Below the pieces are notes generated by a model. It was given only the letters and a program-made list of their open reading frames with translations, ran no database searches and was not told the DNA's origin. DNA of 46,883 bases, from NCBI GenBank assembly GCA_019428905.1, contig JAHYJN010000019.1, positions 1 to 46,883 of the forward strand, written 5' to 3'. Position numbers and translations under genes: made by a program. How positions within the stretch are numbered: position 1 is the first letter of the stretch; the number at the start of each line of letters is the position of its first letter. Shown here piece after piece: positions 1 to 46,883 of the stretch. Source of the stretch: Candidatus Brevefilum sp. GTDB taxonomy: Bacteria; Chloroflexota; Anaerolineae; Anaerolineales; Anaerolineaceae.

Positions 1-96
1 ACCCACAGCATACGGTAAGCGTTGAAAAAAAGGTCGATCCCTTTGAACGAGCGATCTCACGCCCAAAAGGATGATCAGGGGCCAGAAAGGATGCAT
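1..96 (-). CDS. possible partial membrane-protein N-terminus (weak)
   Basis: A reading frame on the minus strand runs open off the left edge of the window. From an ATG at 96 it encodes a short hydrophobic stretch (FWPLIILLGV) followed by a basic segment. The frame is open for about 14 codons further upstream, also hydrophobic, but without an ATG; a GAGGAG sequence lies just before that part. It could be the start of a membrane protein, or chance. I do not recognise it. The rest of 97-374 shows no gene, only AT-rich sequence with a 12-bp palindrome TTAAAATTTTAA near 285-296. Confidence 0.2.
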   Translation of the reverse strand, partial: MHPFWPLIILLGVRSLVQRDRPFFQRLPYAVG

Positions 97-374
97 AAAT
101 GAAAATATTGCAGATAAGGCAGTAATAAAAATGATCGTCTCCTCACTTAAACACATATCGGCCGTCAATCACCTGGCCGGCACTTTCACGTTTCCATTCT
201 ACCATGCCGTTCAGGGAGATTATGATCAATTGCAATTATGACAAATTTCTCGCATAATAATAGTGACAGGACCCGCTTAACATGTTAAAATTTTAATGAT
301 GGGAACACTTTTGAACATTAATTCGTCCATATAAGGTAGATCATTGACTCAAGTAAGGAAATGGATGGTATAAG

Positions 375-1277
375 ATGAAAAAATTAACCCTAATCACAAT
401 CATTATATTTGCGCTCGTTTTAGCAGGATGTAATTTCCCGGGTTTTGAAGGCGATGCAGCCATCGACCCGGATGACGCCATGGCAACGGAGATTGCCAGG
501 ATCCTGACCGGCACGCCAGTCCAGATGGATGTGTCACCAACGCCAGAGGTCGAGGAACCTGAACCAACAGCAGAGGTTGAACCTACGGAGACTGAAGAGG
601 AACTTCCTGAACCCACTGAGCCGGTAGATGTTGAAGAACCGACAGCCACCCCTGCCCCCACGGATACCCCTGCACCCACGCCCACCGCCACTTTGGCGGA
701 CACAGACCCCGCCTTGACCTTAGGAAACCCAAACTGGGTTGACAACATGAACAACGACGATAACTGGCCGTCTGGCTACAGCGATTACACCACAATCGAT
801 TTCAAAGATGGCTTCCTCAGGCTCACCGCACAAACGGACCTTGACGGATGGCGTGTCTCCTGGCCGACGATTGACGACTTCTACCTTGAAGCCACCTTGC
901 AAACCCCTGCATGTGAAGGCAGTGATCATTTTGGTTTGATGTTCAGAGTGCCTGCTGATTCACAAGCTGGCAGAGGTTACCTGTTTGGCATCACCTGCGA
1001 CGGACGGTACGGCCTGCGGCGCTGGGATGGCAGAACGATGCACTTCCTGGTCAACTTGACCGCCAATGATGCCATCAAAGAAGGCAGTAATGTGGTCAAT
1101 AAATTAGGCGTGATGGCCCGCGATTCGAACCTTGCCCTTTATATCAACGGCCAAAAGGTAAACGAAGTGACCGATTCCAACTACCTCGACGGAAAATTCG
1201 GTTTCTTTGTTGGCGGGACCAACGTCGAAAACCTGAGCGTGTGGGTTGACCAGGTCCGCTACTGGACTGAACCCTAG
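375..1277 (+). CDS. lipoprotein with Pro/Thr/Glu linker and C-terminal LamG/concanavalin-like domain
   Basis: A 300-residue predicted exported lipoprotein. The N-terminus has two lysines, a hydrophobic core and the lipobox LVLAGC, with the lipidated Cys at residue 19. Residues about 52-115 form a low-complexity linker rich in Pro, Thr and Glu, as expected for a stalk that holds a domain off the membrane. The rest, about residues 115-300, looks like a beta-sandwich of the LamG/3-keto-disaccharide-hydrolase-like type (ITCDGRYG, LGVMARDSNLALYINGQ, DQVRYW). No catalytic residues can be named. It is a paralogue of the protein at 4138-4986: same plan, and similar blocks such as ITCDGR-G and the final YW-x-x-P. 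A GTPase gene starts 39 bp downstream without a clear ribosome site of its own, so the two may be cotranscribed. Substrate unknown. Confidence 0.8.
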   Translation: MKKLTLITIIIFALVLAGCNFPGFEGDAAIDPDDAMATEIARILTGTPVQMDVSPTPEVEEPEPTAEVEPTETEEELPEPTEPVDVEEPTATPAPTDTPAPTPTATLADTDPALTLGNPNWVDNMNNDDNWPSGYSDYTTIDFKDGFLRLTAQTDLDGWRVSWPTIDDFYLEATLQTPACEGSDHFGLMFRVPADSQAGRGYLFGITCDGRYGLRRWDGRTMHFLVNLTANDAIKEGSNVVNKLGVMARDSNLALYINGQKVNEVTDSNYLDGKFGFFVGGTNVENLSVWVDQVRYWTEP

Positions 1278-1316
1278 ACATCCGGCAAAGCCAACACCTA
1301 CCACGCGAATAAAATC

Positions 1317-2570
1317 ATGCCAGACTTCGAAGATATTCTACAATTATTGCCCGATAAAACCCAGGAGATCCTGAATCCCTTGTGGGATCGGTTCCCGGAG
1401 GATGAGAAGGAAGCCCTCAAAGAGAAATTTGAGGGCTTACCTTTGGATTTCAACCTGGTCAACATGCTGATGGACCTCACCATGGTCCAAATGAAGATCG
1501 CCCTGGGTCGAAAACACCGGGTGGCGATCGTTGGGCCGGCCAATGTGGGCAAATCCACCCTGTATAATCGCTTTATTCGAGAAAAAGCGGACCAGGCCGA
1601 GGTCAGCCCGGTGCCTGGCACGACCCGCATCAACCAGCTGGCTGATGCTGGCATCTTCGGCGTAATCGACACCCCAGGCGCAGATGCGGTCGGCCCCGTC
1701 GGTGAGAAAGAAAAGGAAGAAGCGCTGAATGCTGCCCAGGAAGCGGATTTCTTGGTGATCATGTTTGATGCCATTCAGGGGATCAAGGACACCGAGCTAA
1801 AACTTTATCACCAACTATTAGCCCTGCGCAAACCCCACCTGATTGTTCTGAATAAAATTGACCTCGTCGGGGGCAAACATGAAACGGTTGTGATCGAAAA
1901 AGCGGCCAATAACCTCGGGATCGACCAATCAAAGATCATCCCCATCTCGGCTAAGCGGGGGCTGAACATCTCAAAAGTTTTGATGGCGATCGTGATTGCG
2001 GATCCTGAATTATTGATCCCTCTGGCTCAGGCGCTGCCTCAATACCGTTGGAACCTCACCTGGCGGGTGATTGTCACCTCGTCGACCATCTCGGGTGTGA
2101 TCGCCCTGGTCCCGCTCCCGCTGATCGACTTCGTGCCCCTGATTGCCAACCAGGTCACCATGGTGCTCAGCATCGCCCGCATTCACAACTATAAAATTAC
2201 ACTCAAAAGGGCGCGTGAGCTGGTCGCCACCTTTGGGATCGGCCTGTTAGGGCGTACGCTGTTCCAGCAGTTGAGCAAGCTGGGGGGCATTCCTGGCTGG
2301 CTGCTATCTTCCGCCATTGCCACCTCGACCACGGTCGCCATGGGATACGCTGCCGCCGTGTGGTTTGAAAAGGGCGAACGGCTCAGCCAGGAAGCGTTAA
2401 ATCAGCTTACCAAGAACCTGACCAAAGAATTGGTCGAAAAGCTCAAAGGGCTCTTTAAACGCAAACCCTCCAAGAAGAGTCTTGAGCAAGCCCTGCAAGA
2501 CTCTCTTGAACAAACCGGCATGGGTGATCGCGAAAAAATCGATCAAGCTGCCCGTGCTGAAACCCCATAA
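1317..2570 (+). CDS. Era/EngA-like GTPase with C-terminal membrane-associated (DUF697-like) region
   Basis: A 417-residue P-loop GTPase. G1 is GPANVGKST (residues 73-81), G2 threonines lie at 102-103, G3 is DTPG (118-121), G4 is NKID (179-182) and G5 is SAK (211-213), all intact and in the order of the TrmE-Era-EngA class. An N-terminal helical segment of about 65 residues precedes the G domain. The C-terminal half has hydrophobic, Gly/Pro-containing segments (around VIVTSSTISGVIALVPLPL and a later VAMGYAAAVW), as in DUF697/YcjF-type proteins that associate with the membrane. It ends in a Lys-rich tail. Cellular role is unknown; it is not Era itself, since no KH domain is seen. The ATG has no clear Shine-Dalgarno, and the upstream lipoprotein ends 39 bp away. 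Confidence 0.85.
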   Translation: MPDFEDILQLLPDKTQEILNPLWDRFPEDEKEALKEKFEGLPLDFNLVNMLMDLTMVQMKIALGRKHRVAIVGPANVGKSTLYNRFIREKADQAEVSPVPGTTRINQLADAGIFGVIDTPGADAVGPVGEKEKEEALNAAQEADFLVIMFDAIQGIKDTELKLYHQLLALRKPHLIVLNKIDLVGGKHETVVIEKAANNLGIDQSKIIPISAKRGLNISKVLMAIVIADPELLIPLAQALPQYRWNLTWRVIVTSSTISGVIALVPLPLIDFVPLIANQVTMVLSIARIHNYKITLKRARELVATFGIGLLGRTLFQQLSKLGGIPGWLLSSAIATSTTVAMGYAAAVWFEKGERLSQEALNQLTKNLTKELVEKLKGLFKRKPSKKSLEQALQDSLEQTGMGDREKIDQAARAETP

Positions 2571-2590
2571 TAAAAAGGACTGTCCCAAAA

Positions 2591-2623
2591 GCGTAGAGAC
2601 GCCCCGGCGGGGCGTCTCTGCGC
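2591..2623. repeat. perfect GC-rich hairpin, convergent intergenic
   Basis: AGAGACGCCCC (2595-2605) and its exact complement (2609-2619) are separated by three bases. The stem can be extended outward by four pairs including one G-U. It lies between the ends of two convergent genes but has no following T-run, so it may be a REP-like palindrome as much as a terminator. Short dispersed palindromes of the GTAGAGACG type occur in several bacterial phyla. Confidence 0.6.
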
Positions 2624-2704
2624 ATTGCTTACGCTGATTTTCGTCAAATTTGTTATTTTCGTTGTGCTTTTGTGAAAGCCCTTATCTTCTACGATTGATT
2701 TTTC

Positions 2705-2756
2705 GTACCTGCTCAGCGTGCGAGTAAACAGGGCCCCCACCCTTCAGAGCAGTTGC
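2705..2756 (+). mobile_element. MITE-like element, degraded short copy A
   Basis: This 52-bp sequence matches the ends and several internal blocks of the element at 21718-21819: a GTA..CTGCTCAGCGTG-GAGTAAA start, then an A-CCCTTCAGAGCAGTT-C end. Its ends are inverted repeats (left CTGCTC, right GAGCAG). Flanking 8-bp sequences agree at only 5 of 8 positions, so no clear target duplication survives. It lies between the convergent GTPase and palmitoyltransferase-like genes. Confidence 0.55.
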
Positions 2757-2766
2757 GGTTTGTTCT

Positions 2767-3945
2767 TTAAATTAATCCTAGCTCTTTGCCCACCTTTGCA
2801 AAGACTTCCAGGACCCGATCGAGCTGCTCATCGGTATGCGTCGCCATATAGCTTGTGCGCAGCAGCTGCCGCCCGGGCGAGACCGCAGGTGAGATCACCG
2901 GGTTGACAAACACGCCATTTTCAAATAGCAGCTTCCAGGCCAGGAAGGTCAGGTCATCATCCCCAATGATGATCGGGATCACGGGCGTCACCGATTCGCC
3001 GATATCAAACCCCAAACGCCGATATTCCATGCGCATCTTATCGGCTATCTGGTTGACCCGCACCACTCGCTCTGGCTCCTCGCGCATCACTCCCAGGGCA
3101 GCCAGCGCAGCGGCCGCATTCGAGGGCGGGATGCTGGCGCTGAAAATCAAGCTGCGAGCTTGATGTTTGATGTAGTCGACCACATCGGCATCCCCGGCAA
3201 TAAACCCACCCAGGGAAGCGAATGATTTGCTAAAGGTTGACATGATCAAGTCAACATCGTCGGTCATGCCAAAATGCGCTGCCGTACCGCGTCCGCCACC
3301 TAAAACACCCATTGCATGCGCATCGTCCACCATCAAACGCACACCATAAGTTTTACACAGCGGCACCAGTTCTGGCAGCGGTGCGATATCGCCTTCCATG
3401 CTGAATAAGCCATCCACCACCAGCAGCTTGCCTTTATCAGCGGGCAGGCTCTCTAATACACGTTGTAAATGGTCCATGTCATTATGCTGGTAGCGTTGAA
3501 TTTTGCCGCCGCTCAAAAATGCCCCATCCACAATGCTGGCGTGGTCATCCTTATCAAGAATGATGTAGTCCCCACGTCCGACCAAAGCGCTGATTGTTCC
3601 CAGGTTAACTTGCATCCCGGTAGAAAACACCAGGGAGTCCTCTTTCCCAACCCACTGCGCCAGTTCTGCCTCCAGGTTTTCGTGCAGTGACATGTTCCCA
3701 TTAAGAAAGCGTGACCCGGTGCAGCTGGTGCCATACCGTTCGATCGCGTCAATTGCCGCTTGCCGCACTTTGGGGTGTGTTGTTAAACCCAGGTAATTAT
3801 TCGAGCCGCACATGATCACATGCCGGCCCTGGTAAGTGACCTCAGTGCCTTCGTTTTCATCTAATGGGATGAAGTAGGGGTAAATTCCAAATTCCTTCGC
3901 GTCTTTGACGACAGAGAATTTATAACACTTTTCGAATATATCCAT
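2767..3945 (-). CDS. serine palmitoyltransferase-like alpha-oxoamine synthase (PLP)
   Basis: A 392-residue fold-type-I PLP enzyme of the alpha-oxoamine synthase family, which condenses an amino acid with an acyl-CoA with loss of CO2. The Schiff-base lysine is K240 in TFSKSFASLGG; H135 (KDDHAS) would stack on the ring, and D207 and H210 (DDAH) bind the cofactor. Several blocks resemble bacterial serine palmitoyltransferases more than BioF or Kbl as I remember them: SNNYLGLTT, GSRFLNG, a YIILD-KDDHASI-DG run, SLGGFIAGDADV and GVFVNPVISPAV with R363 and MATHT near the end. If so, it would make 3-ketosphinganine from serine and a fatty acyl-CoA. The ATG follows AAAGGAAG closely. It has its own promoter at 3985-4012 and is divergent from a lipoprotein; a GNAT-like acyltransferase lies at 5132. 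BioF or Kbl remain alternatives. Confidence 0.8.
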   Translation of the reverse strand: MDIFEKCYKFSVVKDAKEFGIYPYFIPLDENEGTEVTYQGRHVIMCGSNNYLGLTTHPKVRQAAIDAIERYGTSCTGSRFLNGNMSLHENLEAELAQWVGKEDSLVFSTGMQVNLGTISALVGRGDYIILDKDDHASIVDGAFLSGGKIQRYQHNDMDHLQRVLESLPADKGKLLVVDGLFSMEGDIAPLPELVPLCKTYGVRLMVDDAHAMGVLGGGRGTAAHFGMTDDVDLIMSTFSKSFASLGGFIAGDADVVDYIKHQARSLIFSASIPPSNAAAALAALGVMREEPERVVRVNQIADKMRMEYRRLGFDIGESVTPVIPIIIGDDDLTFLAWKLLFENGVFVNPVISPAVSPGRQLLRTSYMATHTDEQLDRVLEVFAKVGKELGLI

Positions 3946-3984
3946 TCATGCTTCCTTTTTGAGATAAATTATGCTTGCCGTGTG

Positions 3985-4012
3985 ATTATACTTGAATTTC
4001 ATTTGGGTTCAA
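3985..4012 (-). promoter_or_regulatory. sigma70-type promoter for the palmitoyltransferase-like gene
   Basis: On the minus strand, TTGAAC (4012-4007), a 16-bp spacer and TATAAT (3990-3985). The predicted start is near 3978, giving a leader of about 33 nt that contains the ribosome site. Confidence 0.6.
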
Positions 4013-4032
4013 CACAGCAGGATCGATTAATC

Positions 4033-4046
4033 AACACTATAGTGTT
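4033..4046. promoter_or_regulatory. perfect 14-bp palindrome between divergent promoters
   Basis: AACACTATAGTGTT is self-complementary. It sits between the -35 boxes of the divergent promoters at 3985-4012 (minus) and 4069-4097 (plus). This placement suits an operator that could affect both genes; the regulator is unknown. Confidence 0.4.
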
Positions 4047-4068
4047 AAACCTCGTTGTTCACTTCAAG

Positions 4069-4097
4069 TTGCGTTCGCTCAACGATAACCTTATAAT
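4069..4097 (+). promoter_or_regulatory. sigma70-type promoter for the second lipoprotein gene
   Basis: TTGCGT (4069-4074), a 17-bp spacer and TATAAT (4092-4097). The predicted start near 4104 leaves a leader of about 34 nt carrying AAGGA before the ATG at 4138. Confidence 0.6.
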
Positions 4098-4137
4098 AAC
4101 ATCTATAGCTTTTCTATGTGACCACAAGGAGCATGCT

Positions 4138-4986
4138 ATGAAACAGCACACTATTTGGATAATTCTCTCAGTCCTCGTAATCGCTTTAGCCAGCTGCGGT
4201 GTCCGCCAAGAAGCGCAGATTGATGATGATTTGGTCGCGACGCAGGTCAGTATCATCTTGACCCAGACAGCCCTATCTATTGTTGCCGAACCAGAGCCAA
4301 CCACCACACCAACCCTGGAACCCTCACCAACCGAGCCAGAACCCGAGGAAGAACCGACACCGACCCTAACACCCACAGAAACACCAACCAGCACACCTGA
4401 CCAGGATGACCCAGCCCAGCGCTTAGGCGCACCTGCTTGGACCGTTGACTTCAGTGGAGACAGCAGCCCCTGGGATTTCGAAACAACGCAAGCACTGTTC
4501 CAAACCGCAGATGGCTATCTCAACCTGACCGCCCGGGCCAATCCAAATTGGCACAGCTGGCGGGTCTCTGACCCCTGGCTGCAAAATGCCTATGTCGAAG
4601 CATCCATTCAGATGTCCACATGTGCCGGCGCAGACCGTTTCGGCTTAGCCACCCGAACGAGCTCAGATGGTCAGCAATTCTACTTCATAGCCATCACCTG
4701 CGATGGACGTTGGGGCTTCTTCCGCATGTCGGAGGACGTTAACATCAACACCATCATCGACTTTCAATCTGCTGAGCCGCTTAACGCTGGTTTAACAGAG
4801 CCTCATCGAGTGGGAATCTGGATGAAAGGATCGGATTTTACGTTCTATATCAACGGCGTTGAAGTCGGTCGGGCTGCGGATGCCACCCTCGCAGACGCGG
4901 GTTACACCGGATTCTTAATCGCTTTTAACAACACCAACGGGTTCACCACCCGGGTAGACACATTGAAATACTGGAATGTTCCATAG
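4138..4986 (+). CDS. lipoprotein with Pro/Thr/Glu linker and C-terminal LamG-like domain (paralogue of 375-1277)
   Basis: A 282-residue lipoprotein. The start at 4138 is preferred over an upstream in-frame codon because it is preceded by AAGGA and begins a proper signal peptide ending in the lipobox ALASC (Cys20). A Pro/Thr/Glu-rich stalk spans about residues 52-95. The C-terminal domain aligns by eye with the lipoprotein at 375-1277: both have a DPA..LG.P.W entry, a central ITCDGR-G motif, a FYINGVEVG-like strand and end in YW-x-x-P. It is presumably displayed on the cell surface or in the envelope; the ligand is unknown. It has its own promoter (4069-4097) and a strong terminator (5027-5057), so it is probably monocistronic. 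Duplication of the family within 4 kb suggests separate regulation or ligand choice. Confidence 0.8.
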   Translation: MKQHTIWIILSVLVIALASCGVRQEAQIDDDLVATQVSIILTQTALSIVAEPEPTTTPTLEPSPTEPEPEEEPTPTLTPTETPTSTPDQDDPAQRLGAPAWTVDFSGDSSPWDFETTQALFQTADGYLNLTARANPNWHSWRVSDPWLQNAYVEASIQMSTCAGADRFGLATRTSSDGQQFYFIAITCDGRWGFFRMSEDVNINTIIDFQSAEPLNAGLTEPHRVGIWMKGSDFTFYINGVEVGRAADATLADAGYTGFLIAFNNTNGFTTRVDTLKYWNVP

Positions 4987-5026
4987 TAAATCGGTGTTGA
5001 CCTTCTAAAAACGGATCAATGTTCTT

Positions 5027-5057
5027 AATAGCCTGGCTTCGATCAGGCTATTTTTTT
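5027..5057 (+). terminator. rho-independent terminator of the second lipoprotein gene
   Basis: AATAGCCTG (5027-5035) pairs perfectly with CAGGCTATT (5044-5052) around an 8-nt loop, followed by a T-run to 5057. Confidence 0.9.
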
Positions 5058-5064
5058 GTAACCC

Positions 5065-5093
5065 TTGTTCAAAACCGGATCTTCGTCTATGAT
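5065..5093 (+). promoter_or_regulatory. sigma70-type promoter for the GNAT-like gene
   Basis: TTGTTC (5065-5070), a 17-bp spacer and TATGAT (5088-5093), directly after the preceding terminator. The predicted start near 5100 leaves a 32-nt leader with AAAAAGG before the ATG at 5132. Confidence 0.5.
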
Positions 5094-5131
5094 TTGATGG
5101 AATTTATTCACCATGAAAAAGGCCGACCTCA

Positions 5132-6253
5132 ATGCACATCATCCAAGTCACCTCCAAAGACCGTCGACACCAGAAAGCTTTTATCAATTTTCCCTTTGAC
5201 CTGTACAAAGAGACGCCGCAATGGGTACCCCCGCTTAAGATCGACATGCGCAAGATCTTCAAGCCAGGCTATGCCTTTTACCAGTATGGCGAGGCAGCAT
5301 TTCTGTTGGCGGTGTCAGATTCGGGTCAAGTCCTCGGTCGGCTGGCGGTGGCAAACAATCACCGCTATAACGATTTTCACCAATCAAAAACCGCTTTCTT
5401 CTACTACTTTGAGACGGTCAATGACAAACGTGTTGCCCAAGCGCTGTTCTCACACGGGTTTGAATGGGCACGCAGCCAGGGCTTAAACCGCGTTTTAGGA
5501 CCAAAGGGGCTGACCGTGCTGGACGGGTTCGGTATGTTGATCAAAGGGTTTGAGCACCAACCGGCCTTCGGCCAGGCGTACAACCCACCTTATTACCCTG
5601 AGATGATCGAAGACCTGGGATTCACCAAGGTCAAAGATATCCTTACCGGGTGGATCGATGAAAATACCGAGGTACCCGAAAAGATCGCCAAAGCCGCCAA
5701 ACTGGTCGAAAAACGGATGGGGTATTCAGTTCCTCTATTGAAGACCAAAGCGGATTTACGCAAGGTGGTTGGCGAATTTCAAACCCTTTACAACGAATCA
5801 TTGGCTGGACCAGCCGGCAACCCGCCCATCACCGATGAGGACATGGCTAACATGGTCAGCCAACTGATGTGGATCGCCGACCCACGCCTGGTGAAATTGA
5901 TCTACAAAGACGGAAAAACCATCGGTTGGCTGCTGGTTTATCCCGATATTGGGGCGGCCTTACAGCGCATTAAGGGACGCTTGTTCCCCTTTGGCTGGCT
6001 GCACATCTTGCTGGAGAGCAAGCGCACAAATTGGGTCGACATGAATGGGATCGGGATTGTGGACCAATATAAACGTTTAGGGGCAACCGCGGTACTGTAC
6101 AACGAATTTCACAAAAGCGTAATGGCGTCTGGTAGATACAATTACGCCGAATTGCTGCAATTCCGTGAGGATAACATCAACTCCCTGATGGAAGCCGCCA
6201 ATGTAGAGGTCAATTTCCACAAAATACACCGGTTGTATGAAAAGGCTTTATAA
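5132..6253 (+). CDS. GNAT-like (YghO-type) N-acyltransferase
   Basis: A 373-residue protein that looks like the large two-lobed acyl-CoA N-acyltransferase (GNAT) family that includes YghO-like proteins. Features seen are an N-terminal domain with PQWVPPLKIDMRK and GRLAVANNHRYN, a middle GPKGLTVLDGFGML block, and a C-terminal half with a second GNAT-like lobe (GWLLVYPDIGAAL, VDMNGIGIVDQYKRLGATAVLYNEF). No catalytic residue can be assigned. As I remember it, bacterial ceramide synthase belongs to a GNAT-type family, so the nearness to the palmitoyltransferase-like gene (2767-3945) makes sphinganine N-acylation a reasonable hypothesis, though not shown by the sequence. It has its own promoter and ribosome site. 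Alternatives are acyltransfer to another amine, or an uncharacterised DUF. Confidence 0.65.
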   Translation: MHIIQVTSKDRRHQKAFINFPFDLYKETPQWVPPLKIDMRKIFKPGYAFYQYGEAAFLLAVSDSGQVLGRLAVANNHRYNDFHQSKTAFFYYFETVNDKRVAQALFSHGFEWARSQGLNRVLGPKGLTVLDGFGMLIKGFEHQPAFGQAYNPPYYPEMIEDLGFTKVKDILTGWIDENTEVPEKIAKAAKLVEKRMGYSVPLLKTKADLRKVVGEFQTLYNESLAGPAGNPPITDEDMANMVSQLMWIADPRLVKLIYKDGKTIGWLLVYPDIGAALQRIKGRLFPFGWLHILLESKRTNWVDMNGIGIVDQYKRLGATAVLYNEFHKSVMASGRYNYAELLQFREDNINSLMEAANVEVNFHKIHRLYEKAL

Positions 6254-6284
6254 TCCAGTAACCTGATAGAAATTGAAGATTTTT

Positions 6285-6700
6285 GTGAATAGTGCATAGT
6301 GAATGGTGAATAGTTAGTCTCAAATGATCCCTCTACAGGAATTGAGTAAAATTATTAACAGCAAATTTATAAAAGTCTTTATCAATTATTTTCACACATA
6401 CCGCGATTTGATTAAGTGAATAACCTTCGTACAACTTAACTTCTTACGACTGAGATTTTGATAATGGAAAAACTTACCCAATGCATTTTTTCAACTTAAA
6501 ATACCTCTGAAGCCTTCTTAATAAAAAATCAATTTCTTATTTCAACTTATGAAATCTCCAAACTGAGTCAATTGGTTGCCCATAACAGAAATTCGCTACA
6601 TACACTAATGAGGACGGCAAACCATTCACTATCATGAAATCCCCGAAGCGAAGCGGAGTGGGACATATCTCTATTCACTATTCACTATTCACTATTCACC
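6285..6700. repeat. AT-rich gene-free element bounded by inverted heptamer iterons
   Basis: The left edge (6285-6315) carries about four imperfect copies of the 7-mer AGTGAAT; the right edge (6672-6700) carries four perfect copies of its complement TATTCAC. The two edges are inverted repeats with about 2 mismatches in 28 bases. The roughly 355 bp between them is AT-rich and has no credible gene. The right edge ends 11 bp before the -35 box of the FadR-like gene. No target duplication was found. It could be a non-autonomous element or a regulatory repeat. Confidence 0.55.
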
Positions 6701-6710
6701 ACATTAAGTA

Positions 6711-6752
6711 TTGTAATTTCCATAATTCCTTGATATACTACTGGTATGACCA
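6711..6752 (+). promoter_or_regulatory. leaderless promoter and GntR/FadR-type operator over the start codon
   Basis: TTGTAA (6711-6716), a 17-bp spacer and TATACT (6734-6739) predict transcription from about 6746, which is the A of the ATG. The start codon is the centre of a perfect TGGT-N3-ACCA palindrome (6742-6752), the half-site pattern of FadR-subfamily GntR regulators; the longer match to the E. coli FadR site is good too. This predicts autorepression. Confidence 0.7.
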
Positions 6753-7471
6753 CTTACCAGTTAAATCCTGATCTGGCCCAAACGTGGCAGAACATCCGCA
6801 AACCAGCTGAAATCGCTGAAACCCGCATCATCCAGGCCATCCTCGACAACACATTTCCGATCAACAGCCACCTGCCCGGCGAACGCGAACTCGCTGAATT
6901 CTTAGGCGTGACTCGCCCCACCCTGCGCGAAACCCTGCAGCGCCTCGAACGTGACGGCTGGGTGGAGATCCACCACGGCAAACCCACCCGGGTACGCGAT
7001 TACTGGAAGGAAGGCAGCCTCGGCGTGCTCAACACCCTGGCCCGCCATCCCAATCACCTGCCAGAGAACTTCATCCCAGACCTGCTGACTGTCCGCCTGG
7101 CGATGGCGCCCACCTATTCAGCCATGGCGGTTGAAAATGCACCTGAAAAACTCATCCTACGGTTGGAAGATCGCTTAACATTGGATGATCAGCCGCAGGC
7201 TTTTGCCCAATTTGATTGGCACATTCACCATGATCTGTCTATTCTCAGCGGAAATTCGGTGTTTGTGATGATCCTCAATGGGTTCAAGGAACTCTATCTT
7301 CATTTAGCGCCTTTTTATTTTTCAATCGCAGCGGCCAGGCAGCATTCTTTACATTTTTATCATGATCTCTTAGATGCAGCAATAAAGCGTGACCCGAACC
7401 AGGCCAGGATCCTGACCGATATGGTCATGCGCGAAAGCATCATTTTTTGGCAGCAGATAAAATTAGCCTGA
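6746..7471 (+). CDS. FadR-like GntR-family transcriptional regulator
   Basis: A 241-residue regulator. The N-terminal winged helix (about residues 20-85) has GERELAEFLGVTRPTLRETLQRLERDG..HHGKPT in split form, very close to E. coli FadR, including the GKPT wing. The C-terminal part is all-helical, as in acyl-CoA-binding FadR (LLTVRLAMAP, FDWHIHHDLSILSGN). FadR proteins release DNA when they bind long-chain acyl-CoA; whether this one does is inference. It is the first gene before alkyl-DHAP synthase, FAD glycerol-3-phosphate dehydrogenase and an FGGY kinase, so the likely regulon is ether-lipid/glycerolipid metabolism. The transcript appears leaderless, and a TGGT-N3-ACCA operator covers the start codon. 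Confidence 0.85.
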   Translation: MTTYQLNPDLAQTWQNIRKPAEIAETRIIQAILDNTFPINSHLPGERELAEFLGVTRPTLRETLQRLERDGWVEIHHGKPTRVRDYWKEGSLGVLNTLARHPNHLPENFIPDLLTVRLAMAPTYSAMAVENAPEKLILRLEDRLTLDDQPQAFAQFDWHIHHDLSILSGNSVFVMILNGFKELYLHLAPFYFSIAAARQHSLHFYHDLLDAAIKRDPNQARILTDMVMRESIIFWQQIKLA

Positions 7472-7492
7472 ACAAATCATACGGAGGAAACC

Positions 7493-9091
7493 ATGAAACG
7501 TATCCAAGGTTGGGGAAACATTAACACCGATTACCCCGTGCCAGCACCCGCCCAGGCCTATCTCGCACAGGTGGTCGGAAAGGCGCACCCGGGTCACAAC
7601 ATCCCCATTGATGACCTGCTCGAAAAAGTCCCAGCCAGCAGGCTGCCCAAGCACCCCCTGATCACAACAGAAACTGAAGAACGGCTGCGCCACGCCCGCG
7701 GCCAATCCCTCAACGACTGGGTGGAAATGTACGACGGGCTGGTCAACACCTTCCCGGATGGTGTGGCTTACCCAGAGACAGACGCCCAGGTCAGGCAATT
7801 GATCGAACTTGCCCTCAAACACAAGATCAACCTGATCCCCTATGGTGGGGGCTCGAGTGTGGTTGGGCACCTGACCCCGCCTCAAAACGACCTGCCCACC
7901 CTCAGTGTGGACCTGGCAAAAATAAACCGGCTATTAGATCTACACGAAGAAAACGGCGAAGCAACCTTTGGGGCCGGGGTCAGCGGTCCCGAGCTTGAAG
8001 CACAGCTTAACAAGCACGGGTTCATCTTAGGACACTTTCCACAATCCTGGGAATACTCCACCCTGGGTGGATGGATCGTCACCCGTTCGGTTGGGCAGCA
8101 ATCCTATCACTACGGTCGGATTGAGCCCTTATTCGTCAACGGCCATCTCGAAACCCCTGCTGGTCCGCTGGAGCTGCCACACTTCCCGAAAAGTGCAGCC
8201 GGACCGGACCTGCGGCACCTGGTACTGGGGTCCGAAGCCCGATTGGGCATCCTGACCCGGGCGACCATGCGCGTACGGCGCTTGCCAGAACAAGAACATT
8301 TTTATGCCGCGTTTTTCCCCAATTTTGAGATCGGCCTGGAGGCCGTGCGGGCGATTGCTCAAAGCGAGCTGGCCTTATCAATGGTTCGTCTGAGCGACAC
8401 CATGGAAACAGAGACCACCTTCCAGCTCTCCGGTGAGGAAAGGCTGGTGGATCTTGCTAAAAAAGGCCTGAATCTATTTGGCCAGGGCGACGAGCGCTGC
8501 ATGTTGATCTACGGGCTGACCGGATCAAAGGCCGCAAACCACCTGGCAGACCGGCAGCTGGCACACTTCGTCCGCCGCCACCAGGGGATGATGGTCAAGT
8601 TCTACCTGGGTGAAGCCTGGATGAAAAAACGCTTCCTGACTCCCTACTTACGCAACACACTTTGGGATTTGGGCTATGCCCTCGACACCCTCGAAACCTC
8701 CCTGCCCTGGGGAAAAATATCACAGGGGCGTCAAACTATCGTTAATGCCATAAGTCACGCGCTCGAAGACGAAAACGAAGTCGTCCTGGTCTTCAGCCAC
8801 ATCTCGCATGTCTACACCAACGGCGGCTCACTGTATGTGACCTATCTTTATCGCCGGGCGGAGGATCCCCATCAGACCCTAGCCCGCTGGTACAAGATGA
8901 AAGGGGCAGCCAGCCGGTGCATTACCGAAATGGGCGGGACGATCAGCCACCAGCATGGTGTGGGCATCGACCATAAGCCTTACTTGGCGATCGAAAAAGG
9001 CCATTTGGGGATGGATATCCTTAAAAATGTTATCAAAACAGTTGATCCGGCTGGCATTATGAACAGCGGCAAGCTGATCGATCTGGACTGA
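7493..9091 (+). CDS. alkyldihydroxyacetonephosphate synthase-like FAD-binding oxidase
   Basis: A 532-residue member of the VAO/PCMH flavoprotein family, closest to alkyl-DHAP synthase, which swaps the acyl chain of acyl-DHAP for a fatty alcohol and makes the ether bond of plasmalogens. Signs are IPYGGGSSVVGH (FAD pyrophosphate binding, residues about 115-126), GHFPQSWEYSTLGGWIVTRS, HLVLGSEARLGILTRATM, FPNFEIGLEAVRAIA and the C-terminal SHQHGVG (from 485), where the animal enzyme has an all-His triplet. The His-to-Gln change in the middle position is worth noting. It starts at an ATG after GGAGGAAA, 21 bp behind the FadR-like gene, and is followed 14 bp later by the dehydrogenase gene, so it is in one operon. 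A different D-2-hydroxy-acid oxidase is a less likely alternative. Confidence 0.8.
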   Translation: MKRIQGWGNINTDYPVPAPAQAYLAQVVGKAHPGHNIPIDDLLEKVPASRLPKHPLITTETEERLRHARGQSLNDWVEMYDGLVNTFPDGVAYPETDAQVRQLIELALKHKINLIPYGGGSSVVGHLTPPQNDLPTLSVDLAKINRLLDLHEENGEATFGAGVSGPELEAQLNKHGFILGHFPQSWEYSTLGGWIVTRSVGQQSYHYGRIEPLFVNGHLETPAGPLELPHFPKSAAGPDLRHLVLGSEARLGILTRATMRVRRLPEQEHFYAAFFPNFEIGLEAVRAIAQSELALSMVRLSDTMETETTFQLSGEERLVDLAKKGLNLFGQGDERCMLIYGLTGSKAANHLADRQLAHFVRRHQGMMVKFYLGEAWMKKRFLTPYLRNTLWDLGYALDTLETSLPWGKISQGRQTIVNAISHALEDENEVVLVFSHISHVYTNGGSLYVTYLYRRAEDPHQTLARWYKMKGAASRCITEMGGTISHQHGVGIDHKPYLAIEKGHLGMDILKNVIKTVDPAGIMNSGKLIDLD

Positions 9092-9105
9092 AGAAAGGCA
9101 GAACC

Positions 9106-10683
9106 ATGCTCAACGCAACTTGGCGCGAACAAACATGGTCAGCATTAGATCAACCCTGGGACGTAATTGTAATTGGCGGGGGCATTACGGGCGCCGGTAT
9201 CTTCAATATGGCTGCCCAAAAGGGGCTCAAAGTCCTCCTGCTGGAAGCCCATGACTTTGCCTTTGGGACGTCCAGCCGCTCTTCCAAGCTGGTTCACGGC
9301 GGGATCCGATATCTCAGGAACCGCCAGTACGATGTCGTTAAAGAATCCGTTAAAGAACGTGAACGACTGCTGCGCGAATCCGACGGCTTGGTTGACCCCC
9401 TGGCCTTCGTCTTCCCGTCTTATGAAGACAATGCACACGAGACAAACATGATGCGGCTGGGTGTGATCATTTATGACCTGCTGGCACCCAAGTGGCAGCA
9501 CAGAAACCTCAACCAGCGCCAGGCGCAAACATCCCTGCCTGCCTTAAGCGATCAAAGCCTGGTTGGCGGCATCAAGTATAACGATGCCCGGGTGGATGAC
9601 TCCCAGCTCGTCCTGCGTGTGATCATGGATGGCATCCGGTTTGGCGGTTCAGCCATCAATTACGCTAAAGTCATCAGGCTCTGCAAAGCAAACTTAGGGC
9701 AAGTCGAGGGCGTGGTGGTTGAAGATCAGACCGGCCAAATGAGTCCAACCAACATTGAAGTGCGCGGTAAAGTTGTGATCAATGCTGCTGGCCCCTGGTC
9801 GGATGCCGTCAGGGAAGCTGTTAAGGGACCGCCAAAATTGCGCCCCTTACGCGGCAGTCACCTTGTTTTCTCACGGGAATCAATCCCCCTCAACGCCGCT
9901 GTGACCATGCTACACCCACGGGATAACCGGGCACTGTTCGCCATCCCCTGGGAAAACCGGACCCTGATTGGCACGACCGATCTTGACCACCACCAATTTG
10001 AGGACGAAACCCGAATCACCCCGGAGGAAGTTGAGTACCTGCTGGAAGCCGCCGAATTTACCTTCCCAGGTTACCCCGTTTCCAGCGCTGACATCATTTC
10101 AACCTTTTCCGGTCTTCGCCCGGTGATTAATACCAATGCAGCCCGTCCCTCCCTCGAATCCCGTGCCCATCATATCTGGCGTGAGGAGGGTTTGGTGACC
10201 GTGGCCGGCGGAAAACTGACCATCTTTCGTGTCATGGCGGCAGATGTGCTCAACTTCTGCGCGAATGCGCTGCCAGGCAGACCTAAATTCAGCCATCTTG
10301 CGCCTTGCTTCATCCATCCTGTAGCACAGGATCGTCAAGATCGCACCAACCCGGATTGGATCATGATGGCGGGCCGTTTGGGTGCAAATGTCACCTCGTT
10401 TTTTGGGGAGTCTGACCCCGCTGACCTGCACCCAATCGATCCCATCCCCCAATTTTGGGCGGAGCTGACCTGGGCAGCAATGAACGAGGCCGTCGTCCAC
10501 CTGGATGACCTCCTCCTCAGGCGGGTCAGGTTGGGCATTCTCCTACCAAACGGCGGGCTGGATGTGATCGACCAAATCAAGCAACGGGTACAGCCCGCGT
10601 TGGCTTGGTCTGATGAGGTTTGGGCAGCTGAAGTCGAACGTTACCAAAACATCTGGCAAAAAAATTATTACCTGCCTGAATAA
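9106..10683 (+). CDS. glpD: FAD-dependent glycerol-3-phosphate dehydrogenase
   Basis: A 525-residue membrane-associated type flavoprotein that oxidises sn-glycerol 3-phosphate to DHAP with transfer of electrons to quinone. The Rossmann motif [13 protein letters not shown] lies near residues 19-31, followed by [18 protein letters not shown], the family signature. Later blocks include [38 protein letters not shown] and FSGLRPV. The C-terminal helical domain is present, and length is normal. AAAGG lies ahead of the ATG. In this cluster it could supply DHAP for ether-lipid synthesis or recover it from glycerolipid breakdown. The preceding gene ends 14 bp upstream; the kinase gene follows after 89 bp. 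Confidence 0.9.
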
Positions 10684-10772
10684 TTTCACCAAACCCTGAT
10701 TTTGATGGTTTTTGGTTTATGATATATAGGGAACACAGCAACCGATCCTACAGCGATCCAACGGAGGGAACC

Positions 10773-12326
10773 ATGGCAGGTGAACACATCCTGGCAATTG
10801 ACAACGGGACGCAAAGCGTCCGGGCACTGCTGTTTGATTTACAGGGGAATTTGATCGCCAAGAACCGCATACCAATCCAACCGTATTATTCTCAAAAACC
10901 GGGCTGGGCAGAACAGGACCCGGATGTTTTTTGGCAGGGCGTCTGCCAATCCTGCCAGGGGCTGTGGCAAATGGAAAACGTTGATCCTAAAACCATCGTT
11001 GGCGTCGGTTTGACCACCCAGCGCTCCACGGTGATCAACCTGGACCAGGAGCAACAGCCCTTACGACCGGCCATTGTCTGGCTTGATCAACGCCGCACAG
11101 AAGGCATACCGCCTGTAGGCGGCCTATGGGGGTTGCTTTTCAAGCTGGCGGGCATGCAAGATACGGTGCGCTATTTCCAGGCAGAAGCTGAAGCCAATTG
11201 GATCAAAATCCATCAACCCGAAATTTGGAAAAAGACCGATAAATATGTGCTCCTTTCCGGTTACCTGACCCATAAACTGACCGGGAAGGTGATCGATTCT
11301 GTCGGCTGCCAGGTCGCTTACATCCCCTTTGATTATAAAAACCAGAATTGGGCTAAGCCCTCCGACTGGAAATGGCAAGCGGTGCAAATTGAACCGGAGA
11401 TGCTGCCAGACCTGGTTCAACCCACCCAGATCTTGGGTCACATCACTAGAGCAGCCTCGCAGGCAACAGGCATTCCCGAAGGCTTACCGTTGATTGCCAC
11501 AGCGGCCGATAAAGCCACTGAGGTTATCGGTGCGGGCTGTCTTGAACCCCATCTTGGCTGTTTAAGCTTTGGCACGACGGCCACCATCAACACCACCCAC
11601 CACAAGTATATCGAAGTGATCCCCCTCATCCCGCCTTACCCATCGGCAGTCCCAGGTGCTTATTCGTTAGAGATTCAAATCTATCGCGGTTTTTGGATGG
11701 TGAGCTGGTTCAAGGATGAGTTTGGTTTGGTTGAGCGGCGCGAAGCAGAGCGCCGTGGGTTGGAGCCGGAAGTGCTGTTTGACGAATTACTCCGGACCGT
11801 CCCCCCTGGTGCGGATGGTTTGATCCTGCAGCCCTACTGGTCTCCCGGGCTGAAGATCCCGGGACCGGAAGCCAAAGGCGCCGTGATCGGCTTTGGTGAT
11901 GTGCATACCCGGGCACATTTTTACCGGGCCATCATTGAAGGCCTGGGGTTTGCCCTGCTGGAGGGCATGGAACGCACAGAAAAGCGCTCGCGCGTCCCCA
12001 TCACCGCCCTCAGGGTGGCCGGCGGCGGCAGCCAGAGCCCGGGGGTGATGCAAACCACCGCTGATATCTTTGGCCTGCCGGTCACCCGGCCGCATGTGTA
12101 TGAAGCCTCGGGGCTCGGTGCAGCCATTGATGTAGCTGTGGGGTTGAGACTGCACCCTGATTTTAAAACAGCCGTGGATGAGATGACCCACCTGGGCGAC
12201 ACCTTTGAACCGGATCAACACCGACACCAAATGTACCAGGAATTGTATCAACGTGTTTATAAGCGCATGTATAAACGTTTGCAGCCGCTCTATAACGAGA
12301 TCCGCGACATTGTAACGGAAAAATAA
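10773..12326 (+). CDS. FGGY-family carbohydrate (probably glycerol-type) kinase
   Basis: A 517-residue kinase of the FGGY family (ASKHA fold). The ATG at 10773 is preferred over an upstream in-frame one because GGAGGGAA precedes it and the protein then begins directly with the phosphate-1 loop [17 protein letters not shown]. Other family parts are [23 protein letters not shown], the catalytic-aspartate region [19 protein letters not shown] and the adenosine loop [14 protein letters not shown]. The substrate cannot be read with certainty. Its place behind GlpD suggests glycerol, giving glycerol-3-phosphate, though xylulose-like sugars are phosphorylated by close relatives. It probably belongs to the FadR-headed operon; the 89-bp gap contains no clear terminator. 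Confidence 0.8.
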
Positions 12327-12373
12327 CCCCTATACAATCCCAAGATCGCAGCGAATAAAAGGAAATTAAATCC

Positions 12374-12745
12374 ATGCCCAGACCTGAAATTACCCAGCAA
12401 ATTACGTTCTTACATGCCCAAAACCTGGATGAAACGCGGCAGTTCTATGCTGAAACTTTGGGCCTGCCGTTGGTTCGTGACCAGGGCACCTGTCTGATTT
12501 TCCAGGTGTGCGAAAGTGCCTTCCTCGGCTTTTGTCAGCACATTGAACAGATCCCGCCCGGTCGAAAAGTGATCCTGACCCTGGTCAGCGAGGATGTGGA
12601 TGGCTGGTACACAGCCCTCAAAGACAGCGGGCAGTTCCCGATGGACCCACCTTCCAGCAACCCTACTTACCAGATTTATCACTTCTTCATCCCGGATCCT
12701 GACGGCTATTGGATCGAGATCCAGAGGTTCGATCAGCCCTTATGA
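12374..12745 (+). CDS. VOC (glyoxalase/dioxygenase superfamily) protein
   Basis: A 123-residue single-module-pair VOC protein: FLHAQNLDETRQFYAETLGLPLV at the start (the typical first beta-alpha-beta) and DPDGYWIEIQRF at the end, which carries the usual metal-ligand Glu. Members are lyases, dioxygenases or resistance proteins acting on small molecules; the substrate here is unknown. GGAAATTAAATCC precedes the ATG. The gene follows the kinase by 47 bp, and its stop overlaps the next start as ATGA, so it is translationally coupled to the peptidase lipoprotein. Confidence 0.8.
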   Translation: MPRPEITQQITFLHAQNLDETRQFYAETLGLPLVRDQGTCLIFQVCESAFLGFCQHIEQIPPGRKVILTLVSEDVDGWYTALKDSGQFPMDPPSSNPTYQIYHFFIPDPDGYWIEIQRFDQPL

Positions 12746-14226
12746 ATGCTTCAAAGTGGGTCACCAAACTGGTGGTGTGTTTTTCGTTGACCTGCCTGGC
12801 TGCCTGCGCCCCCTCCAGCACACGCCCACTCGAACAATCCCCAACCAATCACATCACCTCACCCATTCCACACCGGCCGGAGAGAATTGAAGGAGAATTT
12901 GAAGAACAAACGCCCTCTGCATCGCCGCCAGTGCATTCGCCAGATCACGGAACTCGCTATTATTTTGATGTGAATTTGGATTACGATGCTAAAATATTAT
13001 CTGTCGATCAAACTGTAAGCTATACGAATAATACAGGCTATACGATCAGCCTTTTACCACTCCGGGTGCCGCCGTCTTACCAAGCAGGCGTATTTTTATT
13101 GACTAGCCTTCAAATCGAACAAATCCAACCAGAAATGAAAAGTGAGATCAAAGGGACAATGATCCATCTCCAATTTGATCCACCCCTGGAACCCGGTCAG
13201 CAGATCGAAATCAACCTCAATTACCAGCTCTACCCGACACACGGTTGGAACACTTTGGGCTACAACCAGCGCCAACTGCTTCTGGCGGATTGGTATCCCA
13301 TGGTCCCGCCGCACCGTGATGGACCTGGATGGGTGATCAATCCACCGGGGCAAGTGGGCGAGCACCTGGCCTACCCCTTAAGCGATATTCATATGAACCT
13401 CTGCCTGGCGCCCACGCAGCAGCCTGTGGTCATCGCAGCCAGTGCTCCCCTGGCTGACCAAGCTGACGACTGCTACCGCTATGAAGCACAGCAGGTGCGC
13501 AATTTCTCCCTGGCAATTAGCCCCGAATACCAACTTGCCACCGCCGAAAGTGACCTGGTCACCGTTTTAGCCTACACCTTCCCAGAACATTCCGGCTTAG
13601 GCCAACGGGCGGCTGACCTGGCAGTCCAGTCCTGGGCGACGTTTACGGACCTGTTTGGTGACAACCAGCGCAACTTCATCAGCATTGTGGAAGCAGACAT
13701 CTTTGACGGGCTTGAGACCGATGGTTTAATCTACCTCAGCGAATGGTATTACCAGACCGCTGACCCATCCCCGCGCAACCTATTTGAATTGCTGGTGGTG
13801 CATGAAACCGCTCATCAATGGTTTTATGCTCACATCCACAACGACCAGGCCTTCGAACCCTGGCTTGATGAAGCCCTGACCACCTACAGCGAAGTCCTGT
13901 TTTATGAGGCGAATCACCCCCAACTTGTTGATTGGTGGTGGGATTACCGTGTGGCAGCCTTCGAACCTGAAGGCGCAGTGAATGCTTCTATTTATGATTT
14001 CTACCATTTCAGACCCTATATCAACGCGGTCTACCTGCGCGGAGCGCTATTTTTACAAGCACTGCGGGATGAAATCGGTGATCAAGCATTTTTTGAAGCC
14101 CTGTGGCACTACGCTCAACTTGAGGGTGCAAGCGACCATTGGCGCACAGCAGATGATTTTATCGGTGCTTTCTCCCAAGTTTCTGATGCCGATCTGACGC
14201 CAATTTTCTCAGAATTTTTTCAATAA
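12742..14226 (+). CDS. M1-family (gluzincin) metallopeptidase lipoprotein
   Basis: A 494-residue lipoprotein. Starting at the ATGA overlap with the preceding gene gives a basic N-terminus, a hydrophobic core and the lipobox LAAC. The zinc site is intact: H354-ETA-H358 and, 18 residues later, E377 in WLDEAL, the HEXXH-18-E pattern of M1 peptidases. The region before it matches the N-terminal beta domain of aminopeptidase N-like proteins (LDYDAKILSVDQTVSYTN). A strict GAMEN exopeptidase motif is not seen, so exo- versus endopeptidase action is open. It should act outside the membrane on peptides. The gene is coupled to the VOC gene and followed by a 161-bp gap. Confidence 0.85.
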   Translation: MNASKWVTKLVVCFSLTCLAACAPSSTRPLEQSPTNHITSPIPHRPERIEGEFEEQTPSASPPVHSPDHGTRYYFDVNLDYDAKILSVDQTVSYTNNTGYTISLLPLRVPPSYQAGVFLLTSLQIEQIQPEMKSEIKGTMIHLQFDPPLEPGQQIEINLNYQLYPTHGWNTLGYNQRQLLLADWYPMVPPHRDGPGWVINPPGQVGEHLAYPLSDIHMNLCLAPTQQPVVIAASAPLADQADDCYRYEAQQVRNFSLAISPEYQLATAESDLVTVLAYTFPEHSGLGQRAADLAVQSWATFTDLFGDNQRNFISIVEADIFDGLETDGLIYLSEWYYQTADPSPRNLFELLVVHETAHQWFYAHIHNDQAFEPWLDEALTTYSEVLFYEANHPQLVDWWWDYRVAAFEPEGAVNASIYDFYHFRPYINAVYLRGALFLQALRDEIGDQAFFEALWHYAQLEGASDHWRTADDFIGAFSQVSDADLTPIFSEFFQ

Positions 14227-14387
14227 TCAACAACTCGGGGTTATAATTGACATCGGTCAAGATTTGACCTAAAAAGTGTTCTAAAAATCACAAATCGTTC
14301 TGGCTTGGTTTTCCAACCCGCAGGCAGGGAAACGCTGGATGTAAAAGCCTCCCAGCCAATGCTTCAACCTTTAGAGAAACGACCATC

Positions 14388-15653
14388 ATGACCCACTACC
14401 AACTCCCCTATGGACACAGCCACATCACCGTTGAAATCCCGCCCTCTTTCCAGGTCGACCTGCTCATCCCTGAAATCACCGATCCACTGCCTGATCCTGA
14501 CCAGGCCATCACAGATGCCCTCACAGCGCCAATCGGGAAACATAAATGGTACGACTTTGCCCAAGCAAAAACGGTCGGGATCGCCATTAACGATAAGACT
14601 CGGCCGGTACCCAAGCCAAACCCCCTCCAACATTTGCTTGAATACCTCGAAGAATTGGGGTTTGAGGCAGAGCAAATCACACTCTTCGTTGGCAGCGGCA
14701 CCCATGCTGCTATGCCCACTTCTGAATTACCACGCATCTTGGATCAATCGATCCTGGACCGCTACCGGGTAGTGGTTCATGACTGCGATCAATCCCCTAT
14801 GATTGATTTGGGAAAGACCTCTGACCAAACACCGATCCAGGTCAACGCGGATTATTATCGGTGTGATCTTAAGTTTTCGGTGGGAAATATTGAACCTCAT
14901 CATTTCATGGGCTTTTCAGGCGGGGTAAAGACCGCAGCCATTGGACTGGCGAGCCGCGCCACCATTGCCGCCAACCACGCCCGGCTAGCCCACCCCCAAG
15001 CTCGGACGGGTGTTTACCATCTCAATCCATTGCGCCAGGAGGTTGAGGAAATCGGTCGCAAGGCAGGCGTGCACTTTTGCCTGGGAACAATTCTCGATGA
15101 GGATAAACACATCCTCAAGGTCTATTTTGGCGATCCGATCGCCGTGATGAACGCAGCGATCCCGGTCGTACGACGCTTGTTCGGGATCAGCGTCCCTGCG
15201 CCATATGACCTGGTGATCGCCTCCCCGGGCGGTGCACCGAAGGACATCAACCTCTACCAAAGCCAAAAAGCGCTGACCCACGCTGCTCGAATTACCCGTG
15301 ATGATGGTTGGGTGATCCTCACCGCAGCCTGCCCGGAAGGCTCTGGCAGCCAGGCTTATGAAACCTATGTCACGCAGGCGAAATCCCACCAGGCGATCAT
15401 CCAGCACTTTGAAGATGGATTTTTCAAAGTGGGACCCCACAAAGCCTTACAAATTGCGCGTGAGGCAGTTCGGGTTAATATCGTCCTGGCTTCTGACCTG
15501 CCGCCGCAAACCGTCAAGAGTTGGAAACTGACCCCCACGAAACCAGAATTGATCGATGAACTGGTAAAATGGATCACCTCCAAGCTGCCTTACAACCCAC
15601 GCATCGCCATCCTCCCCGCCGCCACACGAACCATGACCGAGGTAAAACCATGA
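14388..15653 (+). CDS. LarA-like nickel-pincer (lactate racemase family) protein
   Basis: A 421-residue protein of the LarA/DUF2088 family, which uses a nickel pincer nucleotide to racemise or epimerise 2-hydroxy acids. The key residues fall at the spacing expected from Lactobacillus LarA (H108, H174, K184, H200): here H106 in GSGTHAAM, H171 in IEPHHF, K181 in FSGGVKTA and H197 in ANHARL. K181 would carry the pincer and the histidines bind nickel or act as bases. The cofactor makers LarB, LarC and LarE are not in this window. LarA homologues also act on malate, 2-hydroxyglutarate or sugar acids, so the substrate is not settled. GAGAAACGACC precedes the ATG. The stop overlaps the next start as ATGA. 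Confidence 0.85.
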   Translation: MTHYQLPYGHSHITVEIPPSFQVDLLIPEITDPLPDPDQAITDALTAPIGKHKWYDFAQAKTVGIAINDKTRPVPKPNPLQHLLEYLEELGFEAEQITLFVGSGTHAAMPTSELPRILDQSILDRYRVVVHDCDQSPMIDLGKTSDQTPIQVNADYYRCDLKFSVGNIEPHHFMGFSGGVKTAAIGLASRATIAANHARLAHPQARTGVYHLNPLRQEVEEIGRKAGVHFCLGTILDEDKHILKVYFGDPIAVMNAAIPVVRRLFGISVPAPYDLVIASPGGAPKDINLYQSQKALTHAARITRDDGWVILTAACPEGSGSQAYETYVTQAKSHQAIIQHFEDGFFKVGPHKALQIAREAVRVNIVLASDLPPQTVKSWKLTPTKPELIDELVKWITSKLPYNPRIAILPAATRTMTEVKP

Positions 15654-16396
15654 CCGACAACCCCCATATCCGCAACCCTCACCTTCCCGGTGATGATTTC
15701 TTCTGGGAGGGCAATCAAATCGGGGTCTTATTGATCCACGGTCTCACTGCTACCACGGCAGAAATCCGCCCATTAGCAGAAAATCTTCATCAGGCAGGTT
15801 ACACCGTTGCAGGCCCCCTCCTCCCGGGCCACGGCACCCATCCGGATGACCTCAACCGGGCTACATGGGGAATGTGGGTGGAGAAGGTTAAACAAACCTA
15901 TGAATCATTACTGGCCCACTGCCAACGTGTTTTTGTTGGTGGTCAATCGACGGGAGCACTGCTGTCATTGGAACTCGCCCGTCAGCACCCAGAAATCCCA
16001 GGGCTATTAATATTTGCACCTGCGATCAAAATCAACGGGATATGGCGTGCCCACATCCTTTGGCCTTTTATCAAACACTATAATAAACCTAACAAACCTG
16101 ATGACCTTCTCTGGAAGGGATACTATGTTAACCCGGTTAAGGCTGTTGCTGAACTACATAAACTGCAACGACACATCCAGCGCAATCTTCCCAGCGTCAC
16201 CCAACCTTTAGTGGTCTTCACCGGCGAATTCGACCAAACGATTGCACCGGATTCTGCACAGATCCTCCTCAAAGGTGTTCGCTCAATGGATAAACGCCAT
16301 ATCAACATGCCTGCCTCCGGGCATTTAATCATCCTGGACAAGGAGATAGATCGGGTAACAGAATTTGTGCTTGACTTCATTCAAGCACGATCCTGA
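15650..16396 (+). CDS. alpha/beta hydrolase (carboxylesterase / monoacylglycerol lipase type)
   Basis: A 248-residue serine hydrolase. The start at 15650 overlaps the LarA-like stop (ATGA). The oxyanion region is VLLIHGLTATTAE, the nucleophile S100 sits in GGQSTG, the acid is probably the Asp in GEFDQTIAP and the base the His in SGHLIILDKE. The closest family is the EstD/Est30 carboxylesterase and monoacylglycerol lipase group. It is soluble, with no signal peptide. Coupling to a LarA-like protein suggests action on an ester or lactone of a hydroxy acid, but this is inference. Confidence 0.85.
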   Translation: MTDNPHIRNPHLPGDDFFWEGNQIGVLLIHGLTATTAEIRPLAENLHQAGYTVAGPLLPGHGTHPDDLNRATWGMWVEKVKQTYESLLAHCQRVFVGGQSTGALLSLELARQHPEIPGLLIFAPAIKINGIWRAHILWPFIKHYNKPNKPDDLLWKGYYVNPVKAVAELHKLQRHIQRNLPSVTQPLVVFTGEFDQTIAPDSAQILLKGVRSMDKRHINMPASGHLIILDKEIDRVTEFVLDFIQARS

Positions 16397-16468
16397 AATT
16401 CTTATTTGACACCTTAGAAAAACAACAATCACAAGATCGACATTCAACGTCTATCCGCCCGCATTTTA

Positions 16469-16497
16469 TTGACAATCACAAAATATCGCGGTAAACT
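16469..16497 (+). promoter_or_regulatory. sigma70-type promoter for the ABC exporter operon
   Basis: TTGACA (16469-16474), a 17-bp spacer and TAAACT (16492-16497). It predicts a leader of about 160 nt before the GTG at 16663. The leader contains a small GGGT-N5-ACCC hairpin and may have a regulatory role. No other gene is seen in 16397-16662. Confidence 0.6.
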
Positions 16498-16662
16498 AGT
16501 AGCCTCGGGAACAAAACCATACAAACCTCACACACACGTGAAAAAACGGATCTGTGGGTGCGATACCCGCATGCCGACATACTTTAATGGCAGATCGTCA
16601 CCAGTATCCTACGTCCCGATCAAGGGCAGGATGAATTTAATCAAAACTGGAGAGAAAAAATT

Positions 16663-18477
16663 GTGTCTGATAAAACTTATTATGATCTCGACTTAAGTCA
16701 AACCATCACCAAGAACCGTCTGGTCGGTTTATGGCGCATGATGAAGGGCTATCAATGGTTCTATATCGGCGCCACCACTGCGTTAGCCATTGCGACCATC
16801 TCACGCACCGGCATCTACCTGGTTTTACGCCGCTTTATTGATGATATTGTCATCGCCGGGAATTTCGGCCAAGGAATGATGGTCATCATCCTGATGTTTA
16901 TCGGCCTGGCACTACTGCAGGGCAGCTTTACCTTCGTCTCAGGCTGGTTGGCAGCCAAGACAGCGGAAGGGATCACCCGCCGCCTACGCAACTTCCTCTT
17001 CGACCACCTGCAGCGGCTGCCCTTTGCCTACCATGCTGAAGCCCAGACGGGAGACCTGGTGGCCCGGGCAACATCCGACATCGATGCCATCAACCGCTTT
17101 TACAGCGACCAGGCCATCGGCATCGGCCGCATCTTGCTGATGTTCGTCGTGAATTTTGTCGCTCTGCTGCAGCTCAACACCCGCCTGGCATTAATCTCCG
17201 TGATTGCCATCCCAGCGATCATTGCGGTATCGATTTACTTCTTCTCACGTGTCTCAAAAGCCTATGAAGCCTACCAGGAGCAGGAAGCCACCCTCAGCAG
17301 CCGGATTCAGGAGAACCTGACCGGGGTGCGGGTCGTCAAGGCTTTTGCCAGGCAGGGTTATGAAAATTACAAGTTTGACCAGGAAAATTGGCGCAAATTC
17401 AAGCTCGGTAAGCAGTTGCTCTCGATCCATTCCTTGTTTTGGCCGATCTCTGATATTATCTGCGGCGCACAGATGCTGTCCTCCTTTTTTATTGGCGCCA
17501 TCATGGCTTTGAATGGCGAGATCACCGTCGGTACCTATATGGCCTTCATTTCATTGGTGATCTGGATCATCTGGCCGATGCGCAACTTGGGACGGCTGAT
17601 CGTCCAGACCTCCACCGGGATGGTCTCGTATAAACGGGTCACCGAACTCCTGCAAGAAGAACGCGAGTCGCTGTTGGAAGGCGACTACACACCAACGGGT
17701 GATGCCATGGGCGAGATCATTTTCCAGGATGTCTGCTTTGAATATGAGCAGGACAACCTCGTTCTGAATGGCGTTTCTTTCACCTGCAACCCGGGTGATG
17801 TGATCGCCCTTTTAGGCTCGACCGGGTCCGGCAAAACCACCCTGGTCAACCTCTTGCCCCGCTTTTATGACCCCACCAGCGGTTTGATCACCCTGGATAG
17901 TGTGGATATCACCAGTTACCCGCGCAAGTACCTGCGGTCGCAAATCGGGATCGTTGAACAGGAACCGTTCTTATTCTCACGGTCGATTCGAGAAAACATC
18001 ACCTATGGTGTCCACCGGGAAGTCTCCCAAGAAGAAATTATCCAGGCAGCGGAGTTTGCCGCCATCCATGACGTGATTATGGAATTCCCCAAAGATTACG
18101 ATACCCTGGTCGGTGAGCGGGGCGTAACCCTCTCTGGTGGACAGAAACAGCGGGTGGCTATTGCGCGTGCCTTACTCAAAAACCCACGCATCCTGATTTT
18201 GGACGATTCGACCTCCAGCGTTGATACGGAAACCGAAATGCACATCCGGGCAGCCCTGGAACACCTGATGCAAACCCGCACGACCTTTATCATCGCCCAC
18301 CGCATCCAAAGCGTGATGGACGCAGACCTGATTTTGGTATTCGATAAGGGTGAAATCGTGCAAAAGGGCACCCACAAAGAATTAATGCAAACCAGCGGTA
18401 TGTACCAAGACATCTTTGATATCCAGACCAAGATCGAAGTTGAATTAGAAAAGGAAATCTCAAGTGTCAACTTATGA
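16663..18477 (+). CDS. ABC exporter half-transporter with degenerate catalytic site (TM287-like)
   Basis: A 604-residue fused membrane-plus-ATPase protein. About six membrane helices lie in residues 20-320; the nucleotide-binding domain follows with Walker A GSTGSGKTT, a Q-loop, signature LSGGQKQ, Walker B ending ILILDDSTSS and the H-loop IAHR. The catalytic Glu after Walker B is replaced by Asp (D515), the hallmark of the degenerate subunit of heterodimeric exporters such as TM287/288 or BmrCD. It starts at GTG after GGAGAG and overlaps its partner gene by 14 bp. The pair probably exports drugs, lipids or peptides; the substrate cannot be read. Confidence 0.85.
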   Translation: MSDKTYYDLDLSQTITKNRLVGLWRMMKGYQWFYIGATTALAIATISRTGIYLVLRRFIDDIVIAGNFGQGMMVIILMFIGLALLQGSFTFVSGWLAAKTAEGITRRLRNFLFDHLQRLPFAYHAEAQTGDLVARATSDIDAINRFYSDQAIGIGRILLMFVVNFVALLQLNTRLALISVIAIPAIIAVSIYFFSRVSKAYEAYQEQEATLSSRIQENLTGVRVVKAFARQGYENYKFDQENWRKFKLGKQLLSIHSLFWPISDIICGAQMLSSFFIGAIMALNGEITVGTYMAFISLVIWIIWPMRNLGRLIVQTSTGMVSYKRVTELLQEERESLLEGDYTPTGDAMGEIIFQDVCFEYEQDNLVLNGVSFTCNPGDVIALLGSTGSGKTTLVNLLPRFYDPTSGLITLDSVDITSYPRKYLRSQIGIVEQEPFLFSRSIRENITYGVHREVSQEEIIQAAEFAAIHDVIMEFPKDYDTLVGERGVTLSGGQKQRVAIARALLKNPRILILDDSTSSVDTETEMHIRAALEHLMQTRTTFIIAHRIQSVMDADLILVFDKGEIVQKGTHKELMQTSGMYQDIFDIQTKIEVELEKEISSVNL

Positions 18478-20284
18478 AGAATTTGACGAAAAAGATTATG
18501 GCAAGCTGAGCACCCCCATTCTACAGCGTCTGCTTGGCCTGTTAAAACCACACTGGCGCTGGGTGGTCGGGTTCCTGGTGTGCATTGCACTGGTCTCGAT
18601 GATCGATGCTTACACGACCTATCTCAGCGCCCAGATCATTGACGACGGCATCCTGGCTGGCAGCCGTGAAGCCATTGTGCGCACCATATTTATCTATGGC
18701 GGTGTAATGCTGCTCCAGGCAGGGTTTGCCTTTGGCTTCATTTACCTTACCGGTGTGCTGGGTGAGCGTGTGCGCTACGACATGCGCAAGAGCATGTTTA
18801 CCCATCTCCAGCAGCTCTCGCTATCATACTTTAGCCAAACCCCCGTGGGTTGGATCATGGCGCGCCTGACCTCGGACACCGAACGCCTGGCAGATTTGAT
18901 GACCTGGGGCTTGTTAGATGTCACCTGGGCGACAATCAATATCGGCACAGCAGCAGTGTTCATGTTCATTATCAACCCCAACCTGGCGCTAATTGTATTA
19001 GCCACGCTGCCTATCATGATTGTGGTTGCTTTCCGCTTCCGCATCCGCATCCTGCATCACTATCGGCGTTCTCGCAAGATGAACTCTAAAATCACTGGGG
19101 CATTTAACGAAGGCATCACCGGTGTGCGCGTCATCAAAGCTCTTGCCAGGGAAGATGACAACCTGAAAGAGTTTGGTGAGCTGACCGATGGCATGTACGA
19201 AGCCAGCTATCGGGCCGCTTGGCTGTCAGCGTTATTCCTCCCGACCGTCCAGGTGATTAGTGCCATTGGCCTGGGCATCGTCCTCTGGCGGGGCGGTATG
19301 CAAGTACAGGTTGGTATTATGACCATTGGCGGCATCCAGGCCTTTGTTTCCTATATGACCTTCATTATGTGGCCTATTCAGGACATGGCCCGGGTTTACG
19401 CTCAGATGCAAAATGCAGTAGCTTCAGCTGAGCGCATCTTCAACCTGATCGATACCGAGCCAGATGTCAAGAACCGGCCAAGGACCGTCAAAACCGAGAC
19501 GATTGCGGGCGAAATCCGCTTCGATAATGTTCACTTTCATTATGAAGCCGACGACCCCGTCATCAAAGGGCTCAACTTCCATGTTAGGCAGGGCGAGATG
19601 GTGGCGCTGGTTGGACCCACTGGCGGCGGCAAGACCACCATCGTCAACCTGCTGTGCCGCTTTTATGAACCCACCCAGGGCACGATCTACTTCAACGGTG
19701 TGGACTACCAGGACATGAAGCTCCAGGATATTCAATCCCGCATCGGTATGGTCCTACAGACACCCCATCTTTTCTCGGGTTCCATTCGGGAAAATATCCG
19801 TTATGGCAAGCTGAATGCCACCGATGAAGAGACCGAAGCGGCAGCTAAAATGGCTGGCGCGCATGACTTCATCATGCAATTTGAAAAAGGGTATGAGCAA
19901 GATGTGGGAGAAGGCGGCAATCTGCTTTCCGTCGGTCAAAAACAGCTCATCAGCATCGCCCGTGCCATCCTGGCTCAGCCCGAATTGTTCATCATGGACG
20001 AGGCTACCAGCTCGGTGGACACCCTCACGGAAGCGCTGATTCAGCGCGGGATGGACCGGCTGATGGAAGGCCGCACCAGCTTTGTAATTGCCCACCGCCT
20101 TTCCACCATCAAACGCGCCGACAAGATCATCGTTATTGAAGACGGCCAAATGCAGGAGATGGGCACCCACCGCGAGCTGATCAATCAAAAAGGGAAATAT
20201 TACAACCTCTACACCCGGCAATTCCGCCAGGAGCTTGAAGCCCAGTACGACATCTTCAATCAACCAGAGGCAGCCAAGGCGTAA
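18464..20284 (+). CDS. ABC exporter half-transporter, canonical-site partner (TM288-like)
   Basis: A 606-residue partner of the preceding gene with the same layout. Walker A is GPTGGGKTT and Walker B keeps the catalytic Glu (E513 in MDEATSS). Its signature is LSVGQKQ rather than LSGGQ. In the heterodimer, its Walker motifs would pair with the canonical signature of the first subunit to form the active site, while its altered signature faces the degenerate Walker B of the first. The two genes therefore show complementary defects, as expected for obligate partners. GTG start inside the end of the first gene; a strong terminator follows at 20344. Confidence 0.85.
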   Translation: MSTYEEFDEKDYGKLSTPILQRLLGLLKPHWRWVVGFLVCIALVSMIDAYTTYLSAQIIDDGILAGSREAIVRTIFIYGGVMLLQAGFAFGFIYLTGVLGERVRYDMRKSMFTHLQQLSLSYFSQTPVGWIMARLTSDTERLADLMTWGLLDVTWATINIGTAAVFMFIINPNLALIVLATLPIMIVVAFRFRIRILHHYRRSRKMNSKITGAFNEGITGVRVIKALAREDDNLKEFGELTDGMYEASYRAAWLSALFLPTVQVISAIGLGIVLWRGGMQVQVGIMTIGGIQAFVSYMTFIMWPIQDMARVYAQMQNAVASAERIFNLIDTEPDVKNRPRTVKTETIAGEIRFDNVHFHYEADDPVIKGLNFHVRQGEMVALVGPTGGGKTTIVNLLCRFYEPTQGTIYFNGVDYQDMKLQDIQSRIGMVLQTPHLFSGSIRENIRYGKLNATDEETEAAAKMAGAHDFIMQFEKGYEQDVGEGGNLLSVGQKQLISIARAILAQPELFIMDEATSSVDTLTEALIQRGMDRLMEGRTSFVIAHRLSTIKRADKIIVIEDGQMQEMGTHRELINQKGKYYNLYTRQFRQELEAQYDIFNQPEAAKA

Positions 20285-20343
20285 GAAGAAATTCTTCCCG
20301 TAGATGCTTCTCATGATAAAAATTACCTAACATTCACCACAAG

Positions 20344-20378
20344 CATGCCTCGAAACTCATCGAGGCATGGTTCTTTTA
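20344..20378 (+). terminator. rho-independent terminator of the ABC operon
   Basis: CATGCCTCGA (20344-20353) pairs perfectly with TCGAGGCATG (20360-20369) around a 6-nt loop, then GTTCTTTTATT. Confidence 0.85.
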
Positions 20379-20486
20379 TTACATACACTCGATTAGGTCT
20401 AGTCTCAAAACGATAATTTTCACGAGTATTCTTGAATATCTGGTATGATTTGAAACGTTTACATCTTCAATAAAAGGAAACCCTCT

Positions 20487-20867
20487 ATGATCATCACAAA
20501 AATCACGGATTATCCCGCGCGCTTGGGTGATGCAGCAGGTGAAAGCATCCAGGAGTTGCTCGGCCTCCAAGCAGGTGGCGCATCCAGCCACAGCCTGGCA
20601 ACGATCACCATCCAACCCGGAAAATCATCAGCCCCCCATTTCCACAAGAAATCAGAGGAATCCTATATGATCCTCTCCGGTGTCGCCACGATGCACATCG
20701 ATCAAGCCCAGTTTGAACTGGCAGCTGGTGAAACTGTTTTGATCGAACCGATGGAAGTGCACCAGATTTCGAATCACAGGGATGAAGCGCTCACCTTCCT
20801 GGCGGTGTGCGTCCCAGCCTGGTACCCTGAGGATTCCTTCCCAGCTGAAGAAGTCAAATCCAGATGA
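20487..20867 (+). CDS. small cupin-domain protein
   Basis: A 126-residue single cupin. The first metal motif is HFHKKSEESYMILSG (His, His and Glu as ligands), and the second is MEVHQISN with the last His. The fold is used by many metal enzymes and sugar-binding proteins; the reaction is unknown. AAAGGAAA precedes the ATG. Its stop overlaps the next start (ATGA), so it is coupled to the TIM-barrel protein. Confidence 0.8.
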   Translation: MIITKITDYPARLGDAAGESIQELLGLQAGGASSHSLATITIQPGKSSAPHFHKKSEESYMILSGVATMHIDQAQFELAAGETVLIEPMEVHQISNHRDEALTFLAVCVPAWYPEDSFPAEEVKSR

Positions 20868-21655
20868 AGTTTGCGGTAAATTATTCTGCACCATTGGTCC
20901 ATCTGCTGGATGAAGGCGCAGTCCACATCGACCTGATCAAATGCCCCGATTGGGAGGGGATGCTGGACGAAGCAAAAGCCCATGGTGAAATCACCATCCA
21001 TTTTGACCTCGAGGTCGGCTTGGGCAACACCTTTCAAGCTGATTTCTCAAGAATCCGAGCACTGATGGCGCGCACCGATACCCCTCATGTCAATACCCAT
21101 CTCGTCACATCCCGTCAATTTGACCCGGACAGCAACCAGGAGCTGGATCAGATCCATACCCTCTGGCGGGAGGAAATCCGGCTCATGACCGAGGAGCTGG
21201 GTCCGGAGACGGTGGCTTTAGAGCACCATCCCTATACCCACGCCAACCCCAACATTCGACCTGCGGCCGATCCGCAGGTATTTTCTCGGGTTATTCAAGA
21301 TACCGATTGCATGTTCCTGCTCGACCTGGCCCATGCCAGGATCACCGCACATACCCTGGGAGTTAGTGTCAGGGATTACATTCAGGCCTTGCCCCTCGAC
21401 CGGCTGGTCGAAATGCACATCACCGGTATTAAAACCCACAGTGGGGTACTAACCGACCATTTTGAATTGGGAGAAGGGGATTGGTCAAACTTTGCCTGGG
21501 CTTTGGAACAAATCAACTCAGGCGTTTGGCGCACACCGGAGATCGTCGCCTTTGAATACGGCGGCATTGGGAGCACCTTTATCTGGCGGACAGATCCGAT
21601 TGTTCTTAAAACCCAGGTACCAATGCTGTATGACATGGTCAAGGGCAGTCGCTAG
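20864..21655 (+). CDS. DUF692-like / sugar-phosphate-isomerase-like TIM-barrel protein
   Basis: A 263-residue protein that looks like a metal-dependent TIM barrel of the xylose-isomerase-like class, nearest to DUF692 (the MbnB/UPF0276 group). Candidate metal-binding segments are ALEHHPY, FLLDLAHARITAH, DRLVEMHITG and the late TDHFELGEGDW. DUF692 enzymes of known function are iron-dependent peptide-modifying oxygenases, but no small precursor peptide is obvious nearby; sugar isomerase or epimerase activity is the alternative. Coupled to the cupin gene by ATGA. A MITE-like element begins 62 bp after the stop. Confidence 0.65.
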   Translation: MKFAVNYSAPLVHLLDEGAVHIDLIKCPDWEGMLDEAKAHGEITIHFDLEVGLGNTFQADFSRIRALMARTDTPHVNTHLVTSRQFDPDSNQELDQIHTLWREEIRLMTEELGPETVALEHHPYTHANPNIRPAADPQVFSRVIQDTDCMFLLDLAHARITAHTLGVSVRDYIQALPLDRLVEMHITGIKTHSGVLTDHFELGEGDWSNFAWALEQINSGVWRTPEIVAFEYGGIGSTFIWRTDPIVLKTQVPMLYDMVKGSR

Positions 21656-21717
21656 CCAAAGGATGTGAAGCCGGCTTATTTACCCATTTATTGCACCTGA
21701 GGTAACCCCAAATATTC

Positions 21718-21819
21718 GTAACTACTCAGCGTGTGAGTAAATTGGGGGGTGTGGTGTGGCGGCGAGGCCGCCACACCACACCCCCTACCCTTCAGCAGCA
21801 GGTTTTCCTGAGCAGTTAC
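21718..21819. mobile_element. MITE-like element copy B with 8-bp target duplication
   Basis: A 102-bp non-coding element. Its ends are inverted repeats, GTAACTACTCAG and CTGAGCAGTTAC (11 of 12 match). Directly outside both ends is the same 8-mer AAATATTC (21710-21717 and 21820-21827), a perfect target-site duplication. The core is a perfect 19-bp stem (21745-21763 with 21767-21785) closed by the loop GAG. There is no transposase gene, so it must be moved in trans. Related copies lie at 2705, 22608 and 34237. Confidence 0.88.
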
Positions 21820-21887
21820 AAATATTCTTTATATTTTCTGAAACCGTTAGCTTTACTAATCTTCACCATCAAAGATCATGATTGGTT

Positions 21888-22571
21888 TCAATCGTCAAGT
21901 GATATCAATTGGACATATAGCAATTCTGCCAGGTTTAAACCCAAAGTAACTGGTTTACCGTCCACCAAGATGCGCATCGTCTCATTAAATGGCATCCGAT
22001 CAAGAACCCGAATCCGGGTTCCTGGCGTCAGACCACTCGCTTCGAGGAATGTTAAACGTTCATATTGATCCTCGATATTTTCATGAATACGCTTTAACAC
22101 CACATCCTGATCCACACTGACCTGGCTGAGGGGCTGCCACTGGCTGACTTCATCCTCAAACCCCGGCAGCGGGTTCCCATGTGGGCAAAAACGTGGGTCA
22201 TCCATTTCCGTTTTCAAACGCTCTTCAACTTCGGAAGAGAGGGTATGCTCGATGTGGTGTGCTTCTCGATGCAATTCTGAAAACGGCAATTTCAACACGC
22301 GTGAAAGCATCCACTCTGTTAACATGTGCCGGCGAATCACGCTCATCGCCATCGTCCGCCCTTGCTCGGTCAAGGTGATGACCTTATCCACCCCAATCAT
22401 GATCCAACCATCGCGCTCCATCCGCTTGAGCGTAGCTGTAACTGTTGGAGCCGATACATCCAACGAATCAGCCAGCCGGGCGCCAATCACCCGCTCCCCA
22501 TCACGGGCAAGTGTGTAAATCACACCCAGGTAATCCTCAATTGTTGGGCTTGGTCGCGCTTCGTCGGACAT
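21888..22571 (-). CDS. DtxR/MntR-family metal-dependent transcriptional repressor
   Basis: A 227-residue regulator. The start at 22571 is preferred over an upstream in-frame ATG because AAGGATTT precedes it and the protein then begins SPTIEDYLGVIYTLAR, the usual start. The winged helix (DSLDVSAPTVTATLKRMERDGW) is followed by the dimerisation/metal domain (LTEWMLSRVLKLPFSELHREAHHIEHTLS) with the metal-ligand Glu and His residues, and a C-terminal FeoA/SH3-like domain (GLTPGTRIRVLDRMP). Such proteins repress metal uptake when Mn or Fe is plentiful. No uptake gene is adjacent. A degraded MITE copy lies just upstream, and a palindrome at 22692 is a candidate site. Confidence 0.88.
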   Translation of the reverse strand: MSDEARPSPTIEDYLGVIYTLARDGERVIGARLADSLDVSAPTVTATLKRMERDGWIMIGVDKVITLTEQGRTMAMSVIRRHMLTEWMLSRVLKLPFSELHREAHHIEHTLSSEVEERLKTEMDDPRFCPHGNPLPGFEDEVSQWQPLSQVSVDQDVVLKRIHENIEDQYERLTFLEASGLTPGTRIRVLDRMPFNETMRILVDGKPVTLGLNLAELLYVQLISLDD

Positions 22572-22607
22572 CGCCAAATCCTTCCACCAACCTTTGACAT
22601 ATTTCAT

Positions 22608-22666
22608 GCAAGACTACTGAAGGGCTAGGGTGTGGTCTCCTATTCCATTGCATGCTGAGTAGTTAC
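22608..22666 (-). mobile_element. MITE-like element, degraded copy C (inverted)
   Basis: Read on the minus strand, this 59-bp segment begins GTAACTACTCAGC, contains CCACACCCTAGCCCTTCAG and ends near AGTCTTGC, matching the element at 21718 in order. The second end has decayed and no clear target duplication remains. It lies in the upstream region of the DtxR/MntR-type gene. Confidence 0.55.
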
Positions 22667-22691
22667 ATTTTAGCATCGAATGGCATGTGAG

Positions 22692-22703
22692 GGTAATATT
22701 ACC
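22692..22703. promoter_or_regulatory. 12-bp palindrome in the divergent regulator region
   Basis: GGTAATATTACC is self-complementary and extends with small mismatches to AGGGTAATATTACCTT, recalling AGGT-type boxes of DtxR-family repressors. It lies between the divergent DtxR/MntR-like and XRE-cupin genes. A TATAAT follows at 22720-22725, without a good -35 box. Confidence 0.4.
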
Positions 22704-22796
22704 TTGAATGTTAACCTTTTATAATATTGTAAAACGCTATTCAAAAATCTTGATTTTAAAGGTAAAATTACAGAAATACTAAGAAAGGATTTAGCT

Positions 22797-23399
22797 ATGT
22801 CAACTTTAGGTCAAAAACTCAGAGAATTAAGACACCACAAAGGTTACAAACTCAACGAAGTCGCGGAAGGGGCAGATCTCTCAATATCCTTTATCTCCCT
22901 GATCGAACGCGATAAGGCATCCATTTCGGTTGAAAACCTCCACAAACTGGCCAATTTCTACAATGTTCGCTTGTTCCAAATCTTCCAGGACATTGAAGAA
23001 GAAGACGCCCACATTATGCGCGAGGCGCAGTTGGACGGGGTCACTGCACCAAACATGGCAGTCAAAACCACCTTCTTTTTGCTCTCCTCCGAGGATAACC
23101 TCTCCTTCAGATCTTTCCTGACCGTTATGCCGCCCGCATCGCAGCAGGATGAAATCCGGTTGCAAAAAGGTGAAACCTTCATCTATGTCAAAGAAGGCGA
23201 TCTTGAGATTCACCTGCCCAATAAGAAACCGCTCAGCCTTAGAACAGGCGACACAGCCCACTTGGCCAGCTACAAAGGCACCCTATTGAAAAACGCCAGC
23301 GCTGAGCAGCCGGCGAAACTCTTGATGTTAGCCTCTGCGACCACCTTGATCAGTGACAAACAGGGTGATCCGTTTCACATATTCGAGATTGCCGAGTAA
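22797..23399 (+). CDS. XRE-family regulator with C-terminal cupin domain
   Basis: A 200-residue regulator. Residues about 5-62 are an XRE helix-turn-helix (LGQKLRELRHHKGYKLNEVAEGADLSIS split over helices 1-3, then ISLIERDKASIS). Residues about 115-190 form a cupin (GETFIYVKEGDLEIHLPN, LRTGDTAHLAS), which would bind a small ligand. Such proteins often control small-molecule catabolism or stress genes; the target here is unknown. AGAAAGGA lies before the ATG. It is divergent from the DtxR/MntR-like gene. Confidence 0.85.
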   Translation: MSTLGQKLRELRHHKGYKLNEVAEGADLSISFISLIERDKASISVENLHKLANFYNVRLFQIFQDIEEEDAHIMREAQLDGVTAPNMAVKTTFFLLSSEDNLSFRSFLTVMPPASQQDEIRLQKGETFIYVKEGDLEIHLPNKKPLSLRTGDTAHLASYKGTLLKNASAEQPAKLLMLASATTLISDKQGDPFHIFEIAE

Positions 23400-23534
23400 C
23401 CTGTCGCCAGCCCGTCAGCGGCCCATGCACAGACCATCCCGTTCGTGATGACGGTTGTCGCGTACAACAAACAGGGAGCATTCGGTTTTAACGACTGCCT
23501 TCAGAAAAAGAACCGAGCCATCGAAAATTGGGTC

Positions 23535-23563
23535 TTGACATCTGGCGCTAAATACTGTATTAT
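23535..23563 (+). promoter_or_regulatory. near-consensus sigma70 promoter in an intergenic region
   Basis: TTGACA (23535-23540), exactly 17 bp, then TATTAT (23558-23563). It is one of the best promoter matches in the window, yet no gene starts within 280 bp; a terminator lies 70-95 bp downstream. The stretch 23400-23534 before it shows nothing recognisable. Confidence 0.75.
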
Positions 23564-23570
23564 TTAGATA

Positions 23571-23657
23571 AGATTAGTCGTGATAATTAACTAACCTTTC
23601 AAAACCTCCACATTTTCTCTCCCTCAATGAAAAAACCGCCCTAACCAGCGGTTTTTT
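23571..23657 (+). ncRNA. candidate small RNA (about 87 nt) with C-rich single-stranded segment
   Basis: The segment begins about 7 nt after the TATTAT box and ends in a strong terminator. It contains no reading frame with a ribosome site. The middle (about 23595-23626) is C/U-rich and unlikely to pair internally, with a CCTCC at 23605-23609, the complement of the Shine-Dalgarno core. C-rich loops of this kind are used by some regulatory RNAs to block ribosome sites. An attenuated leader is the alternative, but the ABC gene downstream has its own promoter after the terminator. Confidence 0.5.
23630..23657. terminator. rho-independent terminator (works on either strand)
   Basis: AAAAAACCGC (23630-23639) pairs perfectly with GCGGTTTTTT (23648-23657) around an 8-nt loop. 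Confidence 0.85.
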
Positions 23658-23825
23658 CACGCATAACGACTCACCATCCAAAAAAATCAAGCCAGGGCAG
23701 GATGGCTGTCGTTAGCTTCAACTATTTCATTGTTAATTTATAATGATTTTTTCTCCTATTTCTTTCTGATTATTATTAGGATAACCTACATTAAATTGAA
23801 TGAGAGACGAATTTTATCGATTAAT

Positions 23826-23854
23826 TTGGAAAAACGGACCCCAGGGTGTATAAT
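23826..23854 (+). promoter_or_regulatory. promoter of the third ABC exporter, nearly leaderless
   Basis: TTGGAA (23826-23831), a 17-bp spacer and TATAAT (23849-23854). The ATG at 23864 begins only 9 nt after the -10 box, and no Shine-Dalgarno is seen, so the mRNA should have a leader of about 0-3 nt. Confidence 0.65.
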
Positions 23855-23863
23855 TTGTCGGTT

Positions 23864-25591
23864 ATGAAACTATTATTACGCTTTTCTAAGAAATACGCTT
23901 GGGCGCTGACGGTGACCGTCATCAGTATGCTGGCATTGGTCGCGGCGCAGTTAATCATTCCTTGGCTGATCCGCACCCTGATCCAGCTTGTCACAGAGCA
24001 GCAGCTAACCCCAGAAACCATGACCGTCGTCACCCGCCTGACGTTGATTGCATTGATCACTTTTTTGGCGCGTGGGGTCATGCAATTCACCCGCAGTTAC
24101 CTGGCTCACCTGGCTGGCTGGGGTGTCGTCTCTGATGCCCGAAAATTTGTCTACGAGCACATGCAGCAGCTCTCCCTGCGCTTCTACGAGGATAAGCAAA
24201 CAGGTCAATTGATGTCGCGGGTCGTAAACGATACCGACCTCTTCGAACGGATGATTGCCCATGCCATCCCGGATGTGATCGTCAACGTACTCACCTTTGT
24301 TGCGATCACCCTGGTCCTGGCCAGCATGAATTGGCAGCTCACCCTGTACAGCATGGCGCCGATCCCCCTCGTGGTCCTTGCCCTGGTCGGATTTTCCAAA
24401 GTGGTGCGACCGGCCTTTCGTCGCCGCCAACACGATGTAGGCGAGTTGAACGCTGTGCTGAACGACAGTATTTCCGGCATCCGTGAGATCAAAGCCTTCA
24501 ACCGCGAGAGCGAGCAGCTTGAACGCGTTGGGTTGGGCATTGAACGCTACCGGGTTTCCATGCTGACGGCCCTTAGGTTAATGGCCATTTTCCAACCGTT
24601 TATCGACTTCTCGACCTCCATTGGCCAGCTGGTGGTGATCTTTTTTGGCGGTCAAATGGCATTACGCGGCACCCTATCCATTGCAGATTTGGTCGCATTC
24701 TTCTTATACCTCGAGATGTTCTATCAACCGATCCGCGCCCTGGGCATGTCCTGGGAGCAGGTGCAAGAAGCCATGGCAGGTTTTGACCGGGTTGAGGAAT
24801 TATTGGATGAAACCTCAGAGGTCAAAGAATCTGTCAATCCAATCCCGTTGCCTGATCGCATCCAGGGACATTTATCTCTAGAGAATGTCAGCTTTAGCTA
24901 TAACGACAACGAAATCGTCCTTAGAGACATCAACCTGGATATCCCAGCCTCCCACGTAATTGCCTTGGTCGGCCCAACAGGGGTTGGCAAATCCACCCTG
25001 GTCAGCCTGATCCCACGGTTTTATGATGTCAACCTGGGCTCGATCAAACTGGATGGGATCGACATCCGTGACATCGAAGTTGAAAATTTGCGTCAAAATA
25101 TCAGCATTGTGCTGCAAGACGTATTCTTGTTCCACGGCACTGTACGTGACAACATCTTGTTTGGCAATCCGAAAGCAAGTGAAACGGATATCCTTGAAGC
25201 CGCAAAGATCTCTAATGCCTACGAATTTATCAAAGATCTTCCCGAAGGCTTTAACACACTCATCGGTGAACGGGGTGTCAAGCTGTCAGGCGGACAGCGC
25301 CAGCGGATTTCGATCGCCCGCGCAGTGCTCAAAAACACGCCCATCTTGATTTTAGATGAGGCGACATCTTCAGTCGATACCGAAACCGAGCTCCTGATTC
25401 AGCAAGCTTTGGAGCGCTTAATGGAAGGTCGAACGACCATCATCATCGCCCACCGTCTATCGACCATCCGCAATGCGGATAAGATCGTTGTTCTCAAAGG
25501 GGATTCAATCGTTGAGCAAGGCACCCATCAGGAGCTGATCAAGAATGACGGTTTATATAAGCGTTTGTATACGGTCCAGGAAAAACTCTAA
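23864..25591 (+). CDS. ABC exporter (fused membrane and ATPase domains), canonical
   Basis: A 575-residue half-transporter of the MsbA/lipid-multidrug type: six membrane helices in about residues 10-310, then Walker A GPTGVGKST, Q-loop IVLQDVFLF, signature LSGGQRQ, Walker B LILDEATSS with the catalytic Glu and H-loop IAHR. All ATPase motifs are intact, so a homodimer is likely, unlike the pair at 16663-20284. The ATG at 23864 is preferred to a GTG at 23846, which would overlap the -10 box. It is apparently a single-gene unit between its own promoter and the terminator at 25619. Confidence 0.85.
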   Translation: MKLLLRFSKKYAWALTVTVISMLALVAAQLIIPWLIRTLIQLVTEQQLTPETMTVVTRLTLIALITFLARGVMQFTRSYLAHLAGWGVVSDARKFVYEHMQQLSLRFYEDKQTGQLMSRVVNDTDLFERMIAHAIPDVIVNVLTFVAITLVLASMNWQLTLYSMAPIPLVVLALVGFSKVVRPAFRRRQHDVGELNAVLNDSISGIREIKAFNRESEQLERVGLGIERYRVSMLTALRLMAIFQPFIDFSTSIGQLVVIFFGGQMALRGTLSIADLVAFFLYLEMFYQPIRALGMSWEQVQEAMAGFDRVEELLDETSEVKESVNPIPLPDRIQGHLSLENVSFSYNDNEIVLRDINLDIPASHVIALVGPTGVGKSTLVSLIPRFYDVNLGSIKLDGIDIRDIEVENLRQNISIVLQDVFLFHGTVRDNILFGNPKASETDILEAAKISNAYEFIKDLPEGFNTLIGERGVKLSGGQRQRISIARAVLKNTPILILDEATSSVDTETELLIQQALERLMEGRTTIIIAHRLSTIRNADKIVVLKGDSIVEQGTHQELIKNDGLYKRLYTVQEKL

Positions 25592-25618
25592 CCAACAATA
25601 CCCAGTTGATAACATTCT

Positions 25619-25643
25619 GCGCTGACCTACATCAGCGCTTTTT
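25619..25643 (+). terminator. terminator of the ABC gene overlapping the end of the YigZ-like gene
   Basis: GCGCTGA (25619-25625) pairs with TCAGCGC (25632-25638) around a 6-nt loop, followed by T5. The right arm contains the stop codon of the convergent minus-strand gene. Confidence 0.8.
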
Positions 25644-26285
25644 GTTTCTCAACGGCATGATCGTATTTTCACGAGCTTCAATCGTGATGAAGTCAATCTG
25701 TCCATGGGTTAAGTCAACCATGCGACTCTTGAAGGAATCAAGGTGTTTGTTGATCAAGCGCACGGTCATGGTCACATCCGCACCGAAGATTTGATCAACG
25801 ATCAAGCCCTCATGATTGTTGACCATCAACTTTGATGGCTCAAATAACGCATACGGTACCACGAACATGATGGTTGTCGTCGCCACCTTCTTGGCACGCG
25901 GCATCGCTTCGAGCACCATGCGCATGCTGTCGCTGTACGCACGCACCAGCCCGCCAGTGCCCAGCTTGGTACCGCCAAAGTAGCGTGTGATCACCACCAC
26001 GATGTCACCCAGCCCACTACCCTGCAAAACTGCCAATGCCGGTCTCCCAGCAGTCCCGGAGGGTTCACCATCGTCCGAGCAATGTGCGATGGTAGCGCTG
26101 CCATGCCCGATTATATACACCGGGACGTGGTGACTGGCATCAGGATATTTATCTTTGATACAGGCGATAAATTCCTGCGCCTGAGCCACACTGAAGGCCG
26201 GCGCAGCATTCGTGATGAAGCGCGAATGCTGATCGGAAAATTCAGTTTCAACTCGCCTGGCTGGGATCAGTTTACAGTCGGTCAT
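25632..26285 (-). CDS. IMPACT/YigZ-family protein
   Basis: A 217-residue protein with the two-domain plan of the YigZ/IMPACT family. The N-terminal domain carries the signature SDDGEPSGTAGRPAL and the run ITRYFGGTKLGTGGLVRAY, both diagnostic; the C-terminal ferredoxin-like domain is less conserved. Eukaryotic IMPACT regulates translation under starvation; the bacterial role is poorly known. The ATG at 26285 (MTDCKLIP) is chosen because the family usually begins shortly before this point, but two in-frame upstream starts exist and no strong ribosome site decides. It converges on the ABC gene. Confidence 0.85.
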   Translation of the reverse strand: MTDCKLIPARRVETEFSDQHSRFITNAAPAFSVAQAQEFIACIKDKYPDASHHVPVYIIGHGSATIAHCSDDGEPSGTAGRPALAVLQGSGLGDIVVVITRYFGGTKLGTGGLVRAYSDSMRMVLEAMPRAKKVATTTIMFVVPYALFEPSKLMVNNHEGLIVDQIFGADVTMTVRLINKHLDSFKSRMVDLTHGQIDFITIEARENTIMPLRNKKR

Positions 26286-26454
26286 AGGTCGGCTCAAAAA
26301 ACAACAATAAAAAACCGCATTCATTCTACCCCATGGGATGATGAGGGGAAGGGCACACACTTTATAATTAAGTGCTGATCACCACAGTAGGTGTGGTTCG
26401 CCAGGTTGTCCTTAGAGCGTGAAAAATTAACATCGTGGGGCATCAGCCCCAGGC

Positions 26455-28764
26455 TTACATGAAGTCAGCCAAAATCCGTTCCACCTGGAATGGCGTTAAG
26501 TCGTCTGATTCATCCAACCCAAAGGTTCTATCAGCCTGCTTGGGATCATCGACCACTTCACCACGTGCTTGAACATTGAGCATCAACAGGTCAAACAATT
26601 TCGGTTTCGGAATCTCAAGCATGGCTTTGGAGATTAACACCACATTATTCCAATTTGCCTCAAAATTATTGACCCAATTCGGGTTTGAACGCAGGGAGAT
26701 ATCCATCCAAGTTGCTGTTCGTTGATCAAGGTCAAACACCACAGGCAGGCATATCGTTGTTGGGGAGGCCAAATCGATTTTGTTAACCACGGTTTTAGGT
26801 TCAAAGATCTCCCCTGAATCAATCTCCTCGCGCGCCATCCAACCAAAGAAGCATTCAGGGATCTCGTTAAAGCCCTGTCGTGTGTAGGAATACACGTTGA
26901 ATACCGCATACCTGACATGGTTCTCCAATAAACTTGGAATATCCAGGTCAATAAATTCACTGGCACCCTCCGGCGCATCGACGATGTCCCCGCTGTGATA
27001 AAGCCCCTCAAAGTCTTGTGAACGAATATTGGTATAGGATATGTGTTCCAGATAGTTCCATTCAGCATCATATAAACCGAGGGATAAATCGACATCCGTT
27101 CTGATTTGCCTCATCAGCTCAGGATTGCCTGCTTCACTCGCATCCATAGGTCCATTGAACGCCTCAATGGGCTCTACCATTGCTCGCCAATCCTGGATGG
27201 GTTCAATCAATGGGGTCTCATCACCGGTGAGTGAATCGTCGAGGTCAAGGGCTTCTTTTGGTAACTTTGGTGTTTCACCCTCAATCGTGATATTTTTCCA
27301 ATGGATGAAGGCGCGCAGGACTCGGACCTGATCATCTAGGTCAAATTGCGACCCTCTGGCGAAGGTTTTTAATGTGCGGCTGGCTGAGCGTTGTGCCAGG
27401 GGGACCACGATATCCTTGAGAATGGGATCAACATACACCTTTCCAAGGGGACTCTTGCTTTTAAACCGCGCCCGCAATGCATCTTCACAAATCTGCACAA
27501 CCCGGTGACAGAAAGACGCAGGCAAAATCGGCAACGAATTCTCCACCACCTGTACTTTTGCGACATTTCCTTTCGGAAAAAAGGACCGTGTTGGTATTTC
27601 GATATTGCGGTGCTTAAAATGGGCGATCAGCTGGAGCAGGACGGGGGATGAAATTTGGTCTGCAACAATCGCAAATCGTGTCGTGATTTGTTCTAAATCC
27701 GCCGGAAAGCACCGGGTTAGAAAATCCAACCGCCTGCCAAATACGCCAGGCCGCTCACCTAACAGGGTCAAAACACGCGCAAGGTCAGACTGCCTAATCG
27801 CACTTTCAACGTCGCTAGCAAATGAATACAGTTTTTCACCATTGCGGATCTTGGTAAACACGCCGTAAGCAAGCGGGTATTGCTCTGCGTAGTCACCAGG
27901 ATGCAATTTCTCACCCAGCCTTTTCCACTTACCAGGATACCGGCCCACATCTTCTTCAAGCTGGTTGCAGCGGTTCAATAAATCCAACAGGTACCTGCGC
28001 TCAGACCTGGAGAAACTACGATAGCGGGTGTTATCTGCCAAAGAAATATCTCCTCCTGACAGTGAAGTGGCGATCCGTAACACATCTGTGGCCGTTTTAA
28101 CCTGGCGCTCAACCAAGTCGACTCTGTCCGGATGAGCTTTGAGGAGGCTCGCAACCAACAGACCTAGAATTTCTTTGGAGGGGATCACATCTGGCATTCC
28201 AACCTGCAGTTCGTCCGCGTTCGCCGTTTTCAGGTACCAACCCAACAATGCTTGATCCGTGACCGATAAGCTGCCTTTTGACTGCATCATCCGTGTGAAG
28301 ATTTGGTGAAAGTCAGATAGCGTCCCAATACCAATCATCCTTGTTTTTGGCTGGGCGTCTTGCAGGGGCAGCCGTGATATACCCACGTACTCTGGCTGCC
28401 ATTTACCATTCGTCCAGTAATGGACGATTGCGTTCATGAAAATATCCAGCTCCGTCAATGATCCCATTTGCTGGGGGAAGTTTTGATAAAAGGGCCGATG
28501 CTTCACATGTGCACCAAGCATCATCGTTAATGCACGAACCAGGGTTGGGTACAATCCCACCAAGAATCCTTCCGACTGGAACCGCAGCACATCAAATAAT
28601 TCTTGGGAGAAGACAAAACCAAGGTCTTCAATGTTCTTCAGAATCGTCAGAACAATCTGCTGGTTGTCGACAGTCGTCGAAAAAGAGGTGTCAACCAGAA
28701 GTTTATGCTCCCTCTGCAACAGGATGGTATTGATTGCATCTAACGTGAAATTCGATGGAGCCAT
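26455..28764 (-). CDS. large cytoplasmic protein with C-terminal TerD-like domain
   Basis: A 769-residue soluble protein. The N-terminal 500 residues are mostly helical, with blocks such as HYWTNGKWQPEY, RRYLLDLLNRC and WKRLGEKLHPGDYA. As I remember them, these occur in the MXAN_6230/SCO0854-type proteins found with stress-response ter genes. The C-terminus (about 560-769) resembles TerD/calcium-binding stress proteins: TDVDLSLGLYD, HSGDIVDAPEGASEFIDLDI and a late VVFDLDQRTATWMDISL. TerD folds bind calcium through Asp-rich loops, and several such Asp are present. No terABCDE genes are nearby, so this is an orphan. It has its own promoter (28815-28843) and AAAGGA upstream. Function is unknown. 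Confidence 0.65.
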   Translation of the reverse strand: MAPSNFTLDAINTILLQREHKLLVDTSFSTTVDNQQIVLTILKNIEDLGFVFSQELFDVLRFQSEGFLVGLYPTLVRALTMMLGAHVKHRPFYQNFPQQMGSLTELDIFMNAIVHYWTNGKWQPEYVGISRLPLQDAQPKTRMIGIGTLSDFHQIFTRMMQSKGSLSVTDQALLGWYLKTANADELQVGMPDVIPSKEILGLLVASLLKAHPDRVDLVERQVKTATDVLRIATSLSGGDISLADNTRYRSFSRSERRYLLDLLNRCNQLEEDVGRYPGKWKRLGEKLHPGDYAEQYPLAYGVFTKIRNGEKLYSFASDVESAIRQSDLARVLTLLGERPGVFGRRLDFLTRCFPADLEQITTRFAIVADQISSPVLLQLIAHFKHRNIEIPTRSFFPKGNVAKVQVVENSLPILPASFCHRVVQICEDALRARFKSKSPLGKVYVDPILKDIVVPLAQRSASRTLKTFARGSQFDLDDQVRVLRAFIHWKNITIEGETPKLPKEALDLDDSLTGDETPLIEPIQDWRAMVEPIEAFNGPMDASEAGNPELMRQIRTDVDLSLGLYDAEWNYLEHISYTNIRSQDFEGLYHSGDIVDAPEGASEFIDLDIPSLLENHVRYAVFNVYSYTRQGFNEIPECFFGWMAREEIDSGEIFEPKTVVNKIDLASPTTICLPVVFDLDQRTATWMDISLRSNPNWVNNFEANWNNVVLISKAMLEIPKPKLFDLLMLNVQARGEVVDDPKQADRTFGLDESDDLTPFQVERILADFM

Positions 28765-28814
28765 GGGATTAAAATCCTTTAATCAGGAATGGCAGGAGAT
28801 TCAACCACTTTTTG

Positions 28815-28843
28815 ATTGTAAGTTGACTCTCATGCCATCACAA
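28815..28843 (-). promoter_or_regulatory. promoter of the TerD-like gene
   Basis: On the minus strand, TTGTGA (28843-28838), a 17-bp spacer and TACAAT (28820-28815). Predicted start near 28808. Confidence 0.5.
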
Positions 28844-29054
28844 CCTGGTGTCAGGAGAGTAAAGAATCTAGGATCTAAAGCCGAAGCTTTTGTGTTTAGA
28901 AGGAAGACTCTAAGTAGCCTGACATGATCATTATAATGCATCATAAGTCAGGTGTGCCACAAACCCCGATTAGTCTAGGGCGATCGCAAAGTCAATTATT
29001 TCCGCAAAATCATCGAACATCCCTCTGAAAACACCCCTTCCTGCCCTCCGGGCA

Positions 29055-29079
29055 CCCTTCCCCTCGAGGAGGGGAAGGG
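29055..29079. repeat. perfect 11-bp-stem hairpin in gene-free region
   Basis: CCCTTCCCCTC (29055-29065) pairs with its exact complement (29069-29079) around GAG. The surrounding CCCTCCGGGCACCC and GGCCGGGGATGGGG blocks look like a widespread dispersed intergenic palindrome. The stretch 28844-29218 otherwise contains no gene that I can support. Confidence 0.6.
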
Positions 29080-29218
29080 CCGGGGATGGGGTCTGTTAAC
29101 TCACAAACAACGATATAACATACATTTCTACCACTTTGCAATAGCCCTGACCATTAGTCAAAGGAGAATGAATGGCTCGTAAAAGGTTCTCTACGCTTGT
29201 AAGGGAAAATTTAAAAAA

Positions 29219-29725
29219 CGACGCCAGTTTCCTAGAGTCGTTCTGGTGCCCCCACGGGGACCATGGCCCCGGTTTTGGCACCTGTACCTCGATGGTATTG
29301 AAAAGGCCCGAAAGGCTATGAAAGAGGGAATAAAAAAACGACGCCAGTTTCCTAGAGTCGTTCTGGTGCCCCCACGGGGACCATGGCCCCGGTTTTGGCA
29401 CCTGTACCTCGATGGTATTGAAAAGGCCCGAAAGGCTATGAAAGAGGGAATAAAAAAAACGACGCCAGTTTCCTAGAGTCGTTCTGGTGCCCCCACGGGG
29501 ACCATGGCCCCGGTTTTGGCACCTGTACCTCGATGGTATTGAAAGGGCCCGTATGAGTACCTGCAAGAAAGGGCATGAAAGTGTAAAAAAAACGACGCCA
29601 GTTTCCTAGAGTCGTTCTGGTGCCCCCACGGGGACCATGGCCCCGGTTTTGGCACCTGTACCTCGATGGTATTGAAAGGGCCCGTATGAGTACCTGCCAG
29701 AAAGGGCATGAAAGTGTAAAAAAAA
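29219..29725 (-). repeat. four tandem degenerate tRNA-Glu-derived units, each with a terminator
   Basis: Units start at 29219, 29339, 29460 and 29593, with periods of 120, 121, 133 and 133 bp. Read on the minus strand, each keeps the 3' half of the adjacent tRNA-Glu (CCAAAACCGGGG, CCCCGTGGGGGCACCA) and the terminator behind it. The T-loop TTCGAAT is replaced by CCATGGT and the 5' half of the tRNA is lost. A new segment CAGGTGCC can pair with GGCACC, so each unit could fold into its own long hairpin plus a small TACC/GGTA hairpin. The last two units have a 12-bp longer upstream part. The units match almost perfectly over about 90 bp but differ from the real tRNA. No promoter is seen inside the units. 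Confidence 0.85.
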
Positions 29726-29749
29726 CGACGCCAGTTTCCTAGAGTCGTT
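29718..29749 (-). terminator. terminator directly behind tRNA-Glu
   Basis: On the minus strand, AACGAC (29749-29744) pairs with GTCGTT (29729-29724), followed by a run of T to 29718. The same hairpin is repeated in each downstream unit. Confidence 0.75.
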
Positions 29750-29750
29750 C

Positions 29751-29826
29751 TGGTGCCCCCACGGGGATTCGAACCCCGGTTTTGGCCTTGAAAGGGCCAC
29801 GTCCTAGTCCCCTAGACGATGGGGGC
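29751..29826 (-). tRNA. tRNA-Glu (anticodon UUC)
   Basis: The minus strand reads acceptor GCCCCCA, a D arm with GTCT/AGGAC, an anticodon stem TGGCC/GGCCA around CTTTCAA (anticodon TTC), a T arm CGGGG-TTCGAAT-CCCCG, and 3' TGGGGGC with discriminator A and an encoded CCA. All stems pair. A promoter lies just upstream and a terminator directly behind. Four broken copies of its 3' half follow downstream. Confidence 0.97.
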
Positions 29827-29845
29827 GCTTGGTTAAGCGAATGAA

Positions 29846-29873
29846 ATTCTACCACAAAATCAAAACCGGTCAA
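29846..29873 (-). promoter_or_regulatory. promoter of tRNA-Glu
   Basis: On the minus strand, TTGACC (29873-29868), a 16-bp spacer and TAGAAT (29851-29846), about 20 bp before the mature 5' end. Confidence 0.6.
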
Positions 29874-29916
29874 GAACGAGTTTCAACCCCAGGAAACCAT
29901 TAAGCTCCAATCTCTA

Positions 29917-30588
29917 TCATTGATTCACCGGCGCTATAATCTCCGGCCGGTCATTCTCCGGTGAGTTAACCGCTCGCGAAACGGGGAAACACTTCATCTC
30001 ATCCGCCGGGTAAGGCACCAGCAGGTCTAAAAGGGCGCTTTGTTCTGCATCTGGCTTAAGCCAAGCCCAGCGCGCCGCCTCGCCTAACATTACCGGCATG
30101 CGGTTGTGGTAATCACGCACCAACTCATTGGGCTGGCAGGTCAGGATCGTGCAGGTGTGCAGTTCACCGCCCTCCGGAAATTCCTTATGTTCATACAACC
30201 CAGCAAAGGTAAAGGGGCGGTCATCTTTCAGTTTGAACAGGTAGGGCGTTTTTGCGGCACCTTTTTCTGCTGCGTGCCATTCAAAAAATCCATCGGCAAT
30301 GATCAGGCAGCGTCGGTATTTAAAGGCTCCCCTGAAGGAGGGCTTTTCGTGCGCGGTTTCAGATCGGGCATTGATCAGGCGGTTACCAATGCTGATATCA
30401 TCCGCCCAAAATGGCACCAGTCCCCAGCGGTAAAGCTCCACAGCGCGTGTTTGATGATCCTTGACAATCGGCACCGGCTGTGAAGGAGCAACATTATAGC
30501 GCGGCTCCACGACATGCACAAACGGACCTAAATCCAGCAGGGTTTGGATCTCACCAGGATCAAGCGTGATGGTAAAACGTCCGCACAT
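29917..30588 (-). CDS. SRAP / HMCES-family abasic-site DNA-protein crosslinker (YedK-like)
   Basis: A 223-residue SRAP protein. Starting at 30588 (after GAGGAGG) gives MCGRF, so that Cys2 becomes the N-terminal residue that links covalently to abasic sites in single-stranded DNA. The other active-site parts are present: RYNVAPSQ (Asn), FFEWH (Glu) and YHNRMPVML (His). An upstream in-frame start would bury Cys2 and is rejected. SRAP proteins protect abasic sites at stalled forks. It is divergent from a radical SAM repair-type gene whose promoter carries a LexA-like box, although that box is more than 360 bp away. Confidence 0.93.
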   Translation of the reverse strand: MCGRFTITLDPGEIQTLLDLGPFVHVVEPRYNVAPSQPVPIVKDHQTRAVELYRWGLVPFWADDISIGNRLINARSETAHEKPSFRGAFKYRRCLIIADGFFEWHAAEKGAAKTPYLFKLKDDRPFTFAGLYEHKEFPEGGELHTCTILTCQPNELVRDYHNRMPVMLGEAARWAWLKPDAEQSALLDLLVPYPADEMKCFPVSRAVNSPENDRPEIIAPVNQ

Positions 30589-30639
30589 CGCTCCTCCTCT
30601 CATGCCAGATAGGGTGTTAATGAGTTAATTACATGAGTG

Positions 30640-30667
30640 ATTCTAACATAACAACACAAGTACTCAA
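30640..30667 (-). promoter_or_regulatory. promoter of the SRAP gene
   Basis: On the minus strand, TTGAGT (30667-30662), a 16-bp spacer and TAGAAT (30645-30640). Between this and 30941 the sequence is AT-rich, and I see no gene in it. Confidence 0.5.
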
Positions 30668-30941
30668 AAAATCAATGGGATCGTTACAAAAGGCGGACTT
30701 ATTTTTTAACTTAATATTTGGATTTTTATTCTGGCATTCACTGATACGCCTAAAAACGTCTAATAAAAAGTTCGTAGGTTTCGCCCACCATACCAATGAC
30801 CAACCAATCCATAGCGATATTGCAGGCAACGTCGCTACGGATTACCAGTGTATTCCGATTTTCAATTTCAATTATTTGTGAATTCCAAAACAAAATTTTC
30901 TAATCCATGCCCGTTTCTCAACCAAAATTCAAGAATGGATC

Positions 30942-30970
30942 TTGCAAAGATAAAACATTTGTTCTATAAT
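30942..30970 (+). promoter_or_regulatory. leaderless promoter of the radical SAM gene with LexA-like box
   Basis: TTGCAA (30942-30947), a 17-bp spacer and TATAAT (30965-30970). The ATG at 30977 is at the predicted transcription start. The 16-mer at 30951-30966, read on the minus strand, is TAGAACAAATGTTTTA. It matches 14 of 16 bases of the box in the polymerase-operon promoter (36432-36447), and both resemble GAAC-N4-GTTC LexA sites. Confidence 0.7.
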
Positions 30971-30976
30971 ATCAGA

Positions 30977-32140
30977 ATGGATGTGCTAGATAAGATCAAA
31001 CTTACCTCCCTCAATATGCCCTTTGAGGCAGCCGAAGATATCCAGCGCTCTCAATCCCTACCGCCCTGTCCTGACGATCTATCAAGCTTAAAGGACCGGT
31101 TTCCTATCACCCAGGCGCACTTGCCCAACGGTCGTTCCATCCCCCTGCTCAAAACCATGCAGACTTCTGTATGTGAAAACGACTGTAATTACTGCTGTTT
31201 TCGGTCAGGTCGGGACACACCCCGTGCCAGCCTGACCCCCGATGAACTGGCATCCGCTGTGGTCAAACTCACCCGCGCGGGGATTGCCAAAGGGCTGTTT
31301 CTCAGCTCTGGGTTGGCAGGCGGTGGCGTGGGCACCCAAGACAAGCTGATCGCTACTGCTGAGATTCTGCGCCGTAAATATCAGTACCAAGAATATATCC
31401 ATCTTAAGATCATGCCCGGTGCAGAGAAGGACCAGATCTTCAGGGCTATGCAGCTGGCAGACCGGGTCTCAATCAACCTGGAGGGCGCTAACGAGCGCAG
31501 CCTCAGCAAATTAGCCCCCCACAAAACCTTTTTTGAGGAACTCCTGAAACCCCTGCAAATCATCGAGGATATCCGCAAGTCTGTCTCTCCCCACCTGGCC
31601 TGGAAGCGCACCTGGCCTTCGAGCTGCACGCAATTTGTGGTCGGCGCTGTCGGTGAAAGCGACCTTGACCTGCTGCAAACCACTCACCAGCTGCAAACCC
31701 ATTTTAAAATCACCCGGGCTTATTATTCAAACTTCTCACCGGTGACCGAGACACCCTTTGAACACCTCCCACCATCCAACCCCTGGCGGCAGCATCGGCT
31801 CTACCAGGCCTTCTTCTTGCTGCGCGACTATCAATTCGACTTTGAGGAGCTGCCATTTTCTACCTCGGGCTACCTCAATCTGGAAAAAGACCCGAAACTG
31901 CTGTGGGCAGAGACATATCTGCGTCATACCCCGATTGAAATCAACACCGCTGACTACGCGCAACTTTTAAGAATCCCCGGGATTGGTGCCATCAGTGCCA
32001 AAAAGATCATTCAAATCCGGGACTATGGTAAGATTCGAGATATCCACACCCTGTCCAAATTGGGTATCTCAACTTCCAGGGCAGCACCATTCATCTTATT
32101 AGATGGCTGGCGCCCGGCTTACCAACCAGGTTTGTTTTAA
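30977..32140 (+). CDS. radical SAM protein, DNA modification/repair type, with HhH tail
   Basis: A 387-residue radical SAM protein. The cluster cysteines C66, C70 and C73 form CENDCNYC (CX3CX2C). The SAM barrel follows (GLFLSSGLAGGG, HLKIMPGAE, RVSINLEGA), and the C-terminus holds a helix-hairpin-helix (LRIPGIGAISAKKIIQIR, about residues 345-365) that would bind DNA. This matches the putative DNA modification/repair radical SAM family often paired with a uracil-DNA-glycosylase-like protein; that partner is absent here. The start at 30977 is chosen because it coincides with the predicted transcription start; upstream in-frame codons would lie in the promoter. It overlaps the DUF6504 gene by one base. 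Confidence 0.85.
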   Translation: MDVLDKIKLTSLNMPFEAAEDIQRSQSLPPCPDDLSSLKDRFPITQAHLPNGRSIPLLKTMQTSVCENDCNYCCFRSGRDTPRASLTPDELASAVVKLTRAGIAKGLFLSSGLAGGGVGTQDKLIATAEILRRKYQYQEYIHLKIMPGAEKDQIFRAMQLADRVSINLEGANERSLSKLAPHKTFFEELLKPLQIIEDIRKSVSPHLAWKRTWPSSCTQFVVGAVGESDLDLLQTTHQLQTHFKITRAYYSNFSPVTETPFEHLPPSNPWRQHRLYQAFFLLRDYQFDFEELPFSTSGYLNLEKDPKLLWAETYLRHTPIEINTADYAQLLRIPGIGAISAKKIIQIRDYGKIRDIHTLSKLGISTSRAAPFILLDGWRPAYQPGLF

Positions 32141-32538
32141 TGGCGCAGGACAAACACACCATCAGACATTTTATCTCTGAACCAATCACGATCCACTTTG
32201 AGAAACCACCCTCACACACCAAGAAACCCCACTGTCCGGATCGCTTTAATTGGCGTGGTGAGGATTGGATCATCACAGCCTGCCTAGCTGAATGGGTCGA
32301 CTACACCCGTCGAGGTCGGATGGCAAAGAATATGCAACCCCAACACGCACAGGCCGCCAGCCAACGCGGCTCGTGGGGCGTGGGTCGCTTCTATTTCGAT
32401 GTCCAGTCCAAACAGGAGGGTTCCCGTAACCATGCAAGCCGTCTATTCCGCCTGTATTATGACCGAGCGCCAACAGATGCATCTGACCGCACGGGTCATT
32501 GGATCTTGTTGGCAGAGTTGACACAAGTTGAGGATTGA
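32140..32538 (+). CDS. DUF6504-like small protein
   Basis: A 132-residue protein with the DUF6504 pattern: FISEPITIHF near the start, then FNWRGEDWIITACLAEW, and a late YYDRAP..GHWILLAEL. Related proteins are often encoded next to Y-family polymerase or other repair genes. No catalytic residues can be named. It starts in the TAATG overlap with the radical SAM gene and so is translated with it; it probably belongs to the same LexA-box unit. Confidence 0.7.
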   Translation: MAQDKHTIRHFISEPITIHFEKPPSHTKKPHCPDRFNWRGEDWIITACLAEWVDYTRRGRMAKNMQPQHAQAASQRGSWGVGRFYFDVQSKQEGSRNHASRLFRLYYDRAPTDASDRTGHWILLAELTQVED

Positions 32539-32542
32539 CACC

Positions 32543-34192
32543 ATGAAGATCATCAAATTCAGTTTTCTGCTTGCCCTTGTCTCAGCGTTATTGATTGGCG
32601 TCCTTAGTCCCGGTGCCTTCATCAGCACAGCACCAGCTTATGGACAGGGACCTTATATTTATCATCTCCCCTTGTTTTTTAACCAAACATTAACTCCGGC
32701 GTCACCCAGCTATTATATGACCACGCTCAATAGTGGCTTTATCTATGACCTCGGGTGTGAACTTGGCACCCGGGACAAATATCAAAGTGGTGTCCAAGAC
32801 AACGTGGTTGTGTTGGCCTTTGGTTACCCGCGCTGCTTTGAAGGCGTGGGCTACGGCGCTAACCTTTTCGGTTACGGACCAGCTACATTAGAAGACATCC
32901 AAATAGCAGTCAAACATTTAGCAGCCGGGTATTACATCTGCACCGGTGATGATAATGACTCAAATCTCGTAATCGGTGTGGGCACCAGCAATTATCGGGG
33001 TGGCACTGAACCATGTGAAACAGAATCGAAAGCTGCAGACCATGGCACGGCCTGGTCAGGTATGGTGCGGCAAATTAACCAATGGCTGTTGGCTCAGGGC
33101 ATTTTCCACCAAGTGCAGGCGTTTGGCGCGAATGACATAGAATTGGGATGGAACAGCCCCACATGGTCGCGTGCCTGGCTGGCTGGTTTTGAAAAAGTCA
33201 GCGGCAATGTCATGCTCCATTTTGGCGATGCTGCCGGATGTCCCTATGAAGATAAACCCCAGTGGTCTTGCGGTACATCATCCTTTCCACAATGGACCGT
33301 GGAAGATGTCTGGTTTGTGTCTTACGGCTCACCCTCAGCCCTGCCACTGCCCTTGATCTACCTGACAACCGGGGTGCATGCCAAGCAGTGGGCTTATCTC
33401 AGCCAATATAGTGTGCAAAAGCATGGTTATCGGATGGATTTCACTGGCGTCTTCACCCAATGGTCTGCTTGCCAGCAATTTGGCAATTGCGCCTTCATCG
33501 ACAACACCCCGGACCAAGCCTATTCCCAATTGAATTATGAACTCTATAAATTTACCACCACGGCCCAGGACTTACGCTGGAAAACGGACATCAGCTGGAT
33601 TCTGCAAAGTGAGCTCACCGCTGCTGGCATAAACCAGGATGATATCGAAGACATTCAAAGCACTCACCCAATGCAAACTAATGCCATTTCGCTAACCACA
33701 ACCCTGGAAACGCCTGGCCTGAGTCCCACGCTTTACAGTAGCATCGAATCTAAACGAATCGCCTTCCAAAGCATGGCCGATATGGCTGCCAGCTCAAAAA
33801 ATAACCCTGCCCCGAAAGAGAAACCGTTGGCCCTACCGCTGCCTCGATCAGGGGACCCGGTCTTCCAAACCGGGATCATTCAAAATGGAGAGTTCCCGGG
33901 TCGCCCTTATGGGGTCGACATCAGCAACGTCTGGCAGGCACCCACCACGGATGGCTATCTGCAGGTCGCAGCGGGCACCTCTCCGCTGAATCGACAGCAA
34001 GGGGCAGTCTACCTGGTTCTGGCAACACCGGATCGGCTCACCTTCCAGTCAGAACTGCTTTTGGCACCTGAAGGTTGCAGTGCTTTGACCATCACCCGTG
34101 AAGGGGAGCACCAGCTCTACCTTCAATCCGATAACGGGTGCCAATTGATGCTTGATTTACGGGATTTTTCACTGACTCAAAGCTTGCCGTAA
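32543..34192 (+). CDS. secreted protein of unknown function
   Basis: A 549-residue exported protein. The N-terminus KIIKFSFLLALVSALLIGVL is a signal peptide with probable cleavage after APAYG. The body is rich in Trp, Tyr and Gly and in paired Cys (for example GDAAGCPYED..WSCGTSS and SACQQFGNCAF), suggesting disulfides and extracytoplasmic folding. Blocks such as DHGTAWSGMVRQINQWL and LIYLTTGVHAKQWAYLSQYS look globular, but I do not recognise the family. The start at 32543 is preferred because GAGG precedes it and a clean signal peptide results. It begins only 4 bp after DUF6504, so it may be read through from the repair unit, which would be an odd partner. Confidence 0.7.
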   Translation: MKIIKFSFLLALVSALLIGVLSPGAFISTAPAYGQGPYIYHLPLFFNQTLTPASPSYYMTTLNSGFIYDLGCELGTRDKYQSGVQDNVVVLAFGYPRCFEGVGYGANLFGYGPATLEDIQIAVKHLAAGYYICTGDDNDSNLVIGVGTSNYRGGTEPCETESKAADHGTAWSGMVRQINQWLLAQGIFHQVQAFGANDIELGWNSPTWSRAWLAGFEKVSGNVMLHFGDAAGCPYEDKPQWSCGTSSFPQWTVEDVWFVSYGSPSALPLPLIYLTTGVHAKQWAYLSQYSVQKHGYRMDFTGVFTQWSACQQFGNCAFIDNTPDQAYSQLNYELYKFTTTAQDLRWKTDISWILQSELTAAGINQDDIEDIQSTHPMQTNAISLTTTLETPGLSPTLYSSIESKRIAFQSMADMAASSKNNPAPKEKPLALPLPRSGDPVFQTGIIQNGEFPGRPYGVDISNVWQAPTTDGYLQVAAGTSPLNRQQGAVYLVLATPDRLTFQSELLLAPEGCSALTITREGEHQLYLQSDNGCQLMLDLRDFSLTQSLP

Positions 34193-34236
34193 AAATAAAG
34201 CTTCTGTCTGTGAAGGAGATAAGCCTGAACGATTTC

Positions 34237-34322
34237 GGTACGCTTCGCCATGCGAGGACTAGGGCAGTGTGGGATGTTGGCAAAACCGCCACCCCACACG
34301 ATCTACCCTTCAGAGCCGTTAC
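34237..34322. mobile_element. MITE-like element copy D with 8-bp target duplication
   Basis: An 86-bp element related to that at 21718: the right end is CTACCCTTCAGAGCCGTTAC, and the core is an imperfect hairpin (TGTGGG..TGGC..GCCA..CCCACA). The same 8-mer ACGATTTC lies directly outside both ends (34229-34236 and 34323-34330). The left terminal repeat has diverged (GGTACGCTTCGC). Its right end contains the stop codon of the minus-strand RelA/SpoT-like gene. Confidence 0.78.
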
Positions 34323-36175
34323 ACGATTTCTACATTTGTCAGGTGAACCTCACAAGTCAGGAAGGCTTGCAGCAAATCGTTCTTCTTTTCCTCATCCATC
34401 CCTTTGATTACCCAGCGTAAGGTGAATGAGCCATCCTGGAAGGTGTTATTCACCGTCCGTTGGATATTTCCCCCAAATTTTGACACTAACCCAGCCAAAT
34501 TTGCCAGCACACCAGGTTTATTGGTTTGGCTTGGACCAATAATATTGATCGTCGTCCAGCCTAAAATTTCGCGCGAGATGCCAGCCTCTTCCAAGGCCTC
34601 TTCCACATCTGCCATCAGGATCGCGCCGCCGCCCAGGGCTGAATAAAGGTCATCCAGGCTGGCAGCCGCCAGTGAACTTAAAAGGTTTTCAAATTTCACC
34701 CGCTCCTGGATCTGGACATCCTCCAGGTCAACAATTCCCCGTTTGACCAGCAGCGGTTTTAACCTATTGCGCCCTAAAGCGGCTGTTTGTTTCAATGCTG
34801 CGGTAACCAACACTGACCGCAATAAGCGCGCAGTCGACAGGTTACAAAACTCCAGCCACTCCTGCGAGGGCACAATGCGGGCGCCTTGGGTGATCACCTC
34901 TACCACATCCCCGGGGTTGATGGGGTCGCTCAACGCCCGGGGTTCGTCGTTCACCTCCACCCGGTTGATTTTGTCCAACAAGTAATCCTGGATGGAAGCT
35001 ACAGCATCCAAAACCGTGGAACCATCCGGTAAAAAGCGTGTACCCCCAGTCGGCGTGAAGATCTGCACGGGCCTGTACTGCGTGATCGGTTTGCCGTTCT
35101 GCAGGGCATACACCACACCCCACAAATTCTCCCCCTCCATCTCCTCGGTGGCGATAGCCACCTCCACCGAGCCCCGGTCAGGGAACCAGGCGGTCACCTG
35201 CAGGGCACGATATCCATGCTGCGGGCTGGCAATATAATCATCAAAACGCCCCTGTTCGAGGTTCCGGTTGAACAGCCGGTTGACGCGTGACAGCAACCGG
35301 TAACACACTCGTTCATCCACATCATCCACCAGCATCCGAAAGCTGACTACATCATTCACATCCGAAAAATCGTCCAGGGAGGTCCGGCGATCACGCGCCA
35401 TACGGCGCAACTTCTGCCAAGCCTGCCAGTAGCCGTTGACAATGATGCGCACCTGGCCTGGGATGCCCTCTTCCACCATCACATCCCGCAGCTGGGACAA
35501 CATCCCGTTGATAAAATTCAGCTCAAGGCGCGGATCGCGGTCGATTTCGCCCCTGACAAAATTGTACGCTTCAGGTTCAGCATAGGGAAACGCCATATCC
35601 TCCAGCCAGCGCCGCCAGCGGTAGATATTCAAGATACCGGCCAACTTTCCATAGGCCCGGATCGCCTCGCTTGCTTTTTGTTTCTGCTTTTGCGGCGACA
35701 TGTGCTCCAAGGTCATGATATTGTGGCTTTTATCCGCCAGCTTGATAAGAAAAACCCCCGGGTCGCGAAATCTTGCGATCTTCCGGAGGGTTTCAAGTTC
35801 TCGTGAATGTCCGCCTCGAGGGTTGCTCATCTTCGTGACGCCGTCTACAAGGTAAGCGACGTGTTTTCCAAGCATACCCGGAAAATGCTCCTGGATCTGG
35901 GCAAGGCTGCCATCCTGGTCTTCAACCGCGTCATGCAGCAGCGCCGCAATCGTCCAGGCTTCGTTCTGCACCAGCCGATCGATAAACTCGGCGATCCAAA
36001 CACAATGGGTCTCAAAATAAGGTTCACCACTCAGCCGCAGTTGACCCCTGTGAAGTTGTTTCCCCAACTCGTAAGCCCTGGCAATTTCAGGCGTGCGCGG
36101 TTGAAAATCCCCCCTAAAGCTAAATTCATCCAAAATTTGCGGACGAATCTCACGAACGTACTCTACCTCAACCAT
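34319..36175 (-). CDS. RelA/SpoT-type protein: intact HD hydrolase, eroded synthetase, TGS and ACT
   Basis: A 618-residue long RSH protein. The HD hydrolase domain looks intact (ALLHDAVEDQD, KLADKSHNIMTL), consistent with (p)ppGpp breakdown. The synthetase domain keeps DVNDVVSFRMLV and DYIASPQ, but the substrate motifs are changed: the usual YQSLH is YRALQ, and the usual VEVQIRTEEMH is VEVAIATEEME. A TGS domain (VQIFTPTGGTRFLPDGSTVLDAV) and a C-terminal ACT domain (WTTINIIGPSQTNKPGVLANLAGL) follow. The ATG at 36175 after GAGGGACGG is preferred to a TTG at 36199. The stop codon comes from the MITE at 34237; without it the frame would continue 18 codons. Probably a hydrolase-biased enzyme. Confidence 0.85.
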   Translation of the reverse strand: MVEVEYVREIRPQILDEFSFRGDFQPRTPEIARAYELGKQLHRGQLRLSGEPYFETHCVWIAEFIDRLVQNEAWTIAALLHDAVEDQDGSLAQIQEHFPGMLGKHVAYLVDGVTKMSNPRGGHSRELETLRKIARFRDPGVFLIKLADKSHNIMTLEHMSPQKQKQKASEAIRAYGKLAGILNIYRWRRWLEDMAFPYAEPEAYNFVRGEIDRDPRLELNFINGMLSQLRDVMVEEGIPGQVRIIVNGYWQAWQKLRRMARDRRTSLDDFSDVNDVVSFRMLVDDVDERVCYRLLSRVNRLFNRNLEQGRFDDYIASPQHGYRALQVTAWFPDRGSVEVAIATEEMEGENLWGVVYALQNGKPITQYRPVQIFTPTGGTRFLPDGSTVLDAVASIQDYLLDKINRVEVNDEPRALSDPINPGDVVEVITQGARIVPSQEWLEFCNLSTARLLRSVLVTAALKQTAALGRNRLKPLLVKRGIVDLEDVQIQERVKFENLLSSLAAASLDDLYSALGGGAILMADVEEALEEAGISREILGWTTINIIGPSQTNKPGVLANLAGLVSKFGGNIQRTVNNTFQDGSFTLRWVIKGMDEEKKNDLLQAFLTCEVHLTNVEIV

Positions 36176-36324
36176 AACACCGTCCCTCAGAAAAAACAAG
36201 GGTCATCCATTACATTGATCACTGCGTTGGTGGGGTCCTGCAAGTTCAGAAGCCCGGCACATCTTTCGGCGTAAGTCAAACCGGGCTCCGGACGGCTGCC
36301 CAGAACCATAGCACTGTGCTATAA
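36176..36324 (-). promoter_or_regulatory. structured leader of the RelA/SpoT-like mRNA (candidate cis-regulatory RNA)
   Basis: The promoter at 36331-36359 predicts a leader of about 149 nt. It contains a strong stem AGCCCGG/CCGGGCT (36287-36281 with 36257-36251), enclosed by GGTTCTG/CAGGACC (36307-36301 with 36240-36234). A 15-bp palindrome ATAGCAC-T-GTGCTAT (36308-36322) lies at the predicted transcript start and could be an operator or a first hairpin. It does not match a riboswitch class that I recognise. Confidence 0.5.
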
Positions 36325-36330
36325 GTTCAG

Positions 36331-36359
36331 ATTATATCCGTTTTTGGGGGTTTTTTCAA
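36331..36359 (-). promoter_or_regulatory. strong sigma70 promoter for the RelA/SpoT-like gene
   Basis: On the minus strand, TTGAAA (36359-36354), a 17-bp spacer and a perfect TATAAT (36336-36331). Confidence 0.75.
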
Positions 36360-36425
36360 ACCAAATGGCTGGGTGAATTCTCCTAATTCTACCGGCATCA
36401 ATTGACTTAAATTTCATTTCCCCTC

Positions 36426-36454
36426 TTGAAATAGAACAAATATTCTATTATAAT
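36426..36454 (+). promoter_or_regulatory. leaderless promoter of the polymerase operon with LexA-like box in the spacer
   Basis: TTGAAA (36426-36431), a 17-bp spacer and TATAAT (36449-36454). The ATG at 36461 lies at the predicted start of transcription. The spacer is filled by TAGAACAAATATTCTA (36432-36447), an imperfect palindrome with a GAAC-N4-ATTC core, one base from the GAAC-N4-GTTC LexA pattern and 14/16 identical to the box before the radical SAM gene. Confidence 0.78.
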
Positions 36455-36460
36455 TAGAAC

Positions 36461-36865
36461 ATGTCATGGATCAAGCAAGTCTGGCGCTGGCTCAACCCCA
36501 CCAACCCAACCCGCTTACTGCTGCTGGAATTGGACCCGCTCCACGCGGTTTACCTGGCGCAAGTTGCCGCGGCCACCCACACCTCGCGCCAGCAGGCCGC
36601 GCAGGACCTGCTCAAAAACGCCCTGGTGGATCGCCAAATCGCCGAGGCGCACCTGGCACACTGGCGCGCGCTGACCCCCCGCCAGCAGCAGGTGGCCGCC
36701 CTGGCCTGCCTGAACTTCACCAACCGCCAGATCGCCGCCCGCCTGGGCATCTCACCCCAAACGGTCAAGGCCCACCTGCGTAACCTGCTGCAGCGTTTTG
36801 AGCTGCACGGCAAAGCCGAACTGCGCCAGGCCCTGGAAGATTGGGATTTCAGCGAGTGGGTCTGA
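36461..36865 (+). CDS. small regulator with LuxR-type helix-turn-helix
   Basis: A 134-residue protein. The C-terminal part is a LuxR/FixJ-type HTH: LTPRQQQVAAL, then NRQIAARLGISPQTVKAHLRN. The N-terminal 65 residues are helical (LDPLHAVYLAQVAAATHTSRQQAAQDLL, read in two pieces) and are not a receiver domain. It is the first gene of the polymerase operon and is translated from a leaderless mRNA. From here to about 40117 the sequence is visibly richer in G+C than its neighbours. A DNA-binding role is likely; whether it controls its own operon is not known. Confidence 0.8.
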   Translation: MSWIKQVWRWLNPTNPTRLLLLELDPLHAVYLAQVAAATHTSRQQAAQDLLKNALVDRQIAEAHLAHWRALTPRQQQVAALACLNFTNRQIAARLGISPQTVKAHLRNLLQRFELHGKAELRQALEDWDFSEWV

Positions 36866-36954
36866 GGTTAACCCACCCGGTTAACCCACATTTCACCCCC
36901 TTTTAACCCCGATTCAGCATAGACAGGGGTGGATGCCCGGCATAAGATAGGAAC

Positions 36955-37506
36955 ATGGATCAACGCATTATTACCTTTCCGATGCCCACAGCGGGCAAAA
37001 TATCCCTGGTGGTCGCCCCCCGGGCGGTGCTGGACCGGTTGACGTCCATGCTGGCCGCACTGGCGCTGCGCGGGCGCGTGCTGGTCGTTGACGGCGGCAA
37101 TTGCTTTGATGGCTATGCCCTGGCGCGTGCCCTGCGGGGGCAGACCCACGAAGTTGAGGCCGCGCTGAGGCAGGTCTGGCTCTCGCGCGCCTTCACCTGC
37201 TACCAGATGGTCGCCATGCTGGCCGAACTGCCCGTGGACGGGACGCCCGTGATCGTCCTGGATATGCTGTCCACCTTCCTGGACGAGAACGTCAACTTCA
37301 GCAAACGCCTGCGCTTGTTGGAGAGCAGCTTGAACCTGCTCAGGCGCATCAGCCAGGGCGCCCCTGTCGCCATCTGGGCCCGGGCCCGCACGAGCTCCGT
37401 CACCGCTGAAGACCAGCAGCTGCTGGCGCCCCTGCTGGAAACCGCGCGCGATGTCTGGGAGCTGCAAGCACCGGAAACGCCGGTGCACCAGCTGCCGTTA
37501 TTCTAA
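36955..37506 (+). CDS. inactivated RecA/RadA-like ATPase homologue (ImuA-like role possible)
   Basis: A 183-residue protein with the outline of a RecA/Rad51 core: a strand VLVVDGGNCFD like the RadA segment after Walker A, VWLSRAFTCYQM like the RadA ARAFN-HQ segment, and a Walker-B strand PVIVLDMLSTF. The Walker A motif is missing: where G-x4-GK-T should be there is VVAPRAVLDRL. It therefore probably does not hydrolyse ATP and may act as a RecA-interacting accessory factor. AGGAAC precedes the ATG; the gene starts 89 bp after the HTH gene and is followed 39 bp later by the small helical protein. Similar broken RecA-like proteins accompany mutagenic polymerases (ImuA). Confidence 0.65.
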   Translation: MDQRIITFPMPTAGKISLVVAPRAVLDRLTSMLAALALRGRVLVVDGGNCFDGYALARALRGQTHEVEAALRQVWLSRAFTCYQMVAMLAELPVDGTPVIVLDMLSTFLDENVNFSKRLRLLESSLNLLRRISQGAPVAIWARARTSSVTAEDQQLLAPLLETARDVWELQAPETPVHQLPLF

Positions 37507-37545
37507 CCGACCATACCCCAATCCACTTAGATCAAGGAGAACCCC

Positions 37546-37809
37546 ATGGGACGCACACTCCCCTCAGCCACCCAACTCATGCACCAGGAAGAAGCCGCAT
37601 TGGCCCGCTTCCGCCGCGCCCTGCGCCGGGGTGACCAGTTGATCTTTGATGACCTGTTCACCGCTGCGCAAAAACACATCTCAGCCGCCGCCTACGCCGC
37701 CCACGCCCTGCCCTTTGAGACCTTCCTGATGGCCATGCTCCTCGAGGAGCACAAACAGGTTATGCGCCTGCAGAAAATCGTTGAGGCGCTGGAGGAGATG
37801 CATGCCTGA
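37546..37809 (+). CDS. small helical protein of the polymerase operon
   Basis: An 87-residue, mostly helical protein with no recognised domain. It is Ala-rich and charged (EEAALARFRRALRRGDQL, AAQKHISAAAYAAHAL, EEHKQVMRLQKIVEALEEM). AAGGAGA lies well placed before the ATG. Its last codons overlap the polymerase start by 8 bp, and its own GGAGGAG codons act as the polymerase ribosome site. It is probably a subunit or adaptor for the polymerase, judging only from position. Confidence 0.75.
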   Translation: MGRTLPSATQLMHQEEAALARFRRALRRGDQLIFDDLFTAAQKHISAAAYAAHALPFETFLMAMLLEEHKQVMRLQKIVEALEEMHA

Positions 37810-40117
37810 GTTCAGCGGCTGGCTGCTCGACCTGTTTGAGGATCCGCGCGAAGGCCTGGTGTTGTATTTCATCGACGAAGCAGGGCCGCGCTGGCGGCTG
37901 AGACGCCCCTTCCCGGTCACCTTTTACGCCCTGGGGGAGGATGCCCAACTGCGTACCCTGTGGCAGCATCTCAGCGACCGGCCGGGCGAGATCACCCTCA
38001 GCCGGGCACGCCGCATGGACGTCTTCAAACGGGATGCAGTCACTGCCCTGGGAATCACGGTGGAAAACCCCTACCAGGCCAGGCAGGTCTTTCAGCAAAC
38101 CGCGGCCCGTTTCCCAAACCTAGAATATGCCGATGCCGATCTGCACATTTCCCTGCGCTTTGCAGCCGAGACGGGCGCCTTCCCCCTCGCCTACTGCCGC
38201 GTCGCAGCAGACCAGGACGGCCAACTGCAAGAGATCGAGGTGCTGGAGGGCGCCTGGACGCTGAAGACCCTCCCCATCCCGCTGCGGACCATGAGCCTGT
38301 CACCGGATGTCCCCCCCCACCATGCCCGCCCGCACCGCTTGATGGTCGAGATCGAAGGCGAAACCTACCAATTTGACCTGCACACCTGGCGAGCACTGCT
38401 GGTCAACCTGCGGGCGCTGATCCAGCGCTACGACCCCGACCTGCTGCTGACAGACTGGGGCGATACCTGGCTCCTGCCCCGCCTGCTCCAGCAGTCTGAG
38501 GCGCACCATATCCCCCTGGGATTGAACCGTGAGCCCGGCCGGGGGGTCAGCTGGCGCGAAGAACGCACCTACTTCTCCTACGGGCGGATCGTCTACCGCG
38601 GCCAGCAGATTCACCTGTTTGGCCGCTGCCATATCGACCGTCAGAACGCCGTGCTGTGGAACGACTACGCCCTCGAGGGCACGATTGAGGTCAGCCGGGT
38701 GACCGCCCTGCCCTTGCAGACCGCCGCCCGCGTTTCACCGGGCACCGGCATCTCATCCATCGAGATGCTGACCGCCCTGCGGGAGGGCATCCTGGTGCCC
38801 TGGCAAAAACAGCAGGCGGAAATGCTCAAACCGGCCGCAGACCTGTTCGCAGCCGACCAGGGCGGTCTGGTCTACCAGCCCAAGATCGGCGTTCACAAGA
38901 ATGTGGCAGAGATCGATTTCGTCTCCCTCTACCCAGCCATCATGGTGCATTTCAACATCTCACCCGAGACCATCCTGCCAGACCCCAACGCCGACAACCT
39001 GGTGCCCGCCCTCGGCTTGGCAATCGACACCAGCCAGGACGGCCTGATCCCCAAAGCGTTGCGCCCGCTGCTGGAGAAGCGGATTGAGATGAAAAAGCAC
39101 CTCGCCAGCACCCCAGCCTGGGACCCTTACCGCAAAAACTTCAAAAGCCGTTCGTCAGCGCTCAAATGGCTGCTGGTAACCTGTTTCGGCTACCTGGGCT
39201 ATAAGAATGCCCGTTTTGGGCGGATTGAGGCGCACCAGGCGGTGACAGCCTACGGGCGCGAGGCCCTCTTGAGCGCTAAAGAGGCCGCAGAGGACTTTGG
39301 ATTTGAGGTCATCCAACTCTATGTGGACGGGTTATGGGTGCGCCACCCCGACAAAACGCAGCCCGCCGATATCGAACCCCTGCTGCTAGAAATCCAGGCG
39401 CGCACCGGGTTGCCGATCTCACTCGATGGGATTTATCGCTGGGTGGTGTTCGTCGGGTCGCGCCAGAACAAAAAACGCCCGGTCGCCAACCGCTATTTTG
39501 GCGTCTTCCAGGATGGCTCAATCAAGGTGCGCGGCATCGACGCCCGCCGGCGCGACAGTACGCCCTTCGTGGCACAGGCCCAAATGCACTTGCTCGAACT
39601 GCTCGCCCGCGCAGAAGAGCCCGAGGCCGCGCTGCCAGAAGCGATTGCCTTCCTGCAAAACCGCCTCAGGGCCCTGCGCTCAGGGTCGGTCAAGCTGCCG
39701 GACCTTCTCGTCCGGCAGCAGCTGGGACGTAAAATGGAAGCCTACCGCACGCCCTCCCCTGCCGCGCGGGCTGTCCTGCAGCTCAACACGGTCGGCAAGG
39801 AGCTGCACCCTGGTCAGCGGGTCCCTTTTCTCTACACCCTCGGCAAGCCGGGCGTGTTTGCCTGGGACCTGCCCCACAAGCCCAACCCGCGCGCGGTGGA
39901 CGTAGCGCGCTACCAGCGCTTGCTCCTGCGGGCAGCGGGTATCGTCCTTGAATCCTGGGGGTTGGATGAGCGTAAACTGACCGAAAGGGTGCTCTCAGAC
40001 GCCAGCCAACTGTGTTTACCGGTTCCGCCCAAGAAGCACCCGGTCCAGCACCGCCGCAATATTCCAGGCGTCATCGACCCCGCGATGGATCGTGCCCTCA
40101 AAGGTCAGTCCCAGTAA
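37802..40117 (+). CDS. family-B DNA polymerase with altered motif C and degenerate exonuclease (PolB2-like)
   Basis: A 771-residue family-B polymerase. Motif A is DFVSLYP (from D372); motif B is K455-WLLVTCFGYLGY; motif C is LYVDGLWV, where the usual DTD has become YVD, so only one Asp (D509) remains. The N-terminal exonuclease domain appears dead: the Exo I block is VEIEG near 182-186, and the Exo II block GDTWLLP (220-226) lacks the Asn and Asp. Loss of proofreading plus an altered active site suggests a translesion or error-prone enzyme, or one that has lost activity. The ATG is chosen for its GGAGGAG and the 8-bp overlap with the small helical gene. Its last 102 bp overlap the convergent exonuclease gene. 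PolB2-type enzymes in archaea and some bacteria are, as I remember, encoded with similar partners. Confidence 0.85.
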   Translation: MPEFSGWLLDLFEDPREGLVLYFIDEAGPRWRLRRPFPVTFYALGEDAQLRTLWQHLSDRPGEITLSRARRMDVFKRDAVTALGITVENPYQARQVFQQTAARFPNLEYADADLHISLRFAAETGAFPLAYCRVAADQDGQLQEIEVLEGAWTLKTLPIPLRTMSLSPDVPPHHARPHRLMVEIEGETYQFDLHTWRALLVNLRALIQRYDPDLLLTDWGDTWLLPRLLQQSEAHHIPLGLNREPGRGVSWREERTYFSYGRIVYRGQQIHLFGRCHIDRQNAVLWNDYALEGTIEVSRVTALPLQTAARVSPGTGISSIEMLTALREGILVPWQKQQAEMLKPAADLFAADQGGLVYQPKIGVHKNVAEIDFVSLYPAIMVHFNISPETILPDPNADNLVPALGLAIDTSQDGLIPKALRPLLEKRIEMKKHLASTPAWDPYRKNFKSRSSALKWLLVTCFGYLGYKNARFGRIEAHQAVTAYGREALLSAKEAAEDFGFEVIQLYVDGLWVRHPDKTQPADIEPLLLEIQARTGLPISLDGIYRWVVFVGSRQNKKRPVANRYFGVFQDGSIKVRGIDARRRDSTPFVAQAQMHLLELLARAEEPEAALPEAIAFLQNRLRALRSGSVKLPDLLVRQQLGRKMEAYRTPSPAARAVLQLNTVGKELHPGQRVPFLYTLGKPGVFAWDLPHKPNPRAVDVARYQRLLLRAAGIVLESWGLDERKLTERVLSDASQLCLPVPPKKHPVQHRRNIPGVIDPAMDRALKGQSQ

Positions 40118-40570
40118 GCTTGTCCCCCGCTGCAGTCCGACCTCTTTCTTCAACCCCAGCTGTAACGCCAGCAAGTTCTTGACGTTGATGTGCGAACGTC
40201 CAAAGGGATAGGCGATGCCCCACGCTTCGCATTGCTTCATGAATTGCAGGCGGTCATAATCGCCGTAACTGGCCCAGGTGCGCTGACAGGAATGGTACGC
40301 ATCCCTTAACAGGTCACAGGCTTCAGCAAAGTGTATGCCGTCTGCCAGCATCTCAGGGGTGATGGTCGTTAATTGGACGCAGAATTCGCTTAAAGTTGAG
40401 CGCTGGGGTTGGACCATGATGGCACGCGCCGGTTCACGTTCGCCGCTGGCCACATCCAAAACGCACAGGCCAATTTCAATGATCTCGCTGACCTGACCCT
40501 CAGGCGGGTCACCCTCCCAGCAGGTGGCTTCCACGTCAATCACGAGGATTTTATCAAGTCTACGCGCCAT
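40016..40570 (-). CDS. DnaQ/ERI1-like 3'-5' exonuclease
   Basis: A 184-residue DEDD exonuclease. Exo I is VIDVEATCW (D12, E14), the middle motif includes SYGDYDRLQF, and Exo III is HRGVDDAWN near the C-terminus (H162, D167), so the active site is complete. It resembles the ERI1/KapD group acting on RNA or DNA ends. The Exo III motif lies inside the overlap with the 3' end of the polymerase gene on the other strand. The start overlaps the end of the MmcQ/YjbR gene by 11 bp, so the two are coupled. It might supply the proofreading that the polymerase lacks, but they are on opposite strands. Confidence 0.88.
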   Translation of the reverse strand: MARRLDKILVIDVEATCWEGDPPEGQVSEIIEIGLCVLDVASGEREPARAIMVQPQRSTLSEFCVQLTTITPEMLADGIHFAEACDLLRDAYHSCQRTWASYGDYDRLQFMKQCEAWGIAYPFGRSHINVKNLLALQLGLKKEVGLQRGTSLLGLTFEGTIHRGVDDAWNIAAVLDRVLLGRNR

Positions 40571-40937
40571 TATTTCGCCATCCTTTCACTTGCAATTTTG
40601 CCTGGTCAGCACGGGTCATCCCCTGCACCACCAGCCTGTACGACTCATCAATTATCCGACGCAGTTCCTCATCCGGGATGCTGCCATCCAATGTAACGGT
40701 GTTCCAGTGTTTTTTGTTGAGGTGGTAGCCCGGCTTTACGGCCTGGTATTGCCGCCGCAAAATGATGGCATCCACCGGGTCTGCCTTGAGCGCAATCGTT
40801 AGCGGGTCATCTTGCCAGGCAACCAGGGCAAACATCTTATTCAGGGCTTTGAACACCAGCACTTCTGTCCCAAACGGCATATCCCGCCGGGCACCGGGTT
40901 TATTTTCTAAATATGCACACAGGGTTTCATAATCCAT
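40560..40937 (-). CDS. MmcQ/YjbR-family protein
   Basis: A 125-residue protein of the MmcQ/YjbR family, a double-wing DNA-binding-like fold. Typical parts are KPGARRDMPFG near the start, MFALVAWQDDPLTIALKAD in the middle and the GYHLNKKHWNTVTLDG block. The ATG at 40937 is preferred over the adjacent GTG because AGGTGA is 6 bases away. The cellular role is unknown. It is followed, with an 11-bp overlap, by the exonuclease gene. Confidence 0.85.
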   Translation of the reverse strand: MDYETLCAYLENKPGARRDMPFGTEVLVFKALNKMFALVAWQDDPLTIALKADPVDAIILRRQYQAVKPGYHLNKKHWNTVTLDGSIPDEELRRIIDESYRLVVQGMTRADQAKLQVKGWRNNGA

Positions 40938-40958
40938 CACCGCTCACCTGCCCGGAAT

Positions 40959-41450
40959 TCATACCATGATAAATTCAACAGCATTGTCTGCCAGGTCGAC
41001 GATGCAAAACGAGCGAGATTCCTTTCCAAGTCCGCCCAAAGCGCCCGGATTGATGACACGCGCGCCACGGATCACTTCATCCCGTCGTTGATGCGTGTGG
41101 CCGTGGAAAATCCATTGGTACCGCTGATGGCTCACCAGGTCCATCACCTTCCCCTCAATGTGACTGTGGGTTGCCGCAACCAGGACGCCATTCAATTCTC
41201 CTTTGAAAACCATCCCTACAAAATTATCCTCCCCCTGCTTTTCAAAGCGATTCTTGATTGCGCCGGTCACAAAATCCATGTTGCCCATGGTGTAGATCAC
41301 GCGAAACCCTTCAAAAAACGGGACCATCTCAAGCCCTGTCAGATCACCGCAGTGGATCAAAGTTTTGATCCCCCGCCTGCGACAGATCTCTAATACCATT
41401 AACGTGTTAGATAATTGATCATGTGTATCCGATAGCACGCCAATTTTCAT
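40959..41450 (-). CDS. YfcE/MJ0936-type metallophosphoesterase
   Basis: A 163-residue calcineurin-like phosphodiesterase with all metal motifs: GVLSDTHDQ (D8, H10), HCGDLTG, YTMGNMD, ATHSHIEG and FHGHTHQRRDE. Members split phosphodiesters with Mn or similar metals; the natural substrate is unknown. GGAGGCG precedes the ATG and a TATAAT lies a little further upstream. It is first in a three-gene minus-strand set with the MmcQ-like and exonuclease genes, only 21 bp from the next. Confidence 0.9.
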   Translation of the reverse strand: MKIGVLSDTHDQLSNTLMVLEICRRRGIKTLIHCGDLTGLEMVPFFEGFRVIYTMGNMDFVTGAIKNRFEKQGEDNFVGMVFKGELNGVLVAATHSHIEGKVMDLVSHQRYQWIFHGHTHQRRDEVIRGARVINPGALGGLGKESRSFCIVDLADNAVEFIMV

Positions 41451-41570
41451 CGTTCAACGCCTCCAATCATCCCACACATTATACGCTAACCGGGCTGATC
41501 CCTGTTTATTTATAACCAAAATGACATGATCACCCCCAAAGACATATCTCCCTGTGGTAAAATTATCAAA

Positions 41571-41660
41571 ATGAAATTATTCTTATCTGTTTTATCCTGG
41601 TTCAAATATGCACCTTGTCAGGATGACATTAATGAACCACGGCCATGGGAGATAGCATGA
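41571..41660 (+). CDS. possible 29-residue small protein or leader peptide
   Basis: A frame MKLFLSVLSWFKYAPCQDDI.. of 29 codons ends in an ATGA overlap with the TPR gene. TAAAAT ends 7 bases before its ATG, so it could be leaderless, but no -35 box or ribosome site supports it. It may act by coupling translation to the next gene, or be chance. Confidence 0.3.
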   Translation: MKLFLSVLSWFKYAPCQDDINEPRPWEIA

Positions 41661-42595
41661 CCTCCTCATTACAACTTGGGATCAATGCAGCTAAAGCCGG
41701 TCGCATGCAGGAAGCCCTGGAATTCCTGAAGGACGCCATCATCGAAGAGCCGCAGAACGCCGAAGTTTGGGTGTGGATCGCCGCCATCATCGATGACATG
41801 GATAAGCAAGCGATCTTCCTTGAGAAAGCCCTTGAAATTGACCCTCACAATATCCCGGCGCAACGCGGTTTAGCCTACCTCGAAAAACGCAGGCGTGATG
41901 AAGCCAGCGTTAAAGACGATCACCTTTCAGATTACACCCAACCAATCTCTCCCTTTCCCCCATCCGGGGGGCGGAAAAAACCACCGGTGCCAAGGCGGTG
42001 GCCAGAAATTTCCGGCGATGAACTGGACGGCCTGGCCCAACCCGTCCCACAAGAAATTAGTCGCAATATCCCACCGGATGATGAAGACACCCAAGAGGCA
42101 TCCAAACTAACCCCCTTTGAGATTAGTTTACTCGGTGTGATTGCCCTGGTGTTTTGCATAATTGGTCTGCTGGCTGCCAGCGCGTTATTTAATTTTGAGT
42201 TGCCGTTAGGATTCTTACAAGGCGAGCGCTCTCCCCTGGTCTCAGAGCCCCCGTACCCGGGTGTATTTCTGTATGAGAACGAAATATTCTTCGATATCCA
42301 GCAGCATCAAGGCCTACCCACCCAGGAGGTGGGCATCCCCACCAGCAGCCAAACAACGCCCCTGGTCGTTCTCTGGGGTGCACAGGCAAACCGCGACCAG
42401 ATGAAATTGATCTACGAGACCGGTGCCTACATCCCCATCCGGGGAGAAGAACATAAAAACGGAATCGTCTTGATCCAACCCGGTCAGGATCTCTTGCCCG
42501 GCTTGTATTGCTTTCAACAGCTCAACCAGGAAGATCCTCTCGAAGATGCCGCTTATTGGTGCTTTAAAATAGATTTACTCCCACCAAATGAGTGA
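41657..42595 (+). CDS. TPR-containing single-pass membrane protein
   Basis: A 312-residue protein. The N-terminus holds about two TPR-like repeats (GINAAKAGRMQEALEFLKDAI, VWVWIAAIIDD, FLEKALEIDPHNIPAQRGLAYLEK). A Pro/Arg/Asp-rich linker follows, then one membrane helix (LLGVIALVFCIIGLLAASALF, about residues 155-177) and an outer domain of about 130 residues that I do not recognise. The start at 41657 is chosen because GGGAGA precedes it. This build is common for Chloroflexota envelope proteins; function unknown. A terminator-like hairpin follows. Confidence 0.75.
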   Translation: MTSSLQLGINAAKAGRMQEALEFLKDAIIEEPQNAEVWVWIAAIIDDMDKQAIFLEKALEIDPHNIPAQRGLAYLEKRRRDEASVKDDHLSDYTQPISPFPPSGGRKKPPVPRRWPEISGDELDGLAQPVPQEISRNIPPDDEDTQEASKLTPFEISLLGVIALVFCIIGLLAASALFNFELPLGFLQGERSPLVSEPPYPGVFLYENEIFFDIQQHQGLPTQEVGIPTSSQTTPLVVLWGAQANRDQMKLIYETGAYIPIRGEEHKNGIVLIQPGQDLLPGLYCFQQLNQEDPLEDAAYWCFKIDLLPPNE

Positions 42596-42628
42596 GCCTG
42601 TCAATCATGACAGATAGGCTCTCATTTT
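42594..42628 (+). terminator. terminator behind the TPR gene
   Basis: CTGTCA and TGACAG (42598-42603 with 42608-42613) form a stem with a 4-nt loop; GAGC and GCTC extend it with a bulge, followed by TCATTTTG. It begins at the stop codon of the gene. Confidence 0.6.
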
Positions 42629-42708
42629 GTGAAGAAGCTCAGCTTCCTTAACCACTAATTTAACTTATAATCAAATCGTCGAATTATCATCGTTTCTTAA
42701 AGGTGTCT

Positions 42709-44976
42709 ATGTCTCAACACACAATCCTCGAAGCACATTTCATCGCCCCAGATATCAAACTATTCGTGGTCCATGCACCGGTCATTGCCAGAAAGCGTAA
42801 ACCCGGTCAATTTGTGATCGTCCGCATCTCTGAAACCGGGGAACGCATCCCCCTCACCATTGTCGATTCAGACGACTCTGCCGAAACAATTACCCTGATC
42901 GTTCAGGGTATCGGTAAATCCACCCTGGAGATCAACCAGCTGGAAGCTGGTGATACCATCCGTGATATGGTGGGTCCTCTGGGCAACCCTTCTGAAGTCG
43001 AAAATTTTGGCCACGTGGTGGTCATCGGCGGTGGGGTCGGTACTGCTGTCAGTTTTCCCCAAGCTAAAGCGCTCAAAGAAGCAGGCAACCGCATCACCGC
43101 CATCGTGGGTGCCCGCACACAAGAACTGGTGATCTTAGAGGAAGAACTGAGCCAGTTTGCAGATCAGGTGCTGGTTTGCACCGATGACGGCAGCTACGGG
43201 AGAGCAGGCTTTGTCACCCAACAGCTCCAAGCGCTGATTGAAGGTGAAGATCAGATCGACTGTGTCCTGGCGGTTGGCCCGTTACCGATGATGCGTGCCG
43301 TAGCAGATATGACCCGGCCACATGGGATCAAAACCGTCGTCAGCCTGAACTCGATCATGGTGGATGGCACCGGGATGTGCGGTGGCTGTCGCGTCGCCCT
43401 GGATGACACTGTCAAATTCGCTTGCGTGGACGGCCCGGAGTTTGACGCGCACCGGGTCAATTTTGATATCCTGATGAAGCGCAACCGGGCTTACCTGCAC
43501 GAAGAGCAATGCGCGCTCGATCGGGCAGCAGAAAAAGTCGAACAGGCTAACCGGCGGGAAAGGCTGAAAATCCCCCGCCAGCCAATCCCGGCCCGCGATC
43601 CACATGAACGGATCAAGGACTTCAACGAAGTCAACATCGGGTTCACAGAAGCACTGGTTCAATTAGAAGCGCAACGCTGCCTGGAATGCAAACGCCCAGC
43701 CTGTGTGGCTGGCTGCCCGGTCGAAGTGAAAATTCCTGATTTCATTCACATGATCAAGAACAAGGACTACATCTCTGCCTCTAAATTGATCAAAGAGGAT
43801 AACGTTTTGGCGGCCGTCTGCAGCCGAGTCTGCCCCCAATCTGACCAGTGCGAGGGGTCCTGCATCCTCACCAAGCGCGATGAATCCGTGGCAATCGGTG
43901 CCCTAGCGCGTTTTGTCACGGACTACGAAAGGGACCACGGCGACCTCATCCCCCAAGCCATCCCCCTGCAGCAAAAGACCGGCAAGAAAGTGGCCGTGAT
44001 CGGATCTGGCCCGGCGGGCTTATCCTGTGCGGGTGACCTGATCCGCATGGGTCACGAGGTGACTGTTTTTGAAGCCTTCCATGAGTATGGCGGTGTGCTG
44101 ATCTACGGCATCCCTGAATTTCGTCTCCCCAAGGTGATTGTCCGTGAAGAAGTGGACGCACTGGCAGCACTAGGGGTGAATTTTCAGCCCAACACCATCA
44201 TCGGTGTGGCTTACACCATCGATGAATTGATGGAAGAAGAGGGCTTCGACGCAGTCTTCATCGGAGTGGGTGCCGGGTTGCCCTATTTTATGAATATCCC
44301 CGGGGAAAACCTCGTTGGTGTTTACTCAGCCAACGAATTCCTGACCCGGGTCAACCTGATGAAAGCCTACGATTTCCCCAAGTACGACACCCCGGTCATT
44401 GACTGTCAGGGTAAACATGTGGCCGTGATCGGCGGCGGCAACACCGCCCTGGATTCAGCCCGGGTTGCCTTGCGTTTGGGAGCTAAACAGAGCAGCATTG
44501 TCTACCGCCGCACCGCCCAAGAAATGCCCGCCAGGCTGGAAGAAATCGAGCACGCCAAGGAAGAAAACATCGACTTCCAGTTCCTCCAGGCACCGGTGGA
44601 ATTCATCGGGGATGAGCAGGGCTGGCTGAAGGCAATGCGGCTGATCCGCATGGAACTCGGCGAACCGGACCAATCCGGTCGCCGGCGTCCCGTACCCGTC
44701 GAGGGATCAGAATACGAGGTCCCGGTAAACCTGGTCATTGTGGCCATTGGCAACGGCTCGAACCCGATCATCCAGCGCACCACCGAAGACTTGGCCTTCA
44801 ACCGCTGGGGTAACATCCTCGTCGATGAAGAGACGATGGCCACCAGCAAACCTGGCGTATTTGCCGGCGGCGATATCGTCACCGGGGGTGCTACGGTCAT
44901 CCTGGCGATGGGCGCAGGCAGGCAGGCTGCACGCGCCATTGATGCCTACTTGAAGTCCGCACCGATTAGAAACTAA
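42709..44976 (+). CDS. fused NfnA/PyrK-like and NfnB/GltA-like NAD(P)H oxidoreductase
   Basis: A 755-residue fusion. Residues 1-280 are a ferredoxin-reductase-like module (RERIPLT-type FAD block, GGGVGTAVSFPQAKAL for NAD) with a [2Fe-2S] site in DGTGMCGGCRV..KFACVDGPEF. Residues about 300-755 are a GltA/glutamate-synthase-small-subunit module with [4Fe-4S] cysteines (CLECKRPACVAGCPV; CSRVCPQSDQCEGSC) and two dinucleotide folds (VAVIGSGPAGLSCAGDL; VAVIGGGNTALDSARVA). In other organisms these are the two subunits of NfnAB, the electron-bifurcating NADH-dependent ferredoxin:NADP oxidoreductase, or of sulfide dehydrogenase. Fused versions are known. The ATG at 42709 follows AAGGTG. The next gene begins 10 bp downstream. 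Confidence 0.88.
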   Translation: MSQHTILEAHFIAPDIKLFVVHAPVIARKRKPGQFVIVRISETGERIPLTIVDSDDSAETITLIVQGIGKSTLEINQLEAGDTIRDMVGPLGNPSEVENFGHVVVIGGGVGTAVSFPQAKALKEAGNRITAIVGARTQELVILEEELSQFADQVLVCTDDGSYGRAGFVTQQLQALIEGEDQIDCVLAVGPLPMMRAVADMTRPHGIKTVVSLNSIMVDGTGMCGGCRVALDDTVKFACVDGPEFDAHRVNFDILMKRNRAYLHEEQCALDRAAEKVEQANRRERLKIPRQPIPARDPHERIKDFNEVNIGFTEALVQLEAQRCLECKRPACVAGCPVEVKIPDFIHMIKNKDYISASKLIKEDNVLAAVCSRVCPQSDQCEGSCILTKRDESVAIGALARFVTDYERDHGDLIPQAIPLQQKTGKKVAVIGSGPAGLSCAGDLIRMGHEVTVFEAFHEYGGVLIYGIPEFRLPKVIVREEVDALAALGVNFQPNTIIGVAYTIDELMEEEGFDAVFIGVGAGLPYFMNIPGENLVGVYSANEFLTRVNLMKAYDFPKYDTPVIDCQGKHVAVIGGGNTALDSARVALRLGAKQSSIVYRRTAQEMPARLEEIEHAKEENIDFQFLQAPVEFIGDEQGWLKAMRLIRMELGEPDQSGRRRPVPVEGSEYEVPVNLVIVAIGNGSNPIIQRTTEDLAFNRWGNILVDEETMATSKPGVFAGGDIVTGGATVILAMGAGRQAARAIDAYLKSAPIRN

Positions 44977-44986
44977 GAGAGTCCAC

Positions 44987-46384
44987 ATGGGCAACCACCC
45001 AACAAAAATCGTCTGTATCGGCGCTGGCAGCTATTCCTTTGGTTTGACCACCCTCGTCTCCCTGCTGCGCAGCCAGGCTCTGAAAGGCAGCCAGCTCGTC
45101 CTGGTTGACCGGGATGAAGCCCACCTTTCCATTATGCACAAATTGATCTCCTGGCTCAATGATGTGTGGGAGACCCAAATGCAGATCGATGCACACACCC
45201 ATCATCGTGATGCGTTACGCGGCGCTCATTTTGTGATCAACGCCATTGAGGTCGGGCCGCGCGAAGGCTTATGGGAGTCGGATTACCGCATCCCTTTAAA
45301 ATACGGCGTCCGCCAGCCCTACGCTGAAAACAGCGGTCCGGGTGGTTTTGCCCACGCTGCCCGCAATATCCTGCCCGTCCTTGAGATTGCACGGGATATG
45401 GAAACCCTTTCCCCGGATGCCTGGTTGATCAACTTCACAAACCCCATGCAGCGCATCTGTGCTGCGGTCCACCGCCATACTGCCGTCAAGGTGATTGGCT
45501 TATGCCACCAGCTCAGTGCAGGTTATGCCATGGTCGGCAAAGCCCTGGCACAAGACCTGGATATTTTTATTCCACCGACCTTCACCAGCACCCACGCCAG
45601 TATGAAATATGGCGTGGGGATGTTTGCTACCTACCTTCAAGCCGTTGAGAAAATCAAAATCACGGCAGCCGGGCTCAACCATTTCACCTGGATGCTGGAA
45701 TTGGAAGACCGTCTAACCGGTGAAGACCTGTATCCCCGCTTCCGCGATTGCTGGAAATCCCTGCCTGAAACCTTTGAGCCCCTCACCCGGCGGGTATTTG
45801 ATGCCTTTGGATTATTCCCCATCCCCGGGGATGAACACTTGTGCGAATACCTGCCGTGGGTCAGCGACCCAGGCACCCGACCTTGGGAGAAATATGAACT
45901 TGAGCTCTATGAATGGGCCGAGCACGACCAGGAACGGGTCGATAAATGGGCTGAGCTCAGGGCAGCGGCAGAAAGCAGGACCAACCCTGAAGAATTTGTC
46001 CCTGGTTATAGTGAAGGAGCGCTGGAGGTCATCGAAAGCATCCTCACGGACAGTCACTTATATTGGGAATCGGTTAACATTCCCAACCAGGGCTACATCA
46101 CCAACCTGCCCGAGGACGCCATCATTGAATTGCCCGGTGTACTCTCAGCTGGCGGTGTGCAAGGTATATCCATCGGTGCGCTGCCAGAAGGCATCGCCGA
46201 GATCCTGCGCAGGGAGATTACCATCAGCCACCTGACGGTCGACGCCGTTGTCAGGGGCGATCGTCAGCTGGCGCTCCAGGCACTGCTTCTCGACCCCGTC
46301 ATCCGCGATATGGATGTCGCCCAGCAGGTATTAGATGATTACCTGGTAACATACCGAGACCACCTCCCGAGTTTTTGGTCCTAA
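44987..46384 (+). CDS. glycoside hydrolase family 4 (alpha-galactosidase/glucosidase type)
   Basis: A 465-residue GH4 enzyme, which uses NAD+ and a divalent metal to split glycosides by oxidation and elimination. The NAD fold begins KIVCIGAGSYSFGLTTL; INAIEVGPREGLWESDYRIP, NFTNPMQRICAAVHR and GLCHQLSAG (the metal-ligand Cys and His) are family signatures; AAGLNHFTWM supplies the next metal His. Substrate choice between alpha-galactosides, alpha-glucosides and glucuronides is not readable; the absence of a PTS nearby makes a 6-phospho-sugar less likely. AAGAGAG precedes the ATG; the gene is probably cotranscribed with the fused oxidoreductase. Confidence 0.88.
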   Translation: MGNHPTKIVCIGAGSYSFGLTTLVSLLRSQALKGSQLVLVDRDEAHLSIMHKLISWLNDVWETQMQIDAHTHHRDALRGAHFVINAIEVGPREGLWESDYRIPLKYGVRQPYAENSGPGGFAHAARNILPVLEIARDMETLSPDAWLINFTNPMQRICAAVHRHTAVKVIGLCHQLSAGYAMVGKALAQDLDIFIPPTFTSTHASMKYGVGMFATYLQAVEKIKITAAGLNHFTWMLELEDRLTGEDLYPRFRDCWKSLPETFEPLTRRVFDAFGLFPIPGDEHLCEYLPWVSDPGTRPWEKYELELYEWAEHDQERVDKWAELRAAAESRTNPEEFVPGYSEGALEVIESILTDSHLYWESVNIPNQGYITNLPEDAIIELPGVLSAGGVQGISIGALPEGIAEILRREITISHLTVDAVVRGDRQLALQALLLDPVIRDMDVAQQVLDDYLVTYRDHLPSFWS

Positions 46385-46467
46385 TAATGAAGTTAATCTT
46401 TGGGAGGTGTTTTAAATTTCACGGTTTTTGGGCTTCTTTTTAGTATATTCCCCCTTAAAATAATATA

Positions 46468-46496
46468 TTGACGTGTAAAACAAATCATAGTATATT
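46468..46496 (+). promoter_or_regulatory. promoter of the cold-shock gene
   Basis: TTGACG (46468-46473), a 17-bp spacer and TATATT (46491-46496). Confidence 0.7.
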
Positions 46497-46502
46497 AGGG
46501 AT

Positions 46503-46607
46503 GAAGGTTAACGGAAGTTCGATAATAAGCACGCTCGTTTTGTTCTTGTTTGGAACGTACGTTAGCAGGATATTTTTAGGAATATGGTTTGAAGGAGGTT
46601 TCCAAGC
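46503..46607 (+). promoter_or_regulatory. long 5' leader of the cold-shock mRNA
   Basis: The predicted leader of about 105 nt is typical of cold-shock genes, whose mRNA leader changes fold with temperature. It includes a perfect palindrome AACGTACGTT (46554-46563) and a strong GGAGG ribosome site near the ATG. Confidence 0.55.
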
Positions 46608-46823
46608 ATGGCAGAACGAGAACTTGGCGTTGTCAAGTGGTTCAACGGCGAAAAAGGCTACGGCTTTATCGCCCGTGACAACGGCGAAAAGGACGTTTTC
46701 GTGCACTTCTCTGCGATCAGCGCTGAGGGTTTCCGAACCCTGCGCGAAGGTCAACGGGTAGAGTTCGAAGTTGTCCAGGGTGACAAAGGCCCGCAGGCTC
46801 AGGCCGTTGAAGTCATCGAGTAG
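46608..46823 (+). CDS. csp: cold-shock protein (CspA family)
   Basis: A 71-residue OB-fold RNA chaperone. Both RNA-binding motifs are present: RNP1 KGYGFIAR and RNP2 VFVHFSAI, after the usual start [11 protein letters not shown]. Binds single-stranded RNA and melts structure, needed for growth at low temperature or in fast growth. GAAGGAGG is well placed before the ATG. It has its own promoter, a long leader and a terminator, so it is monocistronic. Confidence 0.97.
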
Positions 46824-46845
46824 ACAGCAATTATCCATCCCTTAG

Positions 46846-46878
46846 AAAAATGCGGTGCAAATCAGCCCCGCATTTTTT
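46846..46878 (+). terminator. rho-independent terminator of the cold-shock gene
   Basis: AAAAATGCGG (46846-46855) pairs perfectly with CCGCATTTTT (46868-46877) around a 12-nt loop, ending in the T-run. Confidence 0.9.
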
Positions 46879-46883
46879 GTTTA

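Follow-up and report, generated by a model that had tools for sequence, protein, structure and literature searches.

A PolB2 mutasome operon in Anaerolineae with a predicted LexA-type switch and an additional LuxR-type regulator gene

Four genes read in one direction on a 46,883-nucleotide stretch of Candidatus Brevefilum DNA (hereafter, the window) raise the question whether this bacterium has a mutagenic system built on a family-B DNA polymerase and how such a system would be switched on. The sequence-only reading had proposed an alternative translesion system under damage control, composed of a LuxR-type helix-turn-helix (HTH) gene, a RecA/RadA-like gene, a small gene and a polymerase gene. 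The common direction of the four genes was borne out, as all of them lie on the + strand at 36461-40117 (Table 1).

Table 1. Features of the operon and its upstream region in the window
Feature	Position	Strand	Description
Sigma-70-type promoter TTGAAA-N17-TATAAT, before HTH gene	36426..36454	+	11/12 consensus matches
LexA-type operator GAACAAATATTC	36434..36445	+	Predicted; between -35 and -10; one mismatch to GAAC-N4-GTTC
HTH gene (134 aa)	36461..36865	+	Small LuxR/GerE-type HTH regulator
C-rich direct repeats (ACCC, 13/11/11-bp steps)	36866..36910	+	Candidate operator for the HTH protein before iRadA; binding putative
Weak promoter-like site TAGACA-N17-TAAGAT, before iRadA	36920..36948	+	
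iRadA gene (183 aa)	36955..37506	+	RadA/Rad51-fold protein without Walker A
QLPLF, iRadA C-terminus	37489..37503	+	Matches the beta-clamp-binding motif, judged from sequence
PPB2 gene (87 aa)	37546..37809	+	Partner protein, N-terminal MGRT arm
PolB2 gene (771 aa)	37802..40117	+	Family-B DNA polymerase, motif C YVD, HIDR motif, decayed exonuclease

The operon core and its polymerase

The core of the operon is a PolB2 mutasome, a kind of system that has been described before (Makarova 2014; Timinskas 2025), since its gene order, its motifs, the fold of iRadA and the polymerase tree match those of the published PolB2 mutasome. The trio, in the bacterial order iRadA-PPB2-PolB2, is kept in 57 of the 58 Chloroflexota loci examined (the count takes in the fusion locus L109 and the spaced locus L082, and the 58th locus is interrupted by a contig end), and hence the grouping is not due to chance. 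A same-strand homolog of the HTH gene lies upstream of iRadA in 33/58 loci, and a lack of joint conservation in relatives, which would have counted against the earlier interpretation, was not observed; the loci are related and not independent, and the counts were made without a species tree.

The polymerase matches Pfam DNA_pol_B (E 3.2e-34), and its predicted start is more likely ATG 37802 than TTG 37781, giving an 8-nt overlap with PPB2. Its best PDB sequence matches are archaeal family-B enzymes, for example 5mdn and Deep Vent, with no PolB2 structure among the matches listed, and these would agree with a standard family-B polymerase, of replicative or Pol II type, whose adjoining genes are unrelated. 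The probability of this is negligible, however: the trio is conserved, the NCBIfam model NF004416 scores 370.5 bits (E 1.6e-110; the model cut-off of 516 is not reached) versus at most 143 bits for DNA polymerase I models and at most 73 bits for Pol II models, and in the tree, which has no PolB1 row and is flagged for long branches and odd composition, 19 PolB2 rows are split with support 100/100 from E. coli Pol II and from two fragments that we take to be of PolB3 type. The tree and the NCBIfam scores thereby reject or weaken this candidate. The polymerase sits with archaeal PolB2 and is a homologous member of PolB2, more than the bacterial counterpart proposed earlier. In one tree a Leptospira phage PolB2 falls, on a long branch, on the archaeal side.

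The alteration of motif C to YVD was confirmed in the window polymerase, and the first motif C Asp is absent from all 58 aligned Chloroflexota polymerases (YVD in 50, FVD in four, YID in two, IVD and ITD in one each). This loss would fit a catalytically dead polymerase with a scaffolding or regulatory function, which was the initial proposal for PolB2. It is very unlikely, though, that the enzyme is dead, given that the motif A Asp and the motif B Lys are retained in 58/58 polymerases and that the archaeal homolog Dpo2, with motif C IID, is described in the available text of PMC8764526 and PMC11791011 as an active extender polymerase. The Phe and Ser of motif A are also kept in 58/58 and its YP in 57/58; the Asp of the HID motif is present in all 58, with an adjacent Arg in 36 (HIDR in the window), and a D(K/R) motif of PolB2 is described in the available parts of PMC11791011 and Kazlauskas 2020 (PMC7544198). 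The claimed loss of the exonuclease motifs held, by eye, for ExoI, which has no D-x-E, and for ExoIII, which is not recognizable, but not for the ExoII region, where an Asp (GDTWLLP) persists; the exonuclease active site of the window polymerase was counted as lost.

The operon is indeed richer in G+C than the rest of the window (63.3% vs 51.4%), and this excess, together with the lack of a PolB2 match in two of eight same-genus genomes, could point to a recently acquired mobile island. Yet the operon exceeds its flanks in G+C in 52/57 relatives and has the same neighbour genes in 5/5 same-genus loci fetched; the argument from G+C to recent transfer therefore fails, and the island, rejected or at least weakened by these observations, is highly improbable. 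A search for the empty site did not find the neighbouring exonuclease in either same-genus genome without PolB2. An old transfer of the PolB2 system from archaea to bacteria was concluded in PMC4104785 and PMC11791011, as far as their available text goes, and the present trees, which are unrooted, do not contradict it.

Partner proteins and comparison with known systems

The single window iRadA protein has no Pfam match. Among PDB entries, a profile of 41 iRadA members matches RadA/Rad51 (best E 1.7e-7), and the structure model (pLDDT 92.7) resembles RadA/Rad51/DMC1 (Foldseek, best E 2.8e-8), in agreement with the RecA/RadA-like nature assigned to the protein. The absence of Walker A was also confirmed, as GxxxxGK[ST] was found in 0/57 iRadAs. 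The iRadA profile matches its haloarchaeal counterparts moderately (probability 97.3), and the profile of PPB2, which begins with MGRT in 52/57 loci, matches five haloarchaeal PPB2s with probability 99.4 and E 1.9e-21. The pattern Q-x-(x)-[LIM]-[FLW] occurs in the last 15 residues of 34/57 iRadAs and in the last 30 residues of just 3/58 PolB2s, QLxLF being the canonical beta-clamp-binding motif (PMC11791011).

The bacterial PolB2 (G2) mutasome of Timinskas, Timinskas and Venclovas 2025 (PMC11791011) has the same three proteins in the order iRadA-PPB2-PolB2 and shares with the window operon the MGRT arm, a motif C lacking its first Asp, the decayed exonuclease and a clamp motif that is commoner in iRadA than in PolB2. 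In that study lexA is enriched nearby, whereas the lexA gene of the present genome lies on a different contig and the operon is linked to it by a LexA-type box; the window operon also adds the HTH gene (LuxR, GerE, helix-turn-helix, SOS box and Chloroflex have 0 matches in the main text of PMC11791011). Genes LFML04_0990-0993 of Leptospirillum ferriphilum (Makarova 2014, PMC4104785) likewise form a bacterial trio with SOS association, but with lexA inside the predicted operon and with no HTH gene named in the available text. The interpretation of the locus was supported, with the correction that such systems have been described in bacteria before (PMC4104785, PMC11791011). Archaeal PolB2/Dpo2 operons (Sulfolobus; haloarchaeal L125, L126, L129, L131 and L132) have a homologous polymerase with iRadA-like and PPB2 genes upstream; unlike the window operon, the stretches fetched for L125, L126, L129 and L131 contain Cdc6/Orc-type genes, and motif C is IID or IVD in the two archaeal PolB2s compared rather than YVD.

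ImuA-ImuB-DnaE2 also combines a partner of the RecA family, which is dead in two ImuA groups, with damage-linked error-prone synthesis, but employs a family-C polymerase and an inactive Y-family-like subunit. A relative of this system was rejected, as the operon polymerase belongs to family B, ImuB (Y-family-like) and DnaE2 were not found beside the RecA-like gene at the operon, and the only IMS-domain match in the genome is on another contig. E. coli Pol V (UmuD'2C-RecA) likewise has a recombinase-family partner and a small-subunit arm entering the polymerase (PMC11791011), but its polymerase is of the Y family and its RecA is active.

Judging by the available text of papers on relatives (PMC11791011, PMC8764526, PMC7390963), PolB2 would form a complex with the inactive RadA-like protein and a trimer of PPB2, PolB2-iRadA-PPB2(3) having been modelled for 40 complexes in PMC11791011. 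The sliding clamp would tether PolB2, here via QLPLF of iRadA, and PolB2 would, without proofreading, extend primer ends that are mismatched or blocked by lesions, so that cells may survive damage at the cost of mutations. Translesion/extender activity is known for archaeal Dpo2, according to the accessible portions of PMC8764526 and PMC7390963.

A LexA-type box in the operon promoter

The promoter block before the HTH gene is conserved in five aligned same-genus sequences, the window among them, and the HTH-gene transcript is probably leaderless because there are 6 nt between the -10 hexamer and the ATG. The putative LexA operator inside this promoter is the best site of the 46.9-kb window (29.8 bits; the runner-up, at 30947, has 29.2 bits) according to a PWM built from 42 LexA boxes outside the genus. 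Before the first gene of the operon the box is exact in 29/57 loci and has at most one mismatch in 48/57, compared with 0.12 and 4.57, respectively, expected from shuffling for 57 loci; a few of the 48 boxes are doubtful (L090 at -155, L107 at -183 and L095 at +3, the positions in the last two depending on the chosen start codons), and L070, scored as box-less among the 57, has an exact box once the protein core is used to anchor the region.

The same type of box precedes lexA of this genome, as an exact match, and its recA, with one mismatch; none was seen at its Y-family polymerase gene. It is exact at 28 of the 30 LexA-domain loci fetched from the host's bacterial family, and GAAC-N4-GTTC is, on sequence evidence, the family's lexA-promoter box. 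Across the genome the exact box is not enriched, with 32 sites vs 36 for the reversed pattern, and the regulon therefore cannot be defined from the box alone.

The predicted box supports the earlier suggestion of damage control: the operon promoter has a candidate site like that of lexA itself, with one mismatch, as expected for the LexA (SOS) regulon. The locus is, very probably, a bacterial operon for a PolB2 mutasome that is subject to SOS control. In the open-access literature, no results on expression, binding or mutagenesis were found for Chloroflexota PolB2.

The HTH gene and a possible relay

The HTH protein matches Pfam GerE (E 4.4e-14) and has a C-terminal WDFSxW signature; its model has a pLDDT of 86.5, with low values over the first 20 residues, and Foldseek matches it weakly to StyR/FixJ (best E 2.4e-4). 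The C-rich repeats, its candidate operator, align in the four same-genus loci having the HTH gene and are absent from the one lacking it. The window is the sole exact match to the repeat geometry in its own genome, where five further matches with two mismatches are at the control level, and across the family the spacing of phased C-repeats exceeds that in shuffles. Counts of C-blocks are confounded by G+C (0.53 vs 0.40), and their strand asymmetry in HTH-adjacent loci is not significant (p 0.08; dereplicated 0.14). As G+C and terminator stems make the block count weak evidence for an operator, we relied only on the test of spacing and on conservation within the genus.

The LexA-type box in HTH-adjacent loci usually precedes the HTH gene, five of the 33 having none near the HTH start as placed. 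At the iRadA promoter it is present in 6/33 HTH-adjacent loci versus 17/19 HTH-less ones, two of the latter having none (Fisher 8e-7; dereplicated, 2/21 versus 14/16, 3.6e-6), and the window iRadA promoter has no box within one mismatch. Terminator-like sites occur in the gap between HTH and iRadA in 8/33 loci (0.5 in shuffles), all eight without a box before iRadA. Six of 35 strong family matches are HTH genes located elsewhere in the genome, each with its own box 26-28 bp upstream of the start; among the five such genomes with PolB2, three have no box at iRadA and two have a box with one mismatch. Taken together, the placement of the box, the terminator-like gaps and the boxed remote copies suggest a relay from LexA via the HTH protein to the mutasome, to which we give an even chance.

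According to this relay, LexA would repress the promoter upstream of the HTH gene, RecA-driven cleavage of LexA would allow the HTH protein to be made, and this protein, in lineages having it, would activate the iRadA promoter via the C-rich repeats; in HTH-less relatives LexA appears to control iRadA directly. The HTH step between LexA and iRadA would make mutagenesis a delayed second tier. It is a balanced proposition that Anaerolineae have a two-tier SOS response, in which LexA controls a LuxR-type activator with a WDFSxW tail and this activator, not LexA, switches on the PolB2 mutasome via phased C-rich repeats, mutagenesis waiting for persistent damage, while in activator-less lineages LexA would act directly on the mutasome promoter.

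Alternatively, a single LexA-controlled promoter before the HTH gene could yield one four-gene transcript, with the HTH protein acting elsewhere (autoregulation or another SOS gene). HTH and iRadA are on the same strand in all 33 loci, mostly with short gaps; the window gap has no terminator-like site, so that simple co-transcription is possible, and four same-genus loci have a box before iRadA as well (two exact, two with one mismatch). This explanation, which we consider somewhat short of an even chance, is at odds with the terminator-like sites, with the remote HTH genes that have their own boxes, and with the C-rich blocks that precede iRadA even where HTH is remote.

What looks new is the regulation, that is, the predicted LexA switch on the operon and the small extra regulator gene in many relatives; wiring of a PolB2 operon by a LexA box or an HTH gene was not found in the open-access literature, including the main texts of PMC11791011 and PMC12926913. 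The damage role of the bacterial PolB2 branch rests, in the available text of PMC4104785 and PMC11791011, on nearby lexA genes, and with a LexA-type box conserved at the operon this role becomes directly testable in a bacterium. The conserved box suggests that damage induces an error-prone polymerase of archaeal type in many Anaerolineae. If the relay is true, its dedicated regulator would represent a new way to time mutagenesis. Pol V is induced late in E. coli, and the relay, if it exists, would have a comparable purpose.

The operon and its relatives

In its features, the operon corresponds to the PolB2 mutasome described by Timinskas et al. 2025 (PMC11791011) and to the operon with an inactivated polymerase reported by Makarova et al. 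2014 (PMC4104785), who already name a bacterial case with lexA. Its core trio (iRadA, a RadA-like protein; PPB2; and PolB2) is thus already known. All four genes, with that of the HTH protein (a LuxR/GerE-type regulator), were called in a single direction, as in the sequence-only reading. PolB2 most likely starts at the ATG at 37802, which gives an 8-nt overlap with PPB2.

Coordinates of the operon genes and of other features in the window
Feature	Position	Strand
SRAP gene	29917-30603	-
Second LexA-type box	30953-30964
Radical SAM gene	30977-32140	+
DUF6504 gene	32140-32538	+
HTH	36461-36865	+
iRadA	36955-37506	+
PPB2	37546-37809	+
PolB2	37802-40117	+
3'-5' exonuclease gene	40016-40570	-

Single-family searches of the same genome (92% complete) gave one match each for LexA-domain, RecA and Y-family (IMS) proteins, and one family-B polymerase gene, that of the operon. 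The exonuclease gene (RNase_T, KapD-like) is convergent with polB2, and the two genes share 102 bp at the polB2 3' end. The SRAP (SOS response associated peptidase) gene (Pfam E 7.5e-71) is located about 6 kb upstream of the operon; SRAP genes are enriched near polB2 genes according to an excerpt of PMC11791011.

In the family sample 72 of 101 genomes yielded a PolB2 match, and in the phylum sample 24 of 400 did. A subset, the window and 57 loci fetched with flanks, was compared; the relatives that carry names (11 loci) are MAGs, one of a Brevefilum sp. and the others of further Anaerolineaceae and Chloroflexota. The survey of gene neighborhoods found iRadA, PPB2 and PolB2 together in the published bacterial order in 57 of the 58 loci, the last one (L110) being cut by a contig end. 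In one locus (L109) iRadA and PPB2 are fused, in another (L082) they are separated by approximately 1.7 kb, and one genome (G219) has two complete four-gene operons (L098, L099). The higher G+C content of the operon also stood (63.3% vs 51.4% for the rest of the window), but 52 of the 57 relatives show an excess in the same direction, so that it is no sign of recent transfer. RelA/SpoT-like and exonuclease neighbors are common to all five same-genus loci fetched.

The polymerase and its partners

The polymerase matched the NCBIfam model NF004416 (E 1.6e-110; 370.5 bits, short of the 516-bit cut-off) and scored 329 bits with NF004418, the model that fits haloarchaeal PolB2s best, vs at most 143 bits for DNA polymerase I models and 73 for Pol II models. 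A tree of 22 polymerase-domain rows separated 12 Chloroflexota and seven haloarchaeal rows from E. coli Pol II and two archaeal fragments, which we take to be PolB3-type (support 100/100; long branches and odd composition flagged), so the grouping with PolB2 held; a branch divided the bacterial PolB2 rows, all on one side, from the archaeal ones, all on the other. In a larger tree (37 rows) the bacterial rows were not a single group, because the PolB2 of a Leptospira phage fell on the archaeal side (96/75; flagged for its long branch). An excerpt of Kazlauskas et al. 2020 (PMC7544198) places the bacterial group inside archaeal B2.

The change seen in motif C proved general, the first Asp being missing in all 58 aligned Chloroflexota polymerases; none of the 58 has lost the Asp, Phe or Ser of motif A, the Lys of motif B or the Asp of the D(K/R) motif of PolB2. 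In archaea, Dpo2 has polymerase activity and extends primer ends that are mismatched or lie opposite a lesion (PMC8764526); targeted mutagenesis depends on it (PMC7390963). By analogy, we infer that the window PolB2 would have activity of the same kind. No wet-lab work on the Chloroflexota PolB2 lineage was found in the open-access literature.

The Leptospira phage record KF114878 (L127) encodes a PolB2-like polymerase with ITD in motif C; the gene upstream resembles iRadA by eye, and the annotated small gene between them has only 43 aa. Two haloarchaeal plasmid PolB2 genes (L128, L130) lie beside orc-type genes, with no annotated adjoining iRadA- or PPB2-like gene, and their products nest among trio-type PolB2s in the 37-row tree.

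The absence of Walker A extends to all 57 iRadAs. Taken alone, the window iRadA had no Pfam match; ten of the 41 profile members, searched singly, matched Pfam Rad51 with E no higher than 1 (5.3e-5 at best), the 41-member profile matched RadA and Rad51 chains in PDB (best 1.7e-7), and the predicted model (pLDDT 92.7) matched RadA, Rad51 and DMC1 structurally. Profile comparison with the haloarchaeal counterparts gave probabilities of 97.3 for iRadA and 99.4 for PPB2. The window iRadA ends in QLPLF, and a similar C-terminal pattern occurs in 34/57 iRadAs vs 3/58 PolB2s, a trend of clamp motifs as in bacterial mutasomes (PMC11791011, excerpt). PPB2 starts with MGRT, as do 52 of 57 PPB2s.

LexA-type boxes

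The window promoter reads TTGAAA-TA-GAACAAATATTC-TATTATAAT, and the corresponding places in the lexA and recA promoters of the same genome read GAACGGATGTTC and GAACATATGTGC, respectively; a box of this kind is absent immediately before the Y-family polymerase gene. In the stretch from -220 to +60 relative to the first gene of the operon, the box (GAAC-N4-GTTC) is exact in 29 and has at most one mismatch in 48 of 57 loci, a few sites being doubtful (L110, without upstream DNA, was excluded); first-order Markov shuffles expect 0.12 and 4.57, respectively. Scored by a weight matrix built on 42 sites from other genera, the operon site comes top in the 46.9 kb, with a site at 30947 close behind. 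LexA-domain matches numbered 62 in 56 of 61 family genomes, and the best 30 of these loci have an exact box upstream in 28 cases and a box with one mismatch in another, whereas L178, whose 107-aa frame may not be LexA, has none; the exact box is absent from the remaining 85 kb of these 30 loci. Since the operon and the lexA loci of the family carry the same box, LexA is likely to be the repressor of the operon promoter.

By eye, some 6-9 nt separate the -10 hexamer from the start codon (36449-36461 and many surveyed loci), and therefore the mRNA of the first operon gene is probably leaderless. The second box of the window (AAACATTTGTTC), the second-best matrix site, precedes the radical SAM gene, whose product is like rSAM_link_UDG (TIGR03916, E 8.5e-83, below cut-off); the DUF6504 gene follows.

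The HTH protein as a possible relay

No prior description of a LexA-type box on the operon or of an HTH relay was found in main texts of the open-access literature. The HTH gene lies upstream of iRadA on the same strand in 33/58 loci. Strong matches to it (E <=6.3e-14) number 35 in the family sample, in 35 of 101 genomes; 27 are near PolB2 on the same contig, two at contig edges and six elsewhere (as read from the table). The 57 iRadA loci comprise 33 HTH-adjacent, five HTH-remote and 19 HTH-less ones, the latter assigned for 18 loci among the matches listed in the family-sample search, with some genomes incomplete, while L108 is from another family, outside that search. In two genomes a gene for an MntP-type manganese efflux pump lies close downstream of the remote HTH copy (L120, L122), and the HTH-iRadA gap of L064, from the genus of these genomes, contains an apparent MntP-like tail (by eye).

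All four genes may simply be co-transcribed, or LexA may control the HTH protein, which in turn would act on a promoter before iRadA. Of the 33 adjacent loci, 28 have a box with at most one mismatch close to the start of HTH, and all six remote copies have one 26-28 bp before the start (two exact, four with one mismatch). Before iRadA, such a box occurs in 6/33 HTH-adjacent, 17/19 HTH-less and 2/5 HTH-remote loci (dereplicated: 2/21, 14/16 and 1/4). A terminator-like site is present in eight of the 33 HTH-iRadA gaps (shuffles 0.5), none of these eight loci having a box before iRadA. This pattern of boxes, remote copies and terminators across loci favors the relay over plain co-transcription, the window itself excepted because no terminator is seen between its HTH and iRadA genes.

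In the window, this gap contains ACCC words at 13/11/11-bp steps, a geometry found without mismatch only here in its genome; the repeats align in four same-genus loci with HTH and are absent from the one without. Over 25 dereplicated HTH loci, 34 of 100 C-block spacings are 10-13 bp (shuffles 15.3, maximum 28 in 500 runs), or 25 of 76 with terminator loci dropped (shuffles 11.7, maximum 24), vs 2 of 15 in 16 HTH-less loci (shuffles 1.3). Raw density, 4.67 C-blocks per 150 bp with HTH vs 1.74 without, is confounded by G+C, and strand asymmetry in HTH-adjacent loci is not significant (p 0.08 for all, 0.14 dereplicated). The phased spacing and the same-genus conservation make the ACCC repeats a candidate operator of the HTH protein.
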